A DNA stretch of 64,000 nt from NCBI GenBank assembly GCA_947598155.1, contig CANQFC010000006.1, positions 124,001 to 188,000 on the forward strand, read 5' to 3'. The notes under the pieces are model-generated. The model was given only the letters and a program-made list of their open reading frames with translations. It was not told where the DNA came from and made no database searches. The DNA is from an uncultured Clostridia bacterium (GTDB taxonomy: Bacteria > Bacillota > Clostridia > Oscillospirales > Acutalibacteraceae). How positions within the stretch are numbered: position 1 is the stretch's first letter; every line of letters begins with the position of its first letter. The translations under genes and the position numbers were made by a program. Below are positions 1-64,000 of the stretch, in pieces.

Positions 1-779
1 TTTTCAATTATCTTAATATTATATCCGCCGTTTTCGGATAACTGTTTCGCAAGGTAATAGCCTACTTTACCGCCTCCGATTATCATAATGTTTTTTGTTT
101 TGTGGCGGTAAATTCCGATTTTTTTCATAAACCTGACAAGCTCTTTGCGCGGCGCGGTAATGTAAAGCTTATCGTTTGCCTCCAGCACGGAGTTACCGCG
201 CGGAATAAACACATCGGAATTTCTTTGAACGGCGCACACAAGAACATTGACGTTAAATTTTCTTTGAATTTCAGAAAGCGCCGAGCCGCAAAGCGGGTTG
301 TCATGCTTTAATTTTATTTCGGCAAGGTCGACCGCGCCTTTAGCGAATGATTCCATATTGATGGCCGAGGGGAAATGAAGTACCTTGGCAATTTCACGGG
401 CGGCCGAATATTCGGGGTTGATGGTCATACTAAGCCCCAGTTCATTTTTGAAAAAACCGAACTGTTTGCTGTAATCCGGGTTGCGGACTCTTGCTATTGT
501 GTGTTTAATTCCCGCCGTTTTGGCAACAAGGCAGGAAAGAATATTCAGCTCATCAGTTTGCGTTAGGGCAATGAAAACGTCTGCAGAGTTAACGCCCGCT
601 TCCATCTGAACCCCGTAGCTCGCCGCGTTTCCGCATATTCCCAAAATATCATAGGAATTAACCAAGCGTTCAATGAGCTTTGCGTTTTTGTCGATTACGA
701 CTACATTGTGATTTTCGCCGGAAAGCTGTTCAATAAGCGTTTCTCCGACTTTGCCGGCGCCTGCAATAATTATTTTCAT
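1..779 (-). CDS. trkA: Trk-type potassium uptake NAD-binding protein TrkA, C-terminal part outside window
   Basis: Cytoplasmic regulatory subunit of Trk/Ktr potassium channels, which gates uptake by sensing NAD(H) or ATP and cyclic dinucleotides. The reading frame starts at an ATG at 779, preceded on the minus strand by a GGAG ribosome site. The N-terminus reads MKIIIAGAGKVGETL, a Rossmann glycine motif, followed by an acidic strand end (VVVID). A TrkA-C-like segment follows, then a second Rossmann domain begins near position 90 with IIGGGKVGYYLA. This two-lobed TrkA-N/C, TrkA-N/C layout is that of full-length TrkA (about 450 residues), so roughly 260 residues are visible and the rest lies left of the window. 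The membrane partner TrkH is not seen here and may be adjacent outside. Confidence 0.9.
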   Translation of the reverse strand, partial: MKIIIAGAGKVGETLIEQLSGENHNVVVIDKNAKLIERLVNSYDILGICGNAASYGVQMEAGVNSADVFIALTQTDELNILSCLVAKTAGIKHTIARVRNPDYSKQFGFFKNELGLSMTINPEYSAAREIAKVLHFPSAINMESFAKGAVDLAEIKLKHDNPLCGSALSEIQRKFNVNVLVCAVQRNSDVFIPRGNSVLEANDKLYITAPRKELVRFMKKIGIYRHKTKNIMIIGGGKVGYYLAKQLSENGGYNIKIIE

Positions 780-810
780 TTATAATTCTCCAAATATAAA
801 AATAAACATT

Positions 811-918
811 CGATAAGTGGCTCGCTCCGCCGAGTGTGTGTCAAGGCGCGGCACAGCCGCACGGGGGAAATGGAAACCGCCGCTTACAGAGGCGGGAGAC
901 ATCTTGCCTAAGTTATAA
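811..918 (-). repeat. Dispersed structured repeat, full-type copy (copy 1)
   Basis: Read on the minus strand this begins with ACTTAGGCAAGATGTC, has a central hairpin GCGGC-tgt-GCCGC, then a CCTTGACA segment that can pair back with the 5' end, and ends with a degenerate form of the ..CTTATTGAA tail (CACTTATCGAA). It matches the copies at 23741, 26398 and 42973. It lies in the 276-bp gap between trkA and the next gene, in which I otherwise see only an A/T-rich promoter region. Confidence 0.75.
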
Positions 919-993
919 TATTACCATATTTTATAAAAATTTACAATATATAATCTTTAATATAAGAACACATCATATAAATTTATTTTTTAA

Positions 994-1022
994 TTGACCG
1001 ATAAGTAATTTTATGATAAATT
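994..1022 (+). promoter_or_regulatory. Candidate sigma-A promoter
   Basis: TTGACC, 17-bp spacer, TAAATT, ending 33 bp upstream of the start at 1056. The -10 is imperfect; the call rests on spacing and position in an A/T-rich gap. Confidence 0.45.
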
Positions 1023-1055
1023 AAAATAAAATAAGATAAATATGGGGGAATTTAT

Positions 1056-1979
1056 ATGAACAAAAAAATAAAAATCGCTTTATCCGTTTTAATTGCGCTT
1101 GTTCTTGTTCTCGCGGCGTCGCTCGGGATTTTTCTTGCAGTTTTCCCGTTGCACCCAAAAGTTCGGATTCAACCTGCGGAAAGCAGAGTTAAAAATACAG
1201 ATGAAATTTTGATTGCGAGCTTTAATACCGCCGCGCCGTGGGGCAATTTCTTTAACGGAACATATACAACGCGCAGAGCGTACCTTTTTGCGGAGCAGGT
1301 AAACAAAATTATGCCCGACACGCTCGGCGTTCAGGAGATGAACAGCGATTGGGTTGAGAAAATGGAAAAGCTTTTGCCGCAATACGCCTATTACGGAGTA
1401 AAAAGAGGCGGCGACAGCAGTGAAAAGACCTCCGAAATGAGCGGTATTTTTTATCTTAAAGACAAATTTACACTGCTTGACAGCGGAACGTTTTGGATTT
1501 CTGAAACGCCCGAAAAGGAGTCGCATTTTGAAGGCGCAGGGTGTAACAGAGTTTGCTCGTTTGTCATTCTTGAAAACAAGGAGGACGGGATGCGCTTTGC
1601 CCATTTTAATACTCATCTTGACAATGTAAGCGATGAAGCGCAAAATCTCGGCGGAGAGCTGATTGCGCGTTACGCAGATGAAATACGCAAAAAATATGAC
1701 GGCGTCAATATTGCCGTCACAGGGGATTTTAATCAGTATTCGGAAAGCCCAGCGTGCGTTACCTTAGAGAAAAACGGGTACATAAACGTGGGCAAAGCAT
1801 TGGGAAAAGACGGGCTTTTGACGTACAACGCGTGGACAAGGGAGACCGAGGGCGCTCCGATAGACTTTATATTTATAAACGGCAGTTTTTCGGCAAAGGA
1901 TTACTCGGTAATTCATTACGACGGCGTAAAAAGCAACGTTTCGGATCACTATATGATTACGGCAGAGCTTGAATTTTAG
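1056..1979 (+). CDS. Membrane-anchored endonuclease/exonuclease/phosphatase-family protein
   Basis: 307 residues. An N-terminal hydrophobic segment (about residues 6-30) after a lysine-rich start suggests an uncleaved signal anchor with the catalytic domain outside the cell. The DNase I-like metallo-phosphodiesterase motifs appear in order: SFNTAAP (Asn), GVQEM (metal Glu), FAHFNTHLD (His), GDFNQ (Asp/Asn) and SDHYMI (Asp-His) near the C-terminus. Members act on nucleic acids, inositol phosphates or sphingomyelin; nothing here fixes the substrate. The start follows a GGGGGAA ribosome site. It stands alone, with a repeat fragment and a terminator directly downstream. Confidence 0.8.
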   Translation: MNKKIKIALSVLIALVLVLAASLGIFLAVFPLHPKVRIQPAESRVKNTDEILIASFNTAAPWGNFFNGTYTTRRAYLFAEQVNKIMPDTLGVQEMNSDWVEKMEKLLPQYAYYGVKRGGDSSEKTSEMSGIFYLKDKFTLLDSGTFWISETPEKESHFEGAGCNRVCSFVILENKEDGMRFAHFNTHLDNVSDEAQNLGGELIARYADEIRKKYDGVNIAVTGDFNQYSESPACVTLEKNGYINVGKALGKDGLLTYNAWTRETEGAPIDFIFINGSFSAKDYSVIHYDGVKSNVSDHYMITAELEF

Positions 1980-1988
1980 CTTATATTA

Positions 1989-2006
1989 AATAAGGGGCTT
2001 GCCCCG
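1989..2006 (-). repeat. Short repeat fragment (AATAAGGGGCTTGCCCCG)
   Basis: The palindromic end module of the dispersed repeat family, 10 bp after the stop codon at 1979 and directly upstream of the terminator. Confidence 0.7.
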
Positions 2007-2012
2007 CAAAAT

Positions 2013-2041
2013 GGCGCGGCCGTAAGGCTGCGCCGTTTTTT
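2013..2041 (+). terminator. Rho-independent terminator
   Basis: Hairpin GGCGCGGCC-gtaa-GGCTGCGCC with one mismatched pair, followed by GTTTTTTA. Ends the transcript of the gene at 1056-1979. Confidence 0.8.
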
Positions 2042-2045
2042 ATGC

Positions 2046-2228
2046 CTACTTCTTTTTCCTATACGCCTGAAACATCACGAATGTGAGAGCGCCCAGCGCA
2101 ATGCCAAAGCAGATACCCACGCCTATTCCGGCGTAGCTTTTCAACACTTTGCAGAAAATCACGCTGAAAAGGATGCCCATAGATATTCCAACGCTCAATC
2201 CGACGCTTACAGCCGAACCTCGTTTCAT
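2046..2228 (-). CDS. Small glycine-rich two-helix membrane protein
   Basis: 60 residues, not recognised. Two predicted membrane helices (about residues 7-27 and 32-54) are rich in small residues (GLSVGISMG, GIGVGICFGIALG), a pattern that suits tight helix packing. The C-terminus is basic (YRKKK), so both ends are probably cytoplasmic. A GAGG ribosome site lies about 10 bp before the ATG. It lies 197 bp downstream of the V-ATPase D gene on the same strand; it could be the last gene of that transcript or independent. I see no gene in the 197-bp gap. Confidence 0.5.
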   Translation of the reverse strand: MKRGSAVSVGLSVGISMGILFSVIFCKVLKSYAGIGVGICFGIALGALTFVMFQAYRKKK

Positions 2229-2425
2229 TACTGGTTTGCCTCGCTTTCACACGCCTTTATTTTTTTGAAAAGGAAACAATTACACAAACGGAAATTTATC
2301 AAATTCAATATTGAATTTTTTGCCTAAATCAAAACCGAAAGAGGGGCGTTTTCGCTTTTTTGGCTTTGGCGACGGCAGTTCCGCACAATGCCTTGTTTTT
2401 CCCGTTCCGCCGAAATAAAGTCCGA

Positions 2426-3037
2426 TTATTTTGATTCTTTTCTCGCTTTTATAACCTTTAATCTTGTAAAATCTTCGCGCTCTTTTTCGTCAAGCGCCTC
2501 GCTGATTTCTTTAATGTCCGCGTTAAATTTCGGAATCATAATGTTGTTGAGCGCGTTTGCCCGTTTACGAGTCGTTTTAACGGCGTCGGCAAGGCGGTAA
2601 ACGTCGCATTCGATTTCCGCAAGGCGAACCGTTTTCATTTTCGCCTCGTTAAAATAAAAGTAAGCCTTGTCAAGATATCCGTTTGAGGCGACAAGCCCAA
2701 AATACGGCATTAACGGCTGTTTTTCCGAGGATATTACGGGAATTTCCACTCCCATAACGGATTTGAAATCCATTGAGAGTGAGGAGTCCTCGGGGACGGT
2801 GTGAGCAAAACTTTCACAAAATCCGAGCGTCGTGTTTGCAAGGCGCAAAAAGCGGTAAGCCTTTTCATAGCAATCGTTTACCTCTTTGCGAATATTTGCC
2901 GCGTCGTCAACAAGGTTCATCATTTCACGGACAAGTATATTCTTTTTTCTGTCCATAAGGTCAAAGCCGAGCAACGCCAAGTCAAGCGACTTCTTTGCGG
3001 CGGCAAGATTGGCTTTCGTTGCGGCGGTTTGCGCCAT
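2426..3037 (-). CDS. atpD: V-type ATP synthase subunit D (central stalk)
   Basis: 203 residues. Central-rotor subunit D of the bacterial V/A-type ATPase: a long antiparallel coiled coil inside the A3B3 head that couples to the membrane rotor. The N-terminus (ATKANLAAAKKSLDLALLG) and the C-terminal helix ending FTRLKVIKARKESK are typical, and the length is normal. An upstream in-frame ATG at 3076 is possible, but the ATG at 3037 has GGAGGTG at ideal spacing and begins where family members begin. It is the last clear gene of the operon, separated from atpB by 54 bp that contain a repeat copy. Confidence 0.93.
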   Translation of the reverse strand: MAQTAATKANLAAAKKSLDLALLGFDLMDRKKNILVREMMNLVDDAANIRKEVNDCYEKAYRFLRLANTTLGFCESFAHTVPEDSSLSMDFKSVMGVEIPVISSEKQPLMPYFGLVASNGYLDKAYFYFNEAKMKTVRLAEIECDVYRLADAVKTTRKRANALNNIMIPKFNADIKEISEALDEKEREDFTRLKVIKARKESK

Positions 3038-3065
3038 TGTAACACCTCCGTTAAAAAATTTATAA

Positions 3066-3089
3066 TGACGGGGCAAGCCCCTTATTGAA
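3066..3089 (+). repeat. Short repeat copy inside the V-ATPase operon
   Basis: Perfect form of the end module, TGACGGGGCAAGCCCCTTAT plus TGAA, two bases beyond the stop codon of atpB and about 29 bp before the start of atpD. Nearly all other junctions in this operon are 15 bp or less. Confidence 0.75.
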
Positions 3090-3091
3090 CG

Positions 3092-4459
3092 TTATTTTTT
3101 GCAGTATTTTTTAAGGATTTTTTCGTCTGTTCTGTCAAGCTCCGAGTCGGGAAGCGATGACAACAGAGACCAGCCGAGGTCAAGAGTTTCCTCGATACTT
3201 CTGCATTCGGTAAAACTTTGGCGGATAAATTTATCTTCAAATTCTTTTCCGAATTTTAACAGCGCCTTGTCTGAGGGCGACAGCTCGTCTTCGCCTATAA
3301 CCGATGAAAGAGCGCGGGCGTCATGGACCTTTGCGTATGAAGCGAGCAACTGATTCGCGAGGGCGGGGTGATCCTCTCTTGTGAAGCCCTCGCCTATGCC
3401 GTCTTTCATAAGACGTGAAAGCGACGGCAAAACGCTGACTGGCGGATAAATGCCTTTTGAGTCAAGACCACGGTCAAGAACAATCTGCCCCTCGGTAATG
3501 TACCCCGTAAGGTCGGGGATAGGGTGCGTTATATCGTCGTTCGGCATAGTTAAAATCGGTATTTGCGTAACGGAGCCTTTTTTGCCGTTTATCATACCGG
3601 CACGCTCATAAATTGAGGCAAGGTCCGAATAAAGATACCCCGGAAAGCCCTTACGGCTTGGAATTTCGCCCTTTGTTGAGCTGTACTCACGCAGTGCCTC
3701 GGCGTAAGACGTCATATCGGTCATAACCACAAGAACGTGCTTTCCCAGTTTAAACGCCAGGTATTCGGCGGCGGTCAAAGCGCATTTAGGGGTCATAATT
3801 CTTTCGGTTATCGGGTCGTTCGCAAGGTTTAAAAACATTACGACTCTGTTCATAACATTTGACGATGCAAACTGCGAACGGAAATATGACGCGACGTCGT
3901 TCTTAACGCCCATAGCGGCAAAAACTATCGCAAAGTCATCGCTGTCGGCAATAGCGGATTGCCGCACTATTTGAACCGCAAGCTCATTATGTTTCATACC
4001 GGAACCCGAAAAAATGGGAAGCTTTTGCCCGCGTATGAGTGTTGCGAGAGCGTCAATTGACGAAATGCCCGTTCTTATATAGTTTTTGGGATATTCTCTT
4101 GAAACCGGGTTTATCGGAGCGCCGTTTACATCGCGCTTTTCTTCCGGGTAAACCTCGCCGAAACCGTCCTTCGGGCGGCCCAAGCCGTCAAAAACTCTGC
4201 CAAGAATTTCGGGAGAGAGCGGCAAACTCATACTTTCACCTGTAAAGACTGTTCTTGTGTTAAACGCGGACATTCCCTTTGTGCCTTCAAAAACCTGAAG
4301 CGTTACTTTTTTGCCGTCAATTTTAACTACTCTTCCTGTTCGGATTTCTCCGCTGTCAAGGAAAAAATGCGCTATTTCTTCATACACGGGGCTTTCAACG
4401 CCGTCTATAACAATAAGAGAGCCGTTTATTTCGCAAATTTTTGTATATTCGATTTTCAC
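3092..4459 (-). CDS. atpB: V-type ATP synthase subunit B
   Basis: About 455 residues. Non-catalytic nucleotide-binding subunit of the A3B3 head. It shows the beta-barrel start ([19 protein letters not shown]), a degenerate P-loop position ([14 protein letters not shown]), [18 protein letters not shown], and [17 protein letters not shown] followed by the [19 protein letters not shown] block of B subunits. A GTG at 4468 would lie too close to the ribosome site AGAGGTGA; the GTG at 4459 has about 8 bp spacing and matches the usual N-terminus, so I use it. It begins 12 bp after the stop of atpA. Confidence 0.95.
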
Positions 4460-4471
4460 ACTTTTCACCTC

Positions 4472-6226
4472 TTATCGAAGAATGGCGTTTATTGCGGCGT
4501 CAACATCGCCGTTAAGGTCGTCAAACATTTCGGGATTTTTATTAGGAATGTCGTATTTCATCTTTATAAGACGTTCAAAAAGCCCCGTTGCAGTTATCTT
4601 TGAAATGGGAATCTGCCGTGCAATAATCTCCTGCGAACGGTCGTAAAGGTGAAGAATTGCCTGCATCATCTTCAGCTGTTTTTCCGCAGGCACAAAGGTA
4701 TCGTCGCTGTGAAAGGCGTTTTGCTGTAAAAAACCGACTCTTATAACCCTTGCAATTTCAATAATCAGCTTTTGGTCGTCCGGCAGAACGTCCGCTCCGA
4801 TAAGCTTTACAATTTCCATAAGATTTGTTTCTTCAGAAAGAATTGAGGTCAGCCTGTCGCGGCAGGCGGTAAATTCGGGGCCGACGTTTTCATTGTACCA
4901 ATCGGAAAGGTCGCCCGTATATTCGCTGTAAGACGTAGTCCAATTTATGGCGGGGTAATGGCGCGCGTAGGCGAGCGATTTGTCAAGAGCCCAAAAACAT
5001 CTCGTAAAGCGCTTTGTATTTTGCGTTACCGGTTCGGAAAAGTCCGCTCCCTGAGGTGAAACAGCGCCGATTATGGTAACGGAGCCCTCTGTACCATTCA
5101 AATTTTTAAAATAACCGCTCCTTTCGTAAAATTCCGAAAGGCGCGAGGGCAAATACGCGGGGAAACCCTCGTCGGCAGGAATTTCTTCAAGTCTGCCCGA
5201 AATTTCACGCAGAGCCTCTGCCCAGCGTGAAGTTGAATCCGCCATAATGGCCGTATGGTATCCCATATCTCTGTAATATTCGGCAAGCGTAATGCCGGTG
5301 TAAATTGAAGCCTCTCGGGCGGCAACGGGCATATTTGAGGTGTTCGCAATAAGCACGGTCCTTGAGAGGAGCGATTTTCCCGTTCGCGGGTCCTTAAGCT
5401 CGGAAAATTCGTTTAACACCTGAGTCATTTCGTTGCCTCGCTCGCCGCATCCGACGTAAATTATTATATCGGCGTCGCACCATTTGGCGAGCTGATGCTG
5501 AGTCATTGTTTTACCTGTGCCGAACCCTCCGGGAATTGCGGCCGCGCCGCCCTTTGCAATCGGAAAAACGGCGTCTATAACCCTTTGCCCGGTAATAAGC
5601 GGCTTTGAAAGAGGCAGGCGTTCCCTCACCGGCCTTGACATTCTGATGGGCCAGCGCTGAGCAAGTTTTAATTCGTGGATTTTGCCGTCTTTGTCCGTAA
5701 CTTCGGCTATTGTGTCGGTGACGGTGTACTCTCCGTCCGGCGCCGCCTTTGTTACGGTGCCCTGAATGTTCGGCGGTACAAGAGCTTTGTGCGTGATTGA
5801 GTCGGTTTCGGGGCAGGACGCCAAAATTTCGCCTCCGAAAACAAGGTCGCCCTTATGAAGCAGAACATTTACCTGCCATTTTTTTGTTTCGCTTATGGCG
5901 GGGATATTTATTCCCTTTTCTATGAACGCGCCCGAAATTTCCTTAATAATGTTAAGCGGACGCTCAATTCCGTCAAATATATTGCCGAGTATTCCGGGCC
6001 CTAACGTTACGCTCATAGGCGAGTGTGAGGAAAAAACCGATTCGCCCGGGGTGAGCCCCGCCGTTTCCTCATAAACCTGAATTGTTGTATATTCGTCCGA
6101 AAGGCCGATAACCTCGCCGATAAGTTTTTTTTCGCCGACATAAACGGTCTCCGTCATTTGTAAGTCCGTTTTGCCCTTAACCGTCACAACGGGGCCGTTG
6201 ATGCCGTAAATTTTATATTCTGACAT
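4472..6226 (-). CDS. atpA: V-type ATP synthase subunit A (catalytic)
   Basis: 584 residues, normal length. Catalytic ATPase subunit. The Walker A loop reads GGFGTGKTMTQ, preceded by the family's bulge domain (residues about 110-190). Other signatures are GCGERGNEMTQVLNEF, ADSTSRWAEALREISGRLEEIPADEGFPAYL and YFKNLNGTEGSVTIIGAVSPQGADFSEPV. It makes or hydrolyses ATP in exchange with ion movement through the membrane rotor. It sits between atpE and atpB with 12-bp gaps, so it is translationally close-packed. Confidence 0.97.
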   Translation of the reverse strand: MSEYKIYGINGPVVTVKGKTDLQMTETVYVGEKKLIGEVIGLSDEYTTIQVYEETAGLTPGESVFSSHSPMSVTLGPGILGNIFDGIERPLNIIKEISGAFIEKGINIPAISETKKWQVNVLLHKGDLVFGGEILASCPETDSITHKALVPPNIQGTVTKAAPDGEYTVTDTIAEVTDKDGKIHELKLAQRWPIRMSRPVRERLPLSKPLITGQRVIDAVFPIAKGGAAAIPGGFGTGKTMTQHQLAKWCDADIIIYVGCGERGNEMTQVLNEFSELKDPRTGKSLLSRTVLIANTSNMPVAAREASIYTGITLAEYYRDMGYHTAIMADSTSRWAEALREISGRLEEIPADEGFPAYLPSRLSEFYERSGYFKNLNGTEGSVTIIGAVSPQGADFSEPVTQNTKRFTRCFWALDKSLAYARHYPAINWTTSYSEYTGDLSDWYNENVGPEFTACRDRLTSILSEETNLMEIVKLIGADVLPDDQKLIIEIARVIRVGFLQQNAFHSDDTFVPAEKQLKMMQAILHLYDRSQEIIARQIPISKITATGLFERLIKMKYDIPNKNPEMFDDLNGDVDAAINAILR

Positions 6227-6238
6227 AAATCCGCCCCC

Positions 6239-6820
6239 TTAAAATACTTTAAAATCGGCGTTCTCAAAGAAAGCCTTTTTTTCGTCGCCGAGCCTTGACT
6301 CCAAGGTGTCGTCCGCGCGCAGATTTTCGGATTTATCCGTTGCGATAATTCCACCTAACTTGATTTGCTCGCTCTCGCGGATTTCCGCTTGCGGAGCGAC
6401 TTCTTTTAAGACGGAGGAGTAAACCGCGTCGCACGGGCGAATATAAAATATAATTTCGGTACCGACTGCGCCGACAAGCCTTTGAGCGCTTCTTTTCAAA
6501 AAGGCAGAGTACTCGGCGGAGGCGGTAAAATCCCTGATTTTCAGGGTCGCCTCATCAAAAATGCCGTCTGCAAGTTCATTCCTCAGATTTGAAAGCGCAA
6601 GCCTTTTGCCGGATTCATATTCAGCCGCTTTAAGCGCGGCTTCGGATTGAATTTTGCCGATTTCACGGTTTGTATTGCTTTTGCTGATGTCGACAGCCTG
6701 TTTTTTATATGCCGTAATTTCCTTTTGCGTTTGCGTTTCGGCGGTGCGCTCCAGCTTTTTGCATTGCGCGTCCGCATAATCGGTAACGCTTTTCAGAAAA
6801 ATTTCAAGGCGGTTATCCAT
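6239..6820 (-). CDS. atpE: V-type ATP synthase subunit E (peripheral stalk)
   Basis: 193 residues. The N-terminal half is a long charged helix rich in Glu, Lys and Ala (CKKLERTAETQTQKEITAYK), and the C-terminal half is a globular alpha/beta region ending in an acidic segment: the E subunit pattern. E pairs with the H/G coiled-coil subunit to form the outer stalks holding the A3B3 head. The start has AAGGAGGCG at good spacing. Sequence similarity in this family is low, so the call leans on position in the operon and layout. Confidence 0.85.
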   Translation of the reverse strand: MDNRLEIFLKSVTDYADAQCKKLERTAETQTQKEITAYKKQAVDISKSNTNREIGKIQSEAALKAAEYESGKRLALSNLRNELADGIFDEATLKIRDFTASAEYSAFLKRSAQRLVGAVGTEIIFYIRPCDAVYSSVLKEVAPQAEIRESEQIKLGGIIATDKSENLRADDTLESRLGDEKKAFFENADFKVF

Positions 6821-6832
6821 TCTTACGCCTCC

Positions 6833-7138
6833 TTAAAGTTTTACTCCGACAGCGTTTCTGATGTAATCGGTAACATTATCCGAAGAATTGTTTTGAGGGT
6901 CGCTGTCCGGAATTTCAGTAATAAGCGGAAGATTTTTCTTCTTGAGCTCGGTCAAAGAGCTTCCCAATCTTTTGGCAACGCCGGGCGTAATTAAAATTAT
7001 GCCGACGTCTTCATTTCGGCTTATTTTTTCTATTTCGTCAAGGGCGTTTTCGTCTTTTTGCAGGAGTTGTCCCTTGATACCGGCAAGACGCATCCCGACA
7101 ACCGAGTCGGGGTCGTCCGAAAGCAGATAAAATTTCAT
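6833..7138 (-). CDS. atpF: V-type ATP synthase subunit F (central stalk)
   Basis: 101 residues. Small Rossmann-like subunit F, which binds D in the central rotor. Recognised by MKFYLLSDDPDSVVGMRLAGI at the start, the GIILITPGVAKRL strand-helix and LITEIPDSD. Length is typical. It starts 2 bp after the proteolipid gene ends. F precedes E here, whereas in the Enterococcus ntp operon the corresponding gene comes after E and C. Confidence 0.9.
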   Translation of the reverse strand: MKFYLLSDDPDSVVGMRLAGIKGQLLQKDENALDEIEKISRNEDVGIILITPGVAKRLGSSLTELKKKNLPLITEIPDSDPQNNSSDNVTDYIRNAVGVKL

Positions 7139-7140
7139 TT

Positions 7141-7479
7141 TTATACCTTCTGAAGAATAAGGATAGATACAACGAATCCGAAAAGGATAATTGATTCGCC
7201 GAGCGCGACGAAAATGATTGATTTACCGAATGTCTTGGGATTTTCAGCGTTTGCGGCAATAGCGGCAGGCGCGCCGGCGGCTATTGCGATACCACCGCCT
7301 ATACCTGCAAGCGAGGTTACGATAGCGGCGGCCAAAAGGCCCATACCTTTTGCAAAACCTGTGCCGTCCGCAGAAGACTGAGCGGCTGTCGAATCCTCGG
7401 CAAAAGCGAACATTGACATTGACGCCGCAAGAACAGCGGCAACGGCTATGATGCAAATAATCTTTTTAAAGTTTTTCAT
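7141..7479 (-). CDS. atpK: V-type ATP synthase subunit K (proteolipid) with leader peptide
   Basis: 112 residues. Rotor-ring proteolipid. The ATG at 7479 has a perfect GGAGG eight bases upstream; longer frames starting up to 7575 lack a site. The first 26 residues (MKNFKKIICIIAVAAVLAASMSMFAFA) look like a cleavable signal peptide and are followed by an acidic linker. The two-helix hairpin follows: GLLAAAIVTSLAGIGGGIAIA, and IIFVALGESIILFGFVVSILIL with the ion-carrying Glu in GES. It therefore looks like a single-hairpin (F-type-sized) ring subunit plus a leader, not the duplicated four-helix Enterococcus form. No clear Gln sodium ligand is seen in helix 1, so I do not assign ion specificity. 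It overlaps the end of atpI by 14 bp. Confidence 0.93.
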   Translation of the reverse strand: MKNFKKIICIIAVAAVLAASMSMFAFAEDSTAAQSSADGTGFAKGMGLLAAAIVTSLAGIGGGIAIAAGAPAAIAANAENPKTFGKSIIFVALGESIILFGFVVSILILQKV

Positions 7480-9421
7480 TTTTATTACCTCCGACAGTAA
7501 ATTGTTTATCTGTAAACGGGGTGAACGGCTTGCCGTCACCGCCGTAAAATCTTGAGAACATCTCATAAAATTCAAGACGCAAAACCTGAATAGCGGTCAA
7601 AAGACCTTCAACCGCAATGACAAAGATGTTTCCGAATATTAGAATTACCGCATTCCTGTTTTCGCCCGCAAGCGCAAAAACCGCAAGCATCATTCCTGCG
7701 TGGACAAGGACATAAGCGCCTATTCTCAGGAAAGAAAGCGTGTTGCTCAGGTATGACAAAATATATTCTATAAGTTCAAAGAAGTTTTGCAGAATGTAAT
7801 CCGCCATACTTTCGGGCATAAAGTTCTTGTGCCTGTCAACAGCGCCTATAAGAATTTCTTTCATAAGCAGAATTACCGCGCCGACGCCGATTATTATAAA
7901 CGCGAGCTTTGACGGCACCGGAGAAAATCCGCCCATAAAGCGCGAGGCAAGGTTTGCGCCGCAAAGGTAGACCGCTATGCCCGTAAGACCGTTATTGCTG
8001 AACAGAGCCTCTCCGAAACGCTTGTTCTTTATACACCCGTAAACATTCATAAGCATTGAGAGCGTTGTCAGCGAAATCCCTATAACGAGAGTTACAAGCA
8101 AAACGGAGTTTACACTGTCCATAACCGAAACGGGCTTGCCCGACAGGCCGATTGCTTTGTAAACAGGGTCAAGCAAATCTTCAAATCCGAATACGCTTCC
8201 GAAAATAAACCCGAATACCATTGACGAAATTCCGCACGGGATAAGAATCCTGCCAAGCTCCATCTTTTTGATTTTATACATCAGGTACCCGGCGATTGAA
8301 AGCACGAGTCCGTGGCCCATATCTCCGAACATTATGCCGAAAAGCACAGTGTATGTAACGGCGACGAACGCGGTTACGTCAATATCTTTGTAAGAGGGCG
8401 TGCCGTACATATCGATGTAAAATTTGTACGGGTCGACAAGAAATTTTAAAAGACCTCTGTGCTCCTTGACCTTAACCGGAGGCGGAGAAATTTCGGGGTC
8501 CGAATCGCTTTTCTCCAACGAGACACCGCTGTCGGAAAAAAGCTCTTCGGCTGTGGAAAATTGATTTTCGGGAACCCAGCCGACAAGCATAAAGAAATGG
8601 CCGTTATGCACCGAATACGCTTTTAGCTCCTCAATTCGGTTGAGAAAATATATCTTTGAATAAACCGTATCGTAAAACTGAGCGTCGTTATCCCACAATT
8701 TTTCGTTTTCGCTTTTAATTTCGTTTAATTGCCCGTCAATAATACCGAGACTGTTTTCAAGCTCCGATATTACGCTTTGCACTGTGCCCGCGGCCGAGGG
8801 AACCTCAAACGGCTCAAAAAGAAGCGTCGCGAATATTCCGTCAACCTCGTCAATATGGTTTTTGGGGGCGAAATAAACTCCCCAGAAATCTGTTTTGTCT
8901 GCGCTGCACGGCACAAAATAAAAGTAAGGGCATTTTTCAAAAAGCTCGGGAATGCGTTTAGCGCTTTCTTTCGGCATATGGCCAAATCGAACAGTAACAT
9001 ACTGAAGTGCCGTTATGTCGTCAAGATTTACCTCAAGTTCTTTAAATTTTAAAAATTTCGCGATACCCTCTTCACAAGCCGATTTTTGTGAAAGCAAGGT
9101 TTTCTTTTTTTCTGAAATTTCCTCTGATTTTTTGTAAAGAACATTGAGCTCTTCTGTTTCTTCATCGGTCAGCGGATATGATTCGGCCGACGGATTATAA
9201 GTCACAGTTTGCCCGCTTTCAGATATTTGAGCGTGCATTTTTTCAAGCATCTGAGCGTATGGGTTGTCGTCCGCGTAAGGGAGAAATCCGAGTGAAGACG
9301 AGATATGCTTTCCCGCATTTTCAGGCTGAAAATATCCGAATTTATAAAGCTTTTTAGCTGTTTCATGCAGTAAATCATTGCCTCCGCTTAGGGTGATAAG
9401 CTGCATTTTCTGAACAGACAT
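7466..9421 (-). CDS. atpI: V-type ATP synthase subunit I (membrane stator, a-subunit)
   Basis: 651 residues. The N-terminal half is cytosolic with two coiled-coil stretches; the C-terminal half (from about residue 330) holds multiple membrane helices starting after VDPYKFYIDMYGTPSYKDIDVT. Conserved landmarks are MFGDMGHGL, the LIEYILSYLSNTLSFLRIGA arginine helix that forms the ion half-channels, and a C-terminal EFYEMFSRFYGGDGKPFTPF. It starts at the second of two nearby ATGs: the TGA of atpC and this ATG share a base (TGATG), with AGGAGG 6 bp upstream. Confidence 0.94.
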   Translation of the reverse strand: MSVQKMQLITLSGGNDLLHETAKKLYKFGYFQPENAGKHISSSLGFLPYADDNPYAQMLEKMHAQISESGQTVTYNPSAESYPLTDEETEELNVLYKKSEEISEKKKTLLSQKSACEEGIAKFLKFKELEVNLDDITALQYVTVRFGHMPKESAKRIPELFEKCPYFYFVPCSADKTDFWGVYFAPKNHIDEVDGIFATLLFEPFEVPSAAGTVQSVISELENSLGIIDGQLNEIKSENEKLWDNDAQFYDTVYSKIYFLNRIEELKAYSVHNGHFFMLVGWVPENQFSTAEELFSDSGVSLEKSDSDPEISPPPVKVKEHRGLLKFLVDPYKFYIDMYGTPSYKDIDVTAFVAVTYTVLFGIMFGDMGHGLVLSIAGYLMYKIKKMELGRILIPCGISSMVFGFIFGSVFGFEDLLDPVYKAIGLSGKPVSVMDSVNSVLLVTLVIGISLTTLSMLMNVYGCIKNKRFGEALFSNNGLTGIAVYLCGANLASRFMGGFSPVPSKLAFIIIGVGAVILLMKEILIGAVDRHKNFMPESMADYILQNFFELIEYILSYLSNTLSFLRIGAYVLVHAGMMLAVFALAGENRNAVILIFGNIFVIAVEGLLTAIQVLRLEFYEMFSRFYGGDGKPFTPFTDKQFTVGGNKNEKL

Positions 9422-10458
9422 CAGCATCCTCCTTTCACAATTATGTCTGATATTTCATCAGGAGTAAGACCGTAGTTTACCCCTTCGATAATGTGTGTAA
9501 TGTTTTTAACTTCGTTTTTTATAACCGTTTCATAGGAAAAGAGCGCAAGAGTCGGGTTTTGTGTATAGCGTATATTTTTTATGCTCTTATTGATGATAAG
9601 CTTTCGCACAAATAAATCTATATCCGTAAATTCTTCTGAAAAATATTTCCCGTAAACCGATTTTTTAACTGTATTTAAAATCTCATCCGAATGTTCCGCG
9701 GCTGTAAATTCGCGCTGTTCTTTGGGCGTAAACGCCGTAACCGACGGAATAAAGATTCCCGTTATGATTTTTTTGGCGTCGGGATAGTTCTCGGTAAGGC
9801 GGTAAAGGGAGCTTACGGCGTTCATATCGGAAACAAATTCAATGTAACTCAGAATTTCTTCGCGCGCTTTGCCCTTATATTTTTTGCATATTACGGACTT
9901 TACGTCCGAGTACAATTTGTTAAAAAGAATTCTTTCAAGTACGGCGAGATTTTGGCGGTTATCCGCGTATGCGGCCAAGGGTTCTATAAGCTTTGCGTAC
10001 GGTGTTCCCGAAAGCAAGCTCAAAAATTCGTCAAACGACATCGCCTTTTGCAGCTTTTTTACGGAAACTGTTTGCTCTTTGGCGTATATGGCGGGGCGCT
10101 CAAACAAATCTGCAATATATGTTTCGTCAAGGTGGCGGGCGCAGTAAAGTATGGCTTCCGTTTCGTCTTTTTTTATAAAATACCTGTATGTTTCATCGCC
10201 GATAAGCTTTTGAAATCTGCAAAGGGAGGCTTTTCTCTCAAGCAGGGATTTTTGCAAAGCATTTTCAAGTCGGGAGCGTGAAAGTGTGACGGGCGGCAGG
10301 GCAGATAGATATTCGGAATAATATGTTTCGTTTCGCAGATAATTGAATATTTCGTCAATGGAATGGAATGACAGCAGATTCGCGTAATCTTCGTCCGTGA
10401 GCCGTTTTGCGAAAAGCGAGTGCACCTTTGCGGTAACGGCGTTTTCGGAATATTTCAC
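9421..10458 (-). CDS. atpC: V-type ATP synthase subunit C
   Basis: 345 residues, GTG start with AAAGGAGTG upstream. Subunit C is the funnel-shaped adapter that docks the D/F shaft on the proteolipid ring. Low-conservation helical protein. Recognised from SENAVTAKVHSLFAKRLTDEDYANLL, the ILYCARHLDETYI segment, and a C-terminus of the ERNPxxL type (YTQNPTLALFSYETVIKNEVKNITHIIEGV). The order C before I differs from the Enterococcus ntp operon, where I precedes K, E and C. Confidence 0.85.
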   Translation of the reverse strand: MKYSENAVTAKVHSLFAKRLTDEDYANLLSFHSIDEIFNYLRNETYYSEYLSALPPVTLSRSRLENALQKSLLERKASLCRFQKLIGDETYRYFIKKDETEAILYCARHLDETYIADLFERPAIYAKEQTVSVKKLQKAMSFDEFLSLLSGTPYAKLIEPLAAYADNRQNLAVLERILFNKLYSDVKSVICKKYKGKAREEILSYIEFVSDMNAVSSLYRLTENYPDAKKIITGIFIPSVTAFTPKEQREFTAAEHSDEILNTVKKSVYGKYFSEEFTDIDLFVRKLIINKSIKNIRYTQNPTLALFSYETVIKNEVKNITHIIEGVNYGLTPDEISDIIVKGGC

Positions 10459-10491
10459 TTTCTCACTCCTTTCTTTAAGATGTAAAAAGAC

Positions 10492-10812
10492 TCAGTCCGT
10501 AACTTTTTTTACGATATTATCAATCAGTTCGGCGCGGTTTTCTTCAAGAGCCGCGCGAAGTTTCGTTTCCGCTTCAGAATAAAACGAGTCGATTCTGTTG
10601 ATTTCTTTTTTCAGCTTTATTGCGGCGGTTTCGGTTTGCTTTGCGATGTTTTTCTTTGATTTTTCGTATAGTTCTTCATCAATATTGTTTTTTGCCTCTG
10701 TAATTTCAACGTCCAAAGAGAGAAGTCGCTGCTTTTTCTCATTCACTCTTTTCCGCGAAATTTCATCGGTTTCTATTATTCTTTTGAGAATAATATCCAT
10801 ACTGCTTTCCAA
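10492..10812 (-). CDS. V-type ATP synthase H/G-like peripheral stalk subunit
   Basis: 106 residues, almost entirely a charged helix (long runs of Glu, Lys, Asn) expected to form a coiled coil with subunit E. It is the first gene of the operon, where the H/G (NtpF-type) subunit usually sits. It appears to start at a TTG at 10812: GGAGG lies exactly 8 bp before that TTG, while the next ATG (10800) would be 20 bp away. The family is defined more by position and coiled-coil character than by motif, so the exact subunit letter is uncertain. Confidence 0.75.
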   Translation of the reverse strand: MESSMDIILKRIIETDEISRKRVNEKKQRLLSLDVEITEAKNNIDEELYEKSKKNIAKQTETAAIKLKKEINRIDSFYSEAETKLRAALEENRAELIDNIVKKVTD

Positions 10813-10843
10813 AGCTGCACGCCTCCTTTTTTTCTAACAAAAT

Positions 10844-10872
10844 ATTATACTCCGCTTGTCAAGTACTTTCAA
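10844..10872 (-). promoter_or_regulatory. Sigma-A promoter of the V-ATPase operon
   Basis: On the minus strand: TTGAAA (10872-10867), 17-bp spacer, TATAAT (10849-10844). It lies 32 bp upstream of the TTG start and back to back with the promoter of the divergent glucosidase gene. Confidence 0.8.
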
Positions 10873-10936
10873 TAAAATTTCTCTCAAATATATGCAAAGG
10901 CAAAAAAATTATTCAATATACTTAATAATTTCTGTA

Positions 10937-10965
10937 TTGTAATAAACCTTTTGTTGTGTTATACT
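10937..10965 (+). promoter_or_regulatory. Sigma-A promoter of the glucosidase-transporter operon
   Basis: TTGTAA, 17-bp spacer, TATACT. It ends 36 bp before the ATG at 11002. A longer frame starting at 10951 would begin inside this promoter, which supports the downstream start. Confidence 0.75.
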
Positions 10966-11001
10966 AAAAGTGATAAAATTTTAACAAGGGGTGTAGGAAA
11001 A

Positions 11002-12690
11002 ATGGATAACAAAAAAAAGTTTGATAACAGCTGGTACAAAGAGCTTGTTGTTTATCAAATCTGGTGCCGCAGCTTTAAGGACGGCAACGGCGACGGAATA
11101 GGAGACCTTGAGGGCGTGCTCCAAAAGCTTGACTACATAAAGAGCCTCGGCGCTACCGCAATTTGGTTTTCACCCATATACCCGTCCCCCAATGCCGATT
11201 ACGGGTACGACATAGCCGATTACAAGAACATCAACCCCGAGTACGGCGACCTTGAGCTTTTCAAAAAAGTGCTTGACGGGGCTCACGAACGCGGAATGAG
11301 GGTTATAATGGATCTTGTTGTCAACCACACGTCCGACGAGCACGAGTGGTTTAAAGAAAGTCTTAAAGGCAAGGATAACCCGTATCACGACTACTATTTT
11401 TGGCGTGACGGAAAGGGAAATGACGGCAAAAAACCGCCTAACAACTGGCTTTCAACATTTGAGGGCGGCGCGTGGGAATACAACAAAGATTTAAATCAGT
11501 ATTATCTCCACGTTTTTGCGAAAAAGCAACCCGACCTTAATATGGATAACCCTAAAGTGCGTGAAGAGGTCAAAGACATTATGAGGTTTTGGCTGGATAT
11601 GGGCGTTGACGGCTTTAGAGAAGACGTAATTACGTTCATTTCCAAAAAAGAGGGTCTTCCCAACGGCTTTCCTCTGCCTGTTGCTACGGGAATTGAGCAC
11701 TACAAAAAAGGTCCTCACATTCACGAGTATCTCAAAGAGTTTCGCCATGACGTCATCGACAATTACGACTGTTTTGTCGTAGGTGAATCGCCGATGTCAA
11801 ATTCACAGGACTGTCTTGAATTTACGGAGGGCGACGACCATGAACTCGATATGATGATAGGCTTTGACCATATGCAGGCGGACTGCATAATAACGGATAC
11901 AATATCGACTCCGTTTAGCCTTAAAAAGCTAAAAAAGGCTTTTACCAACTGGCAAAACGACCTTGCGGGCAAGGCTTGGAACTGCCTTTACATAGAAAAT
12001 CACGACCACCCGAGAATTGTAAGCCGTTACGGCAGTGAAAAGTATCACGATGAAAGCGCCAAAATGCTCGCGACAATGTGTTATATGCAGTGCGGAACGC
12101 CGTTTATTTATCAGGGTCAGGAAATCGGTATGACTAATATAACGCTTGACAGCATTGATGAATTTAAAGATGTTACCACGTTTAACAATCAAAGGATTTT
12201 CAAAAAGCTCGGAGTTTCCGACAAAGCGTATCTTAAAATAGCGAATAAAACGAGCCGTGAAAACGCGCGCACACCCGTCCAGTGGGATTCGAGTAAATAT
12301 GCGGGATTTTCTACGGCGGAACCGTGGTTTAATGTAAACCCCAATTACAGGGAAATCAACGTTGAAAAGCAGGAAAGCGACCCGGACTCGGTGCTGAATT
12401 ATTACAGAAAGCTGTTTGAATTCCGCCAAAACCACAGGGTTGCCGTTTTCGGTGATTACAAGGAGCATTTAAAAAACAGCAGGGAGCTTTATGTTTATGA
12501 AAGAAATCTTGACGGTGAAAGATTGCTCGTTGTAAGCTCGTTTACGGATAAAAACGTGAATTTCACAGCGCCCGAGGGGTTTGATTTAAGCAAGGGCGAG
12601 CTTGTGCTCAGCAATTATAAAATCACCCCCGAGAGAGATAACGGATTTGTCACAAGACCGTATGAAACAAGAGTTTATTATTTTAAATAG
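11002..12690 (+). CDS. GH13 alpha-glucosidase, oligo-1,6-glucosidase type
   Basis: 562 residues, cytosolic (no signal peptide). Hydrolyses short alpha-glucosides taken up by a carrier. GH13 regions in order: VVYQIWCRSFKDGNGDGIGDL, DLVVNHTS, GVDGFREDV (nucleophile Asp), VVGESPMS (acid/base Glu) and ENHDHPR. The Val after the nucleophile Asp is the residue known to favour alpha-1,6 over alpha-1,4 linkages in this subfamily, and GMTNITLDSIDEF is typical of oligo-1,6-glucosidases. Dextran glucosidase or trehalose-6-phosphate hydrolase are close alternatives. The start ATG follows AAGGGGTGTAGG. The sugar MFS gene follows 92 bp downstream. Confidence 0.9.
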   Translation: MDNKKKFDNSWYKELVVYQIWCRSFKDGNGDGIGDLEGVLQKLDYIKSLGATAIWFSPIYPSPNADYGYDIADYKNINPEYGDLELFKKVLDGAHERGMRVIMDLVVNHTSDEHEWFKESLKGKDNPYHDYYFWRDGKGNDGKKPPNNWLSTFEGGAWEYNKDLNQYYLHVFAKKQPDLNMDNPKVREEVKDIMRFWLDMGVDGFREDVITFISKKEGLPNGFPLPVATGIEHYKKGPHIHEYLKEFRHDVIDNYDCFVVGESPMSNSQDCLEFTEGDDHELDMMIGFDHMQADCIITDTISTPFSLKKLKKAFTNWQNDLAGKAWNCLYIENHDHPRIVSRYGSEKYHDESAKMLATMCYMQCGTPFIYQGQEIGMTNITLDSIDEFKDVTTFNNQRIFKKLGVSDKAYLKIANKTSRENARTPVQWDSSKYAGFSTAEPWFNVNPNYREINVEKQESDPDSVLNYYRKLFEFRQNHRVAVFGDYKEHLKNSRELYVYERNLDGERLLVVSSFTDKNVNFTAPEGFDLSKGELVLSNYKITPERDNGFVTRPYETRVYYFK

Positions 12691-12730
12691 ATTTTATTTA
12701 ATAGATTTTATTTAACTTTTAAGAAAGGGA

Positions 12731-12773
12731 ACGGTATGCGGCAAAATGTTTTTTAGATATATGCCGTTACCGT
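12731..12773 (+). promoter_or_regulatory. Leader hairpin with a six-codon reading frame before the MFS gene
   Basis: ACGGTA-tg-CGGCA pairs with TGCCG-T-TACCGT across an 18-nt loop, ending 9 bp before the transporter start. Inside it, an ATG at 12736 preceded by AAGAAAGGG opens a frame MRQNVF-stop. The transporter itself has no good ribosome site immediately before its ATG. Regulation by this leader is an inference. Confidence 0.4.
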
Positions 12774-12782
12774 GTAAATATT

Positions 12783-14156
12783 ATGGAAAAGAAGAGCAAA
12801 TTAAAGGGGATACAGTGGTTTAATCTTGTTCTTTTCGGGCTTATGGGGCAAATCGCGTGGGCCGTTGAGAATATGTATTTCAATACGTTTCTTTTTAATT
12901 CCGTGTATAACGGGGCGAGCCAAAACGCGATTGACGGTTCAATAGACGTAATGGACGCTATCAGCCGAATGGTGGCGTTCAGCGCCGTTGCGGCAGTACT
13001 TACAACATTTGTTATGGGCGTTTTGAGCGACAGAGTCAACAGCCGAAAATGGTTCATTTCAATAGGCTATATTCTTTGGGGCATAATTACCGCCTGTTTC
13101 GGATTTATCACAAGAGATAATATAGCGTTGCTTTTCTCTCTGCAGGACGAGGTTAAAATACTTACGGCGACGGTTGTGACGGTAATCGTAATGGACTGCG
13201 TTATGACGTTTATGGGCTCAACGAGCAACGACTCCGCATTTAACGCTTGGGTTACTGACATTACCGACGTTACGAACCGAGCGACGACCGAAAGCGTGCT
13301 GTCTCTTATGCCGATTTTCGCAATGGGCATAGTTATGGCGCTGGGCGGAGTTGTCGGCTCAATAGGCTACCCAGTGTTCTTTATAGTTTTGGGAGCGCTT
13401 GTAACCGTTTGCGGTATAATAGGAATCTTTACGGTTAAGGACAACAGGTCAGAAGGCGTTGCCGGAGAAAGACAGAGATTTTTCTCAGAGTTTATTTACG
13501 GCTTTAAGCCGTCCGTAATTAAAAAGCATAAAAATCTTTACCTGTCGCTGTGCGCGATGGCGCTTTTCAATATTGCGTATCAGGTTTTCTTCCCTTATAT
13601 ATTCATTTATCTTCAGCACTCGTTGAATTTTACCTTTGATAAGCTGTTCGCAAACCTTACGCCGACAGTTATTGTAATTGCCGCCGTGTGCTTAATAGTT
13701 GTGGTTGCGGCGATAATTTCGCTTGGCAGGCTTATGGACAAATTCGGTAAAGACAAATTTATTTACGGGTCTGTTATACTGTATATTTTGGGACTTATTG
13801 TAACGGGGCTTAACGATAAAAGCCTTTTGGGTTTCGGCTTGGGAATGTTAATCACGATGGCGGGCTACGGATGTTTTATGATTTTGTTCGGAGCTACCGT
13901 GCGCGACTTTACTCCCGAAGATAAAACAGGTATGTTTCAGGGAATCCGTATGATTTTTATAGTACTCCTGCCAATGATAATCGGGCCTGTTATAGGAAAA
14001 GAGATATGTAAAATTTCCGCGATTACATATACAAACGAGTACGGAGTAGTGCAGTCCGCCCCTGGGGCAGTGATGTTCTTTGCGGCGGCGGTAGTCGGCG
14101 TTCTGATTTTTATTCCCGTTATATTCCTCAAAAAGAACGGAATTAAGGAAAAATAA
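12783..14156 (+). CDS. MFS sugar transporter (GPH/SLC45-like)
   Basis: 457 residues with about 12 hydrophobic segments. The N-terminus (QWFNLVLFGLMGQIAWAVENMYFN) and loop FVMGVLSDRVNSRKWF carry the MFS loop 2-3 motif in the form found in sodium/proton-coupled disaccharide carriers. A second similar loop, LGRLMDKFGKDKF, begins the C-terminal half. Placed after the GH13 glucosidase, it most likely imports the alpha-glucoside that enzyme cleaves. No close ribosome site is seen; the preceding hairpin may matter for translation. Confidence 0.82.
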   Translation: MEKKSKLKGIQWFNLVLFGLMGQIAWAVENMYFNTFLFNSVYNGASQNAIDGSIDVMDAISRMVAFSAVAAVLTTFVMGVLSDRVNSRKWFISIGYILWGIITACFGFITRDNIALLFSLQDEVKILTATVVTVIVMDCVMTFMGSTSNDSAFNAWVTDITDVTNRATTESVLSLMPIFAMGIVMALGGVVGSIGYPVFFIVLGALVTVCGIIGIFTVKDNRSEGVAGERQRFFSEFIYGFKPSVIKKHKNLYLSLCAMALFNIAYQVFFPYIFIYLQHSLNFTFDKLFANLTPTVIVIAAVCLIVVVAAIISLGRLMDKFGKDKFIYGSVILYILGLIVTGLNDKSLLGFGLGMLITMAGYGCFMILFGATVRDFTPEDKTGMFQGIRMIFIVLLPMIIGPVIGKEICKISAITYTNEYGVVQSAPGAVMFFAAAVVGVLIFIPVIFLKKNGIKEK

Positions 14157-14157
14157 T

Positions 14158-14210
14158 TTAATAAGGGCTTGCCCGTCAAGCGGCGCAGACAATTTCTGCC
14201 TAAGTTATAG
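14158..14210 (-). repeat. Dispersed repeat, shortened copy
   Basis: On the minus strand: AACTTAGGCAG, a small hairpin (GCAG-aaattgt-CTGC), then TTGACGGGCAAGCCCTTATT. It has both ends of the family but lacks the middle. It starts one base after the stop codon of the transporter. Confidence 0.7.
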
Positions 14211-14243
14211 TATTTGGTAATTTTGCAAGCTCGCAAATATTTA

Positions 14244-14286
14244 AAGGCTGTGTGAACACAAACAAAGCGTTCATACAGCCTTTTTA
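14244..14286. terminator. Bidirectional terminator between MFS gene and dus
   Basis: AAAGGCTGTGTGAAC and GTTCATACAGCC pair around an 11-nt loop, with TTTTT on the right and AAA on the left, so it can serve the plus-strand transporter and the minus-strand dus. Confidence 0.8.
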
Positions 14287-14299
14287 ATTTAATTTAATT

Positions 14300-15265
14300 T
14301 TACTGATTTTGTACGCATATTCTGAAAGCGATTTCACGCAGTTCTTCAAGCGATGAGACGCCGCTGAGCTCGTTTCGGTATTTTGCCGCTCCGCAAAGTC
14401 CTTTCGTGTACCACGCGCCGTGTTTTCTCGCCTCTCTTATGCCCACTTTTTCACCCTTATATTCGCAAATTTTCTCTATATGCTTTACCATAACCCTCAT
14501 ACGCTCCGAAACGGGCGGAGCGGGCAGTACACGCCCGTGTTCAAGATAAGCGTTTATTTGAGAAAATATCCATGGCGCGCCCAGTGCGCCCCTGCCAATC
14601 ATAATGAGGTCGCACCCCGTATTTTCAAGCATCAGCGCCGCGCTTTGCTCGTCCGTAATGTCTCCGTTTCCTATTACGGGAATGGAGACGCTTTTTTTAA
14701 CCTGCGCAATAATATCGGTATTCACGGGAGGGGAATACATCTGCGCTTTTGTTCTGCCGTGAACGGTGACAGCCGCCGCGCCCGCGTTTTCGGCTCGCTT
14801 TGCCATTTCAACCGCGTTAACGGAATTTTCGTCCCAGCCGCTGCGGATTTTCACTGTTACGGGAACGGTGGATTCTTTGACAACTGCCCGCACGATTTCC
14901 TCGGCCAGCATAGGATTCTTCATAAGAGAGGCTCCTGCGCCGTTGCCGGCGATTTTCGGCGCCGGACAGCCCATATTTATGTCAATTATGTCGGGACGGG
15001 ATTCAAGAACAGTATCTACGCTTTCCGCCATGGCTTTCGGGTCGTTTCCAAAAATCTGAACGGCGGCGGGACGCTCCGCCTCAGATAAAAATGAGAGAGT
15101 TTTTGATTTTCTGTCTCCCATTTGAAGTCCTTTTGCGCTTACCATTTCGCTGACGGCATAGGACGCTCCGTAGGACACGCAAAGCTCACGGAATGCGCGG
15201 TCGGCAACGCCCGCCATAGGGGCTAAAACCGCTTTCCCGTTAATTTCCGTATTGCCGATTTTCAT
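14300..15265 (-). CDS. dus: tRNA-dihydrouridine synthase (NifR3/DusB family)
   Basis: About 321 residues. Flavoenzyme reducing uridines in tRNA D-loops with NADPH. FMN-barrel motifs: LAPMAGVADRAFRELC, SEMVSAKG, VQIFGNDP, INMGCPAPKI with the catalytic Cys, VTVKIRSGWD, VTVHGRTKAQMYSPPV and IPVIGNGDI. A GTG three codons earlier (15274) is possible, but the ATG at 15265 has a GGATGTG about 6-9 bp upstream and is the more natural start. It stands alone between a bidirectional terminator and the divergent sporulation operon. Confidence 0.93.
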   Translation of the reverse strand: MKIGNTEINGKAVLAPMAGVADRAFRELCVSYGASYAVSEMVSAKGLQMGDRKSKTLSFLSEAERPAAVQIFGNDPKAMAESVDTVLESRPDIIDINMGCPAPKIAGNGAGASLMKNPMLAEEIVRAVVKESTVPVTVKIRSGWDENSVNAVEMAKRAENAGAAAVTVHGRTKAQMYSPPVNTDIIAQVKKSVSIPVIGNGDITDEQSAALMLENTGCDLIMIGRGALGAPWIFSQINAYLEHGRVLPAPPVSERMRVMVKHIEKICEYKGEKVGIREARKHGAWYTKGLCGAAKYRNELSGVSSLEELREIAFRICVQNQ

Positions 15266-15343
15266 TTCGCACACATCCGTTTTTTAAAATTCTTTATTTT
15301 CGTAATTTTATCACAGATACGCAAGATTAACAAGTGAGATTTA

Positions 15344-15372
15344 GCATAATCTTTTTGCTTTTGTCATATAGT
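15344..15372 (+). promoter_or_regulatory. Candidate sigma-E (mother-cell) promoter
   Basis: GCATAAT, 14-bp spacer, CATATAGT. The -10 fits CATAnnnT of sigma-E; the -35 is a moderate match. The transcribed leader after it (AAACTGAAAAA then AAAGGAGAG) is nearly shared with the leader of the S1 gene at 31130. Confidence 0.5.
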
Positions 15373-15407
15373 TTTTTGAAACTGAAAAAGCAAAAGGAGA
15401 GATAATA

Positions 15408-16928
15408 ATGGATTTTACCGTAAAAAAGGACAGTATTTCGGTATGTGACAGCCGTACAGTTTCATCTGCCGAACACACGGTGGACTGCGATGTAACCCTT
15501 CCGGAATATATGCCGGATGTGGTAAGAGTACTGCGGTGCTGTCTGGCGCCGTCTGTTGCGTCACAGCAAATCAGCGGCGACAGAATAATGACGGAGTGCG
15601 ACTGCACGGCGTTGGTGATTTACATTTGCGAGCAAGGAAAAATTCATTGCTTTGAGCAGACCGAGCATTTCGGAAAACAGCTTGAATTTCACGGAGAATA
15701 TCAGGAAAGCGTAACGGTCGGCGCTAAAACGGAATTTGTAAATTACCGCGTTTCAAGCAGCAGGAAGATTGAAATTCACGGGGCGGTGTCGCTTTCGGCT
15801 GTCGGACTTCAAAAACTGCAAAAAGAGATAGTTTCATTTGCTGAGGGCGACGGCATAACGGTGCGTTCAAAAGCGATGAATGCTTGCACGCTTATATCTT
15901 TTGCCGGAAAAGCCTTTTCTGTGTCGGAGACGTGCGAGATAAACTGCAGTGAGAAAATTCATTCAGTGCTTTCGGTAAACCATTATATCAGAACGGATGA
16001 ATCAAAGGCAATACACGGCAAGCTGTTTATAAGAGGCGAATTGTTTGTAAGAACGGTTTGCCTGACGGAGGATTGCGAGGTTCGCTGTTTTGAAAATTCG
16101 ATTCCCGTAAATCAGATTGCCGATATACCGGATATTGATGAAGAAAATATTATAGAAACAGATATAAGCGCGTCGTCGGTATGCGTAAGACCCCGTTCGG
16201 AACAGTCAGGGGACAGAGGGCTTATTGATATAGAGGCAAATCTTTATTTGCGCGTCAGGGCGTACGATATGCGTGAGATTACGGTTGTGCGCGACGCTTA
16301 TTCAACAAAATACGAAACCGAAACAGAGCTCAGAACGGTTAGCATAAATACGTCGTGCGAAAAAATGTACGACACGTTCCTTTGCCGTGAGAGCATAGAT
16401 GTTTCATCGACGGGTATTCAGAAAGTGCTGGCCTTTGAATGCAGTAATATTATTTCAAAAACCTCGGTAAGCGACGGAGCGGTATCAGTTTCGGGAAATA
16501 TTGCCGCGGACTGTATTTTTGAAGACGCAAACGGAGAAATTTATTACGTTACAAGGCAAATACCGTTTGAATACAAGCACCCGACGGTGTATGAGAACAT
16601 TTCTTCAAGCAGTGTTACCGCCTGCGTTTCGGCTTATAATTATGCGCTCGGAACGGGCGGCGCAATAGACGTGAGAATTGAAATTTGCATAAACGGACTC
16701 GTTTTCTGCGGAACGGAAGAAAAAGCGGTTACGGAAATAACTCTTGATAAGGCGAAATGCAAATCGGTTAAAACAGCGTCTCTTACGGTCTATTTTGCCG
16801 AAGAAAACGAGAATGTTTGGGATATAGCCCGTCATTATAATACGACAGTCGAAGCAATTCTGCGTGAGAACCGTATGCAGGATGAGGAAATAACTCATCC
16901 CTGCAAACTGCTTATACCGAAAATATAG
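15408..16928 (+). CDS. sipL: SipL-like DUF3794 and LysM spore coat morphogenetic protein
   Basis: 506 residues. The body is built of DUF3794-type beta domains (about residues 25-140, 170-260 and 290-440), the first containing CDVTLPEYMPDVVRVLRC. The last 50 residues are a LysM domain (VYFAEENENVWDIARHYNTT to LLIPKI). This is the architecture of clostridial SipL, whose LysM domain is known in C. difficile to bind SpoIVA and anchor coat assembly on the forespore. Here spoIVA is the next gene, 11 bp downstream, so partner proteins are made from one message. ATG start after AAAGGAGAG. In the paralogous exported DUF3794/LysM proteins the partner is unknown, but the neighbour makes SipL the best reading. 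Confidence 0.85.
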   Translation: MDFTVKKDSISVCDSRTVSSAEHTVDCDVTLPEYMPDVVRVLRCCLAPSVASQQISGDRIMTECDCTALVIYICEQGKIHCFEQTEHFGKQLEFHGEYQESVTVGAKTEFVNYRVSSSRKIEIHGAVSLSAVGLQKLQKEIVSFAEGDGITVRSKAMNACTLISFAGKAFSVSETCEINCSEKIHSVLSVNHYIRTDESKAIHGKLFIRGELFVRTVCLTEDCEVRCFENSIPVNQIADIPDIDEENIIETDISASSVCVRPRSEQSGDRGLIDIEANLYLRVRAYDMREITVVRDAYSTKYETETELRTVSINTSCEKMYDTFLCRESIDVSSTGIQKVLAFECSNIISKTSVSDGAVSVSGNIAADCIFEDANGEIYYVTRQIPFEYKHPTVYENISSSSVTACVSAYNYALGTGGAIDVRIEICINGLVFCGTEEKAVTEITLDKAKCKSVKTASLTVYFAEENENVWDIARHYNTTVEAILRENRMQDEEITHPCKLLIPKI

Positions 16929-16939
16929 GAGGATGCAAT

Positions 16940-18418
16940 ATGAGTAGTACAAGTATTTATAAAGACATTGCGGCACGCACGGGCGGCGACATTTACATAG
17001 GCGTGGTAGGCCCTGTCAGAACGGGTAAGTCAACGTTTATCAAGCGGTTTATGGATACAATCGTAATTCCGAATATGGAAAATGATTCCGTCAGAGAACG
17101 GGCGACAGATGAGCTCCCGCAGTCCTCGGCAGGCAGAACAATAATGACTACCGAGCCGAAATTTATTCCCGAAAATGCCGTAAGAATAAAACTGCCGGAC
17201 AACGCGGAGCTTAACGTGCGTATGATTGACTGCGTGGGATATATCGTTCCCGGCTCTCTTGGGTACATAGAGGAAAACGGGCCGAGAATGGTTCGCACAC
17301 CTTGGTCGGAAAATGAAATGACATTCTCTCAGGCGGCTGAAATCGGCACAAAAAAGGTTATAACCGAGCATTCCACCATAGGGCTTGTCGTAACTACCGA
17401 CGGGAGTATAAGCGATATTTCAAGAGATGAATACGAGGAGGCGGAAGAGAGAGTAATTACAGAGCTTAAAGAGATAAATAAGCCGTTTGTCGTTCTGCTT
17501 AACTGTATGCATCCTAAAGGCGAAAACGCATTAAGGCTTTCGGAGGAGCTGTCCGCAAAATATCAGGTTCCGGTAATTGCCGTTAATTGCCTTGAGCTTA
17601 CCGAACAGGAAATAAAAGAGATAATCACGCAGGTGCTCTTTGAATTTCCCGTAAAGGAAATCGGAATTGACCTGCCGCAGTGGCTCATAAATCTTCCCGA
17701 AGAGCACCCCGTGCGGGCGGCAACCTACAAGTCTGTTTCCGAAGCGTTGCAAAACATCACCTATGTGCGTGATATAAGCCTTATGAGCGAGGCTCTTAGC
17801 AAATGCGAATACATAACGGGCGCAAGCATCACGGGAATGGACCTTGGTGTTGGGAGCGCTTGGATTTCTATAAATATGAACGGCGATTTATTCTATAAAA
17901 TACTCGCCGAGAGTACGGGAATTGAAATAGACGGCGAGCAGACTCTTCTTAAACGAATGCGGGAGCTTGCCAAAATGAAAAAGGATTATGAGCGAATCAA
18001 AGCGGCGCTGAACGACGTGGCGGAAAAGGGATACGGAATAGTTATGCCTACTATTGACGAATTAACCCTTGAAGAACCCGAAATCGTAAAACAGGGCGGC
18101 CGTTACGGGGTAAGGCTTTGCGCCTCCGCGCCGTCAATTCATATGATGAAAGCGAATATTAAAACAGAGATAGCTCCCATTGTGGGCAGTGAAAGCCAGT
18201 CCGAAGAGCTTGTAAAATATCTTTTGGAGGGCTTTGAGGAAGACCCGAGAAAGATTTGGGATTCAAATATTTTCGGCAAGCCCTTGAACGAACTTGTAAA
18301 CGAGGGACTCAGAAATAAGCTTTACCACATTCCCGACGACGCAAGAAAGAAATTTCAGGAAACGCTCGAACGGGTCATCAACGAGGGCTGTAACGGACTT
18401 TTGTGCATAATTTTATAG
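16940..18418 (+). CDS. spoIVA: Stage IV sporulation protein A, ATPase
   Basis: 492 residues, the usual length. Cytoskeletal ATPase that polymerises around the forespore as the base layer of the spore coat. The TRAFAC-class P-loop reads GVVGPVRTGKSTFIKRF, with VRMIDCVGYIVPG as the switch/Walker B region and TTDGSISDISRDEYEEAEERVI beyond. The extreme C-terminus NGLLCIIL matches the conserved tail used for membrane/SpoVM association. The start has AGGAGG 7 bp upstream. It is co-transcribed with the SipL-like gene and closed by a strong terminator. Confidence 0.97.
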   Translation: MSSTSIYKDIAARTGGDIYIGVVGPVRTGKSTFIKRFMDTIVIPNMENDSVRERATDELPQSSAGRTIMTTEPKFIPENAVRIKLPDNAELNVRMIDCVGYIVPGSLGYIEENGPRMVRTPWSENEMTFSQAAEIGTKKVITEHSTIGLVVTTDGSISDISRDEYEEAEERVITELKEINKPFVVLLNCMHPKGENALRLSEELSAKYQVPVIAVNCLELTEQEIKEIITQVLFEFPVKEIGIDLPQWLINLPEEHPVRAATYKSVSEALQNITYVRDISLMSEALSKCEYITGASITGMDLGVGSAWISINMNGDLFYKILAESTGIEIDGEQTLLKRMRELAKMKKDYERIKAALNDVAEKGYGIVMPTIDELTLEEPEIVKQGGRYGVRLCASAPSIHMMKANIKTEIAPIVGSESQSEELVKYLLEGFEEDPRKIWDSNIFGKPLNELVNEGLRNKLYHIPDDARKKFQETLERVINEGCNGLLCIIL

Positions 18419-18428
18419 CAGATAAAAA

Positions 18429-18460
18429 AACAAGGCGGAGTTTTCCGCCTTGTTGCTTTA
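18429..18460 (+). terminator. Rho-independent terminator after spoIVA
   Basis: AACAAGGCGGA and TCCGCCTTGTT form an 11-bp stem with a 4-nt loop, followed by a T-rich stretch (GCTTTA). An A-run on the left lets it work for the opposite strand too. Confidence 0.85.
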
Positions 18461-18480
18461 TGGAATGAAACTTATTTTAA

Positions 18481-18927
18481 TTAACTTGATTTTTTGATAA
18501 TGGAAATGCAAAAATATATAAGATAAATAAAATATACCGTCAATGCTATTATTCCGAAAACAAAGAGAACATTCCATATCCAAAGAGGTATTTCATACGG
18601 TATGAACTGCGGAATAATAAACGGGATTAAAGCGCAAACGGCGTAAACAGCCCGTTCTTTTTTTGTTGTAATACCGTACAGCAACAGCGACAAAAATGAA
18701 AAAGCAATAAAAGAAAAAGCAGAGATAAAAACAAATATTATTGATTTTTCTTCATTGTAGAGCAAATTCAATATACTGTTTAATGAATTATTTTGACAGT
18801 TGTAAAGATTACAAATATTATTTGCATACAAAAAATCAACAATGTATCCAATTAGTCGGTAAAGAACATTTATGTTTATTAAAACGGTCAGCAATACAAT
18901 ATGGATTTTAAGAAAAATCTTTTTCAT
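18481..18927 (-). CDS. AT-rich hypothetical membrane protein
   Basis: 148 residues, not recognised. Four hydrophobic segments (about residues 5-33, 62-85, 92-107 and 112-143), with KKEKAV-type basic residues between helices 2 and 3. Codon use stands out: mostly ATA, AAT, TTA and AAA codons, clearly poorer in G+C than all neighbours, which suggests recent acquisition or weak selection. An AGAGAG sequence lies about 11 bp before the ATG. It has no evident operon partner; the next minus-strand gene (19003) is upstream of it by 75 bp. Confidence 0.6.
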   Translation of the reverse strand: MKKIFLKIHIVLLTVLININVLYRLIGYIVDFLYANNICNLYNCQNNSLNSILNLLYNEEKSIIFVFISAFSFIAFSFLSLLLYGITTKKERAVYAVCALIPFIIPQFIPYEIPLWIWNVLFVFGIIALTVYFIYLIYFCISIIKKSS

Positions 18928-19002
18928 AAATATTTTTCTCTCTAATAGAATATATAGTTATTATCTTATATAGTTACTGAGGTAAGCGGTATATTTTAAG
19001 TA

Positions 19003-19929
19003 TCACTTAATTTTACTGTCGAACCATTCTACGAGATATTTTATAACATCTTCTCTGTCGGTTTCGTTTAGAATTTCGTGGCGGTCGGCGGGGTAAAGCT
19101 TTAGACTGACATCTTCGTGACCCGTTTTTATAAGATTATTGTAAACTGCGGTAACGCCCTTGCCGTATGCGCCCACGGGGTCGTCCTCGCCTGCAATAAG
19201 CAGAACGGGCAGTTTTTTGTCAAAGGACTGATACCAGTCGTCTGCATTTACTTCATTTAGCACGCTGAAAAGGTCTTTAAAGCCGGCGGCAGTAAATATA
19301 AATCCGCAGTATTTATCCGCTATGTATTCTTTAACTATGTCTTCGTCTTTAGTAAGCCAATCAAATTCGGTTTTTTTGTCGGTCTTTTTGTTGTATGTGC
19401 CGAATGCGACCGAATTTATGAAATTTGAACGGTGCATTTCGCCCTTAGTCTTTGATATGAGCTTTGCGATGGCAATTCCGACGCTCGCTCCGGGATTCGG
19501 TCCGCTTGTACCGCAGTAAACGGCGGCGTCAATTCCACTGCCGTAATATTTTGTGTAACAGCGCGCTATAAACGAACCCATACTGTGGCCGAAGAAAAAA
19601 TAGGGCACATCAGGGTATTGCTCTTTCGCAATTTCGGTGAGCTTTTTGCAGTCATTTACAATGTTCATATAGCCCTTTTCACTGCCGAAAAAGCCGAGCA
19701 TATCATCGTTCTTTACGGACCTTCCGTGCCCCAAGTGGTCGTTTGTGAAAACGGCATAGCCTGCCTCGCAGAGCTTTTCTGCAAACGGAATGTAACGGTC
19801 GCTGTGCTCGGTCATTCCGTGTGAAATCTGAATTACGGCTTTTACGTTGCCGTCGTCGGGGACAAAGCTTTGCGCAAAAATATCGCAAAGTCCCGAAGAT
19901 GACGGAAATCTAAACTCTTTTCTGGTCAT
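19003..19929 (-). CDS. Alpha/beta hydrolase, monoacylglycerol lipase-like (serine hydrolase)
   Basis: 308 residues, cytosolic. Motifs: IQISHGMTEHSDRY (oxyanion region), TNDHLGHGRS, the nucleophile elbow FFGHSMGSF (Ser), the acid GEDDPVG and the His in PADRHEILNE. This set and order is that of monoglyceride lipase/lysophospholipase-type S33 hydrolases; substrate is probably a lipid ester but is not fixed by sequence. Its start is 19 bp after the stop of ung and the two are likely co-transcribed, without obvious functional link. Confidence 0.85.
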   Translation of the reverse strand: MTRKEFRFPSSSGLCDIFAQSFVPDDGNVKAVIQISHGMTEHSDRYIPFAEKLCEAGYAVFTNDHLGHGRSVKNDDMLGFFGSEKGYMNIVNDCKKLTEIAKEQYPDVPYFFFGHSMGSFIARCYTKYYGSGIDAAVYCGTSGPNPGASVGIAIAKLISKTKGEMHRSNFINSVAFGTYNKKTDKKTEFDWLTKDEDIVKEYIADKYCGFIFTAAGFKDLFSVLNEVNADDWYQSFDKKLPVLLIAGEDDPVGAYGKGVTAVYNNLIKTGHEDVSLKLYPADRHEILNETDREDVIKYLVEWFDSKIK

Positions 19930-19948
19930 AAATCGTCAAATCCTTTCC

Positions 19949-20617
19949 CTATTCTATTTTCCAATCAATTTCTCTGCCGTAGGTTTTGCGGAGAAAATCA
20001 TTAGCCTTTTTAAAATGGCCGTTCCCGAAAAATCCGTTATAAGCGGAAAGCGGACTCGGGTGCGCGGATTCCAATACCAAATGGGCGGGGTTTGTAATAA
20101 GCTTTGCCTTGTCTCTCGCGTTTCTGCCCCAAAGCAAAAATACGATAGGCTCGGGGCGTTCGTTCAGGAGCTTTATAATATTGTCGGTAAATATTTCCCA
20201 GCCGACTCCCTTATGGCTGTTTGCCTGCCCCTTGCGTACCGTAAGGCAGGTGTTCATAAGCAGAACGCCTCTTTTTGCCCAATCGGTAAGTTCCCCGTGC
20301 GGCGGGATAGGCAGTCCCAGCTCCGCGTGGATTTCCTTATAAATATTCTGAAGTGACGGAGGCGGCTCAACGCCTTTTTTTACTGAAAAACATAACCCGT
20401 GCGCCTGACCCGGCTCGTGGTATGGGTCCTGCCCTAAAATTACAACTTTAACATCTTTGTAATCGGTCAGTTTCAGGCTGTTAAAAATGTCGTTCATATC
20501 GGGGTAAACTGTCTGAGTTTTGTATTCCGAAACCAAAAATTTTCTTAAATTTATGTAGTAATCTTTTTTAAATTCGTCTTTAAGCAGAATATCCCAATTA
20601 TTTCCGAGAGTAACCAT
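19949..20617 (-). CDS. ung: Uracil-DNA glycosylase (family 1)
   Basis: 222 residues, normal length. Removes uracil from DNA as the first step of base excision repair. Water-activating loop VVILGQDPYHEPGQAHGLCFSV (catalytic Asp), RGVLLMNTCLTVRKGQANSH, VFLLWGRNA, and the minor-groove intercalation loop ESAHPSPLSA. Start ATG with GGAG 6 bp upstream. Confidence 0.98.
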   Translation of the reverse strand: MVTLGNNWDILLKDEFKKDYYINLRKFLVSEYKTQTVYPDMNDIFNSLKLTDYKDVKVVILGQDPYHEPGQAHGLCFSVKKGVEPPPSLQNIYKEIHAELGLPIPPHGELTDWAKRGVLLMNTCLTVRKGQANSHKGVGWEIFTDNIIKLLNERPEPIVFLLWGRNARDKAKLITNPAHLVLESAHPSPLSAYNGFFGNGHFKKANDFLRKTYGREIDWKIE

Positions 20618-20702
20618 ATTTTCTCCTGTGAATCCGTCTGTATTTGTTAAAGCCGATGCTTTTCCGTGTCAGATTAAATTCTCATTGCGAAAAAGGCGAA
20701 CA

Positions 20703-20737
20703 TTCCAATAATACGGCGAACCGCAGTATTATTGGAA
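20703..20737. repeat. 12-bp inverted repeat in the murC-ung gap
   Basis: TTCCAATAATAC and GTATTATTGGAA are perfect inverted arms around an 11-bp centre. There is no T-run on either side, so a simple terminator is unlikely. The rest of the 188-bp gap holds nothing else clear except the short repeat at 20779. Confidence 0.6.
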
Positions 20738-20778
20738 ATAATGTAAGCCTTTGCGCGTTTGCGGTTAAATCTTAATTT

Positions 20779-20800
20779 TCAATAAGGCTTGCCCCTTATG
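20779..20800 (-). repeat. Short repeat copy after murC
   Basis: TCAATAAGGCTTGCCCCTTATG, the end module with one G pair deleted, 5 bp beyond the stop codon of murC. Confidence 0.65.
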
Positions 20801-20805
20801 AAAGC

Positions 20806-22185
20806 TCAGTTGTTTTTAAGCGTTTCTATCATCATATGGGCGGATTTGTAAATATCTCCGCAGCCCATTGTCAGTACAAGGTCGCCGGGCGAGGCGTTCT
20901 TAACAACGTAGTCCGCGACCTCTTCCTGCGTGTTAAACCAAACGGCGCCGGGAATTTTTTCTGCAAGCTGAGAGGTGTAAACGCCGTATGTGTTCGTCTC
21001 CCTTGAACCCATAATCTCCGTCATAACGCATCTGTCGGGAATCCTCAAAACCTCGGCGAACTCGTCAAAGTGCATTGCAGTCCTTGAATATGTGAACGGC
21101 TGAAATACCGCCCATACGGTTTTGTAGCCCAATTTCATAGCGGCCTCAAGCGTAACCTTTAACTCCGCCGGGTGGTGGGCGTAATCGTCAATAAAATCAA
21201 TGCCGTTGTATGTGCCCAAATGCTCAAAACGTCTGCCCGCGCCCTTAAACTCCTCAAGTCCCTTTGCGCAGTTTTTAAATTCCGCGCCCGAATACAGAGA
21301 GCAGGCTATTGCCGCCAGCGCGTTGAGAATGTTGTGCCGACCCGGCACCGAAAGTGACACCGTGCCGAGCTTTTCACCTCTGCGCACAACGTCAAAACGT
21401 GTGTATGCGCCGTTTATTTCCTCAATATTTTCGGCGCAGTAATCGTTCGCGCTGTTAAATCCGAAAGAAATCATTTCCTTGCCGTCAATACCGCTTACGG
21501 CTTTTAAAGTATTTTCATCGTCACCGTTGTATATTACGGCGCTTTTAGCGAGAAGAGCAAATTTACGAAAGCTTAAAATAAGGTTGTCAAGAGTTTTGAA
21601 ATACTCCATATGGTCCTCGTCGATATTTAGAATTACGGCGACGTTGGGAAACAGGTGGAGAAATGTGTCGACATATTCGCACGCTTCGCAGACAATGGTT
21701 TGGGTACTGCCGACTCTGCCGTAGCTGTTTGTAAGCGGAAGCTTTCCGCCTATAACCGCAGATGGGTCAAGGCCGGCCTCAAGCATAGTCTGAACCGTCA
21801 TAGAGGTTGTGGTGGTTTTCCCGTGCGTTCCGCATATGCCGATGCAGTTTTCAAAATGTCTTGTTACCTCACCGAAAAGCTCAGCCCTTGTAAAGCAGGG
21901 AATATCGCTTTTAAGAGCCGCCTCAAGCTCGGGGTTGCCGCGCTGAATTGCCGCCGAATAAACTATCATATCGGCGCCTTTGATATTTTCGGCCTTTTGT
22001 CCCATCATAACGGGAATGCCCATACCGCGTATTCTGTCAACTATTGAGCTTTCGTTGTTGTCGGAGCCCTGGAGCGAATACCCCTTTGCATAAAGAATTT
22101 CGGCAAGCGGGCACATTCCGCTGCCGCCGATGCCTATAAAGTGGATTTTTTTTGCTTTTTTTAAAGTTTCCGAAATATTTGCCAT
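20806..22185 (-). CDS. murC: UDP-N-acetylmuramate--L-alanine ligase
   Basis: 459 residues. Cytosolic peptidoglycan precursor enzyme adding L-alanine to UDP-MurNAc with ATP. IHFIGIGGSGMCPLAEILY is the UDP-binding loop, CGTHGKTTTTSMT the ATP P-loop, NIDEDHMEYF the magnesium-binding strand, and FIDDYAHHPAELKVTLEAA the C-terminal domain motif. Complete and of usual length. It is monocistronic here: divergent from the dipicolinate synthase genes and separated from ung by 188 bp. Confidence 0.98.
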   Translation of the reverse strand: MANISETLKKAKKIHFIGIGGSGMCPLAEILYAKGYSLQGSDNNESSIVDRIRGMGIPVMMGQKAENIKGADMIVYSAAIQRGNPELEAALKSDIPCFTRAELFGEVTRHFENCIGICGTHGKTTTTSMTVQTMLEAGLDPSAVIGGKLPLTNSYGRVGSTQTIVCEACEYVDTFLHLFPNVAVILNIDEDHMEYFKTLDNLILSFRKFALLAKSAVIYNGDDENTLKAVSGIDGKEMISFGFNSANDYCAENIEEINGAYTRFDVVRRGEKLGTVSLSVPGRHNILNALAAIACSLYSGAEFKNCAKGLEEFKGAGRRFEHLGTYNGIDFIDDYAHHPAELKVTLEAAMKLGYKTVWAVFQPFTYSRTAMHFDEFAEVLRIPDRCVMTEIMGSRETNTYGVYTSQLAEKIPGAVWFNTQEEVADYVVKNASPGDLVLTMGCGDIYKSAHMMIETLKNN

Positions 22186-22259
22186 AATAACCGCCGTTTA
22201 AATAAAATTTTTATTACCTATATTATATTGCAATTTTTATTAAAATAAAAGACCTTATC

Positions 22260-22285
22260 ACCATTTTTTCTTAAAAACATAGTAT
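22260..22285 (+). promoter_or_regulatory. Candidate late mother-cell (sigma-K/sigma-E) promoter of dpaAB
   Basis: AC at 22260, 16-bp spacer, CATAGTAT at 22278. This approximates the sigma-K pattern (AC, 16-17 bp, CATAnnnTA, last base different) and the product is made in the mother cell late in sporulation. No good sigma-A hexamers fit here. Confidence 0.4.
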
Positions 22286-22314
22286 GTTACTGCAAGATGA
22301 AAGGGGAGAAAAAG

Positions 22315-23175
22315 GTGAAATACAACAAATTTGTTATTATCGGTGGAGATAAACGCCAAAAATATCTCGGAGAGTATTTGAAAAAATTAGGAAATTCGGT
22401 TGATTCTTACGGACTTTACGATTGGGACGACGACACTGAAAGACTTAAAGCTTTAATTACCCCGAATAGCGTTATAATTCTTCCGCTGCCCGTGAGCAAA
22501 AACGGAAAAACCGTTTTTATGCCTTTTTCAAAACGGGAGCTACCTTTAACGCGCGTTATAGGGCTCCTTAGCAACGAAAACAAAGTTTTCGGCGGAATGC
22601 TCAGTGACGAGCTTTCTTTTGCTTTAAATGAGAAAAAAATTCCCTTTTACGATTATTATGACAGCGTTTTTATAGAGGAAAACGCTTATCTTACGGCGTT
22701 CGGCACGTTAAAAATAATACTTGAGCATATTGACTTTGCTTTGCCTCTCGGCTCATTTGCGATTACGGGCTACGGCAGAGTCGGTCGGGAAACCGCAGAA
22801 CTTCTGAAAAAACTTTCCTGCAATGTGACGGTATTTGCGAGAAGCGAGGAGGCGCTTACCAAATCGTCTCTTCAAGGGTGTAATGCTAAAAAGCTTTGCG
22901 AGCTTTCCTCGCAGGCGGATAAATTCGACATTATTATAAACACTGTTCCGCACAGAATAATCGACGCCGATACTCTTAAAAATCTAAAACCCGACTGTAA
23001 AATAATCGAACTTGCGTCCGCGCCTTTCGGAGTAAAGCCGGAAGAAGCAGAAAAATATTCGGTAAGTTTAATAAAGGCGCCGGGACTTCCGGGAAAATAC
23101 ACGGCAAAAACGGCAGGGGAGCTTATCGGAAAGAAGATAGTTAAAACTTTTCAAGAGGAGGAGAAAGATGAGTAA
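22315..23175 (+). CDS. dpaA: Dipicolinate synthase subunit A
   Basis: 286 residues. With DpaB it oxidises dihydrodipicolinate to dipicolinic acid, the calcium chelator of the spore core. NAD(P)-binding signature AITGYGRVGRETAELLKKL, plus the N-terminal VIIGGDKRQKYLGEYLKKLG typical of SpoVFA. An ATG at 22297 lacks a ribosome site; the GTG at 22315 has AAGGGGAG 6 bp upstream and is the better start. It overlaps dpaB by 8 bp. Confidence 0.93.
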   Translation: MKYNKFVIIGGDKRQKYLGEYLKKLGNSVDSYGLYDWDDDTERLKALITPNSVIILPLPVSKNGKTVFMPFSKRELPLTRVIGLLSNENKVFGGMLSDELSFALNEKKIPFYDYYDSVFIEENAYLTAFGTLKIILEHIDFALPLGSFAITGYGRVGRETAELLKKLSCNVTVFARSEEALTKSSLQGCNAKKLCELSSQADKFDIIINTVPHRIIDADTLKNLKPDCKIIELASAPFGVKPEEAEKYSVSLIKAPGLPGKYTAKTAGELIGKKIVKTFQEEEKDE

Positions 23176-23743
23176 AGCGAATGTGGGATTTGCTTTGTGC
23201 GGTTCGTTTTGCACATTCAAAAAGGTTGTCCCGCAGATTGAGGCGCTTGTTCTTTCAGGATTTAATGTTGTTCCAATAATGTCGGGTGTTTCGTATTCAA
23301 CGGATACCCGTTTCGGAAAGGCTGAAGATTTTATCGGGCATATTGAAGATATTACGGGCAAAAAAATAATTCATACAATAACCGACGCGGAACCGATAGG
23401 GCCTAAAAAGCTTTTAGACGTACTCATAATCGCGCCGTGCACCGGCAATACCCTCGGGAAAATGGCCAACGGAATAACCGACACTTCAGTAACGCTTGCG
23501 GCAAAGGCCCATTTAAGAAACGCAAGACCCGTAATAATTGCGGTTTCAACGAACGACGCTTTGGGCGCGGCGGCAAAAAACATAGGGCTTTTAATGAACA
23601 GCAAAAATATTTATTTTGTTCCGATGCGTCAGGATGACCCGGAGAACAAGCCTAATTCAATAGTGGCGGATTTTACCAAAATACCTGAAACACTGAATTT
23701 TGTTTTAACAAACGGCAGGCAAAACGAGCCGTTGTTTATATAA
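23168..23743 (+). CDS. dpaB: Dipicolinate synthase subunit B (flavoprotein-fold)
   Basis: 191 residues. Flavoprotein/decarboxylase-like fold: VGFALCGSFCTFKKVV at the start, LIIAPCTGNTLGKMANGITDTSVTLAAKAHLRN in the middle, and RPVIIAVSTNDALGAAAKNI, all as in SpoVFB. Together with dpaA it forms the active enzyme. Ribosome site AGAGGAGG lies inside the end of dpaA. The stop codon is fused to the first bases of a full-length repeat copy. Confidence 0.95.
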   Translation: MSKANVGFALCGSFCTFKKVVPQIEALVLSGFNVVPIMSGVSYSTDTRFGKAEDFIGHIEDITGKKIIHTITDAEPIGPKKLLDVLIIAPCTGNTLGKMANGITDTSVTLAAKAHLRNARPVIIAVSTNDALGAAAKNIGLLMNSKNIYFVPMRQDDPENKPNSIVADFTKIPETLNFVLTNGRQNEPLFI

Positions 23744-23882
23744 CTTAGACAAGATGTCCCCGCTGCTATTGTCGGCGGGTTCTGTTTCGGAATCAGTGGG
23801 GATTTGGTCTTCACTGATTCCTCGGCGCGGTTTACACCGCGCTTTTTGCCGCGCCGCCTGACGGGGCAAACCCCTTATTGAA
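23741..23882 (+). repeat. Dispersed structured repeat, full-length copy (copy 6)
   Basis: Starts TAACTTAGACAAGATGTC using the dpaB stop codon and ends GACGGGGCAAACCCCTTATT plus G. It contains GGAATCAGTG paired with CACTGATTCC, and GCGCGGT-ttac-ACCGCGC. The GGAATC stem carries different bases from the copy at 42973 but remains paired. Confidence 0.8.
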
Positions 23883-23896
23883 AATATCCCTTAAAA

Positions 23897-23938
23897 AAGG
23901 CTGTATCAAACCGTTGCGGTTCGGTACAGCCTTTGTTT
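23897..23938. terminator. Bidirectional terminator between dpaB and the next minus-strand gene
   Basis: AAGGCTGTA and TACAGCCTT pair, with inner AACC/GGTT pairs, flanked by AAAAAA on the left and TTTGTTTT on the right. Confidence 0.8.
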
Positions 23939-23963
23939 TGCAAAATGCTATTTATTTAAAAGA

Positions 23964-24881
23964 TTATTTGTAAAACGAATAAAGAGTCGAGGTGTCGGTT
24001 GCGGCGCTGTCAACATACCAGGAGGAACCTATTTTCGCAACGGTAACGTCCGCGCTTGCGACAGATTTGCCGTCGTCGGTTTTTACGCTGACCGTGTATT
24101 GCTTAACCTCTGAAATATCGTCCGGCGAAACGCCGTACTGCGCGAATGTATCCTTGTCGATATTTGCTTTGTATGTATTGAGATCGACCGCCTTTTCGCC
24201 GTCAATGAAAGAGGTGAATCTGTAATCCTCACCGTAAACTTTTTCGTATTCGCCTATGCTTTTATAGCTTATCTGCTTTTTGGTGTTCTTGTCAAATTCG
24301 TCTTCCGTACCTGTAAGCGATTTACCGTAGGAGGCGACATTGCTTTCAAGAGCGGTGAACATAATTTCGTCCGTCATATAGTCGTCGCCGAAAACCTCTT
24401 TGCGCACGGATACGAGCTTTTCAAAATACTTTGTAAAGATTTCACCGTAGTTATCCCATCCGTTTTCGGTAAGCAGGACGTAATAATCGTACATTTGGTC
24501 AATAACCTTGCCCTGAAGAGAGCCGTCGTCATTTTCGGTTTTTTCCGACATATATGATTTATCGTTAAAGCCTTTAAGCTCTTTTGTATTGTCGCCCGGC
24601 TTGTAGTTTGTTTCGCGGTAGATTATCGGGTACATATAGTACTCACGGATATAGTCCCCATATTTTTGGCTTTTGCTTACAAGAGCCGTTTTATAAGCGT
24701 TGTAGCCGTCGCCGGTCTGAACTATTGTGTCAACATAGTTTGCCGCCACCTGATCCGGGTGGAAAGCGGTGTATTTGCTCTTAAAGGTAAATATAACCAT
24801 TAAAGTGAGAGCGGCGGCAACGGCGAAAAATGCAATTATCGCATATAATTTTAGATTAAGGCCTTTTTCTCTTTTTTCCAT
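23964..24881 (-). CDS. Hypothetical protein with one N-terminal membrane anchor
   Basis: 305 residues, not recognised. Short basic N-terminus, one hydrophobic helix (about residues 10-31), then an extracytoplasmic domain rich in Tyr, Asp, Glu and Lys with no cysteine. The C-terminal part (about residue 245 on: VKQYTVSVKTDDGKSVASA to SSWYVDSA) looks like a beta-strand domain of the kind found in NTF2-like or lipoprotein-type accessory proteins. It begins 15 bp after the GPH carrier gene with a GGAGG-like site between them, so the two are co-transcribed; a role beside the carrier is an inference only. Confidence 0.65.
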   Translation of the reverse strand: MEKREKGLNLKLYAIIAFFAVAAALTLMVIFTFKSKYTAFHPDQVAANYVDTIVQTGDGYNAYKTALVSKSQKYGDYIREYYMYPIIYRETNYKPGDNTKELKGFNDKSYMSEKTENDDGSLQGKVIDQMYDYYVLLTENGWDNYGEIFTKYFEKLVSVRKEVFGDDYMTDEIMFTALESNVASYGKSLTGTEDEFDKNTKKQISYKSIGEYEKVYGEDYRFTSFIDGEKAVDLNTYKANIDKDTFAQYGVSPDDISEVKQYTVSVKTDDGKSVASADVTVAKIGSSWYVDSAATDTSTLYSFYK

Positions 24882-24895
24882 AATCGTTACCTCCC

Positions 24896-26371
24896 TTATG
24901 CTTCAGCGGGGCTTTCGGCGTCTGATTTCGCTGATTTTGCGGCCTCACGGCGCTGGGCAAGCTCTTTTGTAATCATTTCTTTCTTTTCGCCTACCATATC
25001 GTAGAATAAAATCGGCACAGCTTGAAGAACTACAAATATCGCCGGAATAATGGTATAAATCATAAGCATTTTGTTGAGAGTGGCGTTCGACTGCTCGGCA
25101 TACGCAACGTTCGCGTCTGTCGAAACCATATATCCCGACCAGGTGTAAAGGAGCCACGGACCCAGACCCTTTGTAAAGGCGGAGGCTATCTTTGAGAAAA
25201 GACCGTATCCCGCATACGCAAGGCCGTCCTGACGTTTGCCGGTTTTGTACTCGATTTCGTCAACGCAGTCGGCAATCATAATGTTAGGCGTAACGTTCGT
25301 GTTGCCGTGCTGAAGTCCGCAGAAGAAATTCAGAATAAGGAAAGGAATTATAAGCCCGCTGTTAAATCCGATTCCTCTTGAAACCAAGAACAGAATGCTC
25401 AGCGAGGAGGCGCCGTAAACGCAGAATAAAATAAATGTCTGTTTAGTAGAGAATTTCTTGAGAACAAGGTTTACAAGCAACGTACCGACAGCAGTGCCTA
25501 TGCCCATGGGGAGCAAAAGGCCGAGCTTTAAATCCTTTGAACCCAAAAGATAAATCGCTATGTAAAGGGATACCGTACCATATACGCCGCGCCCAAAGCC
25601 GCACAGCTTTGTGAGAGAAACCATTAAAAGGTTTTTATAGGTGAAAACAACTCTAATGGCGTCCTTTAAATTTACCTTTTCCTGGGTAAAAGGAACATTT
25701 TCCTTGTTGTTTACAAAGAAAATCATTGTAAAGAGTATAATTCCCAAAGCACATACGGCGGTTGAGATTATAAGGTCAATACCTCTGCCCTCGGCGTTTT
25801 GGAATTGCTGTTTGCCCATTACGACTTTCATTATAAAGCCGACTACCATAACAACTACCATACCGCCCGACTGGCCTACGGAGCGCAGGAAAGAGGCAAT
25901 GGAAATTGCGCTTGAACGCTCAGCGGGATTTGGCGAGCAGAGAGAGCCGAAACAGTTGGCCGGGCTTTCAACCGCACAGCTGAACGCGGTGTAAAGCGAA
26001 TAGATAACAAACATCCAAATTATCGCAAGAGTCTGGTTGTTTGTGTTCGGGGCAATAAAAACGAGCATTGCGACAAGCGCAAGCGGAACTACGCCGAAAC
26101 CTACCCACGGCTTAACCTTGCCGAACTTTGTGCGGGTGTTGTCAACGAGCAAACCGATAATCAACTCGCACACCGCGCCGACGATACCCGCAACGAGAAA
26201 TACCATTGAAATCATATTTCCCATAACCGTCGGGTCAAAGCCTTTGCCCTTAAAAGCGAAATCGGCAAAGAAGGTCGCGGTGTAGTCGGGCATCCAGCCT
26301 GTCATTAAGGCTACGCCGAAAAGACCTATGCCGAAAGTCCATATTTCGGACTTTTTCATGTACTTTTTCAT
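24896..26371 (-). CDS. GPH-family (MelB-like) sugar:cation symporter
   Basis: About 491 residues with 12 hydrophobic segments. Family features are GLLVDNTRTKFGKVKPWVGFG (the conserved loop 2-3 with Asp-Asn-Thr), SPNPAERSSAISIASFLRS in the central loop, and IADCVDEIEYKTGKRQDGLAYAGYGLFSKIASAF near helix 10. The substrate is likely a glycoside. Of three nearby ATGs the one at 26371 has GGAAGG 8 bp upstream. The C-terminal tail is long and charged. Upstream lies a full-type repeat, downstream the unknown anchored protein. Confidence 0.88.
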   Translation of the reverse strand: MKKYMKKSEIWTFGIGLFGVALMTGWMPDYTATFFADFAFKGKGFDPTVMGNMISMVFLVAGIVGAVCELIIGLLVDNTRTKFGKVKPWVGFGVVPLALVAMLVFIAPNTNNQTLAIIWMFVIYSLYTAFSCAVESPANCFGSLCSPNPAERSSAISIASFLRSVGQSGGMVVVMVVGFIMKVVMGKQQFQNAEGRGIDLIISTAVCALGIILFTMIFFVNNKENVPFTQEKVNLKDAIRVVFTYKNLLMVSLTKLCGFGRGVYGTVSLYIAIYLLGSKDLKLGLLLPMGIGTAVGTLLVNLVLKKFSTKQTFILFCVYGASSLSILFLVSRGIGFNSGLIIPFLILNFFCGLQHGNTNVTPNIMIADCVDEIEYKTGKRQDGLAYAGYGLFSKIASAFTKGLGPWLLYTWSGYMVSTDANVAYAEQSNATLNKMLMIYTIIPAIFVVLQAVPILFYDMVGEKKEMITKELAQRREAAKSAKSDAESPAEA

Positions 26372-26397
26372 AAACATTTCCTTCCAGAAAAAATATT

Positions 26398-26479
26398 GCT
26401 TAGGCAAGACGTCTGCGCCTCTGTAAACGGCTGTTGCCGCGCCTTGCCTCGTTAAATATGGGGCAAACCCCTTATTTAA
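26398..26479 (+). repeat. Dispersed structured repeat, shortened copy (copy 7)
   Basis: TTAGGCAAGACGTC, a middle part missing the GGAATC stem, GCGCCTTGCCTCG pairing back to AGGCAAG, then GGGGCAAACCCCTTATT. It lies in the 5' region of the GPH carrier gene. Confidence 0.75.
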
Positions 26480-26482
26480 AGT

Positions 26483-26514
26483 AAAAAGAGCACCTATAAA
26501 AGGATACTCTTTTT
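26483..26514 (-). terminator. Terminator after the M18 aminopeptidase operon
   Basis: On the minus strand GAGTATCCT and AGGTGCTC form a stem (one bulge), followed by TTTTT. It ends the prfA-coaE-aminopeptidase transcript 93 bp after its last stop codon. Confidence 0.65.
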
Positions 26515-26606
26515 ATACAAATATTTTACTCCAATATTTAAGAGTTAACAATATGCGATTTTAACAAAAAAAGGTTTATATTTTTGGCACATAGTTTTTA
26601 ATCGCG

Positions 26607-28010
26607 TTATTTTTGCTCAAAAAACGCTTTAAACGCGCGGAACGCCATATATAAATCAAACTTTGATATTACCTCAAACGGAGCGTGCATTGAAAGGACG
26701 GGAACGCCTAAATCAACAACGTCAATGTCAAGATTAGCAATAAACAAAGCTACTGTTCCGCCTCCGCCCGCGTCAACTTTGCCGAGCTCGCCTATCTGCC
26801 ATACAACATTTTCTTTATCGAGCATTCTGCGGATTTTACCCATAAATTCGGCGGACGCGTCGCTTGTGCCGCTTTTGCCCCTTGCGCCTGTATATTTTGT
26901 GATTACAACGCCTTTGTTTATATAAGACGCGTTTTTCGGCTCGCTCACATCGGCAAACATCGGGTCAAAGGCCGCGTTAACGTCAGCTGAAAGACATTCG
27001 GAGGCGCTGAGAACTCTCCAGGGCTCTTCGCCGCCCATTACGGCAAGCTCCGAAATAAAATATTTGAGGTATGAGGAGTTAAGCCCCGTATTGCCGTCCG
27101 AACCCGTTTCCTCTTTGTCGGTCAGCACGGTAAGAACGGTGTACGCGGGGGATTCTGCCGCAAAAATTGCCTCAGCCGCGGGGTATGCGCAAACTTTGTC
27201 GTCGTGACCGTAAGCGCCGATAAGACTTCTGTCAAAGCCTATATCGCGCGCCTTATATGCGGGAACGGCCTCCAGCTCGGCAGAGAGAAAATCGCTTTCT
27301 GTAATGCCGTATTTTTTATTTAATATATTTATTATGTTAAGCTTAACTTTTTCGCTCCCCTCGTCTTTCGCAAAGGGGCGTGAGCCGATAAGAATGTTGA
27401 GGCTTTCGCCTTTAACGCCCTCGGCCATGGTGCGTTTCATCTGCTCTGCCGCCAAGTGCGGAAGAAGGTCTGTAATTACAAACTGCGGGTCGCCCTCGTC
27501 CTCGCCTATGCAAACCTCAACGGTCTCGCCGTTCTTTTTCACAATTATGCCGTGAAGAGAGAGCGGAATGGCAGTCCACTGGTATTTTTTGATTCCGCCG
27601 TAATAATGAGTTTTAAAGTAGGCCATTTCGCCGTCCTCATAAAGCGGATTCGGCTTTAGGTCAAGCCGAGGCGAATCCAGGTGCGCCGCCGAAATTTTAA
27701 CGCCGTCGCAAATGGGGCGTGTGCCGAAAACGCAGAGAATGACTGATTTGCCTCTGTTATTGTAATACACTTTTTCGCCTGCCGAATATTTCTTTTTACG
27801 GTCAAACTCGGTAAATCCGTGCTTTTCGGCTTTCTCTATAAAATATTTTACCGATTCGCGTTCGGTTTTGCCGTTGTCCATATAACGCTTATACTCTTCG
27901 GCAAATTCATCTGCCTTTTTTTGCTCCTCATCGGAAATTATTTCCGACGCGTGTTTCGGGGCGTAAAACAGCTCCTCTTGAAGTTCCTTGATAGTGTTTT
28001 TTTCGCTCAT
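26607..28010 (-). CDS. M18 family metallo-aminopeptidase
   Basis: 467 residues. Cytosolic zinc aminopeptidase of the aspartyl-aminopeptidase type forming large oligomers. Metal and active-site motifs: SAAHLDSPRLDLKPNPLY (His, Asp), the DKEETGSDGN pair of Glu, SADVNAAFDP, and a late His in VLSMHAPFEV. It belongs to the longer clostridial M18 branch that begins with NTIKELQEELFYAPKHASE. It is the last gene of the operon; 8 bp separate it from coaE. Confidence 0.92.
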   Translation of the reverse strand: MSEKNTIKELQEELFYAPKHASEIISDEEQKKADEFAEEYKRYMDNGKTERESVKYFIEKAEKHGFTEFDRKKKYSAGEKVYYNNRGKSVILCVFGTRPICDGVKISAAHLDSPRLDLKPNPLYEDGEMAYFKTHYYGGIKKYQWTAIPLSLHGIIVKKNGETVEVCIGEDEGDPQFVITDLLPHLAAEQMKRTMAEGVKGESLNILIGSRPFAKDEGSEKVKLNIINILNKKYGITESDFLSAELEAVPAYKARDIGFDRSLIGAYGHDDKVCAYPAAEAIFAAESPAYTVLTVLTDKEETGSDGNTGLNSSYLKYFISELAVMGGEEPWRVLSASECLSADVNAAFDPMFADVSEPKNASYINKGVVITKYTGARGKSGTSDASAEFMGKIRRMLDKENVVWQIGELGKVDAGGGGTVALFIANLDIDVVDLGVPVLSMHAPFEVISKFDLYMAFRAFKAFFEQK

Positions 28011-28018
28011 AATGTTTG

Positions 28019-28618
28019 TTACTCCTTTGTAAGTTTAAGCTCATAAGCTAATTTTTCCGTTTCATCGTATATATTATACGGTTCATAGTTATTTATTATG
28101 AAGTCGGCGTTCATCGAAAAAAACTTTTCGTCCTTTTGCGCGTTTATCCTCTCGTTTGCGCGCGAAACGGTTATCCCGTCCCGTGAAATTATCCGCTCAA
28201 GACGGATTTCTTTCGGAGCGGTCACCGCGACTGTCCGGTCGCACAGCTTGTCTTCTCCGCTTTCAAAAAGCGCTATGGCGTCAATAATAACCGCTTTTGC
28301 GCCGTATTCGCGCTGTTCCGAAATGATGCTCAGGATTTTTTCGTTGACGGCGGGGTGGGTTATTGAATTGAGCGCAAGAGTGCTTTCGGCGTTTTTAAAA
28401 GCCCTTTTTGCAAGCAGAGGCCTGTTAACCGTGCCGTCCTCGTTTATTACGTCTTTTCCGAATTTTTCCGCAAGACGTGTCTTAACGGTTTCATCGCCGT
28501 CAATAACCTCCCTCGCGATTTTGTCCGCGTCAATGTGATAACAGCCGTATTTTTTCAGAATTTCGGATACGGTCGATTTTCCCGCGCCCGTTTGGCCCGT
28601 AAGACCTATAATCATCAT
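28019..28618 (-). CDS. coaE: Dephospho-CoA kinase
   Basis: About 199 residues. Final step of coenzyme A synthesis, phosphorylating dephospho-CoA with ATP. P-loop IIGLTGQTGAGKSTVSEIL, then YHIDADKIAREV and SINTHPAV-like NSITHPAVNEKIL, all as in CoaE. A TTG at 28639 within the end of the upstream gene is an unlikely start; ATG at 28618 (or the next one at 28615) follows GGTGAGG. It is 10 bp downstream of the tsaC-type gene. Confidence 0.93.
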   Translation of the reverse strand: MMIIGLTGQTGAGKSTVSEILKKYGCYHIDADKIAREVIDGDETVKTRLAEKFGKDVINEDGTVNRPLLAKRAFKNAESTLALNSITHPAVNEKILSIISEQREYGAKAVIIDAIALFESGEDKLCDRTVAVTAPKEIRLERIISRDGITVSRANERINAQKDEKFFSMNADFIINNYEPYNIYDETEKLAYELKLTKE

Positions 28619-28628
28619 ACGCCTCACC

Positions 28629-29642
28629 TTATAGCTCAATAATTTTAAAACCTGCCGAACGAATCAGCCTATTGTAAACGGCAAGACCTATTCCCGAAAT
28701 CTCGGGACAGCGTGCATATACTTTTTTTGCTCCCTTTTCGTCCAGTTCGCGCAGAGCGTCAAAAAGCCTGTTGGCCTCGGATACGCCGTCGAGCGGTTTC
28801 CCATATGTAACGGCGTTCTCAAAATACATTTCCTCGCCCTCAAAAACAAGCGCAAAAAAGTCTTTCCCTTTGGTATATTCAATAAATTTTTCCAAACTGC
28901 CCTTTAATATTGTGATGTCCGCACGGGGAGCGTAATGCTTATATTTCATTCCGGGAGATGACGCTTTGCCGCCTTCTTTGAGCTTATGGAGAACCGCGCC
29001 GTCAACGCGGACCTCGCCTATAAGATTTCGTATCTCTTCAACGGTAACAGCGCCTGGGCGCAGAACGGCAGGAATTTCATCCGCAAATGTGATAACGGTT
29101 GATTCAACGCCGATTTTTGACCTGCCGCCGTCAATAATCAGCGGAATCCTGCCGTTCATATCGTCATAAACGTATTTTGCGTTGGTAGGGCTGGGACTGC
29201 CCGAAAGGTTCGCGCTCGGAGCCGCCAAAGGTAAGCCGCAGGCCTTGATAATCGCCCTCGCATATTTATTTTCCGGCATTCTGACCGCGACCGTGTCAAG
29301 TCCGCCGGAGGTGACGTCGGGGATTAAGCCGCTTTTTTTCATAATCATCGTCAAAGGGCCCGGCCAAAATTTTTCCGCCATTATCTTCACTTTTTCCGGT
29401 ATTTCATCAACAAGCTGTCCAAGCTCTTCCATATTGCTTATATGGACTATCAAAGGGTTGTCGGACGGTCTTCCTTTTGCCTTATAGATTTTTTTGACTG
29501 CTTCTCCGTCAAGCGCGTTTGCGGCAAGTCCGTAAACTGTTTCGGTGGGTATGGCGACAAGTCCGCCGCTTTTTAAAATCCGCGCGGCTTCGCTCAGCGC
29601 CTCGTCATATTGCTTTGTTATGTCAATTATCTTTGTTTTCAT
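28629..29642 (-). CDS. L-threonylcarbamoyladenylate synthase with Sua5 domain
   Basis: 337 residues. Makes threonylcarbamoyl-AMP from threonine, bicarbonate and ATP for the t6A37 modification of tRNAs reading ANN codons. YrdC domain at residues about 10-200 (GGLVAIPTETVYGLAANALD, KGRPSDNPLIVHI, LPLAAPSANLSGSPSPT); C-terminal Sua5 domain from about residue 225 (KASSPGMKYKHYAPRADITIL). The Sua5 form is the longer version (ywlC-type). It is one of a run of translation and cofactor genes with gaps under 12 bp. Confidence 0.94.
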   Translation of the reverse strand: MKTKIIDITKQYDEALSEAARILKSGGLVAIPTETVYGLAANALDGEAVKKIYKAKGRPSDNPLIVHISNMEELGQLVDEIPEKVKIMAEKFWPGPLTMIMKKSGLIPDVTSGGLDTVAVRMPENKYARAIIKACGLPLAAPSANLSGSPSPTNAKYVYDDMNGRIPLIIDGGRSKIGVESTVITFADEIPAVLRPGAVTVEEIRNLIGEVRVDGAVLHKLKEGGKASSPGMKYKHYAPRADITILKGSLEKFIEYTKGKDFFALVFEGEEMYFENAVTYGKPLDGVSEANRLFDALRELDEKGAKKVYARCPEISGIGLAVYNRLIRSAGFKIIEL

Positions 29643-29648
29643 TATTCT

Positions 29649-30719
29649 TCATTCTTCAGCCTTTAGCTTTTCGGCGGTATCGGCGGTTATAAGCGCGTCG
29701 ATTATCTCGTCGAGGTCACCGTTCATAATTGCGTCGATTTTATACAGCGTTAAACCTATGCGATGGTCGGAAACCCTGCCCTGAGGGAAGTTATATGTTC
29801 TTATTCTTTCGCTTCTGTCGCCTGTGCCGACCTGTGATTTTCTTGCGCCGGCAATTTCGGCGTCGTGCTTGGCCTGTTCAATTTCAAGAAGTCTTGAACG
29901 CAGAACCTTTAACGCTTTATCCTTGTTTTTGTATTGACTTCGCTCGTCCTGACATTCAACCACCATACCTGTCGGAAGGTGAGTTACGCGGATTGCGGAG
30001 GAGGTTTTGTTAACCTTTTGTCCTCCCGCTCCCGATGAACGGAAAACGTCTATCTGCAAGTCGGCAGGGTTGAGCTCAAAGTCTACTTCTTCCGCTTCAG
30101 GCAGTACGGCGACTGTTACCGTAGACGTCTGTATGCGGCCTTGGCTTTCCGTTGCGGGAACGCGCTGAACGCGGTGAACTCCGCTTTCAAACTTAAAGCG
30201 CGAATACGCGCCGCAGCCTTCAATGTTGAACACAATTTCCTTGTAACCTCCGAGTTCCGTGGGATTTTCTGAGAGTATTTCTACCTTAAAGCCCTTAGCC
30301 TCGGAATACATCGAGTACATTCTGAAAAGATCTCCGGCGAACAGGGCCGCCTCTTCGCCGCCCGCGCCCCCTCGGATTTCAACTATTACGTTTTTGTCGT
30401 CGTTGGGGTCCTTTGGCAGCAGAAGAATTTTAAGCTCTTTTGCGCAGCGCTCCGTATCAGATTTTGCCTGCTCAAATTCCTCCTGAACAAGCTCTTTAAA
30501 ATCCCTGTCAAGTCCGCCCGCCTCAAGCAGTTCTTTTGACTCTTTGAGCGTTTCACCGTATTTTTTATATTCGCGGTATTTTTCTACAACAGGGGTAAGC
30601 GAGCGCAGTTCTTTCATAAGACGGGTGTACATCTCCTGGTCGTTTACCGTTTCGGGCAAGCAGAGCCGTTCGTTTATTTTCTCATACCGTTCTTCAATAC
30701 CTGCAAGCTTATCGAGCAT
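29649..30719 (-). CDS. prfA: Peptide chain release factor 1
   Basis: 356 residues. Releases the peptide at UAA and UAG. The catalytic loop is [17 protein letters not shown] (GGQ), and the stop-codon recognition tripeptide is PAT in [14 protein letters not shown], which distinguishes RF1 from RF2 (SPF). Complete length. Its start codon overlaps the end of the DUF951 gene by 11 bp, a sign of coupled translation. Confidence 0.97.
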
Positions 30720-30909
30720 TTACTTCTTCTCCTTCACGGAAAACTTTTCTTATGTTTTTTTCAATTTTCGCGCGCGGCACCATAACCTCACGTGCGCATC
30801 TTTTACAGCGAATCCGAAAATCCATACCGATGCGCAAAACGGTAAATTCATTGCCGCCGCAGGGGTGCGGCTTTTTCATAATTATATCGTCGTTAACGTG
30901 AATATCCGT
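30709..30909 (-). CDS. DUF951 family protein with a non-standard start codon
   Basis: 66 residues if started at 30909. The core [20 protein letters not shown], followed by [20 protein letters not shown], is the DUF951/YyzM pattern: a small zinc-ribbon-like protein with CG...CxxC cysteines, function unknown. Family members begin about ten residues before the KKPHPCG motif. In that position there is no ATG, GTG or TTG; an ACG at 30909 stands 8 bp after AAAGGGG, and an ATT is two codons on. The first ATG (30879) has no ribosome site and would drop the usual N-terminus. Start is therefore uncertain: ACG is my best reading. Confidence 0.75.
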
Positions 30910-30941
30910 ATTTCTTACCCCTTTCAGCTTTTAATCATTTT

Positions 30942-30970
30942 ATCATACCACATATTGTAAATAATATCAA
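30942..30970 (-). promoter_or_regulatory. Sigma-A promoter of the DUF951-prfA operon
   Basis: On the minus strand: TTGATA (30970-30965), 17-bp spacer, TATGAT (30947-30942), 33 bp before the proposed start at 30909. Confidence 0.7.
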
Positions 30971-30981
30971 TAATGCAAATG

Positions 30982-31070
30982 TATAACTTAGGCAGGAAAT
31001 GCCCCACCTTTATAGGCGGCAGGTTTTATTTTCGGAATCGAAGGGAGCTTTGATACCCTCCCTGACAGCG
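30982..31070 (+). repeat. Dispersed structured repeat, 3'-truncated copy (copy 8)
   Basis: Starts TATAACTTAGGCAGGAAATG, keeps TTTTCGGAATCG and a strong AGGGAG/CTCCCT hairpin in the position of the GGGGAT/ATCCCC one, but lacks the final GGGGCAAGCCCC module. Confidence 0.65.
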
Positions 31071-31099
31071 TTATATTTTCGGAAAATTCATCATATCTT
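31071..31099 (+). promoter_or_regulatory. Candidate sigma-E promoter of the S1-domain gene
   Basis: TTATATT, 14-bp spacer, CATATCTT; the -35 and -10 both fit the sigma-E pattern. Downstream AAACTGAAAAA and AAAGGTGAGAG closely resemble the leader of the SipL-like gene. Confidence 0.5.
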
Positions 31100-31129
31100 T
31101 TACAAACTGAAAAAATAAAGGTGAGAGAT

Positions 31130-32053
31130 ATGACAAAGTATTACCCCGAGGGCGTAATTTACGAAACAAAACAAAATAAACGGAGCGTTTCATCCGTAAT
31201 GGCTCTGCGTGAAAGCTTTTTTGAGGGAAAAATTTTAGAGGCTAAAGCAAAGCTTTGCGACGGAGAACATAATCTGCACGTGGATTTGGGAGGTATAAGG
31301 GGAATTATCCCGAGAGAGGAGTGCGCCATCGGAATATCCGAGGGTACGACAAAGGACATTGCGATAGTTTCACGGGTCAACAAGCCCGTTGCGTTCAAAA
31401 TAACCGATTTTGCCGACGATGAAAACGGCGTCCGCACGGCGATGTTGTCACGCAGAGCCGTACAGGAGGAGTGTATGCGCAACTACATACTGGGTCTTAC
31501 CGCCGGCGACGTAATAACGGCGAGGGTAACGCACAACGAGCATTTCGGCTCGTTTTGCGACATAGGCTGCGGCATTTCCGCTCTGCTGCCGATAGACAGT
31601 ATTTCCATATCAAGAATCCCCAGCCCCGAAACCCGATTTGCTGTGAACACGCAGATAAACGCCGTTGTAAAAAGCATTGACGAAAACGGCAGAGTAACGC
31701 TTTCACTGAAAGAACTGCTCGGTACTTGGGAAGAAAACGCGGAGCAGTTCAAGGCGGGGCAGACAGTGGGCGGAATTGTGCGTTCGGTCGAAAAGTACGG
31801 CGTATTTATTGAACTTGCGCCGAATTTGGCGGGGCTTGCCGAATATTCGGATGACGTCCATGCAGGCGACGCCGCCAGTGTGTACATTAAAAGCGTAAAC
31901 CCGCGGAAAATGAAAATTAAGCTCGCTATTGTAGACACATTCCCGCCCGAGATTAAACGCTCTCCGCTTAAATATTATTATAACGGCGGGCATATCGACT
32001 ATTGGCGCTATTCGCCGGATTCTTCGGAAAAAGTGATAGAAAGCATATTTTGA
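31130..32053 (+). CDS. S1 RNA-binding domain protein
   Basis: 307 residues. Three consecutive OB/S1-like segments: residues about 20-100 (FFEGKILEAKAKLCDG to GIIPREE), 115-185 (GLTAGDVITARVTHNEHFG to KELLG) and 195-255 (AGQTVGGIVRSVEKYGVFIELAPNLAGLAEYS). The last is the best S1 match. It resembles short S1-like proteins of Clostridia, smaller than ribosomal protein S1. Function unknown, presumably RNA binding. ATG at 31130 with AAAGGTGA upstream (a GTG at 31121 overlaps that site). The sigma-E-like promoter suggests mother-cell expression. Confidence 0.8.
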   Translation: MTKYYPEGVIYETKQNKRSVSSVMALRESFFEGKILEAKAKLCDGEHNLHVDLGGIRGIIPREECAIGISEGTTKDIAIVSRVNKPVAFKITDFADDENGVRTAMLSRRAVQEECMRNYILGLTAGDVITARVTHNEHFGSFCDIGCGISALLPIDSISISRIPSPETRFAVNTQINAVVKSIDENGRVTLSLKELLGTWEENAEQFKAGQTVGGIVRSVEKYGVFIELAPNLAGLAEYSDDVHAGDAASVYIKSVNPRKMKIKLAIVDTFPPEIKRSPLKYYYNGGHIDYWRYSPDSSEKVIESIF

Positions 32054-32072
32054 TTTTGTTGAAAGAGCACAG

Positions 32073-32101
32073 TTGATTTTGTATATATAATGTGGTAGAA
32101 T
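32073..32101 (+). promoter_or_regulatory. Sigma-A promoter of the dockerin hydrolase gene
   Basis: TTGATT, 17-bp spacer, TAGAAT, 37 bp before the ATG at 32139. Confidence 0.7.
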
Positions 32102-32138
32102 ATTTAATAATTATTCAGGTTTGGGAAGGATGTATGAT

Positions 32139-33815
32139 ATGAAAAGAAGTATAGCTTGCGTGCTCCTCAGCGTATTGATGATGTTTACACTGCTCGCTCC
32201 CGCTTTTGCGGCAGACAAAGAGTGCAACTGCGGGAAAACTCCCGTTATTTCCGTTGTAGGCTTTGGGCATGTTCCGCTTGTTAACGGCGAGGGCACTCAG
32301 GTTTTCGCGCCGGAATCGGACGCAATAGTGAAAGCGGTTCTTCCTTGTATTCCCGCGCTTGTTAAATATCTTTCCGATGACGACGCCGGCGCTCTGCTTG
32401 ACGTCATTATTCCCGCGGCGCAGGCGCTGTTTGACCCTATTAAATGCGATGAAAACGGCGATTCCGTTGACCCGACGGTTACGGTAGAGCGTTTCTTTGA
32501 AACGAGCTGTGATACATATGATTACTGCATTCAAAGCGGAAAGCAAGACGGGCTTTCTCTTGAATGCGCGGAAATTGTCGGCGGCGATCACACGTTTATT
32601 TTCAGCCATGACTGGCGCAGAAGTCCGTTGGACACGGCAAAGGATTTAAACGATTTCATTCAAAAGGTGAAAAAAGCCACAGGCCACAGCAAGGTTTCCA
32701 TAAACGGGCAGTCCATGGGCTCGTGCATAGTTCAGGCCTATTTGGCGCTGTACGGAACACAAGATGTTAAAAATATCGGTATGTTCTCGGGCGCGTTTAC
32801 TGGTCTTGATATGTGCGGCGACCTTTTAACGGGAAAAATCGACATAGACCCCGAAGGGCTTGTTGATATAATAGTTCAGGCTATTAACGGCAGCCCCGAC
32901 AAGAGCGCTCTGGGCGAGCTTTTAAAATACACGGGGCTTTTTGAAAGGGTGCTTGAAAAGCTTTCTCCGATTATAAGCGACGGAGAATATAAAAACAGAA
33001 TTTACAATGAGATTTTCCTTCCGTATTTCGGAATGTACGCAGGCATTTGGTCGTTTGTACCTGAAGAAAAGTTTGACGAGGCGCTGAAATATATGTTTGA
33101 CAACAGTGATTTTACTTTCCACCCGTCAGACGCATATATTGAAAAACTTACGGCTTATCACGACGAGGTACAGGCGACTTTGGCGGAACGCTGCGAGCAG
33201 TACTATGAAGACAAAGATATTTGTTTCAGCATAGTTTCAAACTATAACCGCCAGATAGCTCCCGTAACGCCGTCATCCTCAATGAACTCTGACAGCGTTA
33301 TTGAAACATACCGAACAAGCTACGGCGCGACAGTCGCTGACAGAAATACCGTTCTCGGCGAAAATTACGTTCAGGTGAATGCGGACGGTCACAACCACGT
33401 TTCGCCCGATATTGCAATCGACGCGTCAACGTGCGCTTTCCCCGAATGCACATGGTTCGTTAAAAATATGAATCACGTTCAGTTTGTAAACGGCAGTACG
33501 GCGGCGCTGCACGCGTGGCTTATTACCGCCGACAGGCAATATACTGTTCGGTCAAATCCGATTTTCACTCAGTTCCTCTATTACAATTCAGACGCCGATT
33601 ATATGTCCGTTTATCTTGACAAATACGGCGACGTAAATATGGACGGAAAAATAGACCTCGTAGACGCAAGAATGGCTCTCAGACACTTCCTTGAGAAAGA
33701 TACTCTTGAAAGAGTTAATCTTCAAAGAGCGGACGGCATAACCATTGACGGCGTTGTTACAAAAGACGAGGTACAGTCAATTGCGGATACATATGCCGCC
33801 GATTACAAAGCGTAA
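32139..33815 (+). CDS. Secreted alpha/beta hydrolase with C-terminal dockerin
   Basis: 558 residues. Signal peptide (residues 1-22, ending APAFA). The catalytic domain contains DWRRSPLD and the nucleophile elbow INGQSMGSCIVQAYL (Ser), as in lipase/LCAT-type hydrolases; candidate acid and His residues lie in the 300-450 region but I cannot fix them. The last 60 residues hold two calcium-loop repeats, DVNMDGKIDLVD and ADGITIDGVVTKDE, spaced as in a type I dockerin. Dockerins bind cohesins on scaffold proteins, so the enzyme may be part of a cellulosome-like or surface complex. ATG at 32139 has GGAAGGA 9 bp upstream. It is monocistronic, with its own promoter and terminator. Confidence 0.8.
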   Translation: MKRSIACVLLSVLMMFTLLAPAFAADKECNCGKTPVISVVGFGHVPLVNGEGTQVFAPESDAIVKAVLPCIPALVKYLSDDDAGALLDVIIPAAQALFDPIKCDENGDSVDPTVTVERFFETSCDTYDYCIQSGKQDGLSLECAEIVGGDHTFIFSHDWRRSPLDTAKDLNDFIQKVKKATGHSKVSINGQSMGSCIVQAYLALYGTQDVKNIGMFSGAFTGLDMCGDLLTGKIDIDPEGLVDIIVQAINGSPDKSALGELLKYTGLFERVLEKLSPIISDGEYKNRIYNEIFLPYFGMYAGIWSFVPEEKFDEALKYMFDNSDFTFHPSDAYIEKLTAYHDEVQATLAERCEQYYEDKDICFSIVSNYNRQIAPVTPSSSMNSDSVIETYRTSYGATVADRNTVLGENYVQVNADGHNHVSPDIAIDASTCAFPECTWFVKNMNHVQFVNGSTAALHAWLITADRQYTVRSNPIFTQFLYYNSDADYMSVYLDKYGDVNMDGKIDLVDARMALRHFLEKDTLERVNLQRADGITIDGVVTKDEVQSIADTYAADYKA

Positions 33816-33824
33816 ATATTTTTT

Positions 33825-33846
33825 CAATAAGCGGCTTGCCTTAAGC
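33825..33846 (-). repeat. Degenerate short repeat copy
   Basis: CAATAAGCGGCTTGCCTTAAGC resembles the end module with two substitutions, 9 bp after the hydrolase stop codon. Confidence 0.45.
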
Positions 33847-33860
33847 AATTTATCTGATTT

Positions 33861-33889
33861 CAGCTCCCAAGTTTTTTGGGAGCTGTTTA
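33861..33889 (+). terminator. Rho-independent terminator after the dockerin hydrolase
   Basis: CAGCTCCCAA and TTGGGAGCTG form a 10-bp stem with a short T-rich loop, then TTTAT. Confidence 0.8.
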
Positions 33890-33908
33890 TATATGGCTTG
33901 CCGAGGGG

Positions 33909-33937
33909 TTGACAATTTACGTTTATTGCTATAAAAT
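33909..33937 (+). promoter_or_regulatory. Sigma-A promoter of the cobalamin-riboswitch operon
   Basis: TTGACA, 17-bp spacer, TAAAAT. The expected transcription start is just before the riboswitch P1 stem at 33950. Confidence 0.8.
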
Positions 33938-33949
33938 AATTAGGAATTA

Positions 33950-34122
33950 AGCTTACTGGTTTTCGGGAAACCGAAATTAAAAGGGAATCAGGTCAGAATC
34001 CTGAGCAACCGCCATTACCGTATCAGATGAATTGGGCGCAAAAGCCATTGGAACATTCCGAGAAGGCGCGTTCATACGCTGGTGTCAGCTTTTATCTCAA
34101 GTCGGGAGACCTGCCGTAAGCT
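33950..34122 (+). promoter_or_regulatory. Cobalamin (adenosylcobalamin-type) riboswitch
   Basis: The P1 stem is seven perfect pairs, AGCTTAC (33950-33956) with GTAAGCT (34116-34122). Inside are the family signatures AAAAGGGAATC near 33979, GAATCCTGAGCAACCGCC, a middle hairpin region with GCCATTGG, and near the 3' end AGTCGGGAGACCTGCC, the most conserved box of this class. It lies between a sigma-A promoter and a terminator that precedes the lipoprotein gene, so B12 binding should switch that terminator. It replaces most of the 401-bp gap between genes. Confidence 0.93.
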
Positions 34123-34186
34123 ATTTTAATTTTTAAACTCTTGGGCAATGGGAGAGTTGAGGATAGATATTATCTTTTACACTACA

Positions 34187-34212
34187 CCTCTGCCCGAAAG
34201 CAGAGGTTTTTT
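34187..34212 (+). terminator. Riboswitch expression-platform terminator
   Basis: CCTCTGC-ccgaaa-GCAGAGG then TTTTTT, ending 4 bp before the ATG at 34217. The GAGG that would serve as ribosome site is the right arm of this stem, so closing it would block both elongation and translation. Confidence 0.88.
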
Positions 34213-34216
34213 GTTT

Positions 34217-34897
34217 ATGAAAAAATTTATCGCGCTTTTTTTGTCGATTTTGATGTGCGTTTCGTTTGCCGCCTGCGGGAAAAGTCCCGAAAGTACAAGC
34301 GCTGAAGGCGCGCAGACGGCAGACAGCGGAGAAACATATTCAAATGTTGCGGAAAAATCCGAAAGCATAACGGAAAAGAACAGCGGGGAAAGCTCCGAAA
34401 AAAATTCCGAAACGCCCTCAAAGGCAAGTCCTGCGGAAAACGGCGCAACGGAAACGGAAAAAGCGCATTCGGTTTCGCAGTCGGCGGTATCTTCCGCAGT
34501 TCAGACAACTTCGTCCCCGTCAAATCCGGACTCAAAAATCACCTGCACTGTTCAGGCCGAATGTAAAAAGATACTCGCCAAAAAAAATAAATTTAAAAAG
34601 GATATTTCGCTTATTGAGCCTGACGGCGTAATACTTGCGCCTGTAAAAGTTTATCTCGACGACGGCGCAACGGCTTATGACGCTTTGAAAAAGGCGTGTG
34701 ATGAAAACGGTATAGCGCTGAACGTACAAAATTCAACTTGGGGCGTTTATGTTGTCGGCATCGGCGGTATAGAGGAAAAGGATTGCGGACCCCAGAGCGG
34801 ATGGCTGTATTTCGTTAACGGCAAATCGCCCAGCACAGGGTTAAGCAATTACAAAATTAAAAGCGGAGACAGCTTAACGCTTTCTTACACTTGCTGA
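34217..34897 (+). CDS. B12-regulated lipoprotein with DUF4430 (transcobalamin beta-like) domain
   Basis: 226 residues. Lipoprotein signal peptide with the lipobox FAAC (Cys20), then a 90-residue Ser/Thr/Glu-rich low-complexity linker that would span the wall, then a C-terminal domain from about residue 130. That domain contains KVYLDDGATAYDALKKAC, STWGVYVVGIGGIEE, GWLYFVNGKSPSTGLSNY and KSGDSLTLSY, the DUF4430 pattern, whose fold is shared by the C-terminal domain of human intrinsic factor and transcobalamin. Control by a cobalamin riboswitch fits a role in B12 capture. The start at 34148 is rejected since it lies upstream of the terminator and has no signal peptide at its start. The alpha-like partner gene follows 34 bp on. 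Confidence 0.85.
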   Translation: MKKFIALFLSILMCVSFAACGKSPESTSAEGAQTADSGETYSNVAEKSESITEKNSGESSEKNSETPSKASPAENGATETEKAHSVSQSAVSSAVQTTSSPSNPDSKITCTVQAECKKILAKKNKFKKDISLIEPDGVILAPVKVYLDDGATAYDALKKACDENGIALNVQNSTWGVYVVGIGGIEEKDCGPQSGWLYFVNGKSPSTGLSNYKIKSGDSLTLSYTC

Positions 34898-34931
34898 TTT
34901 TGAAAAAAATAATAAAAAAGGAGATAAAAAA

Positions 34932-36035
34932 ATGAAAAAAACAATCAGTGCGGTATTAGCGGTAATCATTGCGGCGGTATGTACCTTTTCGGTATTTGCG
35001 GGCACGGCTCCGAGCAGGAAAAGCGTATTAAAAGAGCTTGAAGCGGCCGCGTCATATGTCAGCAACGGAGTAACGGAGTATGCGGCTGACAGCGCGGAAA
35101 ATTATTACTATATCGCGAAAGCAGGCGCAAAGGGAGCCGAATATTATGACGGCTTTTTGCAGAGCGTAAAGGACAACCTCAATGCCAACGGCGGAAAGCT
35201 TGTTACGGCTGACGGCGAAAATATACACTCATACGCCGCTGTAATAGGCATAATAGACGCTATGGGCGGCGACCCGACAGATGTTGACTCCGTAAATCTT
35301 GTTGAGCTTTTTGAGAAATCGGACATATCGACGGTTTCAAACCCCTATTACTACAACATAGTGATTCCAGTTGCCGCAAAGCATTGCGCGCAGGATTTTG
35401 TCAAATCGCTGTGTGAATTATTTACCGAAAGCAATTACACAATGGGAAGCGGTATGGATTATTGGGGCTTTTCGTGTGATAATACCGCTATGTTTATTTC
35501 TGCGGTTGCGCAGTGCGGACTTGACAGCTTTGACGGCGTTCTTGATGACGCTGTAAAGGTTTTGGAAACTTATAAAACAGAGGGCGGCTACGTCTATAAT
35601 CCCGAGTACGGCACGGCGCCGAACGCCAGCTCAACAGCTCTCGCCTTAATGGCTAAATGTGAATATTACGCGCATAAGGGCGCTGTGAGCGAAAATATTG
35701 ACGAGCTCAGCGATTTATATAGCGAGCTTTTAGCCTTTAAGGGGCAAACTAACGGCAGTTATAATTATGACGGCACGGAAAGCGTATTTTCGGCGTTCGA
35801 CGCTGTAAAGGGGCTTGAATCCCTTTACAAAGTTTTGCCGATTGAGACCGTCGACGAAGATAAAACGCCCGAAAAGCCCGCCGTTACTGAGCCGAACACG
35901 AATAACGGCAACGCAGAGCAGAAAAATCCCGATATTCCCAACACGGACGGCAGATTTATGTTATTGCCCGCCGCGCCCTTAATCGGAATTATCTTTGCCG
36001 CCGCAAAGAAAATTAAGAGAGAAAACGCCGATTAA
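34932..36035 (+). CDS. Secreted alpha/alpha-toroid (transcobalamin alpha-like) protein, wall-anchor-like tail
   Basis: 367 residues. Signal peptide 1-23 (ending SVFA). The body (about 30-305) is helical with the repeat pattern of prenyltransferase/terpene-cyclase toroids: YAAVIGIIDAMGGDP, YWGFSCDNTAMFISAVAQCG, EGGYVYNPEYGTAPNASSTALALMA and NGSYNYDGTESVFSAFDAVKGLESL. This is the fold of the N-terminal alpha domain of intrinsic factor and transcobalamin. A Pro/Asn/Glu linker follows, then IPNTDG, a hydrophobic helix and KKIKREN, resembling a sortase sorting signal (variant of LPxTG) or a simple tail anchor. ATG with AAGGAG. It is co-transcribed with the DUF4430 lipoprotein under the B12 riboswitch. 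Confidence 0.8.
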   Translation: MKKTISAVLAVIIAAVCTFSVFAGTAPSRKSVLKELEAAASYVSNGVTEYAADSAENYYYIAKAGAKGAEYYDGFLQSVKDNLNANGGKLVTADGENIHSYAAVIGIIDAMGGDPTDVDSVNLVELFEKSDISTVSNPYYYNIVIPVAAKHCAQDFVKSLCELFTESNYTMGSGMDYWGFSCDNTAMFISAVAQCGLDSFDGVLDDAVKVLETYKTEGGYVYNPEYGTAPNASSTALALMAKCEYYAHKGAVSENIDELSDLYSELLAFKGQTNGSYNYDGTESVFSAFDAVKGLESLYKVLPIETVDEDKTPEKPAVTEPNTNNGNAEQKNPDIPNTDGRFMLLPAAPLIGIIFAAAKKIKRENAD

Positions 36036-36046
36036 GCGCAAAAAAC

Positions 36047-36076
36047 AACTCCCGATTTTCGTCGGGAGTTTAGTTT
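36047..36076 (+). terminator. Terminator after the B12 operon (first of two identical hairpins)
   Basis: AACTCCCGA-ttttcg-TCGGGAGTT then TTAGTTT, 12 bp after the stop codon. The identical 24-nt hairpin recurs at 36330. Confidence 0.75.
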
Positions 36077-36327
36077 GTAGAAAAAGTATGCGTTACTTAG
36101 GTATATGCACAAAAGTGATAAGATTATGGGGAACCCCCCGGCGAGGGTTCCCCACCGAAAAACAGTCCGCCGGACTATTTTTCGCCCCTCCTGCGCTTTT
36201 AAAGCACAAGAATTTCGCAGCCTGCGGGCTGCGATGAGGGCGTTGCCCCTCAACCCCACCGCCTTTTGAAAAAGGCGGGCGAAAACTTTTAGTTATTTTG
36301 CAATCGCAAAATAGTTTATCGACAGAA
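36077..36327. repeat. Palindrome-rich non-coding segment between twin terminators
   Basis: About 250 bp without a credible gene. It holds a chain of hairpins: GGGGAACCC with GGGTTCCCC (36129-36156), GCAGCC-tgc-GGGCTGC (near 36218), GCCTTTT/AAAAAGGC (near 36262) and TATTTTGC-aatc-GCAAAATA (near 36295), plus the GGGCGTTGCCCC tract. It is G+C-richer than its flanks. It resembles repetitive intergenic material rather than a gene; I cannot name it. Confidence 0.5.
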
Positions 36328-36360
36328 TTAACTCCCGATTTTCGTCGGGAGTTAATTTTT
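36328..36360. terminator. Second identical terminator hairpin
   Basis: TTAACTCCCGA-ttttcg-TCGGGAGTTAA then TTTTTAT. It abuts the stop codon of the minus-strand ECF gene and has a T-tail on the plus strand. Confidence 0.7.
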
Positions 36361-36889
36361 ATTTGGCTGATTTAGGCGAATGAACCTTTCGGAGCGCCTC
36401 GGAGAGCGGAACTATCAACAACCCCGTCGCAAGGTTTCCGAGCGCGTGAATTAAATCAAAAGGGATTCCCGCGATTATCCACGCTATCATAGCTTTAAAA
36501 TTCAAATGAAACATAAGAGCCTGAGCGGGCGCGTAAAGAGTCCCGAATAAAAGCCCGTGCGCGGCGCAAACGGCGGCGTAAACGGGAACAGCCGTTTTTT
36601 TGCTCATATTTTTCGGAAGGAGCATAGTCGCGGCCCAAAGAATCGCCCATAAATAAAGATAGGGAATCCACCAAGGTGAGAATCCCGCATAAAGCCCGTT
36701 GATAAAAACATAGACATAAATGGGAATAAGCGCTTTTTTGCGGTAGACTATTGTGTAAACCATGGTAAGCATTCCTAAAAAGTGGACGTTTGGCAGTACT
36801 TCCATAAGAATTTTTGAAATAAACATTATTGTGCCGAGCATGGCAAAAATAATCATATCCGCGAGATTTTTTAGATTTATTTTTTTCAT
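36359..36889 (-). CDS. ECF transporter S-component-like membrane protein
   Basis: 176 residues with about six hydrophobic segments and a short basic start (MKKINLKNLADMIIFAMLGTIMF). Size, helix count and the segment HFLGMLTMVYTIVYRKKALIPIYVYVFINGLYAGFSPWWIPYLYLWAI fit the S (substrate-binding) subunits of energy-coupling-factor vitamin transporters. The vitamin cannot be read from sequence. Its position tail-to-tail with the B12 operon hints at cobalamin, but it has no cobalamin riboswitch; its promoter instead carries a palindromic operator. CGGAG precedes the ATG by 9 bp. Confidence 0.65.
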   Translation of the reverse strand: MKKINLKNLADMIIFAMLGTIMFISKILMEVLPNVHFLGMLTMVYTIVYRKKALIPIYVYVFINGLYAGFSPWWIPYLYLWAILWAATMLLPKNMSKKTAVPVYAAVCAAHGLLFGTLYAPAQALMFHLNFKAMIAWIIAGIPFDLIHALGNLATGLLIVPLSEALRKVHSPKSAK

Positions 36890-36916
36890 TTTAAACTCCG
36901 AAAATCAATTCGGTTT

Positions 36917-36945
36917 ATTTTACCACAAACGCGGTGGTAAATCAA
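36917..36945 (-). promoter_or_regulatory. Promoter with palindromic operator in its spacer
   Basis: On the minus strand TTGATT (36945-36940), 17-bp spacer, TAAAAT (36922-36917). TTTACCAC-N7-GTGGTAAA, a perfect 8-bp inverted repeat (36919-36941), covers the spacer and the inner edge of both hexamers, where a repressor would block RNA polymerase. Confidence 0.7.
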
Positions 36946-37057
36946 GCAAAGGGCCGTATTTTGAAAAAATGCTTGATTTATATTCTGATAAAGGTTAAAA
37001 TATTAAATATATTTTACGGCCGTGATTGGCATTGTCGTTTTTAAAGGAGGATTTGTA

Positions 37058-37984
37058 TTGGAAAATAAAAAAATACTCGCTATTATTAACCCTACCGCAG
37101 GGCGTACTAAATCACAAAGGGGCACGTTTGACATTGTAGACGTTTTTTCAACCCTTGGCTGTGATTTTGATATAAAGACAACCACAAAAAGAGGCGACGC
37201 AACCGAATTTGCGAAGGAATACGGAATGAATTATGACGTTATTCTTTGCTGCGGAGGCGACGGAACTCTTAATGAAACCATAAACGGGGTTATGTGCCTT
37301 CCCGAAAGAAGGCCGATAGGTTACGTTCCCACGGGTTCAACGTGCGACCTCGCGACAACGCTCGGCATACCGTCTGAAATACGCGCGGCTGTTGAGCTTA
37401 TAATATCCGACAAGCGCAATACATACGATATAGGCAATTTCAACGACAGGCATTTTTGCTATGTCGCAAGCTTCGGCGTGGGCAGCTCTTTTTCTTATAC
37501 GACTCCGCAGAAAATGAAAAACGTGTTTGGAAAAGCGGCGTATTTTATCGATCCGTTTTTGTGCCATCCGCGCACGCTCCTTGCGGGGCTAAAGCCCGTT
37601 CACATTAAAATTGAATACGACGACGGCATAATTGAGGACGATTTCAGTTTCGGAGCGATTTCAAATTCAACTTCTGTCGGGGGTCTTATCACGTTTGACC
37701 GTTCAGATGTAAAACTCAACGACGGTATGTTTGAGCTGTTGCTTGTTCGCCGTGTAAAGGGAGCGGCGGACGCGTTTAAACTTCTCGGAAAAATTCAGAA
37801 ACATAATTATGACGGCGAACAGATTATGTTTCTGCATACAAAGAATCTTAAAATGCGATTTGACAAGCCCACCGAATGGTCGCTTGACGGGGAATTCGGC
37901 GGAAGTCCCGTTGACGTTGATTTTTCAATTTCTTATAAGGGCATAGAACTGTTTTCAGAGGATAACGACCTTTTCTGCAAATAA
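37058..37984 (+). CDS. Diacylglycerol kinase-family lipid kinase
   Basis: 308 residues. DagK catalytic domain: LAIINPTAGRTKSQ (nucleotide loop), VILCCGGDGTLNETINGVM (GGDGT active site) and VPTGSTCDLATTLGIP (GSTND-type motif). YegS/DgkB-type enzymes phosphorylate diacylglycerol or related lipids at the membrane to recycle headgroups. A GTG at 37022 is possible, but TTG at 37058 has AAAGGAGGA 6 bp upstream and matches the normal N-terminus. The GDPD-like gene follows 23 bp on, which suggests a shared role in phospholipid turnover. Confidence 0.9.
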   Translation: MENKKILAIINPTAGRTKSQRGTFDIVDVFSTLGCDFDIKTTTKRGDATEFAKEYGMNYDVILCCGGDGTLNETINGVMCLPERRPIGYVPTGSTCDLATTLGIPSEIRAAVELIISDKRNTYDIGNFNDRHFCYVASFGVGSSFSYTTPQKMKNVFGKAAYFIDPFLCHPRTLLAGLKPVHIKIEYDDGIIEDDFSFGAISNSTSVGGLITFDRSDVKLNDGMFELLLVRRVKGAADAFKLLGKIQKHNYDGEQIMFLHTKNLKMRFDKPTEWSLDGEFGGSPVDVDFSISYKGIELFSEDNDLFCK

Positions 37985-38007
37985 TTCCGAAACGGGGGTG
38001 TGCGGCG

Positions 38008-38787
38008 TTGAATATAATTTTGACTGTTGCGGTAATATTCATATGTTTCGCATTTTTGCTTGCGGCCGCCGCGGCCGCGGTGAGAGCGTTTCAGATTACA
38101 TTATTCAAAAAAAACGCGCCGATTTTGCCTGAAAAATTTACAGTAACGGCGCATACGGGTTGCCTGGGCACGGAGCCGAATACGGTCGGCTCAATGCAAA
38201 AGGGAGCTAAAGCAGGGGCGGATATTGTCGAATTTGATTTGAATTTCGGCGCAAACAACGAGCCTGTTCTCTCACACGGGGCTCCCGAATCAAACGCTGT
38301 GCGCTTGAATGAGGCGTTTAAGTTTCTTTCGGAGCATAAGAATATTAAGGCGAATGTCGATGTGAAGAGTACCTTAAATCTCGGCGCGGTAAGAAAACTT
38401 GCCGAAGAGTACGGAGTAACGGAGCAGTTGTTTTTTACAGGCGTATTTGCCGAAGACGTTTCGGCTGTTGAGCGCTCCTGCCCGCAAATTCCTTTTTACC
38501 TTAACTATTCCGTGAACTCACACGACAATGATGATATAGCGTATCTTTCACACATTATAGAAACAGTGCAGAACTGCGGCGCGATAGGCATAAATATTCA
38601 TTATAAGGGCGCGTCAAAACGCCTTGTCGAGGCGTTTCACAGCGAGGGTCTGCTCGTTTCGCTTTGGACTGTAAACGGCAAACTTGCGCTTTGTCGGAGC
38701 TTAACGCTTTGTCCCGATAATATCACAACGAAACGCCCTGAAAGGCTTCGCAGTCTGCTGGAAAAATCTTACAGCGAAAAAATTTGA
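38008..38787 (+). CDS. Glycerophosphodiester phosphodiesterase-like protein, membrane-anchored
   Basis: 259 residues, TTG start after GGGGGTG. An N-terminal hydrophobic helix (about residues 3-26) anchors a TIM-barrel. GDPD landmarks are VTAHTGCLGTEPNTVGSM (usually HRG...PENT), ADIVEFDLNF and VLSHG. The first His, the Glu and the second His are kept, but the HRG Arg is Thr and PENT reads EPNT, so phosphate binding may differ. It would hydrolyse glycerophosphodiesters to glycerol-3-phosphate and an alcohol if active. Second gene of a two-gene operon with the lipid kinase. Confidence 0.75.
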   Translation: MNIILTVAVIFICFAFLLAAAAAAVRAFQITLFKKNAPILPEKFTVTAHTGCLGTEPNTVGSMQKGAKAGADIVEFDLNFGANNEPVLSHGAPESNAVRLNEAFKFLSEHKNIKANVDVKSTLNLGAVRKLAEEYGVTEQLFFTGVFAEDVSAVERSCPQIPFYLNYSVNSHDNDDIAYLSHIIETVQNCGAIGINIHYKGASKRLVEAFHSEGLLVSLWTVNGKLALCRSLTLCPDNITTKRPERLRSLLEKSYSEKI

Positions 38788-38804
38788 AAAAACCGACAAA
38801 ATTA

Positions 38805-38833
38805 TTGACATTTCAGAAGTTTTACTTTATATT
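38805..38833 (+). promoter_or_regulatory. Sigma-A promoter of the potABCD operon
   Basis: TTGACA, 17-bp spacer, TATATT, giving a leader of about 70 nt before potA. Confidence 0.8.
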
Positions 38834-38849
38834 TATCTCATACCAAATA

Positions 38850-38876
38850 GGGCTGGGGAGCGCGTCCCCGAAGCCC
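38850..38876 (+). promoter_or_regulatory. Stem-loop in the potA leader
   Basis: GGGCT-GGGGA, 5-nt loop GCGCG, TCCCC-ga-AGCCC: ten pairs with a 2-nt bulge. No T-run follows, and a second weak CCGA/TCGG pairing lies before the ribosome site AAGGGG. Confidence 0.55.
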
Positions 38877-38909
38877 GACTATATCTATCGGTTGGAAAGG
38901 GGCTGCTAA

Positions 38910-40043
38910 TTGAAAAACAATCCTGTTATTATCGATTTGCAGAATATAAGCGTAAGCTTTGGTGAACAGAAAATTTTAAACAACATAAGCCTTCAGATTC
39001 ACGACGGTGAGTTTGTAACATTGCTAGGGCCCTCAGGTTGCGGAAAAACTACAACTTTAAGGATAATTGCCGGCTTTCTTAACCCCGATGAGGGCAATGT
39101 GATTTTTGAGGGTAAAAATATCAATGGTGTTCCGCCGTATAAAAGGCAGGTTAACACCATTTTTCAGCGTTATGCGTTGTTTCCGTATCTGAACGTATAT
39201 GAAAACATTGCTTTCGGTCTGCGCCTTAAAAAGATGAAAGAAAAGGATATTCAGGCAAAGGTTAAAGAGATGCTGGAGCTTGTAAACCTTAAAGGTTTCG
39301 GTTCAAGAAATATTGATTCTCTTTCGGGCGGGCAGCAGCAGAGAGTTGCCATCGCCCGCGCCTTGGCGGTCGACCCGAGAGTAGTTTTGCTTGACGAGCC
39401 TTTGGGAGCTTTGGATTTAAAGCTTCGCAAGGATATGCAGGTCGAGCTTAAAAATATTCAGCAGAAACTCGGCATAACGTTTATTTATGTCACGCACGAC
39501 CAAGAGGAAGCTCTTTCAATGTCCGACACCATTGTTGTTATGAACAACGGTGAAATTCAACATATAGGTACGCCGACGGACATATATAATGAGCCTAAAA
39601 ACGCGTTTGTGGCGGATTTTATCGGCGAAAGCAATATTCTTGACGGAATTATGCGCGAAGACTTTAACGTTGAATTTGAAGGTATGCGCTTTAAGTGCGT
39701 GGATAAGGGCTTTTCCCAGAATGAGCCTGTTGACGTCGTTGTCCGTCCGGAGGATGTTGATATTGTTCCGGAAAACGAGGGTATGCTCAAAGGGGAAGTG
39801 ACCTCCGTAACCTTTAAGGGCGTGCATTATGAAATTATCGTTGATATTAACGGCTTTAAGTGGATGATTCAGACTACTGAAAAGTCTGAGGTAGGCGACA
39901 GAATAGGCATCTCGGTCAAACCCGATGAAATTCATATTATGAAAAAGTCCGAGTATTCCGGTCTTTACGGCGATTACAGCTCGTTCAGCGAAGAGTTTGA
40001 CATTCTTTCTGACCCGACTGTTTCCGAGGAGGACAGTGAGTAA
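38910..40043 (+). CDS. potA: Spermidine/putrescine ABC transporter, ATP-binding protein
   Basis: 377 residues, TTG start with AAGGGG 7 bp upstream. The ATPase powers polyamine import. Walker [16 protein letters not shown]-loop [16 protein letters not shown], signature [15 protein letters not shown], Walker [18 protein letters not shown]-loop [14 protein letters not shown]. The C-terminal TOBE-like regulatory domain (about 290-355) is typical of PotA. The stop codon and the potB start share one base (TAATG). Confidence 0.96.
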
Positions 40044-40870
40044 TGAAAAATTCCTCGGTTATTCAAAAACTTATAAATGCGCCGTATATTTTGTGGTCGG
40101 TGCTTTTTGTGATAGCTCCGCTCATAATGGTAATTTATTACGCTTTTACGGACAGAACGGGCGCGTTTACCCTTGACAACGTCAAAAGCATAGGCGACTA
40201 TCTGAGCACCTTTATTCTCTCGGTAGGGTACGGCGCGGTTGCCACGCTTATTTGCCTTATAATTGCTTATCCGTTTGCGTATTTTTTGGCGCATACGGGC
40301 GCGTCTTTCCAAAGAATGTCCGTAATGCTTGTAATGCTGCCCATGTGGATGAGCTTTCTTATCCGTACATATTCCTGGATGACTATTTTGGGCGATTCGG
40401 GAGTTATCAATTCCTTTTTGGGACGGTTCGGCATAGAGCCGCTTTCAATGCTCAACACGCCCGGAGCCGTTATACTCGGTATGGTTTATAACTTTTTACC
40501 GTATATGATTTTGCCTATATACACGGTTATGGCAAAAATGGACGGCTCGCTTATTGAGGCGGCGCAGGATTTGGGATGCGGCAAACTGCATTGCGTAAAA
40601 AAGGTTATTCTTCCGCTTTCTGTTCCGGGAATAGTCAGCGGAATAACAATGGTATTTGTCCCGTCTGTAAGTACGTTCTATATAACGCAAAAGCTTGGCG
40701 GCGGGCAGATAAACCTTATAGGCGACGTTATAGAGGGGCAGTTCCAAACTGCCAATAACTATAATCTCGGCGCGGCGCTGTCATTGCTGCTTATGGTGAT
40801 GATTTTGATTTGCCTGGGCGTACTCGGCTATTTCACCGACAGCGAAGATGAAGGAGGAGTATTGATATGA
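40043..40870 (+). CDS. potB: Spermidine/putrescine ABC transporter permease
   Basis: 275 residues with six membrane helices. First helix LWSVLFVIAPLIMVIYYAFTD and the EAA loop AKMDGSLIEAAQDLGCGKLHCVKKVILPLSVPGIVSGI that contacts PotA identify it as the PotB-type permease. It overlaps potC by 4 bp (ATGA). Confidence 0.95.
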   Translation: MKNSSVIQKLINAPYILWSVLFVIAPLIMVIYYAFTDRTGAFTLDNVKSIGDYLSTFILSVGYGAVATLICLIIAYPFAYFLAHTGASFQRMSVMLVMLPMWMSFLIRTYSWMTILGDSGVINSFLGRFGIEPLSMLNTPGAVILGMVYNFLPYMILPIYTVMAKMDGSLIEAAQDLGCGKLHCVKKVILPLSVPGIVSGITMVFVPSVSTFYITQKLGGGQINLIGDVIEGQFQTANNYNLGAALSLLLMVMILICLGVLGYFTDSEDEGGVLI

Positions 40871-41694
40871 CAAAGACGTCTGCTCTTTCAAAACTCTATA
40901 TAGCGCTTGTATTTATATTCCTTTATGCGCCCATGGCCGTTATGACGGTATTTTCCTTTAACGGAAGCGACAGCACTTATATTATGGACGGCGTATCCCT
41001 GCAATGGTACCAGCGTCTTTTTAACGACAGTATGACGATGAACGCTTTAAAAAACACCGTTATATTGGCTGTCGTTTCAGCGTTGATTTCAACTTTGCTC
41101 GGTTCCGCGGCGGCGGTCGGCATTTACAATATGAAAAATAAATATTTGAAATCCTCGGTTATGACGGTTACGAATATTCCTATGATGAATCCCGAAATAG
41201 TAACGGGTATTTCAATGATGCTTTTGTTTGTGTTCGCGGGGGTAATGCTTAACAGAAAAAACGTTCTTGGCTTTGCGACAATTTTAATCGCGCACATTAC
41301 GTTTCAGCTCCCGTACGTTATTCTCTCTGTTTTGCCGAAACTGCGGCAGTCAGACCCAAGCGTTTTTGAGGCGGCGCAGGATTTGGGATGCCACCCGGCG
41401 AAGGCATTTTTTAAGGCCGTGCTTCCGCAGATAAGGTCGGGGATTGTCGCGGGCGCAATAATGGCGTTTACGCTGTCGCTTGACGATTTCATTATCAGCT
41501 ATTTTACAAACGGGCCTGATTTTCAGACTCTCCCCATACACATTTTCTCAATGACGAAAAAACGTGTAAAACCTGATATGTACGCTTTATCAACGCTTAT
41601 TTTTGCGGTTATTTTTATCCTGCTTGTTCTAATGAATATCGCTCAGTCCAAATCCGACCAAAAGCAGAGAAAGCAAAGGGAGGAACGGGTATGA
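40867..41694 (+). CDS. potC: Spermidine/putrescine ABC transporter permease
   Basis: 275 residues, six membrane helices. The start LYIALVFIFLYAPMAVMTVFSFNGS is highly typical of PotC; EAA loop QSDPSVFEAAQDLGCHPAKAFFKAVLPQIRSGIV; conserved AFTLSLDDFIISYF. It forms the channel with PotB. The start overlaps potB and the stop overlaps potD by 4 bp each, so the four genes are translationally coupled. Confidence 0.96.
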   Translation: MTKTSALSKLYIALVFIFLYAPMAVMTVFSFNGSDSTYIMDGVSLQWYQRLFNDSMTMNALKNTVILAVVSALISTLLGSAAAVGIYNMKNKYLKSSVMTVTNIPMMNPEIVTGISMMLLFVFAGVMLNRKNVLGFATILIAHITFQLPYVILSVLPKLRQSDPSVFEAAQDLGCHPAKAFFKAVLPQIRSGIVAGAIMAFTLSLDDFIISYFTNGPDFQTLPIHIFSMTKKRVKPDMYALSTLIFAVIFILLVLMNIAQSKSDQKQRKQREERV

Positions 41695-42932
41695 AAAAGC
41701 TGGCTTCGTTTTTCCTGACCGCGGTTGTTATTATGTCGGTTTGCATTTTTCCCGTAAGCGCGCAGGATGATGAAATTTTCTCCGATGAGGTTGTCAAATA
41801 TTATGCGTCGCTCGGCCTTAAAGGTACGACTATCAATGTTTATAACTGGGGCGAGTACATTGACGATGAAGAGGTAGACGTAATTTCTCAGTTTGAACGC
41901 TTAACGGGCTGTAAGGTGAATTACACCACATTTGAATCTAACGAAAATATGTACTCTAAACTTTCGGGCGGCGGAGTCAGCTATGACGTTGTCGTTCCGT
42001 CGGACTATACCGTTGAAAAGCTGATGGAAGAGGGGATGCTTGAAAAAATCGACTTCAATAATATCCCCAATTATGCAAAATATTTTGACAGCGAGCAGTA
42101 CGGATACTTGCTTGAAGACGAAGTAAACGGCGAAAAAATTCGCGATTATGCCGTAATTTACAATGTGGGCACGACAATTTTGATTTACAACACCAAATAT
42201 GTTAAGGAAAAACCCGACAGCTGGAGCGTTCTGTGGGACGAACAGTACAAAGGTAAGGTGCTTATGTTTAATAATCCCCGCGACTCGTTCGCGATAGCGC
42301 AATTTCTGCTCGGTCAGGACCTTAACAGCACTAATCCCGCAGACTGGGACGCGGCGGCTCAGCTTTTAAAGGAACAGCGTGAAAAGGTACAGCCGTCATA
42401 TGTTATGGACGAGGTTTTCGTGAAAATGGAGAGCGGCGACTATTATTTTGCGGCGTATTACGCGGGCGATTTTGAGGTTATGGTTGAAAACAATCCCGAT
42501 TTGGATTACGTTTTTCCGAAAGAGGGGGTAAACTCGTTTTACGACGCGTTCTGTATTCCGAAAGGCACTCAAAACAAAAAGGGCGCGGAGGCTTTTATCA
42601 ACTTTATGATGGAGCCTGAAATTGCCCTTGCAAATGCCGAATACATTTATTACGCCACTCCAAATAAAGCCGTTATGGAAAACGACGAATATTCTCTTGC
42701 GGATTCCAAGGCCGTTTACCCAGATGAGGGCGACATTGCGCATTCGCAGGTCTTTCACAATCTTCCGAATGACACCCTTCAGTATATGAACACTTTATGG
42801 ATGAAAGTCAAAGGCGGCAACAACTCCGAATGGGTTTACAAGGCGTTTTTCATCTGCGCCGCGGCGGTTACGGCAATAATTATAATTTCCGTAATTCGCA
42901 AGCGTAAAATGAAAAAATATTATGACGTTTAA
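41691..42932 (+). CDS. potD: Polyamine-binding protein PotD with C-terminal membrane anchor
   Basis: 413 residues. Captures polyamines outside the membrane. N-terminal signal peptide of about 24 residues (ending PVSA) without a lipobox Cys. The mature domain has INVYNWGEYIDDEE, GVSYDVVVPSDYTVEKLMEEGML, NVGTTILIYNTKYV, the DWDAAAQLLKEQR region and PSYVMDEVF as in PotD. After the usual end there is one more helix, FFICAAAVTAIIIISVI, and a basic tail RKRKMKKYYDV, so the protein seems held by a C-terminal membrane anchor instead of a lipid. A terminator follows 14 bp after the stop. Confidence 0.93.
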   Translation: MKKLASFFLTAVVIMSVCIFPVSAQDDEIFSDEVVKYYASLGLKGTTINVYNWGEYIDDEEVDVISQFERLTGCKVNYTTFESNENMYSKLSGGGVSYDVVVPSDYTVEKLMEEGMLEKIDFNNIPNYAKYFDSEQYGYLLEDEVNGEKIRDYAVIYNVGTTILIYNTKYVKEKPDSWSVLWDEQYKGKVLMFNNPRDSFAIAQFLLGQDLNSTNPADWDAAAQLLKEQREKVQPSYVMDEVFVKMESGDYYFAAYYAGDFEVMVENNPDLDYVFPKEGVNSFYDAFCIPKGTQNKKGAEAFINFMMEPEIALANAEYIYYATPNKAVMENDEYSLADSKAVYPDEGDIAHSQVFHNLPNDTLQYMNTLWMKVKGGNNSEWVYKAFFICAAAVTAIIIISVIRKRKMKKYYDV

Positions 42933-42946
42933 ATAAACATAATTAT

Positions 42947-42970
42947 CAGGCGGTTTGTCCGCCTGTTTTT
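42947..42970 (+). terminator. Rho-independent terminator after potD
   Basis: CAGGCGG-tttgt-CCGCCTG, then TTTTT. Confidence 0.85.
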
Positions 42971-42972
42971 AT

Positions 42973-43114
42973 AACTTTGGCAAGGATGTCCCTCGCCGCT
43001 ATTGTCGGCGTGTTCCATTTTCGGAATCGGCGGGGATATAATCCCCTCAACGATTCCTCATCGCGGTTTACACCGCGCCTTGCCACGTTTAATGACGGGG
43101 TAAGCCCCTTATTG
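42973..43114 (+). repeat. Full-length structured repeat, tandem unit 1 (copy 11)
   Basis: 142 bp from AACTTTGGCAAGGATGTC to GGGGTAAGCCCCTTATTG. Predicted fold: TGGCAAGG (5') with CCTTGCCA (3') as closing stem; inside it GGAATCG with CGATTCC enclosing GGGGAT-ata-ATCCCC, and GCGCGGT-ttac-ACCGCGC; then the GGGGTAAGCCCC tail outside. Short frames here are repeat sequence, not genes. Confidence 0.85.
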
Positions 43115-43255
43115 AACTTTGGCAAGGATGTCCCTCGCCACTATACGCGGCGTGTTCCATTTTCGGAATCGGCGGGGATATAATCCCCACAACAATTCCT
43201 CAGCGCGGTTTACACCGCGCCTTGCCACGCCATTGACGGGGCAGACTCCTTATTG
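43115..43255 (+). repeat. Full-length structured repeat, tandem unit 2 (copy 12)
   Basis: Head-to-tail second unit, 141 bp, about 90 percent like unit 1 by eye. Differences cluster in the first hairpin (CGCCACTATACGCGGCG) and the tail (GGGGCAGACTCC). Confidence 0.85.
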
Positions 43256-43277
43256 AATGACGGGGCAACCCCTTATA
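43256..43277 (+). repeat. Third, short unit of the tandem array
   Basis: AATGACGGGGCAACCCCTTATA, only the end module, immediately followed by the ribosome site of ylmH. Confidence 0.75.
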
Positions 43278-43288
43278 GAAGGTGTGTT

Positions 43289-44011
43289 ATGAGTATTGAA
43301 ACAAAACATTTCGCCGATTTGAGCAGGCGCGCCGAAAACAGCGGAAGGACGGTATTTTCGGATTTTTTGGGTTTGTCCTCACTGTCGGAGCTTAAATCTC
43401 TGCGCCTTTCTCCCGAGCCGCATTTTTGGGGCGGATTTATGGGCGCCGAAAGGGTAATCGCCGCTTTCGGCGATTGCGAATGTGAAGATTTTCCCATTTG
43501 TCTTATTTCGGTGAAACCGATTAACCAAAAATTTGCTGATGAGCTTTCCCATAGGGATTTTCTCGGCTCGGTAATATCTCTCGGAATTAAAAGAGACGTA
43601 ATAGGCGATATTATAGTAAACGGGAACTGCGGATATATTTTCTGCGCTGAAAATATCGCGGACTATATTACCGAAAACTTAAAAGAGGTAAAACACACGG
43701 CAGTAAAGGCGGAAAAGTGCGAGGGTCTGCCGGATTTTGCCGTCCCCGAACCCGAAACGGCGGAATATATTATTTCGTCAAGACGGCTTGACGTTGCGTC
43801 TGCGGCGGTTTTCGGGCTTTCACGGAAAAGCGCCGGCGAGCTTTTTGCGAAAGAAAAGGTTTATGTGAACGGACGCCTGAAAAACGCGTCTTATAACGTG
43901 TCCGACGGGGACAGCGTGACCGTTAGGGGCTTTGGGAAATTTGTCTTTGTAAAAGAGAAAAGAAAAACGAAAAAAGACAGAATCGTCGCGGAAATAAATG
44001 TTTACAGGTGA
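43289..44011 (+). CDS. ylmH: YlmH-like S4-domain RNA-binding protein
   Basis: 240 residues. N-terminal YlmH domain (RAENSGRTVFSDFLGLSSL; GAERVIAAFG, SVISLGIKRDVIGDIIVNGNCGYIFC), then a C-terminal S4 domain (about residues 165-225: RLDVASAAVFGLSRKSAGELFAKEKVYVNG, GDSVTVRGFGKF). YlmH is an RQC-type/large-subunit-binding factor in B. subtilis. Normally near divisome genes; here it is next to thiN. ATG at 43289 with GAAGGTG; the frame starting at 43253 begins in repeat DNA. Confidence 0.9.
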   Translation: MSIETKHFADLSRRAENSGRTVFSDFLGLSSLSELKSLRLSPEPHFWGGFMGAERVIAAFGDCECEDFPICLISVKPINQKFADELSHRDFLGSVISLGIKRDVIGDIIVNGNCGYIFCAENIADYITENLKEVKHTAVKAEKCEGLPDFAVPEPETAEYIISSRRLDVASAAVFGLSRKSAGELFAKEKVYVNGRLKNASYNVSDGDSVTVRGFGKFVFVKEKRKTKKDRIVAEINVYR

Positions 44012-44015
44012 TTAA

Positions 44016-44636
44016 ATGAAAAGGTGCGTAATAGTCGGCGGAGCGGACATAGAAAACTATGAGCTTATCTGCCGAAAACTAAGTAAAGACGATTATTTTA
44101 TTTACTGTGACAGCGGGTTGCGTCACAGAGAAAAACTGGGGTTTGAACCTCAGCTTATCGTCGGGGATTTTGACTCCTGCAAAAATCCGAACCTTGATAT
44201 TGAAACGATAGTATTGCCCTGTGAAAAGGACGACACAGACACATATTTTGCCGTAAAGGAAGCGGTAAGGCGGGGCTTTGGCGAATTTCTTTTAATAGGC
44301 GTCGTCGGAGGGCGGCTTGACCACACCTTGGGAAACCTCTCAATTTTACTTTATCTTTTTTCTCTCGGGAAAAAAGCGGAGATAGCGGACGGCTGTTCGG
44401 AAATGCAGATAGTCGGAAAAGAAAGCGTGTTTGTTGACGGAACGTATTCGTTCTTTTCACTTCTGAATATTTCGGGGAAAGCCGAGGGGATAACCGTTAA
44501 AAACGCAAAATATCCGCTTGAAAATGCTGTAATAACCTGCGAATATCAATACGGCATAAGCAATGAACCGCTCCCCGGAAAGGCAAGCGAAATAACGGTT
44601 CAAAACGGCAAAGCACTGCTTATTAAAATCCGATAA
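44016..44636 (+). CDS. thiN: Thiamine pyrophosphokinase
   Basis: 206 residues. Transfers pyrophosphate from ATP to thiamine, giving the coenzyme. Motifs: CVIVGGADIENY, IYCDSGLRH, LIVGDFDSC, LPCEKDDTDTYFAVKEAVRRG and GVVGGRLDHTLGNLSIL (the GGRxDH loop), then the C-terminal beta domain with SFFSL and ITCEYQYGISNE. Length is usual. It starts 4 bp after ylmH and ends at a terminator; no TPP riboswitch is seen. Confidence 0.95.
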   Translation: MKRCVIVGGADIENYELICRKLSKDDYFIYCDSGLRHREKLGFEPQLIVGDFDSCKNPNLDIETIVLPCEKDDTDTYFAVKEAVRRGFGEFLLIGVVGGRLDHTLGNLSILLYLFSLGKKAEIADGCSEMQIVGKESVFVDGTYSFFSLLNISGKAEGITVKNAKYPLENAVITCEYQYGISNEPLPGKASEITVQNGKALLIKIR

Positions 44637-44642
44637 CAAAAA

Positions 44643-44667
44643 AACTCCGCGAAAGCGGAGTTTTTCG
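44643..44667 (+). terminator. Rho-independent terminator after thiN
   Basis: AACTCCGC-gaaa-GCGGAGTT then TTTC; a GNRA tetraloop hairpin. The left A-run makes it usable for the convergent gene ending at 44679. Confidence 0.85.
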
Positions 44668-44678
44668 TATTATAAGAA

Positions 44679-46010
44679 TCATTTATTCAGTTTATAAATC
44701 GGGTCGTCGGGATGAGAGTTTTCGTCAAGGTCCTGCATTTCAACGGTTTCCTTTGAATACCCTGCAAGCGTCGGATATTTGTCCTGATAATAATTTGAGC
44801 CTTCATTCGTAAATGTGCCGTCCGGAGATACCGTAATGAGCGTACAGCCTCTTTGGGAACCTATTTTGCTGATTCCCGAATATGCAAGGTAGTCTATGCT
44901 GTACCCGTATGTAAGCCTTATCCCTTTATAGTCGATAGAGAAATTGTTAAGATGGTCGTGACCGCAGAAAATTCCCTTTGTGGAGCCAAGTTCCAGCATA
45001 GTTTCAAATAAATTATCGGGATTGTCTCCGCAGAAGAAAACCTTGCCGCTTTCACCGGTGGTGCCGTAAATCCATTTAACGTTTTCAGTGTCTTTTCTGC
45101 CGTTGGCGCAGTATTCTTTCCAAGCAGTCATATATTCTTCGGATGGAATGTGATAGAAGGCGAGCGACGGAACCGTTCCGAATTTCTGTATAGCCTCGTT
45201 TTTCTCTGCGTCGGAGGCGTATGCTTTTTCAATAGCCTCGGCGTTTTGAGCATTCAAGCCGCCTACAACCTTTTTGTACCATTCAATTTGGTTTACGTGC
45301 ATATTGTCATACTTGCCGTTTATTCCGAAAAAGCTCCCCTTGGCATATGAATGCGAATCAAACAATATAAGCGCCTGCGTAATTATTCCCTTAGAGTTTT
45401 TTATAAGAATTTCTCTGTTGCCGTAGCCGTCCGCATCTTCGTCTCCCTCGTCGAAAAGGCAGTATTTTAAATCACTGCTGCCGTAAAATTCAGAAATATC
45501 CTTACGGTTATAAAGGCTGTAACTTTCCGTGTCGTGGTTGCCGTAAACGGGCGCCCAGTAAACCCCTAAGGATTCCATAAGAGAGGCAAATATTTTGGCT
45601 TCCGCCTTGTTGTTTATTGTTCCGGCCATAAACGGAACGGGAAACGCTATGTCGCCCGTCACTATTACAAGGTCGGGCTTTTCAGCGGTTACCATTGCGG
45701 CAACTGCGTTTAGAGCCATAGTGTCTTTGTCGACCGATAAGCATCCGCCGCCGATATGCACATCGGTAATCTGCATAATTTTAAAGTCCCTGTCGGTTAT
45801 AAAGCACCAATTTCCGTTTGAATCTTTTTCGGGAATAAGCTTGTTCACATAAGAAACGGTGTTAAAGCCTGCCGCAGTTTTAAAATTTTTGTTTCTCGCG
45901 CTTATGTTTAAAACCGACATTACGGCAATTACCGCTAAAAGAGCGGCGACAATAACCGAAAGAATGACTAAGACCGATTTTTTTAGAGCCCTTTTCTTGA
46001 CTTTATCCAT
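44679..46010 (-). CDS. Membrane-anchored metallophosphoesterase
   Basis: 443 residues. Basic N-terminus and one hydrophobic helix (about residues 11-36), then a calcineurin-like domain outside the membrane: MQITDVHIGGG (DxH), VIVTGDIAF (GD), VYGNHDTES (GNHD), FYHIPSEEY and IFCGHDHLNNF (GHxH). Resembles extracytoplasmic phosphodiesterases/acid-phosphatase-type proteins. Its start is 12 bp after the LTA-synthase-like gene, so both act presumably on surface phospholipid or teichoic-type polymers; substrate unknown. Confidence 0.83.
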   Translation of the reverse strand: MDKVKKRALKKSVLVILSVIVAALLAVIAVMSVLNISARNKNFKTAAGFNTVSYVNKLIPEKDSNGNWCFITDRDFKIMQITDVHIGGGCLSVDKDTMALNAVAAMVTAEKPDLVIVTGDIAFPVPFMAGTINNKAEAKIFASLMESLGVYWAPVYGNHDTESYSLYNRKDISEFYGSSDLKYCLFDEGDEDADGYGNREILIKNSKGIITQALILFDSHSYAKGSFFGINGKYDNMHVNQIEWYKKVVGGLNAQNAEAIEKAYASDAEKNEAIQKFGTVPSLAFYHIPSEEYMTAWKEYCANGRKDTENVKWIYGTTGESGKVFFCGDNPDNLFETMLELGSTKGIFCGHDHLNNFSIDYKGIRLTYGYSIDYLAYSGISKIGSQRGCTLITVSPDGTFTNEGSNYYQDKYPTLAGYSKETVEMQDLDENSHPDDPIYKLNK

Positions 46011-46022
46011 AAATTATCCTCC

Positions 46023-47849
46023 TCAACTGTTTGGCTTTGCGAGTATATTTTTGTTGTAAAATTCGCTTTTTTGAGTGAGCGAATCGTTTACTGAATCAAC
46101 TCCGTAGGTTTCAAACAAGGTTTTCTTACCGGAAAAAAGATTTGTACCTATGCCTAAACGGTTGTCTTTTATTTGAACGCCGATTCCCGCGAGCATAGTC
46201 GGGAACATATCAAATGCCGCCCACTGACGGTTGACAAATCGGTTTTCGGGCAGATTTATAAGACTTTTATCGGGGTTCAGCACAAGGTTAAAGCAAGTTC
46301 TCTGATAATCCTTAACCTTTTCAGAAATGACGGACGCCATAGTTAAATGATCGCCTATAATAAATACGGTAGTATTTTCATAGAAAGGCTGTGACTGAAT
46401 CCAGCGGATAAATTTAACGGCCTCCTTTTGGCTGTAATAAATCGCGTTTGAATATTGGTCGGGGAATTTCTTTTCAGCGTTTGGACTCAAGTACCCTTCG
46501 GGGGCGTGGGTATCGGCGGTTTCCATAATGAAATGGAACGGCTTGCCCGTCTGTGAGAGCCTTGTAAGCTCGTCTTTCGCGAAAGAATAGAGTTTATCGT
46601 CCTCATATCCCCACCAAACGTAGTAGTCTTCGGGGATTAAGCCTTTTTCAATAGCGGCGGTGTGGTCGATGATATTAAAGTTTCCGTGCAGGTTAAAATA
46701 ATGGTCAAGACCGCCGAACGCCGCTTTTGCTCCGAACATTACGGTTTGCTCATACCCTTGCTCATGCAGAATATCGCCGATTGCAACCGCTCCCGGCAGA
46801 AAATTCCCGGGAGAGCCGTAAGCGTTGCCGTCCGTCGGAACTTTCATAGGTATGCCGAAACCCATATTTACCATAGAGGCGACCGACCAACCGGCGCCCG
46901 TTGACGGTAAAAATCCGCCGAGCTTTTTATCTGTATGTGAGAAAACGTATCCCTCGTTTGCGAGTTGAGCGAGGTCGGGGATAAGGTTTTCCTCCATATA
47001 TCCGCCCATTTCCTTTGAAAGGAAAGTGTTTTCCATTGATTCAAGATAAATAAGAATTAAATTTCGCTTTTGCTCCGGGAATTTAATATTTGCGTCGGAC
47101 GGGGCTGTATAATGCTCTTCAATGAAAGCGGAATCAAAGAAATATGCCGAAAACAGGTCTTTAAGCTGAAATTTGGTAATTCCGAACGCGCATCCGCCTA
47201 TAAACATCGCTATGGAAACCAAAAAAGAGGTAATTCTAAGAAAAAATTCCGAAATAATCACAAAAGATTGGCCGTTTCGGTTAAGCTTAAGCTGATACGG
47301 ACTGAATGTGATTAAAGTGAAAACGGCAGTGAAAAAGGCGGTTTTTAACACGGGCCCCTCAAAAACGGAGTAGTAAACGCCGACTTCATTCCCTTCAACG
47401 GGAGAGATGAGGTTAATAAGGATTTGGTCGGGCGAAAGTGCGCCGTAAGCCTGAATGCCCCATACAGTCGCGGTGTAGGCAACCATACCCAGAGCAAAGA
47501 GAATTACCGACGCGGTTTTCAGCGCGTTTGCTCTTTTTTTGTTCTTCGGGTTCGTTTTTTCAAGCTTTAAAACGTCAGCCGCAAAGCACTTTAATAAAAT
47601 AAATGCGAGACTGACGACAAATACCAAAACGCAGTATTTCAGAGCGTAAGGCCCTTTGTGGAGCGACGGCTGAAAAATATTCGGAACCCTTAAAACGTAT
47701 TTCGTAATAAATAAAGAGGTTAAATTGACCGTAAATAAGTAACGGAGAACAACATTTATTCTTGAACCGATTTTCTTTGCGTTACCAATCAGCGCGATGT
47801 CGGCAATTCCGAAAGCAACGGAAATCACCGTTCCAAAAATCCACATCAT
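46023..47849 (-). CDS. LTA synthase/phosphoglycerol transferase-like sulfatase-fold protein
   Basis: 608 residues. Five membrane helices in the first 240 residues, then an extracellular alkaline-phosphatase-superfamily domain: LILIYLESMENTFL (metal Glu), GGFLPSTGAGWSVASMV (nucleophile Thr/Ser), HFIMETADTHAPEG and TTVFIIGDHLTMAS (Asp-His). LtaS and MdoB enzymes move phosphoglycerol from phosphatidylglycerol onto an acceptor. The substrate-binding details cannot be fixed. GGAGTG lies before the twin ATG start. First gene of a pair with the metallophosphoesterase. Confidence 0.85.
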   Translation of the reverse strand: MMWIFGTVISVAFGIADIALIGNAKKIGSRINVVLRYLFTVNLTSLFITKYVLRVPNIFQPSLHKGPYALKYCVLVFVVSLAFILLKCFAADVLKLEKTNPKNKKRANALKTASVILFALGMVAYTATVWGIQAYGALSPDQILINLISPVEGNEVGVYYSVFEGPVLKTAFFTAVFTLITFSPYQLKLNRNGQSFVIISEFFLRITSFLVSIAMFIGGCAFGITKFQLKDLFSAYFFDSAFIEEHYTAPSDANIKFPEQKRNLILIYLESMENTFLSKEMGGYMEENLIPDLAQLANEGYVFSHTDKKLGGFLPSTGAGWSVASMVNMGFGIPMKVPTDGNAYGSPGNFLPGAVAIGDILHEQGYEQTVMFGAKAAFGGLDHYFNLHGNFNIIDHTAAIEKGLIPEDYYVWWGYEDDKLYSFAKDELTRLSQTGKPFHFIMETADTHAPEGYLSPNAEKKFPDQYSNAIYYSQKEAVKFIRWIQSQPFYENTTVFIIGDHLTMASVISEKVKDYQRTCFNLVLNPDKSLINLPENRFVNRQWAAFDMFPTMLAGIGVQIKDNRLGIGTNLFSGKKTLFETYGVDSVNDSLTQKSEFYNKNILAKPNS

Positions 47850-47871
47850 ATTTTACACTCCTCATTTTTCC

Positions 47872-47920
47872 TATAAGGGACTTGTACGCCGTTTAATAAT
47901 GGGCTTGCCCGTCATTATAT
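47872..47920 (-). repeat. Two short repeat fragments in tandem
   Basis: TATAAGGGACTTGTACG and TAATAATGGGCTTGCCCGTC, two worn end modules in the gap between mfd and the LTA-synthase-like gene. The 101-bp gap holds nothing else clear. Confidence 0.6.
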
Positions 47921-47950
47921 ATTATCATATTCCGTTTGGCTTTACAATAT

Positions 47951-50900
47951 TTATCCTACGCGGAAATTCTTTGCCGCATCAAAAATCTCAGTCAATGCGT
48001 CAAGGGGATTTTGAGAGGGGAGCATCTTTACGTTGACGCTTTGCTTGCCTGAGGCAGTCACGCTTATCCGCCCGCGCAGTACCGATGAAATTTCGAGTAC
48101 CAAGGCGGGATTGACGCTGTCGCAGTAAAGAGCAAGTGTATTCCCTTTCTGCCCTATTTCATATATGCCCAATTCAGATGCCCTGTTTCTGCAAAGAGAA
48201 ACCTCAATAAGCCCGTTGACGGACGGCGGAATTTCTCCGAATCTGTCGCGGAGCTCGTCACGCACGTCGTCTGCCTCCTCAGCCGTTCTGACGTCGGCAA
48301 TTCTGCGGTAAGCCATAAGCCTTTGGGAAAGCGCGGCAATGTATTTATCGGGAATATGCGCGTTAATTTGAAGGTCGATAAGGCAGTCTTTTGTATTTTT
48401 TGGCTCTTCGCCTTTTTCGCCTTTAATTGCCTCCGATAAAAGTTTCATATACATATCGTACCCAACGGACGCCAAATGCCCGTGTTGCTGCGCGCCCAAA
48501 AGATTGCCCGCGCCTCTGATTTCAAGGTCGCGCGTTGCGATTTTAAAGCCTGAGCCGAATTCCGTGTATTCACGTATCGCCTGCAAGCGTTTATATGCTG
48601 TTTCGGTAAGATTTTTGTCTTTTCTGTATGTGAAATAGGCAAACGCGCGCCTTGTGCTTCTGCCGACGCGGCCTCTTATTTGATGAAGCTGTGACAGACC
48701 GAGCCTGTCTGCGTCCTCAATAATGAGAGTGTTGCAGTTCGGCACGTCTACGCCCGTTTCGATTATAGTTGTGCAGACAAGAATGTCAATACTGCCCTCA
48801 ATAAGTTCGCGCCAAATGTTTGAAAGCGTTTCCTCATCCATTTTTCCGTGAGCGACGGCAATTCTTGCGTCGGGAAGAATTGCCTTAATGTTGTTTGCAA
48901 CGCGTTCAATATCTTCCGTGTTGTTGTGAAGATAGTAAACCTGACCGCCTCGGCGCAGTTCCTTATCCATAGCTTCGCACAAAAGAGGTAAATTATGCTC
49001 AAGGACGTAAGTCTGCACGGGGAAACGGTCTGCCGGGGCTTCTTCAATAACAGACATATCGCGAATGCCCGACATCGCCATGTTGAGAGTTCGGGGTATC
49101 GGCGTTGCCGAGAGGGTCAGCACGTCTACATTCGGAAATCTCTCTTTAAGCCGTTCTTTTTGCGACACGCCGAAACGCTGTTCCTCGTCGACTATCAAGA
49201 GCCCTAAATCCTTAAATTTAATATTTTTTGAAATAAGCTTGTGCGTGCCGACGACAATATCTATAAATCCGGAGTTTATGCCTTTAATTATTTTTGTCTG
49301 CTGTGCGGCGGTTCGGAAACGTGAAAGCATTTCCACTTCAACGGGAAAGCCGTCAAAACGTTTAAGAACGGTTTGGTAATGCTGAAGCGCCAAAATGGTT
49401 GTGGGAACAAGTATCGCGCACTGCTTGCCGTCCGCGACGCATTTGAAAACGGCTCTCAGGGCAACCTCAGTTTTGCCGAATCCCACGTCGCCGCACAGGA
49501 GTCTGTCCATAGGGTGGGGGGATTCCATATCATGTTTAATTTCGTTTATACATCTTATTTGGTCGCCTGTTTCTTCATATTCAAAACGTCTTTCAAAATC
49601 GCTTTGCATATCAATATCAGGCGAAAAAGCGAACCCCTGCGACTCCATTCGTTTTGAATAAAGCTTTATAAGTTCATCCGCCATATCCTTAACAGCAGAG
49701 CGCACCTTTGATTTTGTCTTTTCCCAATCTCCTCCGCCGAGCCTGTTGAGTTTAATGGCCTTACCGTCGTCCTCATGCGGGCCTATATATTTTGAAACAA
49801 GGTCGAGCTGAGTGACGGGAACGTACAAAACGTCGCTTTTAGCGTATTTTATTTTGATATAGTCCTTTATTATTTTTCCGCTTTCAAGCTGAGTTACGCC
49901 CTCAAAAATGCCTATACCGTGTACGGAATGGACAATGTAGTCGCCCTTGTGAAGTTCATCAAGCGAGTGTATGGTATCCTTGACCTTGTAATTTTTGTTC
50001 CGCCTTTTTACGGCAGAGGTGTAAACGCGTGAGTAGGTGAAAACATAGAGCTTTTCCGACGGCCTCGCAAAACCTGAGGAGAGCGAACCGGAAAGTACCG
50101 TTACAACGCCTTTCGGTAATTCATCGGGAATAACCGGGAAATAAACGGCGGAAATCCCGTCGTCCGTAAGATTTTCGGCCAGCACTTTTGCGCTTTTGTC
50201 GGTTCCGGCAAATACGGTTACAACCGCGTCTTTGGATATAACGGGCGAAATATCTTCTTCCAATACGTCTAATTTACCGTTCCAGACAGGGAGAGTCGCG
50301 GCCGAAAAGGTGGTAAGATTTTTAATGGGTACATCAAAACTGCCCCTCGCAAAGCTGTCAAGAAACGCAGTCGGATATTTTTCGTAATTCGCAAAAAGAT
50401 TTTGAACGGTGAGGGCAAAGACGTCAAGCCCCTTGCAGAGAATGCCTTCTTCAAAGCAGGATTTTATATTTTCGTTTAAGAGCTTGTTAAATGAAGTCAG
50501 CTTATCTTTTACTGCGGCTGTTTCGGATACAAAAACAACCGTATCTGAGTTAAGGTAATCAAAAATTGTGGCAGGGGAGTAAACGAGCGGCAGGTACCTG
50601 TCGGGCGAGATGACCGAAAGTCCGTTTTCAAGCCGAGCTATGTCGGACGCTATGTTCTCACGAACGGTTTCCGCTCTTTTGCCTCTCTGCGCGCTTGAAA
50701 GCTTTTGCAGTTTTTCCGACAGATAGGCGGAATCGGCTATAATCTCCTTTGACGGAGCTATTAAAACTTCATCAATATTTACGGTTCGGCGCTGGGTTTG
50801 GACGTCAAAACGGCACATTGTGTCCACCGAGTCGCCCCATAGCTCAATTCTTACGGGCATTTCGTCATCGGGAGAAAAAAAGTCCACAATTCCGCCCCGT

Positions 50901-51421
50901 GAAGAGTACTGACCGACTCCCTCAACGGCGTCTACCCGTACATATCCAGCTTTTTCAAGAGATGAAAGTATTTTTTGGAGCGATATTTCCTCGCCTCTTT
51001 TGAGGATTATTGATTTGTCGAGTAAATCTCGGGGAGGAACGGTAAATTCCGCCGCCGCCTCAACCGAAGCGACTATTACGCCGAAATCGCCGTCAAGCAT
51101 ACGGCGAAGAGTTTTTATCCGTTTTTGCTCGTATTCATAGGACTGCGCCTCTTGCCCGTAAAAAGAAAAACTTCGCGCGGGGTATTGCAACACAGATACC
51201 CCGAAGGGACTCAGGTCGTCGCAAAGCTTTGCGGCGGAGGACTCGTCGGGGACAATCACAAGAGCGCGTTTTTGCAGGCTCTCGGTCAGAGATGATATAA
51301 TTTGTGCTTTTTGAACGGGAAGAAGCCCTAAAATTCCCTGCGGAAGAAAGCCTTTTTGAAAGCACCTTACAACCGCGGAATAATCAGAAGACTTTTCGCT
51401 GAGCTTTGAAAATCCGGACAT
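47951..51421 (-). CDS. mfd: Transcription-repair coupling factor
   Basis: 1156 residues, full length. DNA translocase that removes RNA polymerase stalled at lesions and recruits UvrA. N-terminal UvrB-like region (LQYPARSFSFYGQEAQ, GQYSSRGGIVDFFSPDDEMPVRIELWGD), RNA-polymerase-binding domain (KGDYIVHSVHGIGIFEG, YADSDVLYVPVTQLD-type), then the RecG-like motor: GDVGFGKTEVALRA, VPTTILALQHY, DEEQRFGVSQKE, LSATPIPRTLNMAMSG, TIIETGVDVPN and QIRGRVGRS. C-terminal TRCF domain complete. 11 bp after pth. Confidence 0.98.
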   Translation of the reverse strand: MSGFSKLSEKSSDYSAVVRCFQKGFLPQGILGLLPVQKAQIISSLTESLQKRALVIVPDESSAAKLCDDLSPFGVSVLQYPARSFSFYGQEAQSYEYEQKRIKTLRRMLDGDFGVIVASVEAAAEFTVPPRDLLDKSIILKRGEEISLQKILSSLEKAGYVRVDAVEGVGQYSSRGGIVDFFSPDDEMPVRIELWGDSVDTMCRFDVQTQRRTVNIDEVLIAPSKEIIADSAYLSEKLQKLSSAQRGKRAETVRENIASDIARLENGLSVISPDRYLPLVYSPATIFDYLNSDTVVFVSETAAVKDKLTSFNKLLNENIKSCFEEGILCKGLDVFALTVQNLFANYEKYPTAFLDSFARGSFDVPIKNLTTFSAATLPVWNGKLDVLEEDISPVISKDAVVTVFAGTDKSAKVLAENLTDDGISAVYFPVIPDELPKGVVTVLSGSLSSGFARPSEKLYVFTYSRVYTSAVKRRNKNYKVKDTIHSLDELHKGDYIVHSVHGIGIFEGVTQLESGKIIKDYIKIKYAKSDVLYVPVTQLDLVSKYIGPHEDDGKAIKLNRLGGGDWEKTKSKVRSAVKDMADELIKLYSKRMESQGFAFSPDIDMQSDFERRFEYEETGDQIRCINEIKHDMESPHPMDRLLCGDVGFGKTEVALRAVFKCVADGKQCAILVPTTILALQHYQTVLKRFDGFPVEVEMLSRFRTAAQQTKIIKGINSGFIDIVVGTHKLISKNIKFKDLGLLIVDEEQRFGVSQKERLKERFPNVDVLTLSATPIPRTLNMAMSGIRDMSVIEEAPADRFPVQTYVLEHNLPLLCEAMDKELRRGGQVYYLHNNTEDIERVANNIKAILPDARIAVAHGKMDEETLSNIWRELIEGSIDILVCTTIIETGVDVPNCNTLIIEDADRLGLSQLHQIRGRVGRSTRRAFAYFTYRKDKNLTETAYKRLQAIREYTEFGSGFKIATRDLEIRGAGNLLGAQQHGHLASVGYDMYMKLLSEAIKGEKGEEPKNTKDCLIDLQINAHIPDKYIAALSQRLMAYRRIADVRTAEEADDVRDELRDRFGEIPPSVNGLIEVSLCRNRASELGIYEIGQKGNTLALYCDSVNPALVLEISSVLRGRISVTASGKQSVNVKMLPSQNPLDALTEIFDAAKNFRVG

Positions 51422-51432
51422 AATTTTCTCCG

Positions 51433-52044
51433 TTAACCGTTATAAAGGTTCATAGCCTTGTCTGTTTCACCGTCAAGCAGAAGCAAGACCGCGTCGGCGC
51501 CCTTTTTCAGCGCGGGGATAAGAGCGTTTTGCTCGTCTTTGCTGAATTCTCCCAGCACCCAGTCCTTTAAATCGTAATCGGGATTCGGCTTTTTGCCCAC
51601 GCCGATTTTGATTCTCGGAAAATCGCTGCTGCCAAGGCGGCTTATAATGCTTTTTATGCCGTTGTGGCCGCCGTCGCTTCCCTTTCTGCGGATGCGGAGT
51701 TTGCCCACGTCAAGGGAAATATCGTCAAATATCACAATTACCTTTTCAGGGGGGATTTTGTAGAATTTTGCGCATTCGCCGACGGCCTCTCCGCTGTTAT
51801 TCATATATGTTTGGGGCTTTAATACTATACATCTGTGACCGTTTATTACGGTGTCGGCAAAAAGCGAATGGAATTTTAACTTTTTTAATTCAAAGCCCTG
51901 CGCTTCCGCCAACGCGTCTACGCACAAAAACCCCGAATTATGCCGCGTCAGGGTATATTTCCTTTCGGGATTTCCAAGACCTGCCACGATAAATTCAGGT
52001 GCGCCGGCAGACGCAGAATTTGATTTTCTGAATCTGTTGAACAT
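51433..52044 (-). CDS. pth: Peptidyl-tRNA hydrolase
   Basis: 203 residues. Frees tRNAs from dropped-off peptidyl-tRNA. FIVAGLGNPERKYTLTRHNSGFLCVD holds the catalytic His, LKPQTYMNNSGEAV the Asn, and DDISLDVGKLRIRRKGSDGGHNGIKSI the Asp and lid. It has about 15 extra N-terminal residues (FNRFRKSNSASAGAP) ahead of the usual start, without a better internal start. Part of a glmU-pth-mfd operon, an arrangement also seen in Bacillus (glmU ... pth-mfd). Confidence 0.96.
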   Translation of the reverse strand: MFNRFRKSNSASAGAPEFIVAGLGNPERKYTLTRHNSGFLCVDALAEAQGFELKKLKFHSLFADTVINGHRCIVLKPQTYMNNSGEAVGECAKFYKIPPEKVIVIFDDISLDVGKLRIRRKGSDGGHNGIKSIISRLGSSDFPRIKIGVGKKPNPDYDLKDWVLGEFSKDEQNALIPALKKGADAVLLLLDGETDKAMNLYNG

Positions 52045-52060
52045 ATTTTTGCCTTTCGGT

Positions 52061-53440
52061 TTATTTACTTAATTTCCAGCCGATTTTGTTGACTTGCCTT
52101 GCTCTGGCAATGCCGAGAGAATCTTCCGGAACGTCTTCGGTTATTGTTGAGCCTGCCGCCGTGTAGGCGCCGTTGCCGATGTTCACGGGCGCTACAAGAT
52201 TTGTGTTGCAGCCGATAAACACGTCGTCGCCTATCGTCGTGCGGTATTTCGCCTTGCCCGAATAGTTAACGGTAACAGTGCCGCATCCGAAATTTACACG
52301 CTTGCCTACGTCGGAGTCCCCGACATAGGTCAGATGCGAAACCTTTGTGGCGGTATCAATATTTGAGTTTTTAACCTCTACAAAGTTGCCGAGATGAACG
52401 TTTTCGCCGACAACGGAATTTGGGCGTATGTGAACAAACGGGCCGATATTTGCGCCGCTTTTTACAACGCACTGCTCGCATTGAGTCTGGTTTAATTTGA
52501 CATTATCGGCTATAAAACAGTCGTCAATAACGCTGTTGGGGCCTATTACGCAGTTTTTGCCTATCGTAGTATTACCCTTGATTATTGTGCCGGGCAAAAT
52601 ACAGGTGTCAGGGCCGATTGTAACGCCCTTTTCAATGACAACGCCGTCTGAATACGGAATTTCAACGCCCGCCGAAAGGTGATAGCGAATAGTGTGCATT
52701 TTTGCGTATTCGTTAAGCTCCATAAGCTGACTGCGGTCGTTGGCGCCAAGAATAATATCGGAATTAGGCGCAAAAAATGTATCTGCCTTTATTCCCGATT
52801 TAATTATATCGGAAACGGCGTCTACAAGGTTAAAGTGGCCGTTTTCCCGTGCGGAAAGGTTTTCAACGGCGTTTAAAAGTACGTCTGCCTTAAACCAATA
52901 GGTTCCCGATGAAATTTCGGTAATCTTTTTTATATTGCTGTCTGCGTCGGCCTCCTCTACTATTCCGGCGAATTTATAGCCTTGGTCCCTTATAATTCTT
53001 CCGTATCCGAAAGGGTTTGTAACGGTTGCGGAAATAACGGTTGCCCCGTTGCCCGAAGCCGTGTGAAGAGAGTAGGCGGAGTTTATGGTTGACGCATCAA
53101 TAAACGGCGTGTCTCCGTTTAAAATAAGAACGTTTCCGCCTTGAGCCTTTGCGAACGCATTTTTCGCCGCCAATACGGCGTGTGCGGTTCCGAGCGGAGA
53201 GGATTGCTCAAAAAATTCAATATTCGCTTCGGGATATTCTCTTGTTAAAAGACGGCTAATCTCCGTATCGCCCGCGGGGACAATTACGGCGATTGTTTCA
53301 ATACCCGCAAGCAACGCCGCCTCCGCAACACTTGAAATCATAGGCCGGCCGAGCACTTTTGCAAGGACAGGCGAATGAGCCGACTTTAAGAGCGCGCTGC
53401 TCCCTCCCGCCATAATAATGGCAATATCGGTTTTATTCAT
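52061..53440 (-). CDS. glmU: GlmU-like bifunctional UDP-GlcNAc synthesis enzyme with altered N-terminal signature
   Basis: 459 residues, full length. GlmU acetylates glucosamine-1-phosphate (C-terminal left-handed beta-helix) and joins it to UTP (N-terminal Rossmann domain). The C-terminal half is standard: hexapeptide repeats from residue 245, FVEVKNSNIDTATKVSHLTYVGDSDVG (catalytic His) and NYSGKAKYRTTIGDDVF. In the N-terminal half LGTAHAV, LNGDTPF and GYGRII are kept, but the loop that should read AAGxGTRM...PKVL reads MAGGSSALLKSAHSPVLAKV, losing the Arg and Lys that bind UTP. RBS CCGGAGGGG. Confidence 0.88.
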   Translation of the reverse strand: MNKTDIAIIMAGGSSALLKSAHSPVLAKVLGRPMISSVAEAALLAGIETIAVIVPAGDTEISRLLTREYPEANIEFFEQSSPLGTAHAVLAAKNAFAKAQGGNVLILNGDTPFIDASTINSAYSLHTASGNGATVISATVTNPFGYGRIIRDQGYKFAGIVEEADADSNIKKITEISSGTYWFKADVLLNAVENLSARENGHFNLVDAVSDIIKSGIKADTFFAPNSDIILGANDRSQLMELNEYAKMHTIRYHLSAGVEIPYSDGVVIEKGVTIGPDTCILPGTIIKGNTTIGKNCVIGPNSVIDDCFIADNVKLNQTQCEQCVVKSGANIGPFVHIRPNSVVGENVHLGNFVEVKNSNIDTATKVSHLTYVGDSDVGKRVNFGCGTVTVNYSGKAKYRTTIGDDVFIGCNTNLVAPVNIGNGAYTAAGSTITEDVPEDSLGIARARQVNKIGWKLSK

Positions 53441-53474
53441 AGAAATACCCCTCCGGAATACATATTTTGTAATT

Positions 53475-53503
53475 ATATTAACACAAACGCAGCTTTATTT
53501 CAA
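53475..53503 (-). promoter_or_regulatory. Sigma-A promoter of the glmU-pth-mfd operon
   Basis: On the minus strand TTGAAA (53503-53498), 17-bp spacer, TAATAT (53480-53475), 35 bp before the start codon. Confidence 0.7.
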
Positions 53504-53515
53504 TAGCTTGTTTTA

Positions 53516-53544
53516 TTGACAATAAGGGTCCTCGGTGATATTAT
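53516..53544 (+). promoter_or_regulatory. Sigma-A promoter of the glycosyltransferase gene
   Basis: TTGACA, 17-bp spacer, TATTAT. It lies inside a longer possible reading frame and so fixes the start at 53591. Confidence 0.8.
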
Positions 53545-53590
53545 TGTATCGGTATTTCAAAACTATTCAATGAGATTAAGGGGGCGCGAT

Positions 53591-54508
53591 ATGCTTTCGG
53601 TTATTATTCCGGCTTACAACGAGGAACAGAACGTTGCGCTTGCCGCAAAAACTCTTTCGGAGCTTTTTAAAAGCGAAAACATCCCTTATGAAATCATATT
53701 TATTGACGATGGTTCAAAGGATAAGACTTACCTTGAAATTTGCAAAGCGGCTCAGGCAGATGAAAATGTAAAGGGCATTTCGTTCAGCAGAAATTTCGGC
53801 AAAGAATCCGCGATTTTTGCGGGTCTTGAGGAGTCGTGCGGCAGCTGCGCCGTGATATTTGACTGTGATTTGCAGTTTCCGCCGCAGAAAATCATTGAAA
53901 TGTACAAGCTTTGGAAAGACGGTTATGAGGTAGTTGAAGGCGTTAAAAGCGACAGGGGCGGCGGCTCTTTTATGTATAACTTGTTCGCAAAGAGCTTTTA
54001 CAGAATTATCAGCCGTTTTGTCGGCGTGGATATGCAGTCGACATCCGATTTTAAACTTATAGACAGAAAAGTTATGGACGCTCTGTTATCCCTTCCCGAA
54101 AGAAACACGTTTTTCAGGGCGCTTTCGTTTTGGTCGGGATTCAACTCGACTCAGGTTGAATTTAAGGTGGAAAAGCGGGCGAACGGCAAATCAAAGTGGA
54201 ATCTTATAAAGCTCACTAAATACGCCGTTTCAAATATAACGTCTTTTACAACGGCTCCGCTTCAGGCGGTCACGGTTATAGGGATAGTTCTGCTCTGTTT
54301 TATGGCCGTTTTGGCTGTTCAGACGCTTGTGCGGTATATTTGCGGTTTTTCCGCAGAGGGGTTTACAACGGTAATTCTGCTGTTGCTTTTAATAGGCGGT
54401 TCGCTTATGATGGCGCTGGGCGTTATCGGATATTATATCGCGAGAATTTACGAGGAAGTCAAAGGCAGACCTCGGTATATAATTTCAAAACGCGTAGGTA
54501 AAAAATAA
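53591..54508 (+). CDS. Family 2 glycosyltransferase, polyprenyl-phosphate type (GtrB/DPM1-like)
   Basis: 305 residues. GT-A domain: LSVIIPAYNEEQNV, EIIFIDDGSKDKTYLE, GISFSRNFGKESAIFAGLE, VIFDCDLQFPPQ (DxD-like) and DFKLIDRKVMDAL. Two C-terminal membrane helices (about residues 205-235 and 250-275) followed by YYIARIYEEVKGRPRYIISKR, as in enzymes that attach glucose or another sugar to undecaprenyl phosphate on the inner face. ATG at 53591 with AAGGGGG. Single gene. Confidence 0.92.
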   Translation: MLSVIIPAYNEEQNVALAAKTLSELFKSENIPYEIIFIDDGSKDKTYLEICKAAQADENVKGISFSRNFGKESAIFAGLEESCGSCAVIFDCDLQFPPQKIIEMYKLWKDGYEVVEGVKSDRGGGSFMYNLFAKSFYRIISRFVGVDMQSTSDFKLIDRKVMDALLSLPERNTFFRALSFWSGFNSTQVEFKVEKRANGKSKWNLIKLTKYAVSNITSFTTAPLQAVTVIGIVLLCFMAVLAVQTLVRYICGFSAEGFTTVILLLLLIGGSLMMALGVIGYYIARIYEEVKGRPRYIISKRVGKK

Positions 54509-54518
54509 AACTTAGTAT

Positions 54519-54541
54519 TATGACGGGGCAAGCCCTTTTGA
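54519..54541 (+). repeat. Short repeat copy after the glycosyltransferase
   Basis: TATGACGGGGCAAGCCCTTTTGA, end module in plus orientation, 11 bp after the stop codon and directly followed by a terminator. Confidence 0.7.
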
Positions 54542-54544
54542 ATT

Positions 54545-54568
54545 ACGGGGCTCTGGCTCCGTTTTTTT
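54545..54568 (+). terminator. Rho-independent terminator
   Basis: ACGGGGC-tctg-GCTCCGT (one G-T pair) then TTTTTT. Confidence 0.75.
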
Positions 54569-54571
54569 GCC

Positions 54572-54600
54572 TTGATTTTACAGGGATACGGTAGTATAAT
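54572..54600 (+). promoter_or_regulatory. Sigma-A promoter of the recJ-relA operon
   Basis: TTGATT, 17-bp spacer, perfect TATAAT, 48 bp before the recJ start. Confidence 0.8.
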
Positions 54601-54648
54601 ATAATAATTAAAATCGGAAAATATTATTTTTTATTAAGGGGGGAGATT

Positions 54649-56697
54649 ATGAGCCGTAAAAAATGGATGTTAGCGCACATTGATAAGGACGCGGCGGCGT
54701 CAATCGCGGAAACACACAGCTTGGACCCGTTTACGGCGCTTATTCTCACCTCACGCGGAATTACGGAATACGAAGACGTCGAAGAATTTTTTGATACGGA
54801 TTTTTCATTCTGCGACTCATACTTAATCAGAGATATGGACAAGGCTGTCCAAAGAATAAAAAACGCCGTAGAAAATTACGAAAAAATATGTATTTACGGC
54901 GATTATGACGCCGACGGAGTAACCTCTACCGCGCTTATGTACTCATATTTACTCTCAGCCGGCGCCGACGTAACTTATTACATTCCGGACAGAATAACCG
55001 AGGGGTACGGAATGAATAAAGACGCGATCAAAAAAATAGCCGATTGCGGAGTAAAGCTTATAGTGACGGTTGACAACGGCATTTCTTCGGCCGAAGAGGT
55101 GGATTACGCCAAAACGCTCGGCGTTGATGTAGTTATAACGGACCACCACAAGCCATCAGAAACTCTTCCCGACGCCGTGGCTGTCGTTGACCCTCACCGT
55201 GAAGACGACAATCTGATTTTCCGCGACTGGGCGGGCGTGGGCGTCGCGTTTAAGGTGGTATCGGCTTTAAACGGCGGCGATTGTTTGGATATTCTGTCAA
55301 GATATGCAGATATTATTGCTGTCGGCACAATAGCCGATGTCGTAGACCTTATCGACGAAAACAGAGCCATTGTAAGATACGGTATTGCCAAAATCAATTC
55401 AAACCCGTGCCCGGGAATTTCTGCTTTAAAGCTTGTCGCGGGCGTTGACGGCAAATATGTGAGCTCGGTCGGGGTGACTTATTCGTTAGCGCCGAGAATT
55501 AACGCGTCAGGCAGAATGGCGTCTGCGGAAACCGCGCTTAAACTGTTGCTTAGCGAAGATGATGACGAGGCGGAAGGCCTTGCCAAAGCCGTAGACGAAT
55601 TAAACGGGGAGCGCCACAGCGTTGAAAATGAGATAACCGAGTCGGCAATACGGCGTATTGAGTCAGACGACAGGCTGAAATACGCGAAGGTCATTGTAAT
55701 ATGCGGCGAAGGGTGGCACCACGGCGTTATCGGAATTGTTGCGGCGAGAATTACCGAAAAATACGGTAAGCCCTCAATAGTAATTGCCTTTGACGGAGAC
55801 GATGGAACGGGTTCTGCAAGGAGCGTCGACGGGTTTTCAATATATGACGCGATTAAATCCTGCGGAAGTTTGCTGACGCATTTCGGCGGCCATACAATGG
55901 CGGCGGGTCTTGGAATAAAAAAGGAAAACGTCAATGAGTTTTTTGCCGAGATAAACAGGTACGCGCAAAGTATTCCAACGGTAGTTCCGAAACTTTTAAT
56001 AGACTGCAAGTTAAACCCTGCCTATATAAACGGAGATTTGCTTAATTCGCTGTCTGCATTGGAACCGTACGGGGCGGGCAACGGCCAGCCGGTATTCGGA
56101 ATTTACGGGGTGACTCTTTCGGAGATTAAACCCGTTGGAGAGGGCAGGCATTTAAGGTTAACTTTCACAAAATCCGGTGCTTTTGTTACGGTTATGAAAT
56201 TTTCAACAGCGGTTGAGGATTTCCCTTACTGCGTAGGGGATACGCTCGATTTGGCTGTAAGAATTGATAAAAACGAATTCAGAGGAGAGATAAGGCCGTC
56301 GGTTTTAATAAAGGATATGCGCTTTTCGGGAACCGATGAGGATAAGCTTTTCGGCTCAATGTATCTTTATGAAAAGTTTAAGCGCAAAGAGGCGCTTTCT
56401 CCCAAAGAGGCAAAATTCATTATTCCGTCCAGGGATTTTCTGCTCAGTTTGTACGCTTTTTTCAAACAAAAAGGCGAATGGCGCTTTGACGTGGAAACGC
56501 TGTTAAAAAGAACGGGTTGTCCCGCGCAATGTTTTTGCACTATGAAGACGGCTGTCGATATTCTTTGCGAATTGAGTTTGCTGAAAATTCAAGACGGAAA
56601 AATTATTTTTGACGGGGAAAGCAAAAAAGTACAGCTTACCGACTCAAAAATACTTCAAAGTTTAAATTATTTTGCGGGAGGTGAAAGCAATGAGTGA
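54649..56697 (+). CDS. recJ: Single-stranded-DNA-specific 5'-3' exonuclease RecJ
   Basis: 682 residues. DHH-family nuclease for recombination and mismatch/base-excision repair. Metal motifs: YGDYDADGVTSTALM, TVDNGISS, VVITDHHKPSETLPDAVAVVDPH (DHH) and VGTIADVVDL; DHHA1 domain with HHGVIGIVAARITEKYGKP and HFGGHTMAAGLGI; then an OB domain (VVPKLLIDCKLN to ALEPYGAGNGQPVFG) and a C-terminal extension with a winged-helix look (about residues 580-680). It overlaps relA by 8 bp. Confidence 0.95.
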   Translation: MSRKKWMLAHIDKDAAASIAETHSLDPFTALILTSRGITEYEDVEEFFDTDFSFCDSYLIRDMDKAVQRIKNAVENYEKICIYGDYDADGVTSTALMYSYLLSAGADVTYYIPDRITEGYGMNKDAIKKIADCGVKLIVTVDNGISSAEEVDYAKTLGVDVVITDHHKPSETLPDAVAVVDPHREDDNLIFRDWAGVGVAFKVVSALNGGDCLDILSRYADIIAVGTIADVVDLIDENRAIVRYGIAKINSNPCPGISALKLVAGVDGKYVSSVGVTYSLAPRINASGRMASAETALKLLLSEDDDEAEGLAKAVDELNGERHSVENEITESAIRRIESDDRLKYAKVIVICGEGWHHGVIGIVAARITEKYGKPSIVIAFDGDDGTGSARSVDGFSIYDAIKSCGSLLTHFGGHTMAAGLGIKKENVNEFFAEINRYAQSIPTVVPKLLIDCKLNPAYINGDLLNSLSALEPYGAGNGQPVFGIYGVTLSEIKPVGEGRHLRLTFTKSGAFVTVMKFSTAVEDFPYCVGDTLDLAVRIDKNEFRGEIRPSVLIKDMRFSGTDEDKLFGSMYLYEKFKRKEALSPKEAKFIIPSRDFLLSLYAFFKQKGEWRFDVETLLKRTGCPAQCFCTMKTAVDILCELSLLKIQDGKIIFDGESKKVQLTDSKILQSLNYFAGGESNE

Positions 56698-58912
56698 CAT
56701 AAAAACGGCAAAATTTGCGCCCGAAAATACGGACGTCGACGCTCTGTACGCCGAACTTTTGGAAAAAATAAAAAAAGTGCACCACAATGAAAGCGAAATA
56801 GCTTTGATAAACAAGGCGTTTGAGGTTGCAAAAAAACAGCACGGCAATCAAAAACGCGTTTCGGGCGAGCCGTACATTATTCACCCGATAGCCGTAGCGG
56901 ATATTTTAGTTAATCTCGGTATGGATTACCAGTCGCTTGTTGCGGCGCTCCTGCACGACGTTGTTGAGGATACCGACTATACGCTTGACGAGCTTAAATC
57001 CGAGTTCGGCGGCGAAATTGCCGTTCTGGTTGACGGCGTTACAAAGCTCGGCCATCTTCAGTTCTCCGAAAAGGAGTCCCGTGAAGAACAGCAGGCGGAA
57101 AATATACGCAAAATGCTGCTCGCTATGAGCAAGGACATACGCGTTATTGTCGTAAAGCTCGCCGACAGGCTGCACAATATGCGGACTCTTGAATATGTCG
57201 CTCCGCAAAAGCAGAGAGATAAAGCCCTTGAAACCCTTGAAATTTTTGCCCCCATAAGTCACAGGCTCGGTATTCGCTCAATTAAGGAGGAGTTAGAGGA
57301 TAGGGCTATCCGTTTTCTTGACCCGGTGGCTTACGCGGGTATTGAAGAACAGCTCCGCAATTTTAACATATCGGGCAACGAGTTCCTTAACAGCATTAAG
57401 GAAAGAATTTTAGAGCGGGTCAGGGAAACTATGCCGAACGCCGCCATCACAGGCCGAATTAAAAGCGTACACGGCATATACCGCAAAATGTATATGCAGA
57501 ACAAGCAGTTCAGCGAGATTTACGATATTTACGCAGTCCGCATTATAGTTGACACAATAGGCGACTGCTACAACTGCTTAGGTATAATTCACGATATGTT
57601 CAGCCCTCTGCCGGGGCGCTTTAAGGATTACATTTCAACGCCCAAGCCAAACCGTTACCAGTCTCTTCATACAACCGTCGTTGGCAAAGACGCTATCCCG
57701 TTTGAGGTGCAGATTCGCACTTGGGAGATGCACCGCACGGCCGAGTTTGGCATCGCGGCGCATTGGAAATACAAAATAGGAATGACAAACGGCGGCAATG
57801 AAAACTTTAACGACGGACTTGACTGGATTAAAGAAATGCTTGAGGCTCAGCAGGAAACGGGAGACCCGAGAGAACTGGTTTCGTCAATAAAAACCGACCT
57901 TGTTCCCGAAGAGGTGTTTGTATTTACCCCAAAGGGAGACGTTATCAACGTTCCGCAGGGGTCAACCGTAATTGATTTCGCGTATTCAATTCACACGGCT
58001 GTCGGCCACAAAATGATGGGAGCTAAGGTTGACGGGCGCATAGTTCCGCTTGACTATGTGCTAAAGACCGGCGAAATCGTTGAAATTCTCACGTCTTCTC
58101 AACCGGGAAAGGGGCCGAGCAGAGATTGGCTCAATATTGCGAAATCAAGCAAGGCGAAGAGCCGAATCCGCTCGTGGTTTAAAAACGAAAAACGCGATGA
58201 GAATATTGTTGAGGGCAAGGCCGAGCTTGAAAGAGAATTTAAGCGCAATTACATCAGGCTTACCGATGAGGAATACGACGCGTTTGTCAAAAAGCTCGCC
58301 GTCCGCCAGCGTATGGACTCTGTCGAAGATTTTTACGCGGCGATAGGCTACGGCGGTCTTTCCGTTTCAAAGCAGATGCCGTACATCAAAGAGGAGTACC
58401 ACAAGAATTACGGCAAAAACCACGCTGAAGAAACAATAGTTAAGCGCCCCGTTAAAAGAAAATCGAATGACGGAATTATTGTTGACGGAATCGACAACTG
58501 TCTTATTAAGTTTTCGCGCTGCTGCAATCCGCTCCCCGGAGATAAGGTAATCGGCTTTATTACAAGGGGTCACGGCGTTTCCGTTCATAAGGCGGACTGC
58601 GTAAACGTGCCAAAGGATATTGCCGGCTGCTCCGAACCTGAGCGCTGGGTAAAGGTGCACTGGGATAACGTCACGTCAGACAAATACAGCGCAACCGTTA
58701 CGGTTACCTGCCTTAAACGGTTGGGACTTATTGCGGACGTCAGCCAGCAGATAGCAAATATGAAGGTTATCATAGCGGGGCTTACCACTCATGACACTAA
58801 GGACGGACGGTGCGTTATAGAAGTCACCATTCAGGTCGAGGGTATTGAACACTTGAAGAGCATAGTATCAAAAATTGAGAAAGTACAGGGCGTTATAAGC
58901 GTTGAGCGTTAG
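56690..58912 (+). CDS. relA: Bifunctional (p)ppGpp synthetase/hydrolase, Rel
   Basis: 740 residues. Master enzyme of the stringent response. HD hydrolase domain intact (YIIHPIAVADIL, LLHDVVEDTDYT, KLADRLHNMRTL), synthetase domain (KSVHGIYRKMYMQNKQFSEIYD, GRFKDYISTPKPNRYQSLHTTVV, EVQIRTWEMHRTAEFGIAAHWKYK), TGS domain near residue 405, zinc-finger-like region with KFSRCCNPLPGDKVIGFITRG, and ACT at the C-terminus. So it can both make and break (p)ppGpp. The ATG at 56690 has GGGAGGTGA upstream; an in-frame TTG at 56672 is rejected. Confidence 0.97.
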   Translation: MSDIKTAKFAPENTDVDALYAELLEKIKKVHHNESEIALINKAFEVAKKQHGNQKRVSGEPYIIHPIAVADILVNLGMDYQSLVAALLHDVVEDTDYTLDELKSEFGGEIAVLVDGVTKLGHLQFSEKESREEQQAENIRKMLLAMSKDIRVIVVKLADRLHNMRTLEYVAPQKQRDKALETLEIFAPISHRLGIRSIKEELEDRAIRFLDPVAYAGIEEQLRNFNISGNEFLNSIKERILERVRETMPNAAITGRIKSVHGIYRKMYMQNKQFSEIYDIYAVRIIVDTIGDCYNCLGIIHDMFSPLPGRFKDYISTPKPNRYQSLHTTVVGKDAIPFEVQIRTWEMHRTAEFGIAAHWKYKIGMTNGGNENFNDGLDWIKEMLEAQQETGDPRELVSSIKTDLVPEEVFVFTPKGDVINVPQGSTVIDFAYSIHTAVGHKMMGAKVDGRIVPLDYVLKTGEIVEILTSSQPGKGPSRDWLNIAKSSKAKSRIRSWFKNEKRDENIVEGKAELEREFKRNYIRLTDEEYDAFVKKLAVRQRMDSVEDFYAAIGYGGLSVSKQMPYIKEEYHKNYGKNHAEETIVKRPVKRKSNDGIIVDGIDNCLIKFSRCCNPLPGDKVIGFITRGHGVSVHKADCVNVPKDIAGCSEPERWVKVHWDNVTSDKYSATVTVTCLKRLGLIADVSQQIANMKVIIAGLTTHDTKDGRCVIEVTIQVEGIEHLKSIVSKIEKVQGVISVER

Positions 58913-58915
58913 GTT

Positions 58916-59374
58916 ATGAAAGCGGTAGTACAAAGAGTAAAAAATGCTGGCGTTACCGTAGATGGCAGGGAAATCAGCCGTATAGGTAAGGGATATATGA
59001 TTCTTTTGGGAGTTATGGATGACGACGCGGACAGTGACGTTGATATTCTCGCAAAGAAAATTGCCTCTCTGCGCATTTTTGAAGATGAAAACGGAAAAAT
59101 GAATCTTGACATAAAAAATATCGGCGGCGAAATCCTTGCAATTTCGCAGTTTACGCTTTGCGCCGATATAAAAAAGGGAAACAGACCGTCTTTTATCCGT
59201 TCAAAAGAGCCTGCGGCCGCCAATGAATTTTACGAGAAATTTTGCGCTAAGCTTTTGGAATACGGAGTAAAAAGCGTTAAAAAAGGCGTGTTCGGGGCGG
59301 ATATGAAGGTCGATTTGGTAAACGACGGGCCTGTTACAATAGTCTACGATACCGAAATCTGGGTGAAAAGATGA
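58916..59374 (+). CDS. dtd: D-aminoacyl-tRNA deacylase
   Basis: 152 residues. Removes D-amino acids (and glycine from tRNA-Ala) attached to tRNA. MKAVVQRVKNAGVTVDG start, AISQFTLCAD (SQFTL) and the cross-subunit NDGPVTIVYDTE (GPVT) motifs are present. It follows relA by 3 bp, an order conserved in many Firmicutes, and overlaps the next gene by 4 bp. Confidence 0.97.
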   Translation: MKAVVQRVKNAGVTVDGREISRIGKGYMILLGVMDDDADSDVDILAKKIASLRIFEDENGKMNLDIKNIGGEILAISQFTLCADIKKGNRPSFIRSKEPAAANEFYEKFCAKLLEYGVKSVKKGVFGADMKVDLVNDGPVTIVYDTEIWVKR

Positions 59375-60000
59375 CAAAAGTAAAGAAATTTGTTATAGGC
59401 GAACTTGAAACAAACACTTATGTTTTAGAGTCCGGCGGCGTTTTTGCCGTTATTGACCCCGCCGAAAATAACGAGGAGCTTTTGCGCTTTTTAAGCGGTA
59501 AAAACGTAAAATACGTTTTACTGACGCATGGTCATTTCGACCATATTTCCGGCGTAAATTCGGCAGTGAATAAAACAGGGGCGTCGGTTTGCGTTCATTT
59601 TCTTGACAGTGAAATGCTCCGCGACGGGGACAAAAGCTTTTACACCGAGCATTACGGCGGTATTCAGCCCGAAATTAAGGCGGATATTCTTTTAAACGAC
59701 GGAGACGAAATAAGCCTCGGCGAAACGAAACTCCGTGTAATGCACACTCCCGGGCACACAAACGGAAGTGTATGTTATATAATCGAAAAGGACAGGTTGA
59801 TTTTTTCGGGCGACACGCTTTTCCGCCTTTCGGCAGGCAGAACGGATTTGGCGGGGATAAGCCCGTTTGTCGCGGCGCGGCAGGAATTAGCGTCGCTTAA
59901 AAAGCTCGCTATGATTCCCGGCGATTTTACCGTATATCCCGGTCACGGAGAAGAAACTACTTTGCAGTTTGAACGCGAAAACAACAGATATATAACTTGA
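59371..60000 (+). CDS. Metallo-beta-lactamase-fold hydrolase (glyoxalase II-like)
   Basis: 209 residues. Zinc/iron-binding MBL fold: LTHGHFDHISG (HxHxDH), HTPGHTNGSVCYI, FSGDTLF and YPGHGEETT. This is the YcbL/glyoxalase II-like branch commonly found after dtd in Clostridia; substrate unknown, perhaps a thioester. Its TGA stop is the first codon of a repeat copy (TGACGGGGC). Confidence 0.9.
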   Translation: MTKVKKFVIGELETNTYVLESGGVFAVIDPAENNEELLRFLSGKNVKYVLLTHGHFDHISGVNSAVNKTGASVCVHFLDSEMLRDGDKSFYTEHYGGIQPEIKADILLNDGDEISLGETKLRVMHTPGHTNGSVCYIIEKDRLIFSGDTLFRLSAGRTDLAGISPFVAARQELASLKKLAMIPGDFTVYPGHGEETTLQFERENNRYIT

Positions 60001-60022
60001 CGGGGCAAGTCCCTTATGGAAA
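59997..60022 (+). repeat. Short repeat copy inside the recJ-relA operon
   Basis: TTGACGGGGCAAGTCCCTTATG plus GAAA, starting in the stop codon of the MBL gene and 33 bp before hemZ. It pairs with bases within the MBL end (ACTTGACGGGGCAAGT). Confidence 0.7.
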
Positions 60023-60054
60023 AATTTTGATAAAATGTAAGCGGCGGAGGGCAA

Positions 60055-61488
60055 ATGAAAATTGCGGTTGTAAATCATAAATACCATTACGAAATGGAAA
60101 AGCTCGTCCGCCTTTTTCTTCCGAATGAGAAAATAGAGGTAACTAAAGACCTTAACGGCGGCGACGGGCTTTATACGCAGGTTGGAGATGAAATCACAGT
60201 TTATTTTAAAGCGGGCGGTTTTGAGAGGCGGCTGACCGCGCCCCTTTGCGGCGACAATGAAATGCAAATGGGCAGAATGGTTTATTCGATTTTCGGTGAA
60301 TATACCTCGTTTTACCCGAAATGGGGCGTGCTTACAGGCGTTCGGCCGTCTAAACTGCTGATTGCAACCGAAAAAAGGCTCGGCAGAGAAAAAACAGAAC
60401 AGTATTTTTACAACGATCTTTTGGTGACAAATGAAAAATACTCTTTGGCGCGGCGCGTAGCAGACTGCGAAAAGAGTGTAATAGGCTTGTCAAAGCCGCA
60501 ATCGTTTAGCTTATATATTTCAATTCCGTTTTGCCCTACACGGTGCAGTTACTGCTCCTTTGTATCGCACTCCGTTGAAACAAAAAAGGCGAGGTCTCTT
60601 TTGCCCGAATACTGCGAGCTTCTTTCAAAAGAACTTGAAATTACGGGTAAAATCGCGTATGAAACGGGGCTTTCTCTTGAAAGCGTTTACATAGGCGGGG
60701 GAACTCCCACAACTCTTTCTGCCGAACAGCTGACGGATTTGCTTAAATCGGTAGAAAATAATTTTGATTTGTCCGTCTGCCGTGAATGTACGGTAGAGGC
60801 GGGCAGACCCGATACGGTGACGGAAGAAAAATTGAGGTCGCTGAAAAACGGAGGCGTGAGCAGAATAAGCATAAATCCGCAGACCTTTTCCGATGAAGTG
60901 CTGAAAAATATCGGAAGGCGCCACAGCGCGCAGGAAACCGTAACGGCGTTTAATTTAGCCCGAAGAATAGGCTTTGACTGTATAAATACAGACCTTATCG
61001 CAGGGCTTCCCGGGGACACTGAGGAAGGCTTTATGGCCTCGCTTGACAAAGCGTTTGCTCTTGACCCCGAAAACATTACGGTGCATACGTTGGCTCTTAA
61101 ACGCTCGTCAGGCTTAGGGGCTCAGGATATGAGCGTTACGGCGGAAAACGCCAAAAAGGTTGACTCAATGCTCGGATATACCTATAAAAAATTAAACGGA
61201 AAATATCATCCGTATTATATGTACCGCCAGTCAAAATCGGCGGGAAATCTTGAGAATACCGGCTGGTGCAAGGAAAATACCGAGTGCCTTTATAATATTT
61301 TTATGATGGAAGAATGTCATACTGTTTTGGCGGCCGGCGCCGGCGCGGTAACAAAGCTGAAAGCTCCTTCGCTCGGTAAAATCGAGAGGATATTCAATTT
61401 TAAATACCCATTTGAATACATTTCGGGCTTTGAAGAGATTTTAGAGCGAAAGAAAAGAATAAGCGAGTTTTACGGTACATACTTTTAA
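60055..61488 (+). CDS. hemZ: Oxygen-independent coproporphyrinogen dehydrogenase-like radical SAM protein HemZ
   Basis: 477 residues. N-terminal 150-residue domain, then the radical SAM domain: SLYISIPFCPTRCSYCSFVSHS with the Cys-x3-Cys-x2-Cys iron-sulfur motif, VYIGGGTPTTLSAEQL, TVEAGRPDTVTEE, RISINPQTFSDEVLKNIGR and DLIAGLPGDTEEGF. HemZ proteins of Clostridia match this layout; true coproporphyrinogen oxidation is not shown for them and some members have other roles. GCGGAGGG precedes the ATG. No other heme genes are in the window. Confidence 0.9.
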   Translation: MKIAVVNHKYHYEMEKLVRLFLPNEKIEVTKDLNGGDGLYTQVGDEITVYFKAGGFERRLTAPLCGDNEMQMGRMVYSIFGEYTSFYPKWGVLTGVRPSKLLIATEKRLGREKTEQYFYNDLLVTNEKYSLARRVADCEKSVIGLSKPQSFSLYISIPFCPTRCSYCSFVSHSVETKKARSLLPEYCELLSKELEITGKIAYETGLSLESVYIGGGTPTTLSAEQLTDLLKSVENNFDLSVCRECTVEAGRPDTVTEEKLRSLKNGGVSRISINPQTFSDEVLKNIGRRHSAQETVTAFNLARRIGFDCINTDLIAGLPGDTEEGFMASLDKAFALDPENITVHTLALKRSSGLGAQDMSVTAENAKKVDSMLGYTYKKLNGKYHPYYMYRQSKSAGNLENTGWCKENTECLYNIFMMEECHTVLAAGAGAVTKLKAPSLGKIERIFNFKYPFEYISGFEEILERKKRISEFYGTYF

Positions 61489-61505
61489 TAGTGGGGAGTC
61501 AGTAT

Positions 61506-62426
61506 ATGTCTAAGCTTACAAATGAAATAGAGTATATAAACGAGTTTGCAAAATCAAACCCGCAGGAGTTTATTGAAAAATGCGAGCAGAGATATAATAA
61601 TATTATTTCGTCTGTTTCAAAAACAATATGCGATAAAGGCGAGAGGCAGGTTGTAATGCTTGCTGGGCCGTCGTCCTCAGGTAAAACGACTACCGCGGGA
61701 AAAATTTGCGGAGAATGTAAAAACAGAGGTGTAAACGCGTTTGTATTGAGCCTTGACGACTTTTATCTTGACCGTGACGATATTCCGCTTTTGCCTGACG
61801 GAACAAGGGATTTTGAAACGGTTTACGCGCTTGATTTAGACTGCTTTGCCGAAGTTGTAAACGCGCTTTTGAGAGGCGAAACCGTCAGAACGCCTGTTTT
61901 TGACTTTGTAACGGGTTGCCGGCTTAAAGATAAATACAACGAAATAACGCTCGGCAAAAAGGACATTGTCATTATTGAGGGTCTTCACGCGTTGAATCCG
62001 ATTATTACCGATAAAATCAGCGGCAATCTCTTTAAAATATATATAAGTGTTTCCTCAAGAATTTACAATCAAAACGGCAAAATAATTCTCAATAAAAGAA
62101 ATATTCGTTTTGTAAGGCGGCTTGTAAGGGATTTTAAATTCAGGGGTAGCTCCGCCGATTATACTTACACTCTTTGGAAAAACGTAACCTACGGCGAAGA
62201 TAAATATTTATTCCCGTACAGAAACTTTGCGGATATAAAAATAAATACGGTGCATCTGTATGAGCCGTGCGTCCTTAAAAAGCAGGCGCTGGCGCTTCTT
62301 GAAAGCGAAATTTCGGACGACTACGCCTATGACGTTCAAAGGCTTCGTGACGCGCTTAAAAAATTTGAAGATATTGATGAGGAAGCGGTTCCGAAAGACT
62401 CGCTACTTCGTGAATTTTTAGGCTGA
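61506..62426 (+). CDS. Uridine kinase-like nucleoside/phosphoribulokinase family protein
   Basis: 306 residues. P-loop VVMLAGPSSSGKTTTAGKI, then LSLDDFYLDRDDIPLLPDGTRDFETVYALDLD, FDFVTGCRLKD and IVIIEGLHALNPII, typical of the uridine kinase/phosphoribulokinase family; resembles the clostridial proteins with a kinase domain lacking the usual TGS/AARS-like N-terminus. True substrate unknown. GGGGAG lies 7 bp before the ATG at 61506; the longer frame from 61491 overlaps that site. Confidence 0.87.
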   Translation: MSKLTNEIEYINEFAKSNPQEFIEKCEQRYNNIISSVSKTICDKGERQVVMLAGPSSSGKTTTAGKICGECKNRGVNAFVLSLDDFYLDRDDIPLLPDGTRDFETVYALDLDCFAEVVNALLRGETVRTPVFDFVTGCRLKDKYNEITLGKKDIVIIEGLHALNPIITDKISGNLFKIYISVSSRIYNQNGKIILNKRNIRFVRRLVRDFKFRGSSADYTYTLWKNVTYGEDKYLFPYRNFADIKINTVHLYEPCVLKKQALALLESEISDDYAYDVQRLRDALKKFEDIDEEAVPKDSLLREFLG

Positions 62427-62438
62427 GAGGTGAAAGGA

Positions 62439-64000
62439 ATGGCAAATAAGGAAAGAAAAAGTCAGTCCATTTTAAACGGTGCGCTGGTGCTTAGTCTTTC
62501 AACCATAATTGTAAAAATAATAGGCGTTATTTACAAAATACCGCTTACAAATATGATAGGCACAATAGGCAGAGGCTATTTTGACTCGGCTTACAGCCTT
62601 TATGTTCCGATTTATACCATTTCAATGGCGGGGCTTCCCGTGGCCGTTTCAAAGATGGTATCCGAAGAGATGGTTCTCGGCCATTACCGTGACGTAAAGC
62701 TTATCCATAAGGTGTCAAAAAGGCTTTTCCTGCTTATGGGTATTGCCGGGACTCTTCTCATTTTACTGCTTACATACCCGTATGCGCTTTCGGTTAAAAC
62801 AACGGCGGTAATTCCGTCGCTCGTGATAATCGGGCCGTCGATTCTTTTCTGCTGTATAATGTCGATTTACCGGGGCTATTACAACGGCCTTCGCAATATG
62901 ACCCCCACGGCGATTTCTCAGGTGCTTGAAGCGCTCGGAAAGCTGATTTTCGGTATAGTTTGCGCAAATGCGGTTATAAACTACGGTTACTCAAGATTTA
63001 ATGCGGGGCTTTCCGTGTTCGGGCAGGTAGTTCAGAGCGAAACGGAGGCTCTCAGCCGAATTTATCCTTATGCCGCCGCAGGCGCGACCGCAGGAGTTAC
63101 TTTGGGCACGGTTGTCGGTATGATTTTCCTTATCGTTTTAAGCAAGGTAAAGGGCTCCGGCATTACAAAAACAGAACTGGCAACGGCTCCCCGGCCGCAA
63201 AAATCGTCAGTTATTTCTGCAAAGCTTATAAGATTTTCAATACCTGTAATGCTTAGCTCGTTAGTTTTCGGAATAACCAATATTATTGACGCGGTTACAA
63301 TTCAAAACAGGCTTGCGCACGTAGTTTCGGAAAATTTACAGTTTATGCGTGAACTTTATTCCAACGAGCTTCAGGGAATTTTGGACGCCGATATTAAAGG
63401 CTTCCTTTACGGAGCCTATTCACTCTCGGTAGACTTTAAGAACCTTATTCCGTCAATAACGCTTACCTTGGGCGTCAGCGCAATTCCCGCGCTTTCCGCC
63501 GCTTGGGCAATGCGTGATAAACGTCAATTAAGAACTTCGATTGAATCTGTGCTTCGCGTCACAATGCTTGTCGCTATGCCGTGCGGAATAGGTATGGCGG
63601 TGCTCGCTCAGCCCATTCTCGCAATTTTTTACGGCAACGGTACGGCGTCCTCGTCAATTTCAATAGCGGCTCCCGTAATGTCGGCTTACGGCGCGACTAT
63701 ATTCCTTATAGCGCTTTCACAGCCTATGACGAATATGCTTCAGGCTATCGGCAGAACAAAAATTCCGCTCATATCCCTTTCAATAGGGGCGATAGCAAAA
63801 GTGATAGCAAACTTCATACTCGTCGCAATTCCGAAAATCAATGTCAACGGAGCGGTAATCGGCACGGTAATCTGTTATATAATTATAGATCTTATAAACC
63901 TTTTAGCGCTTTTAAAATTTACACGTGTTCGCATAAATTTCATTTCTGTTTTTGTAAAGCCCGCTTTCTGCGGCGCTCTTTGCGGATTGGGCGCATACAC
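62439..64000 (+). CDS. Polysaccharide/lipid flippase of the SpoVB (MATE/PST) family, runs off window
   Basis: At least 520 residues, open to the window end. Multiple hydrophobic segments. Start NKERKSQSILNGALVLSLSTIIVKIIGVIYKIPLTNMIG, then GYFDSAYSLYVPIYTISMAGLPVAVSKMVSEE and SIYRGYYNGLRNMTPTAISQVLEALGK, all highly typical of the SpoVB/YkvU/MurJ-like oligosaccharide flippases. SpoVB proper acts in spore cortex synthesis; paralogs are frequent, so this may be another member. GGTGAAAGG precedes the ATG at 62439, 12 bp after the kinase gene. Confidence 0.88.
   Translation, partial: MANKERKSQSILNGALVLSLSTIIVKIIGVIYKIPLTNMIGTIGRGYFDSAYSLYVPIYTISMAGLPVAVSKMVSEEMVLGHYRDVKLIHKVSKRLFLLMGIAGTLLILLLTYPYALSVKTTAVIPSLVIIGPSILFCCIMSIYRGYYNGLRNMTPTAISQVLEALGKLIFGIVCANAVINYGYSRFNAGLSVFGQVVQSETEALSRIYPYAAAGATAGVTLGTVVGMIFLIVLSKVKGSGITKTELATAPRPQKSSVISAKLIRFSIPVMLSSLVFGITNIIDAVTIQNRLAHVVSENLQFMRELYSNELQGILDADIKGFLYGAYSLSVDFKNLIPSITLTLGVSAIPALSAAWAMRDKRQLRTSIESVLRVTMLVAMPCGIGMAVLAQPILAIFYGNGTASSSISIAAPVMSAYGATIFLIALSQPMTNMLQAIGRTKIPLISLSIGAIAKVIANFILVAIPKINVNGAVIGTVICYIIIDLINLLALLKFTRVRINFISVFVKPAFCGALCGLGAY

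Follow-up and report, generated by a model that had tools for sequence, protein, structure and literature searches.

A probable riboswitch-controlled module that captures vitamin B12 at the cell surface for an ECF-type importer in an uncultured Clostridia bacterium

The closest described systems to the gene pair analyzed here are the animal vitamin B12 carriers intrinsic factor, transcobalamin and haptocorrin, which share with it a beta-domain fold and an alpha/alpha toroid partner. The animal carriers have both parts in one chain and are served by a cubilin- or CD320-type receptor, whereas the window (the whole 64,000-nucleotide stretch of DNA that was analyzed) shows two genes, each encoding a product with an anchor signal, with an ECF importer gene alongside. 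They also differ in that the window toroid was not matched by a cobalamin-binding Pfam family and is only weakly transcobalamin-like by Foldseek. Passages of PMC5599065 report that human transcobalamin, expressed as separate alpha and beta domains, assembles on cobalamin in vitro; therefore, a split into two proteins is physically reasonable.

BtuG of Bacteroides, also a lipoprotein at the cell surface, works in a similar way, catching B12 on behalf of an importer. It is a beta-propeller on the outer membrane and serves BtuB; in contrast, the window shows a different fold and an ECF importer. A lipoprotein role in cobalamin ECF transport stands in the SEED annotation system. RUMGNA_00854 of R. 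gnavus (PDB: 3U7Z) is named as a putative metal binding protein, with no function given. In Lacticaseibacillus rhamnosus, a protein is annotated as "Additional lipoprotein component of putative cobalamin ECF transporter", and mention is also made of a DUF4430 protein whose gene is close to rtpR (passages of PMC9963975). This lipoprotein has the same proposed role as the lipoprotein of the window, although it is known by annotation only and those passages contain no toroid, structure or intrinsic-factor link. Beta-domain kinship and the ECF role of such a lipoprotein are already in print, as classification and annotation. An earlier note on this DNA had proposed a new type of B12 scavenger; it is not wholly new, given the cobalamin-ECF lipoprotein already annotated. 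In the open-licence literature, we found no paper dealing with the toroid partner, with bacterial proteins that fuse alpha and beta parts or with an intrinsic-factor-like system made of two cell-anchored pieces.

The leader of the pair was described in the earlier note as promoter, cobalamin riboswitch and terminator, and all three elements were recovered on the plus strand. The sigma-70-type promoter match (TTGACA-17-TAAAAT, 33909..33937) agrees with 11 of 12 consensus positions, has the top score among the matches listed and lies directly 5' of the aptamer. Promoter-like sites are also common in shuffled sequence (10 in 33800-37100 vs 5.4 +/- 2.6 in shuffles), so that the site alone is weak evidence. 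The aptamer (RF00174, 33939..34132) scores 93.8 bits, where the gathering score is 31.5, spans the whole model (positions 1-189) and is the sole match in the 2.14-Mb genome, which is 99.7% complete. It is followed by a terminator hairpin (34186..34207) with a stem of 8 and a T-rich tail, which runs into the ATG at 34217, 9 bases 3' of the hairpin. A hairpin scan found such a terminator in 24 of 27 riboswitch leaders (the window and 26 relatives) vs 2 of 270 mononucleotide shuffles. Among the 17 leaders with DUF4430 as the first gene (window, L110-L124 and L126), 12 show the ATG 4-10 bases 3' of the hairpin; three of the other five have no hairpin, one has no nearby ATG and one has the ATG 38 bases on. 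Because of this spacing, the hairpin probably has the further effect of masking the ribosome site; its 3' arm (AGAGG) coincides with the expected position of the ribosome-binding site for ATG 34217. In an alternative leader fold, the upstream UUGGGCA pairs with the 5' arm of the terminator and is likely a putative antiterminator. The terminator and the alternative fold, as modeled, are consistent with ligand binding and expression control by the riboswitch.

The first gene of the pair (34217..34897, plus strand) encodes a predicted lipoprotein of 226 amino acids, whose likely start is ATG 34217, although the mechanical open reading frame begins at 34148. Within it, MKKFIALFLSILMCVSFAAC-GK was read by eye as a lipobox. 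The C-terminal DUF4430 domain (PF14478, ~34664-34891, residues 150-225) was found with an E-value of 7.6e-17 and 62 bits, above the cut-off of 23.8, in agreement with the DUF4430-like lipoprotein described before. In PDB, the top match of the beta domain by sequence is transcobalamin-2 (E 0.025) and that of the beta-domain profile is intrinsic factor (E 0.058), both suggestive but short of significance; the beta-domain claim therefore rests on structural comparison, in which the domain has the beta-domain fold of intrinsic factor and transcobalamin. This supports the proposed correspondence between DUF4430 and the carrier beta domain, and makes the lipoprotein a putative cobalamin binder. The second gene (34932..36035, plus strand) encodes a secreted alpha/alpha-toroid protein of 367 amino acids, with the toroid at ~35010-35849 and a tail at ~35925-36032.

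Several other features surround the pair. Downstream of the toroid gene there is a terminator-like hairpin (36047..36070, plus strand), found on both strands, and an intergenic palindrome (36164-36187) present as one copy in the window, whose exact copies among the fetched loci occur only in two from the window's own genome. Upstream, 32121-33815 (plus strand) encodes a secreted, lipase-like alpha/beta-hydrolase with a C-terminal type I dockerin. Some genus relatives, L110-L114 among them, encode a similar protein immediately before the riboswitch; the hydrolase of the window gave no sign of belonging to the B12 module. Farther downstream, 38910-42932 (plus strand) contains polyamine-ABC-transporter-like genes, read from the open reading frames as an ATPase, two permeases and a binding protein.

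The gene adjoining the pair, overlooked in the first reading, encodes a 176-residue membrane-type protein (36359..36889, minus strand); it is convergent with the pair and, being on the opposite strand, lies outside riboswitch control. It shows no Pfam match at E 0.1, but a profile made from it and nine relatives (A5) has one significant match in PDB, chain A of 6FNP (E 3.5e-8, over positions 4-172 and nearly the full length), a 182-residue chain named only "Membrane protein". According to passages of PMC5997447, 6FNP is ECF-CbrT, a B12-specific ECF transporter; from its size and this description, chain A corresponds to the CbrT S component, and the window gene is of the same family by profile match. 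The term "lipoprotein" is absent from the main text of PMC5997447, and the passages cited contain no extracellular capture protein. The S component gene is adjacent in three of the seven genomes with the toroid type of the window, and one of the other four ends at a contig edge.

The rest of the genome fits a cell that takes up B12. It contains one protein with a B12-binding domain, the fetched part of which also shows pterin-binding and homocysteine methyltransferase domains and, judged by sequence, is methionine-synthase-like. A search for CobS gave no match in the genome; with the methionine-synthase-like protein present, the cell looks like a B12 user dependent on import. EcfT has one match, and the S component would transport B12 with this shared ECF module. 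No BtuC-type FecCD permease was found in the genome, and the lipoprotein, toroid and CbrT locus is the only import candidate found there.

The same neighborhood recurs within the genus. Forty riboswitch matches, three of them below the Rfam cut-off, were found in 37 of 39 genomes, and at 38 of these 40 riboswitches DUF4430 is encoded downstream on the same strand, the nearest within 4.9 kb; in turn, 40 of the 47 genus DUF4430 matches have a riboswitch no more than 8 kb before them. On these counts, a riboswitch match by chance was rejected. The remaining two riboswitches are located in G013, on a contig of 5.1 kb, and in G060 (L107), which has no DUF4430 and shows a BtuF/BtuC-like pair behind a riboswitch match below the cut-off; in G060, the DUF4430 and BtuF/BtuC-like systems seem to replace each other. 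Fifteen loci show the riboswitch, a short DUF4430 gene and then directly a CbrT relative, with no toroid, an arrangement which ties DUF4430 and CbrT together.

These 15 loci also provide an argument for the strongest alternative, in which the DUF4430 lipoprotein acts by itself as the cobalamin receptor of CbrT. The co-regulated toroid would then have a different task, for example taking B12 from other carriers or retaining it independently in the wall. In addition, the toroid match is absent in 10 of the 12 genomes, several of them less than 90% complete, which have only the riboswitch-DUF4430-CbrT arrangement (G013 was left out of this set for its second riboswitch); the matches in the other two, G024 and G023, have E-values of 4.3e-5 and 9.4e-4, span just columns 1-48 and 1-83, respectively, and are probably not toroids. 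Furthermore, passages of PMC5599065 describe cobalamin binding by the isolated human transcobalamin beta domain (5np4). On the other side, the DUF4430 proteins of the toroid-less loci have 138-175 amino acids in the mechanical open reading frames, vs 226 for the window protein and still greater lengths for most of the rest, and by this shorter length may be a different subtype. Toroid and DUF4430 are also found in one chain in three genus loci (L086, L106 and L108) and in nine of the 20 loci sampled across the class, as described below. We consider the lipoprotein-alone explanation unlikely, though with a real claim to attention. One further locus, L082 (G006), has a toroid match at G006:C8:74555-74938, in a frame with one internal TAG, and a second, open toroid gene in the same operon.

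Adjacent genes under the same riboswitch are found in other Clostridia, where the earlier note had proposed to look. The named collection contains 32 loci with relatives of the toroid, six of which are the genus members already counted. A riboswitch lies upstream in 26 of the 32, and the other six have at most 1.1 kb of sequence before the match. DUF4430 is adjacent in 16 of the 26 riboswitch-preceded loci, and 10 have no recognized DUF4430 neighbor. Four of the riboswitch-led toroid proteins (L127, L130, L131 and L133) have ~720-760 amino acids, with roughly 230-290 residues before the toroid, a fibronectin-like C-terminal end as judged by eye and no DUF4430 neighbor seen; the additional N-terminal region is perhaps a further half that binds cobalamin.

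Across the class, DUF4430 was found in 133 and the cobalamin riboswitch in 229 of 291 sampled genomes. Twenty DUF4430 loci were sampled along the better-scoring among the matches listed, and 14 of them are preceded on the same strand, within ~7 kb, by a cobalamin riboswitch; given a few riboswitches per ~2-Mb genome, a rough estimate of chance expectation is well under one. Two of the six loci without riboswitch (L151 and L158) have little upstream sequence. A toroid is present in 16 and EcfT in 15 of the 20 loci, and in nine the toroid and DUF4430 are in one chain; three of these nine (L149, L151 and L154) begin with the toroid, which is also the order of the animal carriers. In L151, the chain has ~507 residues, with the toroid at 7-296 and DUF4430 at 424-498. 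In four loci (L150, L152, L153 and L159), two toroids occur together with at least two DUF4430 domains, within a single gene or in neighboring ones, as if meant for several cobamides or for avidity.

The toroid protein itself was described before as secreted, with an anchor-like end, and features of this kind were found. Its N-terminus resembles a signal peptide, the AlphaFold model is an alpha/alpha toroid with block-mean pLDDT of 90-99 for residues 31-300, and the tail shows NPDIPNTDG, a hydrophobic stretch and KK. The candidate sortase motif is IPNTD in the window type, IPNTG or IPKTG in other genus loci and SPATG elsewhere, and the genome has five sortase matches. Nothing scored above the Pfam cut-offs, the PDB sequence search gave no credible match, and the eukaryotic cobalamin-binding family is absent among Pfam matches with E up to 1. 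PF00432, the prenyltransferase-type toroid, does not match the window protein; its cut-off of 26.5 is passed by two related toroid proteins (31.8 and 29.8 bits). The iterated toroid profile drifted, taking in the DUF4430 proteins L083 and L084 outside their DUF4430 domain, and homology was therefore judged by a separate profile, A6. This profile was built without sequences of the window type, missed one of the seven genomes of that type (G009), and ties the window toroid to other toroids by one local match (E 7.4e-5).

On the model, the alpha/alpha toroid is a generic fold. Transcobalamin appears at rank 13 of the Foldseek matches (E 5.6e-3); the 50 VIA-align matches listed are GH88/GH105 enzymes, terpene cyclases, epimerases and similar, and transcobalamin and intrinsic factor are absent among those 50, which excludes nothing. 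The split intrinsic-factor-like system of the earlier note stands in part: riboswitch control, a lipoprotein with a beta domain of the intrinsic-factor type and a second, secreted protein with an alpha/alpha toroid were found, but the likeness of the toroid to the alpha half is weaker than the note had it. A further possibility is that the toroid is itself a lyase, glycoside hydrolase or cyclase which frees or modifies cobamides or their carriers, the DUF4430 protein then binding the product. DXDD is the motif of class II cyclases, and the toroid protein lacks it. Its identity to the enzyme rows listed by VIA-align is only 7-14%, the fold is common to the non-enzymatic transcobalamin and the recurring partner is a cobalamin-type beta domain, and we regard an enzymatic toroid as highly improbable. 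The least probable explanation is a merely B12-responsive system for another ligand (cobalt, cobinamide or an unrelated nutrient), for which passages of PMC3766115 include cobalt transporters among cobalamin riboswitch regulons and passages of PMC5997447 describe cobinamide uptake by ECF-CbrT, but against which speak the CbrT relationship of the adjoining S component, the intrinsic-factor-type beta domain and the genome without a CobS match.

The function of the locus is very likely B12 capture and uptake, and the reading which we favor as a whole, with good though lesser probability, is a module at the cell surface, controlled by the riboswitch, that captures vitamin B12 for an ECF-type importer. 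With plentiful B12, the riboswitch would favor the terminator and both proteins would be off; with B12 short, both would be made. The lipid-anchored DUF4430 protein would bind cobalamin at the membrane, and the toroid protein, held at the wall or membrane by its sortase-like tail, would contribute the alpha-type half and close over the ligand. From there, cobalamin would pass to the S component of the CbrT family, enter the cell by the action of the shared ECF motor and presumably be used by methionine synthase. We lean towards a joint closure of lipoprotein and toroid on one cobalamin. Since either half occurs without the other, an obligatory clamp is disfavored; as the halves are separable (15 DUF4430-CbrT loci, 10 toroid loci without DUF4430), the beta domain may act as the receptor proper, with the toroid as a lid that raises its affinity. 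More tentatively, and a little short of even chances, the pair may be a two-piece bacterial intrinsic factor, a lipid-anchored beta half and a wall-anchored alpha half that join only around cobalamin and pass it to a CbrT importer, and the single-chain toroid-DUF4430 proteins of the class may share ancestry with the animal B12 carriers.

B12 capture at the surface of single-membrane gut bacteria is, in our judgement, much less known than in Bacteroides, and a widespread system with intrinsic-factor parts would explain it. DUF4430, a domain of unknown function, would gain a testable role. The system would also bear on host-microbe competition for B12, and the origin of the animal B12 carriers would become directly testable; if the ancestry is indeed shared, animals may be using proteins related to those of some of their gut bacteria in competing with them for B12.
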